Translations under genes and position numbers: made by a program
Notes under the pieces: generated by a model
Databases searched by the model: none
What the model saw: the letters and a program-made list of their open reading frames with translations, nothing else
What the model was told of the DNA's origin: nothing
Assembly: GCA_945865315.1 (NCBI GenBank)
Contig: CAMBDK010000018.1
Coordinates: forward strand, 1 to 36,549
Length of the DNA: 36,549 bases
Direction: 5' to 3'
DNA from: Chitinophaga pinensis
GTDB lineage: Bacteria > Bacteroidota > Bacteroidia > 2-12-FULL-35-15
Shown here: piece by piece, positions 1-36,549 of the stretch
How positions within the stretch are numbered: the stretch's first letter is position 1
Layout: each line of letters opens with the position of its first letter

Positions 1-569
1 TTTGTTCCATCAATCCCTGCAGCACCTGTTGCGCCGATAGCGCCATTACTGCCATCTGTTCCATTGGTTCCGGTGGCTCCTGTGCTACCATTTGTGCCAT
101 TAATACCATTTGTTCCATCAGCACCTGCTGCACCGGTAGGCCCAACAGCACCCGCTGTTCCGTTAGCGCTATATAAAGCGTAAGGCACAGAAATTAATTG
201 GTTGGTTCCAGCAATGGTATAATTTGTGCCACCTGTTGGATCTGTTTCTGTTTTTATAAAATAAGGACCTGCTGCCCAGTTAATCCCTGCAAAGGTGCCT
301 GTTACAGGAGTACCAGCGCCAATTTCTAAACTAGCCAAACCATTGGAGTTGGTGCTTGTTGTGTGTGTTTCTACAAAAACAGGGGTGCCGGAGGAGGAGC
401 CTTGCAAAATACTTATTTTAATACCTACTGCCGTAGATACTACAAGTGCATTGCTACTATTGCGTATTACAGCCTGGTAACTCATCTTTTGCGGCGCTTG
501 TGCAAAGGAGTTGAAAGTTAAAAGTTGAAAGCCGAAAGTTAAAACTAAAATGATAATTAAATTTTTCAT
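1..569 (-). CDS. Secreted collagen-like (Gly-X-Y) surface protein, 3' part outside window
   Basis: The reading frame opens at an ATG (567-569) and stays open to the left edge, giving about 189 visible residues. Residues 1-24 form a signal peptide (MKNLIIILVLTFGF, ending in SFA before QAPQ). Next comes a roughly 120-residue domain that begins MSYQAVIRNSSNAL and ends LISVPYALYS, an N-terminal module I recognise from many Bacteroidota surface proteins. From about residue 132 the sequence becomes Gly-X-Y triplets rich in Thr, Asn and Ala (for example GPTGAAGADGTNG), as in bacterial collagen-like stalks. The role is inferred: an exported fibrous or adhesive protein. Its C-terminus, including any sorting domain, lies outside the window. 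Oddly, the hydrophobic part of the signal peptide is encoded by a low-complexity AACTTTTAACTTTCAACT-type repeat. No close operon partner is visible. Confidence 0.85.
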   Translation of the reverse strand, partial: MKNLIIILVLTFGFQLLTFNSFAQAPQKMSYQAVIRNSSNALVVSTAVGIKISILQGSSSGTPVFVETHTTSTNSNGLASLEIGAGTPVTGTFAGINWAAGPYFIKTETDPTGGTNYTIAGTNQLISVPYALYSANGTAGAVGPTGAAGADGTNGINGTNGSTGATGTNGTDGSNGAIGATGAAGIDGT

Positions 570-1070
570 AGTTATTATTTTATTTAGTTTTAAATGCTGT
601 ATTCTAAAAATTAGTTTTTCTAAATTTGATTCAAAAAAACCATAAACTCCTCAAAGGCTTGTTTTTATTGTAATCTATTTTTCAAAAATACAATATCTTT
701 TCTTATATCGACTCAATTTTGCGGTTTATCTATAAATAAATATCTATCAATAAGATAAAATTAAGAAGCCATCGCATCGCTTTCAGCTTAATTTCTTTTG
801 TTAAAAAAGGATAGCCGCTTTTGGTGCCCGCAAACTACCTGAATCATTACTTTTACATCATACATGTTGGTATGTTTTTTCAGGGCTAAAGCCCAATTTT
901 GTTTACATCGTTGTTCTCTAAGCCTTAAAAGAGGGAGTTAATGTTCAAAACCAAAGATTTTTTTAATTTAGCACATTAAAATTATATTTACCACACCATT
1001 TGATAAACTTTATAATTTAAATTAAAATAATTATATTTGTTCTTAAGTACAATTCTCAAGTAATTATAAT
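570..1070. other. Non-coding intergenic region, 501 bp
   Basis: This lies between the divergently transcribed collagen-like gene and the T9SS type B gene. I find no convincing ORF or RNA gene. It is AT-rich and carries a small perfect inverted repeat GGGCT-AA-AGCCC at 883-894 and one TAnnTTTG-type box at 1032-1039. Promoters for both flanking genes must lie here. Confidence 0.6.
1032..1039 (+). promoter_or_regulatory. Possible -7 box (TATATTTG) of the T9SS type B gene
   Basis: TATATTTG matches the Bacteroidota -7 consensus TAnnTTTG and lies 31 bases before the ATG at 1071. The nearest upstream TTTG (999-1002) is 29 bases away, longer than the usual spacing of about 19-23, so the -33 half is not supported. 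Confidence 0.3.
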
Positions 1071-2153
1071 ATGGATAAGACTTTTAATTGCAAGAAACTA
1101 CTTTTTTTTTCCTGTTTACTTTTTTTTGCAAATAGTATTTTTGCCCAATATATTGTAGAAGCGGGAATTAATCAAACAATTTGTCCGGGCGCTACAATAA
1201 ATATTGGAGGCACCCCCACCGCTGCTGGAGGCAAGCCTCCTTATAAATTTGGCTGGTCTTCCTCAGATGGTGTTTTTATTGATTCCGTTTCTAACCCTTC
1301 GGTTTCTCCTACCGACTTTACCAGCTATTATTTAAGTATAGTAGATGATACAGGAGCCTTTATGGGCACCGATGTTGTAAATATCACCGTATCCTATATT
1401 TTATATATTAATGCAGGAGAGGAGAAAGATTATTGCTTGGGGGGGTCTTCTATAATTGGGGGCCCGAATAATGCCACAGGCATAGGAATAAGTTATTATT
1501 GGACACCTTCCATTGGATTAAATGATACGACATCCCCCAGGCCAACCGCATCCCCATTAATAACAACCGAATATACCTTAACAGCAACAATTGCTGGTTG
1601 TCCACCTAAAATAGATTCTGTAATAATTACGGTAATTCAACCACCACCAATTAATGCTGGAAATGATATTACAATAAAAGAAGGGGAAACTACCATATTA
1701 CATGCATCGGGAGGTTTTTTTTATGAATGGTCGCCCAACTATCTACTTTTGTATAACGATACTGACAATCCTGATGCAGAGCCTGTAGTTACTACCTCTT
1801 ACTACCTTTATGGCTTTGACGAAGCCAAAAGATGTGATGCACGCGACACTGTTACAGTATTTGTAACGCCATCTGATGATATTGTAATTTATAATACATT
1901 CACACCTAATGCGGATGGCAATAATGATACTTGGTACATAGGCAATATTCAAAAGTATCCAAATAACAGCTTAGAAATTTTTAATCGTAATGGTAAATTA
2001 GTTTATAAAATGAATGGGTACGCCAATAGCTGGGATGGTGAAAGTTATATTGGAGGCGACTTACCAGAAACTACTTATTTTTATGTGCTTGATTTGAAAA
2101 ATGGCAAAGACCAATTTCATGGTACTATTACAATAGTAAATAATAATAATTAG
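1071..2153 (+). CDS. T9SS type B sorting-domain surface protein with three PKD/SprB-like repeats
   Basis: The 360-residue protein has a signal peptide (residues 1-25, ending NSIFA before Q). Three Ig/PKD-like repeats follow (about 28-108, 112-188 and 193-266), two of them starting INAGE or INAGN. They carry the cysteine-containing, Tyr/Thr-rich pattern of SprB-type repeats. Residues 271-356 are a gliding-motility-associated C-terminal domain (CHU_C type, T9SS type B signal): it begins IYNTFTPNADGNNDTW, continues with LEIFNRNGKLVY and NSWDG, and ends FHGTITI. The protein should therefore cross the outer membrane by T9SS. The following gene encodes a PorP/SprF protein, the usual partner of such cargo. 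The last residues are a run of Asn from AAT repeats. The TAG stop (2151-2153) is formed by the end of the inverted-repeat element starting at 2150, so the original C-terminus may have differed slightly. Confidence 0.9.
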   Translation: MDKTFNCKKLLFFSCLLFFANSIFAQYIVEAGINQTICPGATINIGGTPTAAGGKPPYKFGWSSSDGVFIDSVSNPSVSPTDFTSYYLSIVDDTGAFMGTDVVNITVSYILYINAGEEKDYCLGGSSIIGGPNNATGIGISYYWTPSIGLNDTTSPRPTASPLITTEYTLTATIAGCPPKIDSVIITVIQPPPINAGNDITIKEGETTILHASGGFFYEWSPNYLLLYNDTDNPDAEPVVTTSYYLYGFDEAKRCDARDTVTVFVTPSDDIVIYNTFTPNADGNNDTWYIGNIQKYPNNSLEIFNRNGKLVYKMNGYANSWDGESYIGGDLPETTYFYVLDLKNGKDQFHGTITIVNNNN

Positions 2154-2298
2154 AGTCTGTCAATAATGTCCGATTTTTTCGTTATTCTTGTTTTTAAAAC
2201 CAGTCATTTACCAATGTAAACAACTGATTTTAAAAACTACGAAAGCCTCGAACTCGAACATTATAGTTCAGACACTCTACTCTATGGAGAGACAATAA
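2150..2298. repeat. Inverted-repeat (MITE-like) element, copy A, 149 bp
   Basis: The left end is TTAGAGTCTGTC; the right end (GGAGAGACAATAA) is a degenerate form of GGACAGACACTAA. The core holds a long imperfect hairpin: TTTTTAAAACCAGT pairs with ACTGATTTTAAAAA, and an ATAATGTCCGA segment near the left pairs imperfectly with TCGAACATTAT near the right. It has the same length as copy D at 21264-21412 and differs from it at about 14 positions in my hand alignment. It has no ORF. It sits between the T9SS cargo gene and the PorP/SprF gene and supplies the stop codon of the former. Confidence 0.85.
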
Positions 2299-2332
2299 TT
2301 AAGAGGTCATTAATATAAAACAAGATTCTAAT

Positions 2333-3307
2333 TTGAAAAACAGAAATTACATATTTTTAATCCTTCAAATAAGTTGCTGTTTATTTTTCGATAAACTGAA
2401 AGCGCAGCAGCTGCCTTATTATACTCAATTTAAAAACAGCTCATTTATGCTTAACCCTGCTGTTGCTGGAACACAAGGCGCTTTATATACTACAATTAAT
2501 TACAGAATGCAATGGGTAGGATTTGAAGGAGCTCCCAAAACATCCGGAATTAATTTGAATGGCAGGTTGTTTAATGGTAAAATGGGAGCTGGCATATATT
2601 TGATGCAAGATGAAGTGGGACCATCGAAACAAATAAACTACGGTGGAACCTATGCATTTCACATTCATTTCCCTGATGTAGAACTATCCCTAGGAATGGC
2701 AGGAAATCTCGCTAAATATACAATAAATGGGAACAAAACTTTAATACATAATTCCCAAGACCCATCTATAGATCAGAAAGCTAGTGATGTAACTTATATA
2801 CCAGATGCAAATGCTGGAATTTATTTATATAATGATAGATTTCATATTGGAATTAGCGCATTGCATTTAATGGAATCGGAAGCTAAATTATATAAACTTA
2901 ATGCTACAAAAAACGGTATTTATAAATATGCCACACAAGTATATTTAACTTTCGGCTATAACTATTCGCAAAATCCGAATTTTGTATTTGAAAATACACT
3001 TTTTGTAAATTATGTGAAGGCTGTTCCCTTAATGTTAGATTATACATTAAGAGTTCATTTCAAAGGGAAATTATTTACAGGCGCTTCTATACGTTTACGC
3101 GATGCAATAGCAATTCATATTGGAACAAATATTATGGAACATTTCCAAATAGCCTATTCTTATGATTTTTTGTTAAGCAAATTAAGGAGTAACAGCAGCG
3201 GATCACATGAAATAGTTTTAAAATATATCATTCCAAAATTTAAAGAGGATAAAAACAATCTTAAAAAAACTAAATTTGTCCATCAAAAATATACTAATTT
3301 ATTTTAG
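2333..3307 (+). CDS. PorP/SprF family type IX secretion membrane protein
   Basis: The 324-residue protein begins at a TTG codon (2333) directly before a good signal peptide (KNRNYIFLILQ, cleavage after KLKA before QQ). No ATG lies between this point and the mature part, so TTG is the likely start. The mature N-terminus (LPYYTQFKNSSFMLNPAVAG) and the following GLNLNGRL-like, GAGIYLMQDEVGP and YAFHI segments are the PorP/SprF signature. The rest is an outer-membrane barrel of alternating strands. SprF-type proteins assist secretion or attachment of a partner T9SS type B cargo. The cargo encoded immediately upstream fits, with 179 bases between the genes, most of them copy A of the repeat element. 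The basic tail after KYIIPKF is short and ordinary. Confidence 0.88.
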   Translation: MKNRNYIFLILQISCCLFFDKLKAQQLPYYTQFKNSSFMLNPAVAGTQGALYTTINYRMQWVGFEGAPKTSGINLNGRLFNGKMGAGIYLMQDEVGPSKQINYGGTYAFHIHFPDVELSLGMAGNLAKYTINGNKTLIHNSQDPSIDQKASDVTYIPDANAGIYLYNDRFHIGISALHLMESEAKLYKLNATKNGIYKYATQVYLTFGYNYSQNPNFVFENTLFVNYVKAVPLMLDYTLRVHFKGKLFTGASIRLRDAIAIHIGTNIMEHFQIAYSYDFLLSKLRSNSSGSHEIVLKYIIPKFKEDKNNLKKTKFVHQKYTNLF

Positions 3308-3501
3308 GCCTCAATAAATATATTGGTTTCAAAAAAGTAATTAAAAAAATAATAAAATTCCATTTCACAATCCAATTAGATTATTGGTTTATAGGTTTAA
3401 AAATAATACCAATAAAAAAAACATTCTTACTTTCTGATCCGAAAAATTTTGTTATTTTTATTTTTTGTTAATTATTTATAGCCAATATTATTCAATTAAC
3501 C

Positions 3502-5265
3502 ATGTATAAAAAAGTATCCACTTCAATTTATTTAACAGTATTTTTTTTATTTTCAAATGCTGCTGTATTTTCTCAAAATTCCCCTAAATGGACGCATTTT
3601 GATTCAGAAATATTTAGTAGATCTAAAAAGGAACATAAATTAGTACTGCTTCATTTAAGAGCCAACTGGTGCCACTGGTGCCATGTTATGGAAGAAAAAA
3701 CATATACCAATGCAACGGTACTTTCCTATTTAGAAAAAAACTACATTACCTGTATGGAGGATCATGATGAACGGCAAGATCTTACAAGTATTTATTCTGA
3801 ATACGGATGGCCGGCTACAATTATTTTTGATGAAAATGGAAACGAACTTTTTAAAGAAGCTGGATATATTCCTGCTGATGAATTTTTAGCAAATTTAACA
3901 GAATTGAAAAACAATCCGGTACCACTGAGCGCCAGCAATGCTGAAAGTGAAATCAAACTAACTCCTGACGAAGCAATAAAACAAAATTCCATAAAAACAC
4001 TAAAAACCATGTTCGAAAAATCCTTGGACATAGAAGGTGGAGGTTTTGGTTTTGGTCAAAAATATATTGAGTTTGCTACCTTTGAATATGCATTAACTAA
4101 TTTCAGAAAAGATTCAACACTAAAAAAATGGTTAAGTTCAAGCGTTGTTAATTCAACGGGGATTTTTGATAAAGAATGGGGTGGTGTTTTTCAATATTCC
4201 ACAAATAACGATTGGAACCATGTGCATTTCGAAAAATTACTAGCCATACAAGCCAGGTATATTAAAATTTACTGTTGGTATTATAAGTTGTTCAATGACC
4301 CAGAAGCATTAAGAAAAGCAGAAAGCATTTCAAAATATGTAGATCGTTTTTTAACACAGCCCCAAGGAGGATTTTATAATGCACAGGACGCTGACTTAAT
4401 AGCAGGAGAAAAGTCGAGTGCTTACTTTGCTTTAAGCGATGCCGAAAGAATTAAAAAAGGTACCCCTCCTGTAGATAAGAATGTATACACAAGTGAGAAC
4501 GCAGAATATGCAGAGGCGCTTACTATTTTATGGGCAACAACTGGTAAGCAAAACTATTTAAACAAAGCAATTGAATGTGTAGAATTTTTAAAACAAAAAC
4601 GTAAAGTAAAAAACACTTACAAGCATGGTGAAACATATTCCTCCACCATTTCGTTGAAAGATAATTTAGGGATGTTGAAAACTTTAATTCTTTTATATAG
4701 AGCAACACAATTAGAAAAGTATAAAACAGATGCGGAACAACTTGTAAAAGAAATTTCAAATACATTTGATTCAAAGAAAGGATATTTCTATACTTATGTA
4801 GGAAATAGCGCCATAAAAGCCCCCTATAACGTAACGGAGAATATTGAAGCGTGCCGCTTATTAAATTATTGTTCACACTTTTTTCATGAACCTGAATATA
4901 AAAAAACAGCCTCTGGATTATTAGATTTTTTAACTAGCGAAAAACTAGTGAACTCCATTTCAACAGAACCGGGCATCCTGAGTGCCGCTGAAGAATTATC
5001 CTATGAGCCAACTAATGCAGCATTATTGATCAAAAAAGGGGAAGATCTAAAAGCAGCATTTCTAACTGCCAGTATTGCTTTTCCTTGTTTCTACTTTAAC
5101 AGTTCAGTTTATACAAAAGATAATATTATAGAAGATAAAAAAGATTTATTCGAGGCTTTCGATGAAAATTTTATTGTGCTTTGCACTTCTTCCTATTGTA
5201 GCTCTCCGCTAGTTAATCAAAAAACATTTGTTGAATTTTTATATAAACGGGTATTAGAGAAATAA
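3502..5265 (+). CDS. Exported thioredoxin-domain protein of the DUF255/YyaL type
   Basis: The 587-residue protein has a signal peptide (residues 1-24, ending AAVFS). A thioredoxin-like fold follows (about 30-130) with the active-site pair C57-H-W-C60 and the segments EEKTYTNATV and YGWPATIIFDENGNEL. From about 165 the chain becomes the alpha-helical, six-hairpin-like region seen in DUF255/YyaL proteins (GGGFGFGQKYIEFATFEYAL, GGFYNAQDADLIAGEKS, ENAEYAEAL). Family members pair a thioredoxin domain with a glycosidase-like helical barrel; their reaction is not firmly established. Here the signal peptide implies a periplasmic or envelope thiol protein, and at 587 residues it is shorter than the roughly 690 of YyaL. 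The gene stands alone: 194 bases to the gene before and 124 to the acyl-CoA ligase after it. Confidence 0.82.
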   Translation: MYKKVSTSIYLTVFFLFSNAAVFSQNSPKWTHFDSEIFSRSKKEHKLVLLHLRANWCHWCHVMEEKTYTNATVLSYLEKNYITCMEDHDERQDLTSIYSEYGWPATIIFDENGNELFKEAGYIPADEFLANLTELKNNPVPLSASNAESEIKLTPDEAIKQNSIKTLKTMFEKSLDIEGGGFGFGQKYIEFATFEYALTNFRKDSTLKKWLSSSVVNSTGIFDKEWGGVFQYSTNNDWNHVHFEKLLAIQARYIKIYCWYYKLFNDPEALRKAESISKYVDRFLTQPQGGFYNAQDADLIAGEKSSAYFALSDAERIKKGTPPVDKNVYTSENAEYAEALTILWATTGKQNYLNKAIECVEFLKQKRKVKNTYKHGETYSSTISLKDNLGMLKTLILLYRATQLEKYKTDAEQLVKEISNTFDSKKGYFYTYVGNSAIKAPYNVTENIEACRLLNYCSHFFHEPEYKKTASGLLDFLTSEKLVNSISTEPGILSAAEELSYEPTNAALLIKKGEDLKAAFLTASIAFPCFYFNSSVYTKDNIIEDKKDLFEAFDENFIVLCTSSYCSSPLVNQKTFVEFLYKRVLEK

Positions 5266-5389
5266 ATATCATTCAAATTAATATTATCAGTTTATTTTTA
5301 AAATTACACTGCAGATTAAAAAAAACATTCATATTATTGCATATTATAATAATTCATATTAATCAAAACTAATTATCAAATTAAAAATT

Positions 5390-7156
5390 ATGGCAGTTAC
5401 ACGTGTTTTTGACATTATCCCTCAATTACTTGAGAAGTATAATAAAACCAACGCTTTAGCAGGGAAAGAAAATGGAAAATGGGTTATATATTCAACCCAA
5501 CAATTTGCCGATGCTGTGAACTATTTAAGTTTTGGATTGATAGGAATAGGAGTAGAACCAGGTGATAAGATTGCAATAATTGCTAACAACCGCCCAGAGT
5601 GGAATTTCGCCGATTTTGGAATTCAGCAGGCCGGTGCAATAAGTGTACCTATCTATCCTACCATTAGTGAAAATGATTTAAATTTTATATTAAATGACTC
5701 AAAAGTAAAGTACATATTTGTTTCAAGCGCTGAACTTTATAAAAAAGTAAAAGCAATTGCAGCATTGGCTCCAAGTGTGAAAGAAATATACACCTTTAAT
5801 AAAGTTGATGGTGCAAAACATTGGACAGAACTAACAGAAGCCGGCAAAGCATCTCCCAAAAAGGAAGAAACAGCAGCAATTACAAGCAAAATAAAGGCGA
5901 ATGATTTATTAACAATACTTTATACCTCCGGCACAACAGGAAATCCAAAAGGGGTGATGCTTTCGCATGATAATTTATTGAGTAATTCTTTTGCATCTGA
6001 AAATCTTTGTCCATTTATTGATAGTTGGAAAGCATTAAGTTTTTTGCCCCTTAACCATGTTTACGAAAGAATGTTAACCACCTTGTATTTATACAAAGGC
6101 ATATCCATTTATTATGCCGAAAGCTTGGAAACAATAGGTGATAATTTAAAAGAAATTAAGCCCGAAGTTTTCTCTTCAGTGCCTCGTTTACTAGAAAAAA
6201 TGTATGATAAAATTGTTGGAAAAGGTGCTGAATTAAAAGGAATAAAACATAAATTATTTTTCTGGGCATTAGATTTAGGTTTGCGTTATGAACTAAACGG
6301 TGCGAATGGCTGGTGGTACGAATTTCAATTAAAAATAGCAAAAAAAATTATATTCTCTAAATGGCGCGAAGCATTGGGTGGTAATATAGTTGCAACCGTT
6401 TCGGGTGGTGCTGCTTTGCAGCCTAGGCTTGCGCGTGTTTTTACTGCTGCAGGAATTCCTGTATTGGAAGGTTATGGCTTAACTGAAACTTCGCCCGTAG
6501 TAGCTGTAAATAGTTTTCAACCCAATGGCGTTTGTTTTGGTACTGTTGGCGCTGTAATTGATAAAGTTACTGTTAAAATAGCGGAAGATGGCGAAATATT
6601 AGTTAAAGGCCCTAATGTAATGTTAGGCTATTTTAATCGACCTGATGCTACCGCAGAAGCAATTGATGCTGAAGGATTTTTCCATACTGGTGATATAGGA
6701 GTTTTAGTAGATAATCGATTTTTAAAAATTACCGACCGTAAAAAGGAAATTTTTAAAACTTCTGGTGGTAAATATATTGCTCCTATGGTTATAGAAAACA
6801 AATTAAAAGAATCTATTTTAATTGAACAAGCAATGGTGATTGGAGAGAATGAAAAATTCGCATCTGCACTTATTGTCCCATCCTTTATAGCCTTGAAAGC
6901 TTGGTGTAGTGAAGTAGGAATCAACTATACAACTAATGAGGAGATGATAAAAAATGAGGCTGTAAAAAAACGTATTGTTGAAGAAATAGAAAAAACAAAT
7001 AAAGTTTTAGCTCCTTATGAAACAATAAAGCGACCAGAATTATTACCTCGGGAATGGACAATTGAAAATGGTGAAATGACCCCTAAGCTTTCCTTTAAAA
7101 GGAAAGTAATTATGGCAGCTAATAAAGAACTCGTTGATAAAATTTTTGGAGTTTAA
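5390..7156 (+). CDS. Long-chain fatty acid--CoA ligase (AMP-binding enzyme)
   Basis: The 588-residue protein activates a fatty acid to acyl-AMP and then acyl-CoA. The AMP-binding P-loop YTSGTTGNPKGVMLSH is at about 178-193. EGYGLTETSPVV (about 358) binds adenylate, FFHTGDIG (about 429) carries the conserved Asp, and the hinge DRKKEIFKTSGGKYIAP lies at about 449-465. A C-terminal lid follows, with a lysine-containing end (MTPKLSFKRKVI). The length and layout match the bacterial long-chain ligases of the FadD15/Acsl subgroup rather than E. coli FadD. There is no signal peptide; it should be a cytoplasmic or membrane-peripheral enzyme. The ATG at 5390 fits the usual family N-terminus (FDIIPQLLEKY). 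No beta-oxidation genes are adjacent. Confidence 0.93.
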   Translation: MAVTRVFDIIPQLLEKYNKTNALAGKENGKWVIYSTQQFADAVNYLSFGLIGIGVEPGDKIAIIANNRPEWNFADFGIQQAGAISVPIYPTISENDLNFILNDSKVKYIFVSSAELYKKVKAIAALAPSVKEIYTFNKVDGAKHWTELTEAGKASPKKEETAAITSKIKANDLLTILYTSGTTGNPKGVMLSHDNLLSNSFASENLCPFIDSWKALSFLPLNHVYERMLTTLYLYKGISIYYAESLETIGDNLKEIKPEVFSSVPRLLEKMYDKIVGKGAELKGIKHKLFFWALDLGLRYELNGANGWWYEFQLKIAKKIIFSKWREALGGNIVATVSGGAALQPRLARVFTAAGIPVLEGYGLTETSPVVAVNSFQPNGVCFGTVGAVIDKVTVKIAEDGEILVKGPNVMLGYFNRPDATAEAIDAEGFFHTGDIGVLVDNRFLKITDRKKEIFKTSGGKYIAPMVIENKLKESILIEQAMVIGENEKFASALIVPSFIALKAWCSEVGINYTTNEEMIKNEAVKKRIVEEIEKTNKVLAPYETIKRPELLPREWTIENGEMTPKLSFKRKVIMAANKELVDKIFGV

Positions 7157-7361
7157 TTCCATTAAGCTTAGTTTATAGTTATGCTCCTCTGAAAAAAATA
7201 ATTAGAAGGTCTCTAATTTGATTGTAAAAAAACGCAAAATAATTTGCAACAAGCCTTATTTTTTGGGGAATAAATCAATATTATTACAATTCCGATAAAA
7301 TTAAAAGCTATACAGGCAAGGCTACTAAGCAAATTATTGAAAATAAAATCTAAAACACATA

Positions 7362-8756
7362 CTATAATAAAATCCCCTTTAATAGCATTATAGAAAATGA
7401 AAAATAAATAAGCAATCCCGTTACATCTACCAAAGTTGCAACAAATGGTGCCGATGAAACAGCTGGATCTAAACCTAATCGTTTTAATGCCAATGGAAAT
7501 ATAGAGCCCATTAATGTTCCCCAAATTATTACGCCTACCAATGAAAAGCTAACGGCAAATGCAATTAAATACCAATATGGCCCATAACTACTAACAAAAT
7601 AGGACCAGATACCAATCCTGATAAATCCAATAAACCCCAAAATAATACCGATTACAAGCCCGGTAGAAAATTCTTTTTTAATAATTTTCCACCAATCTTT
7701 TATAGTTATTTCACCCAGCGCTAATGCCCTTATGATAAGCGTAGATGCTTGAGAACCAGAATTGCCACCACTAGAAATAATCAAAGGGATGAACAAAGCT
7801 AAAACGACGGCCTTTTCAATTTGACCCTCAAAAAAACTCATTACAGTAGCTGTAAGAGTTTCGCCTATAAATAATACAATCAGCCAACCAGCACGTTTTT
7901 TAATCATTTGCAAAAAAGGGGTACTCATATAAGGCTCTTCTAAAGCAGTTATACCAGCCATCTTTTGCACATCCTCTGTATCCTCATTTCGTCTGAAATT
8001 TACTACGTCATCAATAGTAATAACACCAACTAATCTGCCTAACGCATCAATTACAGGGATAGCTACTAGATTGTATTTATCCATTATATTGGCTACATCT
8101 TCGGCAGGAGCATTTGTTTTTACTGAAATTATTTTGGGATCATAAATATCAGCTACTATGGATCTAACAGGAGAAACAATTAATTTTTTTAATGGTAGCA
8201 GTCCTATCAACTTTTCATCATCATCTACCACATAAATGGCATAAACTTCTTCTAAATCATGGGTTTGTTCACGTATTTCGCGCACACATTCAAGTGCTTT
8301 GCTTTGTAAATGAACCCTTACAAATTCCTTACCCATTAAACCGCCCGCCGAATATTCGTCATAATTCAATAAATCTACAATGTCGCTGGCCTGCTCACTA
8401 TCTTCCATAAGCGACAAAACTTCATCTTGCACATCAAAAGGCAATTCAGCTATTACATCAGCAGCATCATCCGAATCCATATTCTCAATGAACTGTTCTG
8501 CAATTTCTTTAGCAGTAAGTGATGCTAAAAACCTTTCCCGCACATCATCCTCCAAAACAACCATCACATCAGAGGCTATTTGTTCATCTAGAAGTTTATA
8601 AACAAATTTAGCTTCCTCTATTTCTAAATGGTTAAAAATCTCTGCAATATCAGGGGAATAGAGTTCATTAAGCTGCTCTGCAACAAATGAACCATTTTGA
8701 GCATGTATTGCTGTACGTAAGTTTGATAAAAAAATATCGGTTAATTCAAAACGCAT
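7362..8756 (-). CDS. mgtE: Magnesium transporter MgtE
   Basis: The 464-residue protein has the MgtE layout. A cytosolic N domain (about 1-125, with MDSDDAADVIAELPFDVQDE) is followed by a CBS pair (about 130-260, with YAIYVVDDDEKLIGLLPLKK and VAIPVIDALGRLVGVITIDD). Five membrane segments occupy about 288-464. The pore signature PLIISSGGNSGSQAST and the conserved DPAVSSAPFVATLVDVTGLL near the C-terminus are both present. In the family the N and CBS domains bind Mg2+ and gate the channel, so the protein regulates its own activity. The ATG at 8756 is preceded closely by a TACCTTCG sequence (complement of 8779-8786), which resembles a -7 box but has no clear TTG partner. It is divergent from mlaE with 263 bases between the starts. 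Confidence 0.95.
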   Translation of the reverse strand: MRFELTDIFLSNLRTAIHAQNGSFVAEQLNELYSPDIAEIFNHLEIEEAKFVYKLLDEQIASDVMVVLEDDVRERFLASLTAKEIAEQFIENMDSDDAADVIAELPFDVQDEVLSLMEDSEQASDIVDLLNYDEYSAGGLMGKEFVRVHLQSKALECVREIREQTHDLEEVYAIYVVDDDEKLIGLLPLKKLIVSPVRSIVADIYDPKIISVKTNAPAEDVANIMDKYNLVAIPVIDALGRLVGVITIDDVVNFRRNEDTEDVQKMAGITALEEPYMSTPFLQMIKKRAGWLIVLFIGETLTATVMSFFEGQIEKAVVLALFIPLIISSGGNSGSQASTLIIRALALGEITIKDWWKIIKKEFSTGLVIGIILGFIGFIRIGIWSYFVSSYGPYWYLIAFAVSFSLVGVIIWGTLMGSIFPLALKRLGLDPAVSSAPFVATLVDVTGLLIYFSFSIMLLKGILL

Positions 8757-9019
8757 AGGCTAAAAGTATTTAATGCTGCGAAGGTAGGTATTTTGTTAAA
8801 TTAAAAATTTGTAAATTATATTTAATAGGCATATTTTACTTGCAATAAATTGTTGAGACAATTCAAAAATAAAAAAAATCCTTTTAAATCAAGCTAAAAT
8901 AGAAAATGTTAAATATTAAAAGGCATCTAATTATATTTTTACTGCCGCTATTAAATTAGGAATAATGCAATATGATATGTTAATTATTCTTATTTTTAGA
9001 GAAAATTCTAAGGCATTTC

Positions 9020-9760
9020 ATGAAACTACTTTTTGATTTCGGCAGGTATTTTATTTTAATGAGACGTTCTTTTGGCAAGGCCGAAAAATTTTCTATTTAT
9101 CGTAGTCGTATTTTTGAAGAAATAAATAATTTAGGGATTGGCTCCTTAGGCATTGTTGGCATTATTTCAGTTTTTATAGGGGCAGTAATAACAATTCAGT
9201 CGGCCTTCAACTTCGAAAACCCTTTAGTACCGATATATGCAGTAGGAGTAGCTGTTCGCGATTCAATGATTTTGGAGTTTTCTCCAGCAATTATCAGTTT
9301 AATTCTTGCAGGTAAAATTGGCTCTAGCATCGCTTCCGAAATTGGTACCATGCGAATCACAGAGCAGATAGATGCATTAGAAATAATGGGAATAAACTCT
9401 GCTAGTTATTTAATTCGTCCAAAAATAATTGCCTGTATCTTATTTAGCCCTGTGCTTCTTATTTTTTCAATGTTTTTGGGCATATTTGGTGGCTATGTAT
9501 TTGGCATAATGAGTGGAGTAGTTACCAATTATGAATATGTTATTGGTATTACTTATAATTTCAGACCTTATAATATAATTTACTCCTTGCTAAAAGCGGC
9601 AGTGTTTGCTTTTATTTTTGCCTCCGTCCCTGCCTATCATGGGTATTATACCAGGGGAGGCTCCCTTGAAGTAGGAAAAGCAAGTACTAAAGGTGTTGTG
9701 TATAGTTGCATATTAATTCTTGCTTTTGATTTAATATTAACTCAATTATTATTAGCGTGA
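9020..9760 (+). CDS. mlaE: MlaE-family ABC transporter permease
   Basis: The 246-residue, strongly hydrophobic protein is of the MlaE/YrbE (DUF140) family. The signature stretch runs from SLGIVGIISVFIGAVITIQS through AVRDSMILEFSPAIISLI to LAGKIGSSIASEIGTMRITE, followed by QIDALEIMGI. It has about five membrane segments and no signal peptide. In the family it forms the inner-membrane core of a transporter that moves phospholipid between the inner membrane and an MCE (MlaD) protein. Its stop overlaps the GTG start of the ATPase gene by four bases (GTGA), so the two are translationally coupled. No MCE-domain gene follows here; that partner must be encoded elsewhere. The start ATG at 9020 is the first in frame and leaves a normal N-terminus. 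Confidence 0.92.
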   Translation: MKLLFDFGRYFILMRRSFGKAEKFSIYRSRIFEEINNLGIGSLGIVGIISVFIGAVITIQSAFNFENPLVPIYAVGVAVRDSMILEFSPAIISLILAGKIGSSIASEIGTMRITEQIDALEIMGINSASYLIRPKIIACILFSPVLLIFSMFLGIFGGYVFGIMSGVVTNYEYVIGITYNFRPYNIIYSLLKAAVFAFIFASVPAYHGYYTRGGSLEVGKASTKGVVYSCILILAFDLILTQLLLA

Positions 9761-10509
9761 TTGATATAAAAAACATATCAAAATCTTTTGCCGATAGGTT
9801 AATCCTAAATAATATTTCATTTAATTTTGAAAAAGGAAAAACAAATGTCATTATTGGTGAAAGCGGATCAGGTAAAACTGTATTATTAAGATGCATGGTA
9901 GGGTTAAATGAAATTGATACAGGTGATGTATTATATGATGGCCGCAACTTTTATGATTTAAAGTTTAAAGATAAAAAAGAGATACGTAAAGAGATAGGCA
10001 TGCTATTCCAAGGAGGAGCGCTGTTTGACTCAAAGAATGTAGAAGAAAATGTAGTTTTTCCACTTTCGATGTTTACAGATTTAAGTGAAAGCGAAAAACG
10101 GGATCGCGCTAATTTTTGTTTGCAACGTGTAAACTTGTTTAATTCTAATAAGCTTTATCCTTCCGAATTAAGTGGAGGAATGAAAAAGAGGGTAGCTATT
10201 GCGAGGGCTATTGCTATGCAGCCGAAATATTTATTTTGTGATGAACCCAACTCCGGCCTCGACCCTAAAACATCTATTGTTATTGATAATTTAATAAATG
10301 AGATAACTGAAGAATACGATATTACTACTATAGTGATAACTCATGACATGAATTCTGTTATTGAAATTGGAGATAATATCATGTTTATAAATAAGGGTGA
10401 AAATTGGTGGCAGGGCAGCAAAGAAGAAATTTTAAAAACCGAAAACAAAGAAGTTCAGGATTTTGTATATGCCACTAAATTTATGAAGAATTTGAGAACA
10501 AAATTTTAG
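9757..10509 (+). CDS. mlaF: MlaF-type ABC transporter ATP-binding protein
   Basis: The 250-residue ATPase has Walker A G34-ESGSGK-T41, signature motif LSGGMKKR (about 136-143), Walker B YLFCDEP (about 158-164) followed by NSGLDPKT, and the switch histidine in IVITHDMNSV. The LSGGMKKRVAIARA form and the NSGLDPKT loop are typical of the MlaF group of ATPases that pair with MlaE. It starts at GTG (9757), overlapping the mlaE stop in a GTGA tetranucleotide; this start puts the beta-strand MIDIKNISKSF at the N-terminus as expected. It powers the MlaE permease at the inner membrane. Downstream, 176 bases separate it from the convergent OmpA gene, and the short repeat copy B lies next to that gene. 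Confidence 0.93.
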   Translation: MIDIKNISKSFADRLILNNISFNFEKGKTNVIIGESGSGKTVLLRCMVGLNEIDTGDVLYDGRNFYDLKFKDKKEIRKEIGMLFQGGALFDSKNVEENVVFPLSMFTDLSESEKRDRANFCLQRVNLFNSNKLYPSELSGGMKKRVAIARAIAMQPKYLFCDEPNSGLDPKTSIVIDNLINEITEEYDITTIVITHDMNSVIEIGDNIMFINKGENWWQGSKEEILKTENKEVQDFVYATKFMKNLRTKF

Positions 10510-10657
10510 GCAGCACCCAGTAACAAAAATCAAAAAATATCACCACCCAAAAATAGCTAAAACTCCTAAGGATAATATAGGTTCTCTTGATTATCTTAAA
10601 ACGTAAATTGGGTTTAATTCTATTAACAATTAATCTAAAACTAGCGGGAGAAGTTAA

Positions 10658-10689
10658 TTAGAGTCTGTCTATATATGCACAGACACTAA
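10658..10689. repeat. Inverted-repeat element, short copy B, 32 bp
   Basis: TTAGAGTCTGTC and ACAGACACTAA face each other across only a few bases, so this copy is essentially the two ends of the family with the core missing. The symmetry extends outward (AATTAG ... CTAATT). It forms a compact hairpin between the convergent mlaF and OmpA genes. The OmpA stop codon (TAG, complement of 10686-10688) is inside the right end. It may act as a transcription terminator, though it has no long T run. Confidence 0.75.
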
Positions 10690-11693
10690 TTAGTTTCTAA
10701 TACCTTAAAAAGTTCATCTAATTTAGGTGTCAAAATAATTTCTGTTCTACGATTTTTTTTACGTGCCTCAGAAGTTTTAGAAGCGTCAATCGGGAAAAAC
10801 TCCCCTCTTCCGGCGGCGGTCATTCGTCGTGAATTTACGGAACCGTTTTTACTTATTATTTTAACAATAGCGGTAGCGCGCATAACGCTTAAGTCCCAGT
10901 TATCTTTAATATCCCCTTTGCCAGCCATCGGCACATCATCTGTATGTCCTTCTATTAAAACATTGATATCAGGATTTTGCTCCAGCACTTTTGCTACTTT
11001 TTTCAATGCTTCTACACCTTTTATTTCTACCGATGTACTTCCTGAAGCAAACAATAAATTTTCCTCCATAGAAACATATACTTTTCCGTTTTTCTGAGTT
11101 ATAGTTAAACCCTTACCCTCAAAACCAAATAAAGCGTCTGAAAGTTTTTTCTTTAAGTCGTTCACTGCATCATCTTTCTTTTTTAGGATACCTTCTAATT
11201 CCGAAACTCGTGCTTCCCGCTTTGCTAATTCGGAAGTAAGGGTTTCTAAATTTTTCTTTTGGCTATTAACCTGAGTTTCTAATTGTTTTAACTCATCTTG
11301 TTTATTTAAGAGTTGTTCTTGTGCAAGTTGCAACTCTTTAGATATTTTTTTAGTATCGGCAATATTACCAACTAATAAACGGTTGTATTTATCTAGTAAT
11401 TGCTCGTTAATCTGATTTAATTGCTCATATTTTGAAGAGAAGGAACGAATACTTGAACCTAACATGGTAGTATCTTTTTGAAGCCTTGACACTTGCAGTA
11501 AATTATCAGCTAAACTTTTGGATGCTTCCGTTAATTTTGTTTCACATTCCTGATTTAATATTTTTAATGCTGCAAGATCTTTGTCACAGTTCTTGCGTTT
11601 TGCCTGCTCTTCCTCTAATTTACGCTGAGGAACACAAGAGCACCATAAACTAAAAAAAAATATTACAATAATAGTTTTAAGAAAGTTTTTCAT
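10686..11693 (-). CDS. OmpA-family peptidoglycan-binding protein with coiled coil
   Basis: The 335-residue protein starts with a hydrophobic export segment (FLKTIIVIFFFSLW) followed by cysteines at 18 and 20. A lipoprotein is possible, but neither cysteine has a classic lipobox. Residues about 25-185 are a long charged coiled coil (repeats such as KKNLETLTSELAKREARVSE). Residues about 210-330 are an OmpA C-terminal domain, with the NVLIEGHTDDVPM, DLSVMRATAIV, MTAAGRGEFFPI and ARKKNRRTEIILTP blocks that bind diaminopimelate peptidoglycan. It probably tethers an envelope structure to the cell wall. The stop codon lies in repeat copy B. The upstream gap (to 12165) holds copy C of the repeat and the terminator of the next gene, so it is probably transcribed alone. 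Confidence 0.9.
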   Translation of the reverse strand: MKNFLKTIIVIFFFSLWCSCVPQRKLEEEQAKRKNCDKDLAALKILNQECETKLTEASKSLADNLLQVSRLQKDTTMLGSSIRSFSSKYEQLNQINEQLLDKYNRLLVGNIADTKKISKELQLAQEQLLNKQDELKQLETQVNSQKKNLETLTSELAKREARVSELEGILKKKDDAVNDLKKKLSDALFGFEGKGLTITQKNGKVYVSMEENLLFASGSTSVEIKGVEALKKVAKVLEQNPDINVLIEGHTDDVPMAGKGDIKDNWDLSVMRATAIVKIISKNGSVNSRRMTAAGRGEFFPIDASKTSEARKKNRRTEIILTPKLDELFKVLETN

Positions 11694-11816
11694 ATAAAAG
11701 CTGTTTATTTATTATGTATTATTAATGCAATAATATTAATAAATACCATTCAATTGATATCTTAAAATAAAGGTTATTCACTTGAAATTGTTGAAAACAG
11801 AACAAGAAATATATAA

Positions 11817-11969
11817 ATAGAGTCTGTCCACAGAGTCTGTATTTAAATTTAGAACGTCATTGGCTTTATTTCAAAACAAACAATTTTGGTTCAGAAATTT
11901 GAAATCCATAATTCTAAAGCTTGAAATTTGCATAATTTGAAAATAGTTGACTCTATGGACAGGCACTAA
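11817..11969. repeat. Inverted-repeat element, copy C (different core), about 153 bp
   Basis: The left end TAGAGTCTGTCCACAGAGTC matches the reverse complement of the right end (TAGTGCCTGTCCATAGAGTC) with three differences. The symmetry continues weakly for some 15 more bases into TATTT-rich sequence. The interior (with TTTCAAAACAAACAATTTTG and CTTGAAATTTGCATAATTTG) is unlike the core of copies A and D. This is therefore a second subfamily sharing the ends. There is no ORF. It lies between the OmpA gene and the substrate-binding lipoprotein gene. Confidence 0.75.
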
Positions 11970-12103
11970 ATAATAAAAACAACCCCTCAATTATTCAGGA
12001 TGGAAAATAGCAGAAATAATACGTTTCAAGGTCTTTCATTGCATAAAAAAAAGTTTTTTTATTAGGATTTTTGATTTTATAAATTCAAATTAAAAGCGAT
12101 ATA

Positions 12104-12141
12104 GCAAAAAAAAGCCTTTCCAAAATAGAAAGGCTTTTTTT
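12104..12141 (-). terminator. Intrinsic terminator of the substrate-binding protein gene
   Basis: AAAGCCTTTC (12111-12120) pairs perfectly with GAAAGGCTTT (12128-12137) across a 7-base loop. It is flanked by A runs on the left and T runs on the right, so it works in either direction. On the minus strand it lies about 25 bases past the stop at 12165. Confidence 0.9.
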
Positions 12142-12164
12142 ACTATGTCAATATTATTTATTTT

Positions 12165-13910
12165 TTAATTTTTTTCAACTTCTTTTTCCTTCTCAAAATA
12201 CACCCTTGTAAGATCCCTGTGTTCCATTGCGTTTGCCGGGAAACTTTTTATATACGTTTGCACTAAACGATAATTTTCATCATAAAAAATAGGCATGATA
12301 GCTGCATCATCAATTGCAACCTGATCGGCCTGCATGTATAATTTCATTCGCTTTTCAATATCAACCTCCTGCATTGCTGCTGTAAATAATGAATCGAATC
12401 GAACATTTTTATAACGCATGGAATTTAAATATGCTTTATCCGACAAATTTTTAGGGATATGTTTACTATATAAAATCGTTAAAAAAGTTTCAGGATCCGG
12501 ATAATCGGCCACCCATCCAGTTCTCCAAAATAAGGTTTTACCTGTTTCTATCCTTTCAAGATGCTCTGCTTGTGCTAAAACACTTAATTCAATTTCAATA
12601 TTTAAATTTTCCATTAACATTTTCTGAATCACTTCGGCAATTTGAATATTTCTATTATTGCCTCCTTGGTTCAGCTGCAATATTAATTTCGGGAAACCTT
12701 TTCCATTGGGATACCCGGCAGCGGCTAAATATTTACGTGCTTTATCTACATCAAAGGTAAAACCTTTAATACTCTTTGAATCATAATCTTTAAAAGATGG
12801 AGGTACGATACCATATTTAGCTGGAACTCCTTCCCCCTGCAGTGTATAGTTAACTATTTTTTCACGATCTATGGAATAGTTAAAAGCTAAACGCACTTCT
12901 TTTTTATCAAAAATATCGCTTTGAATTTGAAAACCAAAGTAAAAAATTGTCATGGCGGGAATAACCTGCAAATCAAAGGGTGCATTTGCCTCTTTTGCAT
13001 GATCTAATTCACCCAATATATCAGAAATAGATTCTACTGGTATTTGAAATACCATATCTAAATTTCCCCTTTTAAACTCTAAAAGCTCATTTTTTTTCTC
13101 CTTGATAAAACTAAACTTAAGGGCATCCAAATATGGTAGTTTATTATCATACTCATCCACATCCCAATAATCTGGATTGCGCTCTAAAATAACAACGTCT
13201 CCCTCTTTTATATTTTTCGCCTGAAATGGTCCTGTACCAACACATTTAGATCTCATTTCTACACCATATTTATCTAAAGCTTCTTTTGGATAAACCCAAC
13301 AAGCGGGAGTGCTTAATATGTTTAAGAATCCTGCAAAAGGGAAAAGTAAATCAATTTGAATTGTGTATTCATCGATGATCTTTATTCCTGATATTCCACC
13401 AGGTAAAGGATTTTTATCTACCGTAGATTGATAATATTCATTTGCACCAACAACTCTGTCTTTAAATGTATTTCCAAACTGAGAATTTTGTGGGCTCACC
13501 GAGCAAAGTTGTTGAAAGCAATACATAAAATCTTTTGCTGTTATCTCACGACCTTTACCACCAGGGAAACATTCGTCGTCATGGTATTTTACACCTTTAC
13601 GAATAAGGAATATCCATTGGGACGCGTCTGCATTTTTCTCCCATTTTTGAGCCAAAGAAGGTAAAATTGTTAAGTCCGCCTGAGAAAGTTTCACTAAGCC
13701 TTCATAAACCTGACTAGAAATACGTTGCGATACTACTTCAGTTATATCTAATGGGTATAAACTTCGGAAATCTTCAATCTCGTTCATTCGAAATACACCA
13801 CCGTAATTAACGCTTCCGTTTGCTTTCTTATTATTCTCCTTTGAGCTGTTATTGCTACCACATGAGGCTAATAAACCTAGAACCAAAAAGGAATAAATAA
13901 TTTTTTTCAT
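12165..13910 (-). CDS. ABC transporter substrate-binding lipoprotein (SBP family 5, peptide type)
   Basis: I start it at the ATG at 13910, giving 581 residues; the frame also has an upstream TTG (13928) but the ATG begins a perfect lipoprotein signal (MKKIIYSFLVLGLLAS-C17). After a Ser/Asn/Lys linker comes the family 5 solute-binding fold. It shows the early block QVYEGLVKL, the block WIFLIRKGVKYHDDECF, TAKDFMYCFQQL, the CVGTGPF turn, ERNPDYWD, VRLAFNYSIDREKI and the ADYPDPETFL segment. Such proteins capture oligopeptides or similar ligands for an ABC importer. No permease or ATPase gene is adjacent, so the importer must be encoded elsewhere. A promoter at 13997-14029 and a strong terminator at 12104-12141 suggest a single-gene unit. 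Confidence 0.9.
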   Translation of the reverse strand: MKKIIYSFLVLGLLASCGSNNSSKENNKKANGSVNYGGVFRMNEIEDFRSLYPLDITEVVSQRISSQVYEGLVKLSQADLTILPSLAQKWEKNADASQWIFLIRKGVKYHDDECFPGGKGREITAKDFMYCFQQLCSVSPQNSQFGNTFKDRVVGANEYYQSTVDKNPLPGGISGIKIIDEYTIQIDLLFPFAGFLNILSTPACWVYPKEALDKYGVEMRSKCVGTGPFQAKNIKEGDVVILERNPDYWDVDEYDNKLPYLDALKFSFIKEKKNELLEFKRGNLDMVFQIPVESISDILGELDHAKEANAPFDLQVIPAMTIFYFGFQIQSDIFDKKEVRLAFNYSIDREKIVNYTLQGEGVPAKYGIVPPSFKDYDSKSIKGFTFDVDKARKYLAAAGYPNGKGFPKLILQLNQGGNNRNIQIAEVIQKMLMENLNIEIELSVLAQAEHLERIETGKTLFWRTGWVADYPDPETFLTILYSKHIPKNLSDKAYLNSMRYKNVRFDSLFTAAMQEVDIEKRMKLYMQADQVAIDDAAIMPIFYDENYRLVQTYIKSFPANAMEHRDLTRVYFEKEKEVEKN

Positions 13911-13996
13911 ATTAATATATATATACAAATAATTATTAATCTATTAATTTCAAAACCTTTGATCTAAACTTATTTAATAAATTTAATCAAAACATG

Positions 13997-14029
13997 CAAA
14001 TATAACAAGTTTATATATAAGTTGATCAA
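13997..14029 (-). promoter_or_regulatory. Probable promoter of the substrate-binding lipoprotein gene
   Basis: On the minus strand TTG (complement of 14027-14029) is followed after 22 bases by TATATTTG (complement of 13997-14004). This matches the Bacteroidota -33/-7 pattern TTG...TAnnTTTG. Transcription would begin near 13990, about 80 bases before the ATG at 13910. Confidence 0.55.
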
Positions 14030-14147
14030 GAATTTATATATAAACAATTATTTGCAGGAAATCGTTTAATAAAAAATCTAATTTATTGACGTTAAATTCA
14101 CTAAAATTAAAAATAATGGCGAAGAAATTAATTTATAAAAACATGTC

Positions 14148-14915
14148 CTAAAGATCTATTTCAAGTAAAACCGGACAATGATCAGAATGTTTCGCTACGG
14201 ACAAAATAGCGGATCTTTTCATTTTTTTTTGCAAATTATTACTCACAAGGTTATAATCAATGCGCCATCCAAGATTTTTAGCACGGGAATTTGCCCTATA
14301 ACTCCACCAGCTATAATGATGGGGTTCTGTATTAAAATGACGAAAACTATCAATAAATCCAGATTTCATAAATTGGTCCAACCATTCGCGCTCTTCGGGC
14401 AAAAAGCCACTGCTATTAGCATTACCTTTCGGATTATGAATATCAATAGCTTGATGGCAAATATTATAGTCGCCACAAATAATAAGCTTCGGTCGTATTT
14501 TTTTTAACCCATCAATGTATTTTTGGAAATCGGCTAGCCATTGCATCTTAAATTGTTGGCGCTCTTCACCGCTACTTCCGCTTGGATGATAAACACTTAA
14601 GATAGATACATCACCATAATCGGCTCTAATTACGCGCCCTTCCATATCATAAATAGAAATTCCACAACCATATTCTATTTTATCGGGCATTAATTTGGAA
14701 AAAATTGCAACACCACTGTAACCTTTCTTTTGTGCCGGATACCAATAATGGTGGTACCCAGCCTTTTCAAATAATGTAAGATCGAGCTGCTCTGGTTGGG
14801 CTTTTATTTCCTGGAAACATAAAACATCGGGATCGGTAGCTTTTATCCATTCCATAAGTCCCTTGCTTAAAGCTGAACGGATGCCATTTAAGTTATAGCT
14901 TATAATTTTTGTCAT
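14148..14915 (-). CDS. xth: Exodeoxyribonuclease III (AP endonuclease)
   Basis: The 255-residue protein is a complete ExoIII/APE-type nuclease. The N-terminal strand KIISYNLNGIRSAL carries the active-site Asn (N8). CFQEIKA gives the metal-binding Glu (E36). GYSGVAIFSK, CGDYNICH and the terminal SDHCPVLLEIDL (D245/H246) complete the catalytic set. It cleaves 5' of abasic sites and removes 3' blocking groups in base-excision repair in the cytoplasm. Length and start agree with the family; the ATG at 14915 puts Met three residues before the first strand. It is divergent from the large outer-membrane gene at 15077 and stands alone, with 237 bases to the next minus-strand gene. Confidence 0.95.
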   Translation of the reverse strand: MTKIISYNLNGIRSALSKGLMEWIKATDPDVLCFQEIKAQPEQLDLTLFEKAGYHHYWYPAQKKGYSGVAIFSKLMPDKIEYGCGISIYDMEGRVIRADYGDVSILSVYHPSGSSGEERQQFKMQWLADFQKYIDGLKKIRPKLIICGDYNICHQAIDIHNPKGNANSSGFLPEEREWLDQFMKSGFIDSFRHFNTEPHHYSWWSYRANSRAKNLGWRIDYNLVSNNLQKKMKRSAILSVAKHSDHCPVLLEIDL

Positions 14916-15076
14916 AATTTTACGTTTTAAAATATAAAGTTAAAATATTAACAAATAATATTTTATATTCATGGAATAGCAATTATTATAATATTTACAC
15001 TCGTATTATGTTAAGCTGAGGTAAAAAAACAAATGTATAAATTTATCTAGTTTTTTAGTGTAAATAATTTTAAGTT

Positions 15077-18000
15077 TTGGATAACAGTAATAATAAAAGG
15101 CTAACTTTTTTTTACCGCAACAGTGGGATAGTATCCTATTGGCCTATGAGATGTATTTCTTTTCCTATCCAATGCCTTTATTTAATTATAAAATCAGCAT
15201 GTAAATGCATCTTTATAAAAAAAACAATAATTTTATTACCACTAATTTTATTGTTATTTAAGCCAATATTAGCGCAACAAAATTCAAATAATTTTCAAAA
15301 AATATTTTTTATTACTGGCGACACAATAAAAATTGATACCCTCAGCCTTGTCCCTGGTTCTGTGATTATTAAAGATAGTAAGGGCAATTTAATTGACACC
15401 TCTTATCTAAAAATAAATTATGCCGATGCTTATTTGATATTAAATAAAACCAATGCCTCTAACTATTCCCTATTAAATTTGAAAGATGCTAATACAAAAA
15501 AAGACAGCCTCCAGGTGAGCTATAAAACATTTCCTTACTTATTTTCTTCGGTAGTAAAACATAAAGATCTTAGCCGCATAAAACCAAATTTATTCGGAAA
15601 TGCGAACCCTTTCAGTTATACTATCGTTTCTAAAAATGATGCTATATTTAAAATGGAAGGTTTAAATAAGAGTGGCAGTATTTCACGTGGCCTATCATTC
15701 GGAAACAGCCAAAATATGGTTGTAAATTCCAATTTAAATTTACAGTTATCGGGCCACTTAAACAATAATATTGATATTTTATTAGCCGCCACCGACAATA
15801 GTATCCCATTTCAACCAGAAGGAAATACGCAGCAATTACAGGAGTTTGATAAAGTATTTATTCAACTTTCAAACGAAAATGCTAAACTGATAGCGGGAGA
15901 TTTTCAATTCAATCGCCCTGAAAGTTATTTTATGAATTTCCATAAAAAAGCCCAGGGTATAAATTTTTCAAAATCAGTAATAACAAATAAAAAGAACAAA
16001 AATATAAAAGAACAGGGCATTTATAAAACCTCCTTAATTGCAGCTATTTCAAGAGGGAAATTTGCACGCAATCTATTTCAGGGTATGGAGAGCAATCAAG
16101 GCCCTTATAGATTATCAGGTGCCGAAAAAGAGCCATTTATTATTGTACTCTCTGGCACCGAAAAAGTTTATATCAATGGGAAATTATTAGATAGGGGGCA
16201 AGAAAATGATTATACCATCGATTATAATACATCTGAAATTACGTTTACGGCAAAGCAGCTCATCACAACAGAAAAACGTATTGTTGTAGAATTTCAGTAT
16301 TCCGACAAAAATTATGCGCGTTCCTTGTTACATTTTGGAAATGATTTCGAAAATGATAACCTTAAACTGCATGTTAATTTTTATTCTGAAGCCGACAGCA
16401 AAAACCAACCTTTACAGCAAGATTTATCGCCCCTACAACAAAAGTTATTATCTGAAATTGGCGACACTTTATCGTTGGCAATTACTCCAAGTTTCGACAG
16501 TGTAACATTTTCAAATAATGAAGTACTTTATAAAAAAATGGATACTTTAATAGGAACACAGTTATATTCATTTTTTAAATATAGCACTAATGCCGATAGT
16601 GCCAGATATCGCGTATCATTTAGCAATGTAGGTAAAGGCAATGGCAATTATAATCAAATTGCCTCTAGCGCAAATGGCAAAGTATATGAATGGATTAGCC
16701 CATTATTAGGAATAAAACAAGGGAATTACGAGGCGGTAAAATTACTGATCACACCTAAGCAAAAACAGATGATTACTGCTAGCGCCGATTATGCCTTTTC
16801 AACAAATACAAAACTTACTATAGAAACTGCCGGAAGTAACAATGATATCAATACATTTTCGGCTGCTGATAGCAAAGATAATATTGGTTATGCTTTAAAA
16901 ATAAATTTTGATAATACTGTACCTTTCAGAAAGGCCGAGAAAAGTACTATTAGCCCTCCCCTACTTGCAGACAGCGCAATGCAACCATTGCTAACATTAC
17001 AAACCAATGTAAATTATGAATATGTGCAAAGCTATTTTTCCGCTATTGAACGTTTTCGAAGCATAGAGTTTGATCGCGATTGGAACCGGGAGAATATAAT
17101 AGCTACTAGTGATCAGCATATCCTAGGCGCTAAATTGCAATTATCGAAAAAAGGTAAAGCACATATTGCATATAAATACAATGCCCTGTTAGAAGAAAAA
17201 AATTATAATGCCATGCGACAATTAGTAAATCTTCATTTCAACCAAAATGGATTTAATGTAAATTATGAAGGCAGTTTATTAAATTCTACAAGTACTTTAA
17301 ATACAAAATTCTACCGACATAAAAGTGCTGTTTCACAAAAAATTAAACGGTTTACCCTTGGATTTAAAGATGAATTAGAGCAAAATAAATTTTCCGTACT
17401 AAACAAAGATTCGTTGCTATCAAACAGCTATCAATTTTGGGATTGGGAAGGGTATTTCCAAAATTCGGATACCACAAAAAACAGGTATGGAATCCATTAC
17501 AAACAACGAACAAGCTTTGCTGTAAACAATTTACTGACGGCTACTAGCCTTTTAAAATCAAGCTTTGCCGAAAATTATGGTGGCTTTCTGGAATTGATAA
17601 AAAATCCAAATAACATATTAAAATTAAATGTCGCTTATCGTATATTAAAAGTGGATCCCACCATAACGATTCAAAAGCCTGACAATTCATTAGTTTTACG
17701 AACCGAATATAATTTTAGATTATGGAAAGGACTAATATATTCAAATTCATTTTATGAAATTGGTTCGGGCCTAGAAGTAAAAAAACAATTCTCATACATT
17801 GAAGTAGCAGCCGGACAAGGAGTTTTTATTTGGCTGGATTATAACAATAACGGCATAAAGGAGCTAAACGAATTTGAGGTGGCTACTTTTCCCAATACTG
17901 CAAACTACGTAAAAATTTATACACCTTCTCTCGATTATGTAAAAGTTTATAACAATCAATTCAGTCAGATGCTACTGTTAAAACCAGCTGCAATATGGGT

Positions 18001-18832
18001 AAATAAAGCAGGCATCAGAAAATTTATTTCCCGTTTTTCTAATCAATCCGTCTTTCGCATTGATAGGAAATCAATAGCTACTGATAATCCTAATTCAAAT
18101 AATTCGAACTTAAATAATGCATACAATCCCTTTTTAGTAAAAATTAACGATACCAGTTCCAATGACTTTAAATCATTAATTACACTTAACTCTTCCTTCA
18201 GAAATTCTATTTTTATAAATCAGATGAATCCTATTTTTGGAATTGATATTACTTACCAAGATGTACATAATAAACTATTATTATTAAATGGTTTTGACAC
18301 CCGTCAAAACAAATACAAGGAGGTGCGTTTGCGATGGTATATATTCCAAAAAATATGGTGGGACATTGCATATAAAGACGGGATAAAAACAAGTAATTCA
18401 CAGTATTTCAGTACCCGCAACTTTTCAATTTTTTATTATGAGGTGGCGCCTAAATTAAATTTTCAACCAACAGCGGCATTCAGGGCATCACTATCATTTA
18501 AATTTACAGATAAAAACAACAACATTGAAATGGCAATAACTAAAAGCCAAATAAAGGATTATGGTTTAGAAATAAAATACAATGTATTGCAAAAGGGCAG
18601 TTTAAATGTTAAAGCAAATTTTATTCAAATAAAATTTGATGGATTAACAAATACCTCTATAGCTTATGAAATGATGGATGCTTACCAAATAGGTGAGAAT
18701 ATAACCTGGGGAATTACCTATCAGCGTAATTTATCTAATAATTTACAATTGAGTTTAACTTATGATGGACGAAAATCAGAAAATTCTAATGCAATCCATA
18801 CAGGCGGTGCTCAATTAAGAGCTTATTTTTAA
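15077..18832 (+). CDS. Very large outer-membrane beta-barrel candidate, function unknown
   Basis: The frame encodes up to 1251 residues. A typical signal peptide core (KKTIILLPLILLLFKPILA before QQ) appears only at about residues 49-67. The frame's own starts (TTG 15077; ATG 15146) would therefore leave an unusually long leader. The ATG at 15205 would give MHLYKK plus this core if one A were missing from the run of eight A at 15217-15224 (see findings). The rest is Asn/Ser/Tyr-rich and beta-strand-like, with the blocks SGSISRGLSFGNSQNMVVNS and PFQPEGNTQQLQEFDKVFIQ and a GTEKVYINGKLLDRG block. A calcium-loop-like stretch WLDYNNNGIKELNEFE follows, and the C-terminus is aromatic (LRAYF), as in barrel proteins. 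I recall similar uncharacterised Bacteroidota proteins, but cannot name a family. An envelope location is inferred. Confidence 0.75.
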   Translation: MDNSNNKRLTFFYRNSGIVSYWPMRCISFPIQCLYLIIKSACKCIFIKKTIILLPLILLLFKPILAQQNSNNFQKIFFITGDTIKIDTLSLVPGSVIIKDSKGNLIDTSYLKINYADAYLILNKTNASNYSLLNLKDANTKKDSLQVSYKTFPYLFSSVVKHKDLSRIKPNLFGNANPFSYTIVSKNDAIFKMEGLNKSGSISRGLSFGNSQNMVVNSNLNLQLSGHLNNNIDILLAATDNSIPFQPEGNTQQLQEFDKVFIQLSNENAKLIAGDFQFNRPESYFMNFHKKAQGINFSKSVITNKKNKNIKEQGIYKTSLIAAISRGKFARNLFQGMESNQGPYRLSGAEKEPFIIVLSGTEKVYINGKLLDRGQENDYTIDYNTSEITFTAKQLITTEKRIVVEFQYSDKNYARSLLHFGNDFENDNLKLHVNFYSEADSKNQPLQQDLSPLQQKLLSEIGDTLSLAITPSFDSVTFSNNEVLYKKMDTLIGTQLYSFFKYSTNADSARYRVSFSNVGKGNGNYNQIASSANGKVYEWISPLLGIKQGNYEAVKLLITPKQKQMITASADYAFSTNTKLTIETAGSNNDINTFSAADSKDNIGYALKINFDNTVPFRKAEKSTISPPLLADSAMQPLLTLQTNVNYEYVQSYFSAIERFRSIEFDRDWNRENIIATSDQHILGAKLQLSKKGKAHIAYKYNALLEEKNYNAMRQLVNLHFNQNGFNVNYEGSLLNSTSTLNTKFYRHKSAVSQKIKRFTLGFKDELEQNKFSVLNKDSLLSNSYQFWDWEGYFQNSDTTKNRYGIHYKQRTSFAVNNLLTATSLLKSSFAENYGGFLELIKNPNNILKLNVAYRILKVDPTITIQKPDNSLVLRTEYNFRLWKGLIYSNSFYEIGSGLEVKKQFSYIEVAAGQGVFIWLDYNNNGIKELNEFEVATFPNTANYVKIYTPSLDYVKVYNNQFSQMLLLKPAAIWVNKAGIRKFISRFSNQSVFRIDRKSIATDNPNSNNSNLNNAYNPFLVKINDTSSNDFKSLITLNSSFRNSIFINQMNPIFGIDITYQDVHNKLLLLNGFDTRQNKYKEVRLRWYIFQKIWWDIAYKDGIKTSNSQYFSTRNFSIFYYEVAPKLNFQPTAAFRASLSFKFTDKNNNIEMAITKSQIKDYGLEIKYNVLQKGSLNVKANFIQIKFDGLTNTSIAYEMMDAYQIGENITWGITYQRNLSNNLQLSLTYDGRKSENSNAIHTGGAQLRAYF

Positions 18833-18884
18833 GTGATGTTTCCGAAATAAATCCGCAAATTAAACGGTTCAACAACTGTGTGTT

Positions 18885-18910
18885 TTTCTTTTGTCTTGAT
18901 ACAAAAGAAA
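18885..18910. repeat. Perfect 10-bp inverted repeat after the barrel gene
   Basis: TTTCTTTTGT and ACAAAAGAAA flank the 6-base loop CTTGAT, about 50 bases past the stop at 18832. The next bases (CAAAAAATCAAG) repeat parts of the loop and arm. There is no T run on the plus strand, so it is not a textbook terminator. The flanking 18833-19111 otherwise holds nothing I can identify. Confidence 0.5.
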
Positions 18911-19111
18911 CAAAAAATCAAGAACAAACGATTCCTCCCCACCTGCAACCCTGCATCGCGTTTGTTCATTCCTCATGCGCGTTTTCATAAGCATATTTTT
19001 TGCAAAAAAATAAAATCATCTGTTTTTATTAATATATCTGTTTTGTCGAAATTATTTTGAAAGCTTTACTAAGACAATGAAGGAGCTTGATAAATTAAAA
19101 GAAATAATTTA

Positions 19112-19966
19112 TTATAATAAATATTGATTCAATAATATTTCCATTTCTTTCTGCAATTTTTGCGCTTCTTCTCTTGCTCTGGCTGCATAATTATTTTCTG
19201 TGCTTGCATATATTATCCCACGCGATGAATTAACGAGTAATCCACATTGTTTGTTGATACCATATTTAACTACATCGTGTAAGCTACCTCCTTGCGCACC
19301 TACACCGGGAACCAATAAAAAATTATCAGGTATAATTTTACGAATATCGAGCAACATTTCTGCTTTTGTTGCGCCCACCACATACATCATATTTTCTGGA
19401 GAGCTCCATTTTTTTGATGTTTCAATAACTTGCTGATATAAAAATCTTTCAATGGGCGGCCCGCTCTGCTTCTCATTCATGGATACTTTAGAAGTTTGAA
19501 AATCAAACGCACCCTTATTAGAGGTAAGCGCCAATAAAATAACCCATTTGTTTTTATATTCAAGAAAAGGACTTATGCTATCTTCCCCCATATATGGGGC
19601 AACAGTGATGGCATCAAAATTTAATGTTTCCAAAAATGCTTTTGCATACATTTTTGAGGTATTACCAATATCACCGCGTTTTGCATCGGCAATTGTAAAA
19701 ACACCTGGAGCAGTTTTATTGATATAATTAATAGTATTCTCTAAACTAAGCCAGCCTTTAGCGCCCTGCGATTCATAAAACGCAGTATTCAGTTTATATG
19801 CTACACACAAATCATGGCTTAGGTCTATAATATTTTTGTTAAATTCAAAAACAGGATCTTCTGTTTCTAATAGTTTTGCAGGCAACTTAGTTATATCCGT
19901 ATCCAATCCGATACATAGAAAACTTTTTTTCTTTTTTATAGTTAAAAACAGCTCTTCTTTTGTCAT
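19112..19966 (-). CDS. pyrF: Orotidine 5'-phosphate decarboxylase
   Basis: The 284-residue enzyme makes UMP from OMP, the last step of de novo pyrimidine synthesis. The first barrel strand LCIGLDTD (D22) is followed by the substrate-binding [11 protein letters not shown]. The catalytic cluster is D94-A-K96-R-G-D99 in [14 protein letters not shown]. Later come [13 protein letters not shown] and the phosphate-binding [15 protein letters not shown] and [10 protein letters not shown]. The length and the [10 protein letters not shown] form place it in the longer 'type 2' PyrF subfamily rather than the 230-residue E. coli type. No other pyr genes are adjacent. The 146-residue unknown gene ends 66 bases upstream on the same strand, so co-transcription is possible. 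Confidence 0.95.
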
Positions 19967-20032
19967 TCTAATTTTTGAAAAAAATTGTTAAGCGTTAAAT
20001 TATTTTTTCAGAATTTTAATTATCAAATTTAT

Positions 20033-20473
20033 TTATCCTTCTATTTTTAATGCTTTAGGGAAATCTTGTTTTAATATATATACACCATCCATAGGGTTTT
20101 CCTGAGGGAATGTATCACGCAGGTAAAAATACAAATGAGTTTCATCCATTTTTTCATCTACTTTTTTATCTGTTTTTTTCAACAACTTTTTCGAAACTGC
20201 AAATTGCATATTTTTTCCGCTTTCGGTAATACAATCAACAATGGTTGTATCCAAAATATCAAAACTAAATTCTTTATCATCAGGAAAAAAACCTGCCAAA
20301 GTATAAGTAGCATTATTTTTTATTTTAAATTCTTTGATAGGTTCAGCTACTTTAAGCTCATCTTCCCATAAGTACTTAATATTATCTTCGGTCTCTTCTC
20401 CTTCATTTAAATCATCTGCCAAGCCTTGATTAAATTCAGAATTAACAAGGATAAAGTGTAAATATAAATTCAT
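20033..20473 (-). CDS. Hypothetical 146-residue acidic protein
   Basis: I do not recognise this protein. It is an ATG-started frame of 146 residues with no signal peptide or membrane segment. It begins MNLYLHFILVNSEFNQ and has a strongly acidic stretch (LNEGEETEDN) and a mid-section with regular beta-like alternation (NATYTLAGFFPDDKEFSFDI). A Lys/Asp-rich linker (KKLLKKTDKKVDEKMDE) leads to a final part with HLYFYLRDTFPQ and ILKQDFPKAL. Codon use looks like its neighbours and the frame is uninterrupted, so it is probably a real cytoplasmic protein. It lies between paaY-like and pyrF genes on the same strand, 66 bases from pyrF. Its N-terminus, with charge-poor strands, hints at a small beta-sandwich, but that is a guess. 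Confidence 0.65.
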   Translation of the reverse strand: MNLYLHFILVNSEFNQGLADDLNEGEETEDNIKYLWEDELKVAEPIKEFKIKNNATYTLAGFFPDDKEFSFDILDTTIVDCITESGKNMQFAVSKKLLKKTDKKVDEKMDETHLYFYLRDTFPQENPMDGVYILKQDFPKALKIEG

Positions 20474-20643
20474 AATTATTTGCTTGTTTCGCTCAAAAAA
20501 ATGCCACTTTTTACAGGCGTAATAAATGAGCTGGTTTTTATTTTTTTATTTATTTTTATATTTGCCCTATTGATATTTTTTTGCAAATTCCTGTCTTAAC
20601 TATATACCCAAATTTATTTGCAAGATGGATTTCAATTAAATAT

Positions 20644-21225
20644 TTACTTCCATTTTTTATAGACATCCTGTTGTATTGGCCTACCAGCTTCTATTTCTCT
20701 TAAAGGCTCACAAGGTTTTAATGTAGCTTTGCAATCAGCAGGTAATTGCTTATATAATTTTGTTCCTTCTACTTTCCATTCCATCATTTCATCACTTATC
20801 TCTTTAATAACTTTTGCAGGATTACCCACCACAAGCTTTTTCTCAGGAATAATCATATTAGCAGGAACAAAACACAATGCACCTATAATACAATTATCTC
20901 CAATAAGCACATCGTCCATTATTACAGAATTCATCCCTATTAATACATTTTTACCAATGGTAGCACCATGTATTATGGCACCATGCCCCACATGAGTATT
21001 TTCTTTTAATAGAACAGTAGTGCCCGGGAACATGTGGATGGTACAATTTTCCTGCACATTACATCCATCCTCAATAATTATTTGTCCCCAGTCGCCTCTT
21101 ATAGCTGCACCAGGTCCAATATAAACATCCTCCCCTATTATTACATTTCCTGTAACTGTTGCATTGGGGTGAATAAAAGCGCTTTCATGGATAACAGGTT
21201 TATAACCATTGAATTCAAATATCAT
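20644..21225 (-). CDS. PaaY-type gamma-carbonic-anhydrase-like hexapeptide protein
   Basis: The 193-residue protein is a left-handed beta-helix of hexapeptide repeats (about 12-140, for example IHPNATVTGNVIIGEDVYIG). It has the three histidines that bind metal in gamma-carbonic anhydrases (in CTIHMFPG and HVGHGAIIHG). The C-terminal helix and tail (GTKLYKQLPADC then EPLREIEAGR) resemble PaaY, an acyl-CoA thioesterase-like protein of phenylacetate metabolism, more than YrdA. No paa genes are present, so a role in phenylacetate breakdown is not supported by context; a general metal-dependent hydratase or thioesterase is as likely. Its start lies only 39 bases from repeat copy D, which occupies most of the space shared with queG. 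Confidence 0.85.
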   Translation of the reverse strand: MIFEFNGYKPVIHESAFIHPNATVTGNVIIGEDVYIGPGAAIRGDWGQIIIEDGCNVQENCTIHMFPGTTVLLKENTHVGHGAIIHGATIGKNVLIGMNSVIMDDVLIGDNCIIGALCFVPANMIIPEKKLVVGNPAKVIKEISDEMMEWKVEGTKLYKQLPADCKATLKPCEPLREIEAGRPIQQDVYKKWK

Positions 21226-21263
21226 TTTATTATTTATTAATTAGCAATTTAATGTATTGATAT

Positions 21264-21412
21264 TTAGAGTCTGTCTATAATGTCCGATTTCTTCGTTATT
21301 CTTGTTTTAAAAACCAGTCATTTACCAATGTAAACTCCTGATTTTCAAAACTACGAAAGCCTCGAACTCATACATTATAGTTCAGACTCTGGACTATATG
21401 GACAGACACTAA
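21264..21412. repeat. Inverted-repeat (MITE-like) element, copy D, 149 bp
   Basis: The ends are TTAGAGTCTGTC and GGACAGACACTAA, and the symmetry continues outward (ATATTTAG on both strands). The interior forms an imperfect hairpin (GTTTTAAAAACCAG with CTGATTTTCAAAAC; ATAATGTCCGA with a similar segment on the right). It is nearly identical to copy A at 2150-2298. The element ends 8 bases before the queG ATG and starts 39 bases before the paaY-like ATG, so it fills the divergent promoter region. It has no ORF. Confidence 0.88.
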
Positions 21413-21420
21413 ATATAAGC

Positions 21421-22365
21421 ATGTTTTTGAAAAACTCTAATTATACGCAATTAATTAAATCAGAATCAAAACGCTTGGGTTTTGATTATTGCGGTATTTC
21501 AAAAGCTGATTTTTTAGAAGAAGAAGCGCCACGCCTAGAAAATTGGCTGAACAAAAATATGCATGGGCAAATGAGTTACATGCAAAATCATTTTGATAAG
21601 CGATTAGATCCTCGATTACTTGTGCCAGGAGCAAAATCAGTAATATCATTGTTGCTTAATTATTATCCTGCTGAAAAACAAGTAGATGACACTGCCCCTA
21701 AAATAAGCAAATACGCTTTTGGTGAAGATTATCATACCGTAATAAAAAAAAAATTAATACAACTTTTAGAATTTATAAATGAAAAAATAGGTGATGTGGA
21801 TGGTCGTGTATTTGTAGATTCAGCGCCTGTTATGGATAAAGCCTGGGCAAAAAAAAGTGGTTTGGGATGGGTAGGGAAAAACAGCAATCTTATCAATAAA
21901 AATAGTGGATCATTTTTCTTTATTTGCGAATTAATTATTGATCTTGAATTAGAATATGATGGGCCTATAAAAGATTATTGTGGAACTTGTACCCGCTGTA
22001 TTGACGCTTGCCCCACGGATGCTATAATTGAACCCTATGTAGTAGATGGTAGTAAATGTATCTCGTACTTTACAATTGAGCTAAAAGATAATATACCTAA
22101 GGAAGTAAAGGGTAAGTTTAATAATTGGATGTTTGGCTGTGATATATGCCAGGATGTATGCCCATGGAATAAATTTTCGAAACCACATCATGAAGACCAG
22201 CTAAAGTCTAATGGAATGCTATTAGAGATGACAAATAATGACTGGCAAGAATTAACAGCCGAAACATTTAAAATTGTCTTTAAAAATTCTGCCGTTAATA
22301 GAACAAAATTTAAAGGTTTGAAAAGGAATATTAATTTTATTAAACCTTTTGATGGAGAAATTTAA
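21421..22365 (+). CDS. queG: Epoxyqueuosine reductase
   Basis: The 314-residue enzyme reduces epoxyqueuosine to queuosine in tRNA, the last step of queuosine synthesis, using cobalamin and two [4Fe-4S] clusters. Visible features are the N-terminal [20 protein letters not shown], the cobalamin-region [20 protein letters not shown] followed by WVGKNSNLI, and the ferredoxin-like pair C187[14 protein letters not shown] and C240[10 protein letters not shown], with an extra Cys in [10 protein letters not shown]. It lacks the C-terminal HEAT extension of longer versions, as is usual for the roughly 310-residue form. The ATG at 21421 is the first in frame after repeat copy D, which replaces nearly all upstream sequence. 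It is convergent with the phosphohexomutase gene, with 85 bases between the stops and no clear terminator. Confidence 0.95.
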
Positions 22366-22450
22366 AAAATATCCTATCCATCTATATTGGTAATGAGGCC
22401 AAATATTTTTGGTGGAATTAAAAATAAGTTCTTTTTCCAATTTACTTTTA

Positions 22451-23857
22451 TTAACCCAGAAGAGCTTTTTCTGCTGCTTTTAAAATATCAAAAGCCTTTT
22501 CAGTGGTTTCCGATTCAGCATAATTCCTCAATACCGGTTCTGTCCCTGAGGCCCTTATCATCAACCAATCACCATTTTCAAAATAATATTTCCATCCATC
22601 TATTGTTTCTACGCGATCTACCTTATAAGGTCCAAAAGAATTGTAATTATTGTTTTTGCAATTTTCTACAATTGCAATTTTTACTTCTTCCTTCAGATGC
22701 ATGTCACTTCTTTCAAACTTAAATTTACCTACAATTAAATATACTTCCTGAATTAAATCATCCAATGATTTACCAGATTTAACCATGTATTCCCATATTG
22801 TTAAGCCCATCCAAATGCCATCTCTTTCAGGGATATGCCCTTTTATGGCTATTCCTCCGCTTTCTTCACCACCAAGTAACACATCTTCTAAAAGCATAAT
22901 TCCTGCAATGTGTTTAAATCCAATTTTAACAACTTGGTATTCTAAACCATAATGTATGCACATCTTTTTTACTCGAGGCGTTACCGAAAAGGCATTAACA
23001 ACTTTCCCAGTGAATTTTTTTTCTTTTACTAAATAATTAATAAGTAAGAGTATAATGTGATGTGAATCTACAAATTCCCCTTTACTATTATACAATCCTA
23101 TCCTATCAGCATCTCCGTCAGTTGCTAAACCACAATCAATGTCTCCACTTTCAATAATTAAAGAAGAGAAAGCTTGCAAATTTTTGTGAATTGGTTCAGG
23201 AGCTTGTCCTTCAAAACTTGGATTATAATCGCAATGCAGAAAAGTAATGTCCGGCAATAACCTGCGCATTACATTTTGTCCGGAACCAAACATGGCATCA
23301 TAAGCAAAATTCATTTTTGTATTTCGTATGGCATCCATATCAAAATTTTTCTCCACATGATTTACATACATTGTTTCCAAATCAACATACTCAATCAAAC
23401 CTGATTTTATAAAATCGGCTATAGAAAGTTTTTCTAAGTCAATTGAATTTAATTCAGGAATAATATCTTCAATTTTTTGGATATCATCTGACAATAAAGG
23501 ACCACCAAATCCTCCTTTAAGTTTATAACCATTATAAGATGGTGGATTGTGTGATGCAGTAATAATAACTCCCAAGGAGGTACCTAATTTTTTTGCACCT
23601 AATGATATCATCGGTGTTGACACAAATTCTTTTGCCAGGTATACCTTTATACCATTATTAGCAAAAATTTTAGCTGTTGTTTCGGCAAATAGCTCTCCGG
23701 CAAAACGACAATCGTGTCCTACCACTACAGTTGGTTTTTCAAAATTTCCTTTTAACCAAATGGAGGCTCCTAAAGAAACTCTTGCAACATTATCAACTGT
23801 AAAATCTTTTGCTATTATAGCTCTCCAGCCGTCGGTGCCAAATTTTATTTTTGTCAT
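22451..23857 (-). CDS. Phosphoglucomutase/phosphomannomutase family protein
   Basis: The 468-residue enzyme has all four domains of the alpha-D-phosphohexomutase superfamily. KFGTDGWRAIIAKDFT forms the N-terminus. The phosphoserine loop TASHNPPSYNGYK has its Ser near residue 100. The metal-binding loop is ATDGDADRIG, the sugar-binding loop GGEESGGIAIKGHIPERDG and the phosphate-binding loop MIRASGTEPVLRNYAES. It interconverts hexose 1- and 6-phosphates for cell-surface polysaccharide precursors; whether glucose, mannose or glucosamine is preferred cannot be told from the sequence alone. The SGG form of the sugar loop (EESGG) argues for glucose or mannose rather than a strict GlmM. It starts at ATG 23857 and appears to be a single-gene unit. 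Confidence 0.92.
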   Translation of the reverse strand: MTKIKFGTDGWRAIIAKDFTVDNVARVSLGASIWLKGNFEKPTVVVGHDCRFAGELFAETTAKIFANNGIKVYLAKEFVSTPMISLGAKKLGTSLGVIITASHNPPSYNGYKLKGGFGGPLLSDDIQKIEDIIPELNSIDLEKLSIADFIKSGLIEYVDLETMYVNHVEKNFDMDAIRNTKMNFAYDAMFGSGQNVMRRLLPDITFLHCDYNPSFEGQAPEPIHKNLQAFSSLIIESGDIDCGLATDGDADRIGLYNSKGEFVDSHHIILLLINYLVKEKKFTGKVVNAFSVTPRVKKMCIHYGLEYQVVKIGFKHIAGIMLLEDVLLGGEESGGIAIKGHIPERDGIWMGLTIWEYMVKSGKSLDDLIQEVYLIVGKFKFERSDMHLKEEVKIAIVENCKNNNYNSFGPYKVDRVETIDGWKYYFENGDWLMIRASGTEPVLRNYAESETTEKAFDILKAAEKALLG

Positions 23858-23965
23858 TGTGTAATTTTTTAAAACGTTGCGTTATAAGTTTTTGTTATTA
23901 ATTTTTTAAAATAGCTATCACCAATAATATATTTTATTCATTGAAAAAAAAGGGAAGAAAATATA

Positions 23966-23989
23966 TGCTGTATTTTTATTTATACAGCA
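23966..23989 (-). terminator. Possible terminator of the LOG-family gene
   Basis: TGCTGTAT (23966-23973) pairs with ATACAGCA (23982-23989) across an 8-base AT loop. Read on the minus strand, this lies 40 bases past the stop at 24029 and is followed by a T-rich tract (complement of 23943-23965). Confidence 0.5.
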
Positions 23990-24028
23990 ATCAAAACGAT
24001 GAATCTGTGCATACCAATTAAGAAATAT

Positions 24029-24757
24029 TTAAAAATTAGGTTTTAATAAATATTTAGAATAAAATTCATTAATAATAGCAACAGCTTCATCAGCCGTTTC
24101 CACTATTTTAAAAAGATTTAAATCTTTTTCGCTAATATTATGCTCTTCATATAACATGGTTTCTTTTATCCAATTTAATAATCCTTCCCAATATTTTTTT
24201 CCAACTAAAATGATAGGGAAATGTGCCACTTTATTAGTTTGCACAAGAGTAATAGCTTCAAATAATTCGTCCAATGTCCCGAATCCTCCGGGCATAGCAA
24301 TAAAACCTTGGGAATATTTTAAGAACATGGTTTTACGCACAAAGAAATAATCGAAATTGATATTTTTATCATTATCAATAAAAGGGTTAGAACTTTGTTC
24401 GAATGGTAAATCAATATTTAATCCTACAGATTTGCCACCGCCTGCTTTCGCTCCTTTGTTAGCGGCCTCCATAATGCCGGGACCACCTCCAGTGATAACG
24501 CCATAACCTTCCCTTGTTAGTTTAAAAGAAATTTCTTCCGCTAGTTTATAATATGGGTTTTCAATGTTAGTGCGTGCGGAACCAAATACAGAAACACAAG
24601 GCCCAATGCGACTCATTTTTTCAAATCCTTCAACAAATTCACTCATGATTTTAAAAATCTGCCATGAATCTGCAGCTTTAATATCATTCCAATCTTTGGA
24701 GGCAAAAGCGTTACGTATTTTATCTTCGTCTTGGTTTGTCATGTGTATATTGGCCAT
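24029..24757 (-). CDS. LOG-family (TIGR00730) nucleotide-processing protein
   Basis: The 242-residue Rossmann-fold protein has the LOG-family hallmarks: VSVFGSART near residue 55, the glycine-rich GVITGGGPGIMEAANKGAK, and PGGFGTLDELFEAITLVQT around residue 155. The family includes cytokinin riboside 5'-monophosphate phosphoribohydrolases and nucleotide 5'-monophosphate nucleosidases. For bacterial members with an N-terminal extension like this one (about 45 residues before the core) the natural substrate is usually unproven. It has no signal peptide, so it should be cytoplasmic. The ATG at 24757 gives MANIHMTNQDEDKIRNAF; Met6 is an alternative start. It is followed by a hairpin at 23966-23989 and preceded by uvrA 127 bases upstream on the same strand. 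Confidence 0.92.
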   Translation of the reverse strand: MANIHMTNQDEDKIRNAFASKDWNDIKAADSWQIFKIMSEFVEGFEKMSRIGPCVSVFGSARTNIENPYYKLAEEISFKLTREGYGVITGGGPGIMEAANKGAKAGGGKSVGLNIDLPFEQSSNPFIDNDKNINFDYFFVRKTMFLKYSQGFIAMPGGFGTLDELFEAITLVQTNKVAHFPIILVGKKYWEGLLNWIKETMLYEEHNISEKDLNLFKIVETADEAVAIINEFYSKYLLKPNF

Positions 24758-24884
24758 AATTATTAATTATATAAAAATAAATTATGGGTAATTAAATTTT
24801 TTTATGTAATAATTATTCTATTATCTATTTCACAAATATAACAATCTTAATTAACATCTCCTACTATGTTTTATCAGTATAATC

Positions 24885-27764
24885 TTACAATATAGCTTCA
24901 GTAGATGGGATAATCTCCTCTTTTAAAAATTTTGCTGTATAACTAATTTTGTTCTTTATTATTTCTTCTGGTGTCCCAAAGCAAAGGATTTCACCTCCGC
25001 CATTTCCGCCCTCTAAACCAATATCAATGATATGATCGGCTACTTTAATAATGTCCATATTATGTTCTATTACTAACACTGTATTGCCACTATTTACTAA
25101 TTTATTTAATACTTCAAGCAAAACTCGAACGTCTTCAAAATGTAAACCTGTAGTTGGTTCATCTAATATATAAAAAGTATTCCCAGTATCTTTTTTTGAT
25201 AATTCTGTGGCTAATTTTACACGTTGTGCTTCTCCTCCCGATAGGGTGGTGCTTTGCTGCCCAATGGTTATATATCCTAGTCCTACATTGTGTAAACTTT
25301 TTATTTTTTGGATAATGGATGGAATACTTGAAAAAAATTCTACAGCAATTTCAATTGTCATATTCAATACATCACTTATTGATTTGCCTTTGTATCTGAT
25401 TTCTAATGTCTCTTTATTATATCGTTGTCCATTGCAAGTCTCACAGTTTACATACACATCGGGTAAAAAATTCATTTCTATTGTTCGTAATCCAGCACCC
25501 TTGCATGTTTCGCAGCGTCCACCCTTTACATTGAAAGAAAATCTACCTGGTTTATAAGCTCGTATTTTCGATTCTGGTATTTCAGCATATAAATTCCTTA
25601 TATCTGAAAATACTGTTGTATAAGTGGCAGGATTACTTCGTGGTGTTCTGCCAATAGGGGATTGATCTATCTCTATAACTTTATCAATATGTTCTAATCC
25701 TGTGATAGATTTATATGGCAGTGGTTTTTTTTCGGCACGATAAAAATATTTATTAAGTATTGGATACAGTGTTTCATTAATTAATGTTGATTTTCCACTA
25801 CCCGAAACGCCGGTGATACAAATTAATTTCCCTAATGGAAATTCAACCGAAATATTTTTTAAATTATTACCTGTAGCGCCCTTTAATATGAGTGATTTAC
25901 CATTTCCTTTTCTTCTTTTGTCTGGCATATTTATTGCCCTTATACCATTTATATATTCGGCAGTAAGTGTATTAAATTTCAATATTTCTTTTGGCGTTCC
26001 TTGTGCAATTATTCTTCCGCCGTGAATCCCTGCGAAAGGGCCAATATCAATAACATAGTCGGCTGCTAAAATCATTTCTTTATCGTGTTCTACCACAATT
26101 ACTGAATTTCCTATATCTCTTAAATTTTTTAATGCTTTTATTAATCGTATATTATCACGTTGGTGCAAACCAATGCTTGGCTCGTCCAATATATATAATA
26201 CTCCTACCAATTCTGAACCAATTTGAGTTGCTAGTCGAATTCGTTGCGCTTCACCACCCGAAAGACTTTTGGCGCTTCTGTTGAGTGATAAATAGTCCAA
26301 TCCAACATCAATTAAAAATAAAATCCGACTGCGAATTTCCTTTAATACTTCTTTGGCAATAATATTTTGTTTTACACTTAAACTGCTTTCTATATTTTTA
26401 AACCAATCATTCAGCTCAACTATCCCCATTTGAGATAATTCAGCAATATTTTTAGAATTCAGCTTAAAATGTAAGGATTCTTTTTTTAATCTAGTGGCAT
26501 TGCATTTAGGGCAGGATACGCTATTCATAAAGCCTTGCACCCATTTTTCAGTTGAAGGGGAGCTTTGTTCATCATTTTGTTTCGAAATAAAATTAGCAAT
26601 GCCTTCAAATGCTACGCTATAGCTATTTAATGAACTTTCGGTATAATTTTTTATTTTAAATATTTCATCAGAACCAAAAAGGAGGGTATTAATAGCATCT
26701 TCTGATATTTCTTCCAGCGGGGTATCTAATGTAAATCCATATTTTTCACCAATAGCTTCTAATTGCTTAAAAATCCAGCTTGGTTTATAAACACCTATTG
26801 GAGTAATTCCTCCCTTTTTAATAGTTGATTTTTTATTGGGAATAATTTTATTAAGGTCAATTTCTGAAACTACTCCTAATCCATTACATTTATCACAAGC
26901 TCCATAGGGAGAATTAAAGGAAAATAAATTTGGCTGAGGCTCATCATAAGAAATGCCGGATGTAGGACACATTAAATGACGACTAAAATGCTCTAATTTC
27001 CCATATTCATCTTCAAAACTACCTACAATAAATGGCTGCACCATTATAATCCCTTTGCCTTGTTTCATGGCTAATTGCAAAGAGTCCCATATTCTATTAT
27101 TTGATTCTGTGTTTACTTCTAACCTGTCGATAACAATTTCTATATCATGAACTTTATAACGGTCAAGGTCAATTCGTTTACTTAATTCTATTATTTTACC
27201 ATCAACACGAACTCGCGAAAAACCCCATTTTTTTATTTGTTCAAATAGTTCACGATAATTTCCTTTTCTGCCCTTTACTATTGGTGCAAGTAATAAAATT
27301 TTTTTATCTAAATATTTTTCCTGAATAAGTTTAAATATTTGTTCGTCAGAATAACGCACCATTTTTTCACCTGTTACGTAGGAGTGTGCATCTGATGCTC
27401 GAGCAAAAAGTAAACGTAAAAAATCGTAAATTTCTGTAATTGTTCCTACTGTAGAGCGAGGGTTTTTATTTACTGTTTTTTGCTCTATTGAAATTACTGG
27501 ACTCAAGCCCGTGATTTTATCCACATCAGGACGTTCCATATTACCCATAAATTGACGGGCATAAGCCGAAAAACTCTCCATGTAACGTCTCTGCCCCTCT
27601 GCATAGATAGTATCAAAAGCGAGAGATGATTTACCACTGCCACTCAATCCTGTTATAACAATAAGCTGATCGCGCGGTATTGTAACATCTATATTTTTAA
27701 GGTTATGTACTCGGGCTCCTGTAATTTCCAGGTAATCACTTTGACTTAAAATATCTGCAGACAT
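24885..27764 (-). CDS. uvrA: Excinuclease ABC subunit A
   Basis: The 959-residue damage-recognition ATPase of nucleotide excision repair is complete. The first ATPase has Walker A G39-LSGSGKS-S and later SLSGGEAQRIRLA with LYILDEPSIGLHQRDN. The second has GVSGSGKSTLI, then TLSGGEAQRVKLA with FYILDEPTTGLHFEDV. The C-terminal zinc module is intact (CETCKGAG near residue 750, CETCNGQRY after it). In the first zinc module the usual leading CxxC is CPTS (around residue 264), so one ligand is missing, while ACDKCNGLG is present. The later SCPKCNATRL block is normal. It acts with UvrB and UvrC, which are not here. The start at ATG 27764 leaves the normal short N-terminus before the YLEITGARVHNLKN block. 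Confidence 0.97.
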   Translation of the reverse strand: MSADILSQSDYLEITGARVHNLKNIDVTIPRDQLIVITGLSGSGKSSLAFDTIYAEGQRRYMESFSAYARQFMGNMERPDVDKITGLSPVISIEQKTVNKNPRSTVGTITEIYDFLRLLFARASDAHSYVTGEKMVRYSDEQIFKLIQEKYLDKKILLLAPIVKGRKGNYRELFEQIKKWGFSRVRVDGKIIELSKRIDLDRYKVHDIEIVIDRLEVNTESNNRIWDSLQLAMKQGKGIIMVQPFIVGSFEDEYGKLEHFSRHLMCPTSGISYDEPQPNLFSFNSPYGACDKCNGLGVVSEIDLNKIIPNKKSTIKKGGITPIGVYKPSWIFKQLEAIGEKYGFTLDTPLEEISEDAINTLLFGSDEIFKIKNYTESSLNSYSVAFEGIANFISKQNDEQSSPSTEKWVQGFMNSVSCPKCNATRLKKESLHFKLNSKNIAELSQMGIVELNDWFKNIESSLSVKQNIIAKEVLKEIRSRILFLIDVGLDYLSLNRSAKSLSGGEAQRIRLATQIGSELVGVLYILDEPSIGLHQRDNIRLIKALKNLRDIGNSVIVVEHDKEMILAADYVIDIGPFAGIHGGRIIAQGTPKEILKFNTLTAEYINGIRAINMPDKRRKGNGKSLILKGATGNNLKNISVEFPLGKLICITGVSGSGKSTLINETLYPILNKYFYRAEKKPLPYKSITGLEHIDKVIEIDQSPIGRTPRSNPATYTTVFSDIRNLYAEIPESKIRAYKPGRFSFNVKGGRCETCKGAGLRTIEMNFLPDVYVNCETCNGQRYNKETLEIRYKGKSISDVLNMTIEIAVEFFSSIPSIIQKIKSLHNVGLGYITIGQQSTTLSGGEAQRVKLATELSKKDTGNTFYILDEPTTGLHFEDVRVLLEVLNKLVNSGNTVLVIEHNMDIIKVADHIIDIGLEGGNGGGEILCFGTPEEIIKNKISYTAKFLKEEIIPSTEAIL

Positions 27765-28373
27765 TTTTTAATAATAATATTAGATTTAAGTAATGGTATT
27801 TTTTTTAGCTATTAACTCAATTGAATTTGCTCAAATTATTCCAAAGGATACAAACAATAATTTAATTTTATTAAATATTTTTTTTCAAAGTTAAGAAAAA
27901 TCATTTTGAAATTTACTTTTTTACAACATGTATTTCTAAGTAAAAATAACAGAATAAAAATAATAATAGCAAATCATTTATCTTATTGGCAATGCTATTT
28001 AGATAGCCTTATTAATTTAAAACTTAGTTGTTGATAAATTTCTTTTTTTCAATTAAATAAAATAATTTATCGTTAAGAAAATATATTATTTTATATATTT
28101 AACAACAAAAACCTCTTTTTGATAATACAAAATTGCTTTTTTTATATATAAACACTAACTTTCAAGAAAATATTTTTTATTAATTAATTTATTAATTTGA
28201 AAAAGTTTTAAGTTTAATACATGAAGCTTATAAGTGCATTAGAATTAATGTAATAGTTACTTTTTTTGGTTTTAAGGATATTTATTAGGCTGTTTTTAAA
28301 AAAATATTTATTTGTTTTATTAATAAATAACATTAACAAAGTTATAGAATTACCTTTTTAATTTTTTCATAAC
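27765..28373. other. AT-rich intergenic region, 609 bp
   Basis: This lies between the divergent uvrA and GIGT-repeat genes. It is very AT-rich with many A and T runs. No ORF, RNA gene or clear inverted repeat is visible. Candidate -7 boxes near uvrA (TATTGTTTG, TATCCTTTG on the minus strand) have one base too many between TA and TTTG, so I do not call a promoter. Confidence 0.6.
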
Positions 28374-31300
28374 ATGAAGTCTTTATCGGTAGGCTCTTTA
28401 TTTCTTCTGTGTTTTTTGCAAACTCAATTTGGTTTTGCACAAAATATAGGTATTAATGTATCAGGATTATCTCCTAATACCGCTGCTATTTTGGATATTG
28501 ATGCAGCCCCTAATTTTAATAAAGGTTTGTTAATTCCCAGAGTAACATTTTCGCAACGTACTACGGGCTTTAATCCTCTATCCGCTGCAGCACAAGGGCT
28601 TACTGTTTACCAAACCGATGCCGGAGGCTTTGGTGAAGGGTTTTATTTTAATACTAGTACCAGCACCACTCCCGTCTGGTCGTTTTTATTAAATAGTAAC
28701 AGCGGCTGGTCTCTTACAGGCAATGCAGCCACAACTCCTTCCAGCTCCGCTATAGGCACAGCCATTGCTGCCGGTCAAAATTATGTTGGCACAAGCGATT
28801 TAAAAGATTTTGTTTTAGCTACCAATAATTTGGAGAGGTTGAGAATCACTGCTAATGGTAATGTAGGAATTGGTATCAGCGCACCAGCCTTCACGCTCGA
28901 TGTAAATGGCGGTGCCAGAGCATTATTATACACTTTCCCTGCCCCTACCGGCGACCCAGCTCCTGTTATTACAGCGCGCACTGTACCTTCGGGACAAGGT
29001 GCCTCTGCGGAAAAAACAGAACTTATCCTCTTCCATAGCAATGATCCAGCCAATGCCGCAGGAGCCGATCAAATTACATTGCGTGCCCCAGCTTTAAGTT
29101 TTCAAACATTTAATGATGTTAATGTGCTTGATATGAATAATAATGTGGGGTATAATGAAAGGATGTATATTAATTCTATTGGTAATGTTGGGATAGGGAC
29201 AATAGCACCACAAACCCTCTTGCATTTGACAAGGCCAGCAGGAGGAAATGGGAATTTAATATTTGAAGGTAACAGTTCGGTAACAGGGGCACCCAAAATC
29301 TATTTTATAGACATAACAGGAGCAGCAATAACAACCGCTCCTTCCTGGATGATTTCAAATACTAGCGACAAAATGTCTATTTCCAGGGCCTTAACATTGG
29401 GAGGCACTTATGCTGATTTTATGAACATAAGTAATACAGGCAATATAGGAATTGGTACAAACACACCCTCTACCCAGCTGCATTCCACCGGTGGCGTGCG
29501 TTTTCAAATTCTAGCTGGTACAGGCACCCGTATAGTTGTGACGGATGCCAATGGTAATCTTGCAGCCGGTTCTTCAATAGCTTCAGGAATAGTAACAGGG
29601 AGCGGTATTTTAAATTATGTTCCTAAATGGACACCCGATGGAGCAACACTTGGTAATAGTTTAATCTTTGATAATGGTACCAATGTAGGGATAGGGACTG
29701 CAGGCCCAGGGAATAAATTTGGAATAACTATTTCATCAAATGATGCAATACCTTCGCTTGGAAGCAATGGTGGTAGTTTTGGTATTTTCAAAACGGATGG
29801 TGCCACACCAGGAAATTACGGATTTATTATGGGAGTACAAGGCTCAGGTAATGTGTTTCAGCAAGTTCAACGCATAGATGGATCGGTAACTGCATATAAT
29901 TTACTTCTGCAGCCATCAGGTGGCAATGTGGGAATTGGTACTTCAAGCCCAGGGGCTAAGTTACATGCCTATATGATTCCTTCTACATTTAGCACCATTG
30001 ATGATGTACTAAGATTAACAAGTAAGTTTGAAAGTACTGGAAATGCTGCATCCGCTGCTATTGGTAATGGACCGGCCATTGTATTTAGTGGGGGCATTGG
30101 TGATAACCAAACCCGGGATAGGGCAAGAATTGTTGCGGTATATGAAGGGAGTAACGTGTCGGGTTTAGCATTCCATACACAAAATACCGCTGATATTATT
30201 ACCGAGAAAATGAGAATTCAAAATAACGGCAATGTAGGTATTGGGACAACAGCACCCAGTACAAAATTCGAAATCTGGGCTGACTTTGGTGGATCGAACA
30301 AAGTTAGCTATACGCACCAAGGCGGTGGTGAGTCTAAATGGTGGGATGGTGCAGGTGTCATGAGAACTAGAATAGACGCTACCGACCCTTATCAACTCGA
30401 TATGTTCAATTCTATAGGAACAAGGGTCATTGGATTTACAACTGACGGTGGCAACACTTTTATTAATAGTGGCAACGTTGGCATTGGTACTTCAAGCCCA
30501 GGGGCGAAGTTACACGCCTATATGATTCCTTCTACGTTTAGCACTGTTGATGATGTACTAAGATTAACAAGTAAGTTTGAAAGTACTGGAAATGCTGCAT
30601 CCGCTGCAATTGGTAATGGACCGGCCATCGTATTTAGTGGGGGCATTGGTGACAATCAAACCCGGGATAGGGCCAGAATTGTTGCTGTATATGAAGGGAG
30701 TAACGTGTCAGGTCTAGCATTCCATACACAAAATACCGCTGATATTATTACCGAGAAAATGAGAATTCAAAATAACGGCAATGTAGGTATTGGTACTGTA
30801 AATCCTGCTGCACCCTTGGAAGTTCAAAAATCTGGAGGAAGCACATCGTCTGTTAATGTTGCATTAATTTTAGATTATGAGTCAAGTACCACAGCCCTTG
30901 CTGAAGCAGGAACAGCTATTCTTTTTCGTGGAAAATCATCAGGAGGGAATATAGCAAATTATAATCATGCACAAATTAGAAGTATCTCTCAAAACACAAA
31001 TAACGCTCATGGATTGGCATTTGATTATAAACCAAATGCTGGAGCAGCTTTAACTGAAGCAATGCGAATTGGTACATCTGGTAATATAGGCATAGGTGCT
31101 ACAGCACCTACCACGCAACTTCATACTACCGGCGGAGTTCGTTTCCAAACCCTTACCGGTACAGGTAATCGTTTTGTAATTACTGATTTAGATGGTAATA
31201 TATCTGCCGGCGCTGCTACCACTGCCGGAATAATAACAGGAAGCGGTACTTTAAATTATGTTCCTAAATGGACACCAAATGGCACTACACTTGCTAATAG

Positions 31301-34300
31301 CAACATTTTTGATAATGGAACTAATGTAGGTATTGGAACTTCAACTTTCGGTGCAAACGGCTACTTACAAGTTGCAGGGGATATTGGTCTTTCAGGTGTT
31401 AGAACAATCCGTCCTGCTTCAAATTCAGACTCTGAATCATTAAAATATTTAGGAACACAACTTGTTATTGGAGGAGTCAATTCTGCGGCATATGGCTATG
31501 CCAATGGCGGATTGATCGCCATTAAATCTAATGCTGATGGCGCTATACTTTTTGATGCAGGTAGGGTATCAGGATCCGCAGCTCTTCTTGTAAGTAATAC
31601 AACTGCCTCAGAGATTAACCTCAATTTAAGAAATAATGCAGGGGCTTCTGTTTTATTTTCTTCTACTAATACTGGTAATTTAGGCATTGGAACAACAGCT
31701 CCTGGGGCGAAGGTAGATATCAGAGGCAATGATTTCTATCTTGGGCCATATGCAAATACTCCTGCTGCATTTGTAATATATGAGGCCGAAGACTTAAATA
31801 GAACAGGCGGCGCAACGAATACGGATGCTACAGCAAGCAATGGCAATAATTGGGGGACAAATGCAAACTTCCAATTATACGGGCCTTATAGGAGTTTACC
31901 AATAGGAAATTATAAGTTTGTAGCACGAGTTAAAGTAGCAGATGCAAGTTATACTGGCAATAGCTTTCGCATGACGGTTATCGGCACAGGAGTGAGTTCA
32001 AGAGACAGATACATCAGAGGCGTGGATATGACGGCCAACAATGAATGGAATATGCTCTCAGTTCCATTTAGAGTAACGGCAGTAACGGGTAATACTGTGG
32101 AAGTATATGTACTTGGGGTGAATAGCCAACAGATTTACACTGATTACATTATGATTGTCCCCGATGCAGACTCACAAACAGAGCAGGTTTGGGGTAATTT
32201 CTATACAAGCGGCAACATTGGTATTGGAACTAACAGCCCTGGTGCAAAATTAGAAATAGCAGGTCAAATAAAAATAACAGGTGGTGCTCCCGGTGCCGGT
32301 AAAATATTAACTTCTGATGCTGCTGGTTTAGCTACTTGGAACACCCCTAGTTCTGGGTCAGTAGCTGGTTCTGGAATACTTAATTATGTTCCTAAATGGA
32401 CGCCAGATGGTAATACTTTAGGCAATAGTAGCATTTTTGATAATGGTAATGTAGGTATTGGAACAGTCGCACCAAGTGCAAAATTATCTGTTGCCTCAGC
32501 TGCTTTGGGTGGTGTATATATTGGTAATGGTACTTTTGAAAATAGTGCCGGCTGGAATCAGGTTTTTGATTTGCACGGTGCTTCACATGCAAGGATTACA
32601 GCAAGAACTGGAGCAGTAAGCATGGGTATGTATGCCCATGATGCATGGACTGCAGGAGCTGCTGGTTATTTAGGAACATATACCAATCATCCCATAGCTT
32701 TTATGATTGCTGCCAATCAAAAAATGGTACTCGATGTAAATGGTAATCTTGGTATTGGAACAACGGGGCCTGGGGCGAAGTTAGTGGTGAATCAAGCGAG
32801 TAATAGCCACGAAGTTGCGCATTTTGTGCAGGGCGTACCTACAAGTTACAATGTTGATGTTTGGTTGAAAGGAGGGACAACAGCTGATTGGCTTTTAAGT
32901 AAGCGAACTGTGGATGGTAGCGGTGATTTTTGGTTCTACAATCCTACTTTAGGTTATTCAGTTTTGACGCTAAAACAAACTGGCAATGTAGGTATTGGAA
33001 CAACCGCACCAAGTGCCAAATTATCTGTTGCCCCTGCTGCTTCGGGTGGTGTATATATTGGTAATGGTACTTTTGAAAATAGTGCCGGCTGGAATCAGGT
33101 TTTTGATTTGCACGGTGCATCACATGCAAGGATTACAGCAAGAACTGGAGCAGTAAGCATGGGTATGTATGCCCATGATGCATGGAATTTAGGTACTGCG
33201 GGTTATCTCGGTACCTACACCAACCATCCATTAGCTTTTATTATTAATACAACTCCAAGAATGGTAATAGATGTGGGTGGCAATGTAGGTATCGGAACAA
33301 CAACACCCGCTGCCAGACTTCATCTTTGGAATACAAGTGCTGATAATGAGTTAAGAATGACTGCAGATGGTTCATTCGACCCAATATTTAGAATGACAGG
33401 TGAAGGTGGAAGCACAGGCGAAGGGTTTACGATACAATATGATAATAGTGTGGGGGATACTTATATAAAAAATATTTATAATACTACCAATGCATTTCAT
33501 TTTCAAACAGCAAGCCAGGAAGCGATGACTATTAAAACCAACGGGGACATAGGTATTGGAACAACTAATCCAGTAGGAAAGCTACATATCGCAGGAGCTC
33601 ACGCAAATGGCGTAATAGCAGATGGAAATGATCGCCCAAGTGCGGCTGTAACTGGAGTTTATCCTCAAATGGTAATGATGGCTGGAGGTTCTGGTAACAC
33701 TAACCATGGAGCAACATTAATGTTAGGAAGCTATGATGCAGGTACATCTGGTGCTCAAAAGCATTGGTCGATTGGTTCTTCGGGTGTAAATAGTACTTTT
33801 TTAGATATTGGATATAGTGCTGCTGATATTAATCCCCATTCAGGTATAAGAAATTATAATGGTTCTACTTTTATGACAATTTTAAATAGTGGTAATGTCG
33901 GTATCGGAACAACAACACCCGCTGCCAAACTAGAAGTTAATGGCGATTTTATTAGGACGATTGCCCGTGCTCAAGGGTATAATCAAGCGGATGGCACTGA
34001 TAATGGAGCTATTGCTACCCGTACCCTTACTTTTGTAAAAAAATATGGTGATACCGGTATAAGAGTAACTTATTCCGATGGAAGAAGGGTACTTGCTGCT
34101 AGCACAGGTGGCAGGTGGGAAGTGAAATTTAATGCAGCATCCTGTCCAACACCCGGACCAATTGCCTGGGATATACATTCGGGATCGTCTGGAGACTATC
34201 ACAGAGCTGATGCTACTGTTGGAACTTGTTTCGGACTCCCAGCAGGAACCTATACAATTCAAATATATGTGGGCCCCACACCAGGATATCCCGTATGCGA

Positions 34301-34355
34301 TCTTTATACCGGTTGGATAGGTTTGTGGTCATTAGAAGCAGAAGAAGTAAGGTAA
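28374..34355 (+). CDS. Giant secreted GNVGIGT-repeat protein with CBM-like insert and CTHRC1-like C-terminal domain
   Basis: The 1993-residue protein has a signal peptide (1-22, ending FGFA before QNIG). A common Bacteroidota head follows (AAILDIDAAPNFNKGLLIPR, QRTTGFNPLSAAAQGLTVYQ). From about residue 160 to 1850 I count 18 copies of a G-N-[VIL]-G-I-G motif, most continuing into a short strand such as SPGAKLHA. Three copies of a linker GILNYVPKWTPDG lead into NGTNVGIGT-type motifs. Two long internal duplications are nearly identical in DNA. Residues about 1130-1262 (YEAEDLNRTGG onward) look like a jelly-roll carbohydrate-binding module. Residues about 1860-1993 resemble the C-terminal domain of animal CTHRC1. 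No T9SS sorting domain, peptidase S74 or transmembrane anchor is seen. It is probably a surface or secreted fibrous adhesin; the export route past the outer membrane is unknown. Start: ATG 28374 directly before the signal peptide. Confidence 0.9.
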   Translation: MKSLSVGSLFLLCFLQTQFGFAQNIGINVSGLSPNTAAILDIDAAPNFNKGLLIPRVTFSQRTTGFNPLSAAAQGLTVYQTDAGGFGEGFYFNTSTSTTPVWSFLLNSNSGWSLTGNAATTPSSSAIGTAIAAGQNYVGTSDLKDFVLATNNLERLRITANGNVGIGISAPAFTLDVNGGARALLYTFPAPTGDPAPVITARTVPSGQGASAEKTELILFHSNDPANAAGADQITLRAPALSFQTFNDVNVLDMNNNVGYNERMYINSIGNVGIGTIAPQTLLHLTRPAGGNGNLIFEGNSSVTGAPKIYFIDITGAAITTAPSWMISNTSDKMSISRALTLGGTYADFMNISNTGNIGIGTNTPSTQLHSTGGVRFQILAGTGTRIVVTDANGNLAAGSSIASGIVTGSGILNYVPKWTPDGATLGNSLIFDNGTNVGIGTAGPGNKFGITISSNDAIPSLGSNGGSFGIFKTDGATPGNYGFIMGVQGSGNVFQQVQRIDGSVTAYNLLLQPSGGNVGIGTSSPGAKLHAYMIPSTFSTIDDVLRLTSKFESTGNAASAAIGNGPAIVFSGGIGDNQTRDRARIVAVYEGSNVSGLAFHTQNTADIITEKMRIQNNGNVGIGTTAPSTKFEIWADFGGSNKVSYTHQGGGESKWWDGAGVMRTRIDATDPYQLDMFNSIGTRVIGFTTDGGNTFINSGNVGIGTSSPGAKLHAYMIPSTFSTVDDVLRLTSKFESTGNAASAAIGNGPAIVFSGGIGDNQTRDRARIVAVYEGSNVSGLAFHTQNTADIITEKMRIQNNGNVGIGTVNPAAPLEVQKSGGSTSSVNVALILDYESSTTALAEAGTAILFRGKSSGGNIANYNHAQIRSISQNTNNAHGLAFDYKPNAGAALTEAMRIGTSGNIGIGATAPTTQLHTTGGVRFQTLTGTGNRFVITDLDGNISAGAATTAGIITGSGTLNYVPKWTPNGTTLANSNIFDNGTNVGIGTSTFGANGYLQVAGDIGLSGVRTIRPASNSDSESLKYLGTQLVIGGVNSAAYGYANGGLIAIKSNADGAILFDAGRVSGSAALLVSNTTASEINLNLRNNAGASVLFSSTNTGNLGIGTTAPGAKVDIRGNDFYLGPYANTPAAFVIYEAEDLNRTGGATNTDATASNGNNWGTNANFQLYGPYRSLPIGNYKFVARVKVADASYTGNSFRMTVIGTGVSSRDRYIRGVDMTANNEWNMLSVPFRVTAVTGNTVEVYVLGVNSQQIYTDYIMIVPDADSQTEQVWGNFYTSGNIGIGTNSPGAKLEIAGQIKITGGAPGAGKILTSDAAGLATWNTPSSGSVAGSGILNYVPKWTPDGNTLGNSSIFDNGNVGIGTVAPSAKLSVASAALGGVYIGNGTFENSAGWNQVFDLHGASHARITARTGAVSMGMYAHDAWTAGAAGYLGTYTNHPIAFMIAANQKMVLDVNGNLGIGTTGPGAKLVVNQASNSHEVAHFVQGVPTSYNVDVWLKGGTTADWLLSKRTVDGSGDFWFYNPTLGYSVLTLKQTGNVGIGTTAPSAKLSVAPAASGGVYIGNGTFENSAGWNQVFDLHGASHARITARTGAVSMGMYAHDAWNLGTAGYLGTYTNHPLAFIINTTPRMVIDVGGNVGIGTTTPAARLHLWNTSADNELRMTADGSFDPIFRMTGEGGSTGEGFTIQYDNSVGDTYIKNIYNTTNAFHFQTASQEAMTIKTNGDIGIGTTNPVGKLHIAGAHANGVIADGNDRPSAAVTGVYPQMVMMAGGSGNTNHGATLMLGSYDAGTSGAQKHWSIGSSGVNSTFLDIGYSAADINPHSGIRNYNGSTFMTILNSGNVGIGTTTPAAKLEVNGDFIRTIARAQGYNQADGTDNGAIATRTLTFVKKYGDTGIRVTYSDGRRVLAASTGGRWEVKFNAASCPTPGPIAWDIHSGSSGDYHRADATVGTCFGLPAGTYTIQIYVGPTPGYPVCDLYTGWIGLWSLEAEEVR
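29922..30244 (+). repeat. Intragenic duplication 1, first copy (323 bp)
   Basis: This is nearly identical to 30471-30793 at an offset of 549 bases. It runs from one GNVGIGT motif to the next and encodes a SSPGAKLHAYMIPSTF-type unit. Differences are scattered, mostly synonymous single bases. Confidence 0.9.
30471..30793 (+). repeat. Intragenic duplication 1, second copy (323 bp)
   Basis: This is the second copy of 29922-30244, in the same reading frame. The encoded units differ by one residue in the part I compared (STIDD against STVDD). Confidence 0.9.
32448..32649 (+). repeat. Intragenic duplication 2, first copy (202 bp)
   Basis: This is nearly identical to 32985-33186 at an offset of 537 bases, starting at a GNVGIGT motif and ending at AHDAW. 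The encoded units then diverge but stay alike in protein (GYLGTYTNHP in both). Confidence 0.9.
32985..33186 (+). repeat. Intragenic duplication 2, second copy (202 bp)
   Basis: This is the second copy of 32448-32649, in frame. It encodes PSAKLSVAPAASGGVYIGN where the first copy has PSAKLSVASAALGGVYIGN. Confidence 0.9.
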
Positions 34356-34471
34356 TTGCTGTGGCAACGACCACTTCATAAAAGCTTGAGGTATTCAGTA
34401 GCTAAGGCAGAAGCACTGTAAAGTATTACTACCGGTAATGTCCGCTTTTCGTATAAGCGCAACAAAAAAGA

Positions 34472-34677
34472 TACTACTCCATTGCCCAATGCACATACAA
34501 GCATAATGAAATTACATGGGGTAAACTGTTGTTGGAAAACAAAAGAGCTTCCCCGATAAACAATTTAGAGTTAATAATGCAAATGGGCTTTATACCAATT
34601 ATAGTTTCAAGATAGTCCAATCCAAGACCTAAAAAAAAGCAGAAAAGATTTTTAAAAAACAAATATTCCAAATTTAA
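34472..34677 (+). pseudogene. Possible remnant of a T9SS type A sorting domain
   Basis: Read on the plus strand, the frame beginning at 34472 gives YYSIAQCTYKHNEITWGKLL, continuing LENK. The frame beginning at 34540 then gives QKSFPDKQFRVNNANGLYTN, YSFKIVQSKT, a stop, and KKAEKIFKKQIFQ up to 34677. Joined by one frameshift, this has the order of a type A C-terminal domain: a strand with a Gly/Gln turn, then a Lys-Leu-Leu strand, then the NNANGLY...KIV block, then a basic KKQ end. It has a frameshift, an internal stop and no start, so it is not functional. The reading is by eye and is tentative. Confidence 0.35.
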
Positions 34678-34717
34678 AATGAATGCCCACGAAGCAGGGC
34701 TTCGGGGGCATTCATTT
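34677..34717 (-). terminator. Strong hairpin terminator of the right-edge T9SS protein gene
   Basis: AAATGAATGCCC-A-CGAAG pairs with CTTCG-G-GGGCATTCATTT, 18-base arms with one mismatch around a short CAGGG loop. The outermost A/T bases give a T run on both strands. It lies about 40 bases past the stop of the minus-strand gene at 34759 and could also stop readthrough from the GIGT gene. Confidence 0.85.
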
Positions 34718-34758
34718 TATAATCAGCCTTGTTTTATTGGGTAGGGGAAATTTTCAGA

Positions 34759-36549
34759 TTACTTTTGTATTATAATTTTTTCATTTGCAATTAACATTTT
34801 GTCCGAAACAACCTGAACAAAATAAACTCCGGCATTAAGTTCTCCTTTCGGAATAATTAATTGGCTTCCAGAGAAATTAATGTTTTTCACTTCTTTACCC
34901 AAAACATCTATAATCTTTACCGTTGCATTTTTCATTTCTTTAGTAAATGAAATTGTTGTTTGAGAAGAAAATGGGTTCGGGAAAATGGTAAGACCCGAAG
35001 CAATATTTGCTTCTTGAATACCAACCGATTGGTTTACTGCAATAGAATCTGAGAAAGCAGTAAACACTTGAGCAAGCCCTGCTGCGTTATTTGCTACATA
35101 ATCAGAAACAGATAAATGGAATATTGCTTGTGAAGTTAAGGTAGTTTTAATTTGAAATTTGAAATCTGCAATTTTCCCAAACCCACTCACATCAGTGTGG
35201 TCTATGCGGGTTAAGGCTACGTAAGCCTTGTTTGCTGGCGCATCAACTTTTCCAACCTTTAGCGCATTTGTACCCGGTGTTCCAAGCCAACAGGGAGAAT
35301 AGGTAATCATTTCTGTTCCCGTTTGAACAAGAGATGCATCATAATTTATATTAACAGCAATACCGTATAAATTACTTACTGGTGCTAAAGAAGTACCAAG
35401 CCACAATTCTGCGTAAACCCAGTCTCCTGGATTATAATTACTGCCACTAAAAACAAAATACATGTCAGATGCAACTCTCATTTCATTATCATTATGAGGT
35501 GCGGGAACAATTGCGTGTATTAAATTAAAATTCAAATTAATTGCTAATGTATCGTTGGCATCAATTGTACCATCGCCATTACAATCTGCGTGTTTTATAT
35601 CTTGTCCGTTAGGTTGTAATGTTCCCCAATTATTTGAAAAGTTAGCTTGCCAGGTATTGCTTATGCTTGCTCGCGGAGTTCCTGTTTGTGAATAGAATAA
35701 GCCCACTGATAATAAATCATTATTATTTACAAGCGAGTCGTTGTTAGCATCACCCGGCCAAACCGGAATACTTACAGTTATAGTAACTGCTGCACACGAT
35801 GTTGTATTACAAGTGCCTATAGCTCTTACAAAATAGGAAGAAGTTGAAGAAGGACTTACATTAATTGAATTACCAGTTCCTACCAATGTTCCGCCACAAC
35901 TTCCGGTGTACCAATTATAGGCAGCACCGCTACCAAGGAATCCATTAGTTGCAGTTAATGTAGTAGAGTCCCCTAGGAAAATTGAGCTTGGATTAGCCGT
36001 TACAGAAGAAGGGGCAGCAGAATTAATATTTACCGTTACTATTACTAAGGCACTTGAACCACTGCAACCATTAGCAGTGGGAGTAATAGTATATAGAACT
36101 GTTCCATTGGTTGTATCCGTTGCTGTTAATGTTTGGGCAATAATTGAACCCGAACCGGATGTTGCTCCCGTTACATCTGTTTGGACTGCCGTCCATGAAA
36201 ATGAAGTACCGCTCAAATTACTGCTCAAGTTAAAAGAAGTTATATTACCAGAGCAAATAATTTGTGAGCTTGGAGTAATAACAACAACAGGTGATGGATT
36301 TACGACAACTACCACACTGTTAGGAAATGGGTTTGAACAACCATTAACTGTTACGGTATAAAAGTAAGTAACATTTATCGGAGAGTTTGTTGTATTAACG
36401 AGTGTTTCAGCTGGGTCGCCTGTACCACTTCCTGCTAAATTACTGATACCCGATACTGCAGCTCTTGTCCATGAAAATATTGCGCCTACTCCTGCGCTTG
36501 TTGGTGTATAACTAAACTGACTGCCACTGCATATTGGTGGAGGCGTTAA
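34759..36549 (-). CDS. T9SS type A surface protein with PKD/Ig-like, dockerin-like and cohesin-like parts, 5' end outside window
   Basis: The frame is open to the right edge (596 visible residues), so its start lies outside. Residues about 1-170 are PKD/SprB-like repeats (CSGSQFSYTPTSAG, ICSGNITSFNLSSN, then TANGCSGSSALVIV). About 175-258 is an Ig-like domain (SSIFLGDSTTLTATNG). About 263-345 holds two calcium-loop motifs of dockerin type, DANNDSLVNNND and DCNGDGTIDAND, with an insert between them. About 350-508 resembles a cohesin (LYGIAVNINYDASLV, AYVALTRIDHTDVSGFGKIA). Residues 510-596 are a T9SS type A sorting domain (IFPNPFSSQTTISF, VKIIDVLGKEV, LNAGVYFVQVVSDK, EKIIIQK). The protein is expected on the surface or released by T9SS. 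A strong hairpin follows the stop. Confidence 0.88.
   Translation of the reverse strand, partial: LTPPPICSGSQFSYTPTSAGVGAIFSWTRAAVSGISNLAGSGTGDPAETLVNTTNSPINVTYFYTVTVNGCSNPFPNSVVVVVNPSPVVVITPSSQIICSGNITSFNLSSNLSGTSFSWTAVQTDVTGATSGSGSIIAQTLTATDTTNGTVLYTITPTANGCSGSSALVIVTVNINSAAPSSVTANPSSIFLGDSTTLTATNGFLGSGAAYNWYTGSCGGTLVGTGNSINVSPSSTSSYFVRAIGTCNTTSCAAVTITVSIPVWPGDANNDSLVNNNDLLSVGLFYSQTGTPRASISNTWQANFSNNWGTLQPNGQDIKHADCNGDGTIDANDTLAINLNFNLIHAIVPAPHNDNEMRVASDMYFVFSGSNYNPGDWVYAELWLGTSLAPVSNLYGIAVNINYDASLVQTGTEMITYSPCWLGTPGTNALKVGKVDAPANKAYVALTRIDHTDVSGFGKIADFKFQIKTTLTSQAIFHLSVSDYVANNAAGLAQVFTAFSDSIAVNQSVGIQEANIASGLTIFPNPFSSQTTISFTKEMKNATVKIIDVLGKEVKNINFSGSQLIIPKGELNAGVYFVQVVSDKMLIANEKIIIQK

Follow-up and report, generated by a model that had tools for sequence, protein, structure and literature searches.

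The C-terminal domain of CTHRC1 has been reported from several bacterial metagenomes, as well as from choanoflagellates and dinoflagellates (Leclere et al. 2020, PMC7058181). Some of the published bacterial proteins also carry collagen repeats, the pairing with collagen was argued to be independent in bacteria and animals, and the domain was modelled as C1q-like (PMC7058181). Animal CTHRC1 is a matrix protein that has been investigated in connection with fibrosis and cancer, and the PDB sequences searched contained no significant relative of its C-terminal domain. A second group of relevant systems is formed by the mosaic adhesive trimer (MAT) fibres of Bdellovibrio bacteriovorus, which end either in an S74 chaperone, whose role is assembly quality control, or in a substitute tip (PMC10769870). 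In Bd2133 a beta-sandwich stands in place of S74, and the tips of Bd2439 and Bd2734 are TNF-like trimers, that of Bd2439 carrying bound GlcNAc; the main text of the study makes no mention of CTHRC1 (PMC10769870). Since CTHRC1_C domains were already described from bacteria in 2020 (PMC7058181), neither the homology nor the bacterial occurrence described below is new. The new part is the architecture, namely a CTHRC1_C domain on a GIGT-repeat fibre, together with a probable history of tip replacement and a close relative that was not expected, in a bacterium using another genetic code. No paper describing CTHRC1_C on a GIGT fibre was found in the open-access PMC literature.

The window analysed here, that is, the whole stretch of 36,549 nt, contains the following features, of which the fibre gene and the sequence 3′ of it are the main subject:

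3-569, minus strand: collagen-like gene running off the left edge (PF01391, E=1.6e-8)
28374..34355, plus strand: predicted surface fibre gene of 1993 aa, an ORF with a signal peptide, 16 GNVGIGT-type repeats and a CTHRC1_C tip
28374..28442, plus strand: N-terminal signal peptide MKSLSVGSLFLLCFLQTQFGFAQ, recognised by inspection of the sequence
28857..33947, plus strand: GIGT-repeat fibre region from the first to the last unit, delimited by the repeat count and with internal near-duplications
33891..33950, plus strand: final GIGT repeat with its linker GNVGIGTTTPAAKLEVNGDF, of nearly the same sequence in the Gracilibacteria relative
33951..34352, plus strand: CTHRC1 C-terminal domain PF25815 (model match about 33984-34316), from the Pfam profile and the alignment with the human domain
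34458..34590, plus strand: Peptidase_S74 chaperone relic, untranslated (RNKKDTTPLPNAHTSIMKLHGVNCCWKTKELP, a frameshift, then SFPDKQF), from Smith-Waterman comparison
34590..34632, plus strand: interspersed genomic repeat (about 43 bp) that follows the S74 relic, with copies elsewhere in the genome

The sequence-only reading had proposed that residues of about 1860-1993 resemble the C-terminal domain of CTHRC1, and the profile search bore this out. PF25815 (CTHRC1_C) covered residues 1871-1981 with 53.8 bits (E=3.3e-14) when the full protein was searched against Pfam, and the C-terminal 160 aa alone scored 59.6 bits (E=5.4e-16); both values exceed the curated cut-off of 27 bits. Because the match is highly significant (E about 1e-15 where a profile without a match would have spoken against the proposal), the homology to the CTHRC1 C-terminus stands. 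The ORF and the coordinates were likewise correct, with base 33951 as the first of the codon for residue 1860, position 34355 as the end of the ORF, and the two cysteines at residues 1924 and 1952. As a control, a sequence was used that we take to be the human CTHRC1 C-terminal domain. This presumed human domain scored 227 bits on PF25815 and shared 33% identity with the tip along the domain length. The motifs that had been listed from the letters alone were all seen in this alignment (RW-x3-FN-x-A-x-C, P-x-PI, HR, G-x-C, AG, VG, YP, D, TGW and EE), and Cys1924 and Cys1952 aligned with cysteines of the presumed human domain; the two may form a disulfide. A third cysteine of the tip, Cys1975, had no counterpart in the presumed human or the Gracilibacteria sequence. 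The tip thus resembles the PF25815 family in its profile, its motifs, its two aligned cysteines and its C-terminal place in a secreted fibrous protein. In animal CTHRC1, however, the domain follows a short collagen stretch, whereas in the window protein it follows a GIGT beta-helix fibre.

The 16 GNVGIGT-type repeats of the 1993-aa protein belong to a known kind of fibre. In a sequence search against the PDB, residues 1343-1859 matched bd2133 (8ond, E=1.5e-6) and, over the same residues, 8ojn (E=5.2e-5). Both entries are taken here to come from the Bdellovibrio MAT study, in which Bd2133 is named and to which 8ojn presumably also belongs. The repeats are therefore homologous to solved trimeric beta-helix MAT fibres, which agrees with the earlier suggestion that the domain caps a fibrous repeat protein. 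The window protein and the MAT fibres have in common a homologous GIGT/beta-helix stalk and a C-terminal S74 or substitute tip, TNF-like tips included. They differ in that the window protein comes from an uncultured member of the Bacteroidota and was not matched by the NCBIfam model Bdello_MAT_N; lacking this N-terminal model, it is termed MAT-like rather than a MAT. Pfam found no type IX secretion tail on the fibre protein, no S74 match inside the ORF and no collagen triple-helix repeat, which places the protein outside the CTHRC1 family in the strict sense. The earlier reading had also pointed to a link with collagen. The left-edge gene is indeed collagen-like. It is, however, a gene of its own that lies over 27 kb from the fibre gene, and the link is weaker than had been implied because of this distance and because the fibre protein itself has no collagen stretch. 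Judged from its sequence, the 1993-aa protein is probably an exported beta-helix fibre that would form trimers. Near-identical internal duplications were observed in the fibre at about 29922-30800 and about 32445-33300, with units at residues 517/700 and 1358/1537, and suggest that the fibre has grown by the duplication of units. A GIGT repeat ending in KLEVNGD is also widespread in viral contigs (loci L022-L065), without the CTHRC1 domain.

The fold of the tip was approached by structure prediction. Two AlphaFold2 runs with two sequences as input gave poor models with pLDDT of 50 and 42, the second run, on the domain alone, being worse than the first. When the poor first model was compared by VIA-align, many TNF/C1q-like trimers were found among the best rows with Z of 5-6.5 (the Pgp3 C-terminal domain, 4-1BBL, the BC2L-C lectin, BclA and C1q), mixed with unrelated beta-sandwiches, and all Z-scores from this model were below 8 and at most 6.5. 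Foldseek with the poor tip models returned no significant match, with nothing at E below 0.0096, and the tip sequence matched no solved structure in the PDB. Collagen-like proteins that end in a C1q/TNF-like tip, BclA among them, resemble the window protein in having a fibrous stalk and a proposed jelly-roll trimer tip, with a weak structure alignment (Z about 5, from a poor model). They differ in their collagen stalk, and no sequence similarity to the window tip was found; a C1q/TNF-like fold may be proposed for this tip. Since the scaffold below it has already been crystallised, a bacterial CTHRC1_C domain on such a fibre offers a tractable route to the fold and the ligand of the domain.

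Downstream of the gene, the remains of a different tip were detected. The relic starts 102 bp 3′ of the CTHRC1_C stop codon; RNKKDTTPLPNAHTSIMKLHGVNCCWKTKELP is read in the plus-strand frame 34458-34553, and a frameshift leads to SFPDKQF. Against the intact S74 domain of another gene of the same genome, which Pfam verified as PF13884, the relic gave a Smith-Waterman local score of 65, as compared with 42 for the best of 500 dinucleotide shuffles and 42 for the best of 85 window tiles. The short relic by itself was not recognised by Pfam, and the case for it is made by the pairwise comparison and the shuffle control. Given this broken S74 just 3′ of the stop codon, CTHRC1_C has probably displaced S74, and the simplest history is that an S74-ended fibre acquired the CTHRC1_C tip and that the former chaperone decayed. 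The locus can thus be compared with S74-ended tail spikes and Bacteroidota fibres (PF13884), which are of the same fibre kind. The same genome holds an intact S74-ended protein in addition to the relic, whereas in the window gene translation no longer includes S74 and the tip is formed by CTHRC1_C. With the S74 relic lying behind the new tip, a probable case of tip replacement is visible in this locus. For the repeat that follows the relic (about 43 bp), six further copies were found in the same genome, with 86-95% identity. A long palindrome at about 34676-34719 (AAAATGAATGCCC...GGGCATTCATTTT) separates the fibre gene from the PKD/Ig gene, which is convergent with it, and is probably a bidirectional terminator.

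The domain occurs in one copy in its own genome. It was not found in 35 other genomes of the same genus, in 394 sampled genomes of the phylum or in 394 sampled genomes of the class, and its absence from these sampled relatives makes the distribution patchy and horizontal movement probable. In none of the other genus genomes examined was a GIGT ORF found beside UvrA, so that no orthologous tipless locus is at hand for comparison. The domain was never found in viral contigs, which had GIGT repeats only, and it was absent from phage and plasmid records. When 84,980 named species genomes were scanned with a strict motif, one true relative was recovered, in a Candidatus Gracilibacteria MAG (JAQTLR010000003.1); this number is a lower bound because the scan was strict. 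Ten of the 11 pattern matches in named genomes were not relatives. Among the genomes sampled from the phylum and the class of the Gracilibacterium, no other PF25815 member exceeded the cut-off. Another genome of its class (G959) gave 22 bits, below the cut-off and with internal stops, and looks like noise. Weak protein matches were also obtained in six other genomes of the phylum and on a Leisingera plasmid; those checked were chance matches as judged by their reading frames, and the plasmid match was a glycosyltransferase by Pfam.

Under code 25, in which TGA is read as Gly, the Gracilibacteria protein is about 310 aa long and begins with a hydrophobic segment, which is followed by two GIGT repeats and a CTHRC1_C tip; it matches bd2133 independently (8ond, E=7.7e-7). 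Its tip is 79% identical to the window tip, or 81% when the last repeat and the linker are included, and its sole TGA codon sits at a Gly of the window protein. The codons of the two tips gave dN of 0.14 and dS of about 2, the latter saturated, and the tip is under purifying selection in both lineages. The GC3 of the window tip (0.276) fits that of the host genes (0.22-0.27). Purifying selection in both lineages, codon adaptation in the window genome and the distance between the phyla are together best explained by a horizontal transfer that is not recent. The putative adhesin tip is thus clearly common to phyla with different genetic codes.

The reading that we favour, and to which we give a good but not overwhelming probability, is that of a trimeric fibre in which S74 was displaced by a recombined CTHRC1_C tip that both trimerises and binds a ligand. 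An exported trimeric beta-helix fibre would originally have ended in an S74 intramolecular chaperone, and recombination, probably at one of the GIGT repeats, would have brought in CTHRC1_C and displaced S74. The NC1/C1q-like domains of short-chain collagens and the S74 domains of fibres set the trimer register and start folding from the C-terminus. By analogy with these, CTHRC1_C at the distal end most likely sets the register and starts folding from the C-terminus, and the tip would also present a putative ligand-binding, probably glycan-binding, surface to the environment. That the tip is a structural cap only, which nucleates the trimer and guards the fibre end with no ligand of its own, is possible and rated well behind. 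C1q-like domains nucleate collagen trimers, as is established for collagens VIII and X, which is in line with a cap. The position of CTHRC1_C also agrees with it, since the domain sits in place of a chaperone whose job is assembly quality control (PMC10769870). However, one Bdellovibrio fibre carries in this position a TNF-like tip that binds a sugar (PMC10769870), and S74 is usually cleaved off, whereas CTHRC1_C would remain as the visible tip.

The fibre part matched PHROG tail-fibre families with 193 bits and GIGT repeats are common in viral contigs, which would speak for a tail fibre of phage or prophage origin and not for a protein of the cell surface. Such an origin is nevertheless unlikely, given the N-terminal signal-like sequence, the absence of CTHRC1_C from the viral contigs and phage records searched, and the checked neighbours, which are housekeeping and surface genes (UvrA and a PKD/Ig protein with a type IX sorting tail) and include no phage genes. 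The likeness to CTHRC1 as a product of convergence or chance is strongly disfavoured by the profile match, which at E of about 1e-15 reaches twice the cut-off, and by the 33% identity to the presumed human domain, the cysteines and motifs shared across the whole domain, and the purifying selection on the tip; in its favour, the fold as an independent line could not be shown, the models being poor and Foldseek giving no significant match. We consider a binning error or eukaryotic contamination equally improbable as the source of the domain. The assembly is in 195 contigs and the 35 same-genus relatives lack the domain, but a single ORF holds both domain and fibre, the GC3 of the tip matches the host genes and so argues against foreign contamination, the UvrA gene beside it shares mostly 79-87% identity with UvrA of the genus relatives, and another bacterium carries a close relative of the domain, written in the genetic code of that bacterium.

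Returning to the favoured reading of a displaced S74, a wider proposal may be added tentatively, about which we remain doubtful. The CTHRC1_C tip could be an exchangeable cassette that was swapped for S74 and moved between Bacteroidota and episymbiont-type Gracilibacteria across the code change, gripping the same type of surface ligand in both, and the animal tip could have descended from, or share ancestry with, a bacterial adhesive tip.

Elsewhere in the window, type IX secretion parts were observed at 1071-3307 and 34759-36549, comprising a CHU_C-tailed protein, PorP/SprF and a PKD/Ig-like protein with a Por secretion tail, and these place the genome in the Bacteroidota. Ahead of its collagen repeats, the left-edge collagen-like gene has an N-terminus that gave a weak match to the Bdellovibrio MAT N-terminal model, with 35 bits (E=9e-9) where the cut-off is 60, and this gene may encode another MAT-like chimeric fibre.
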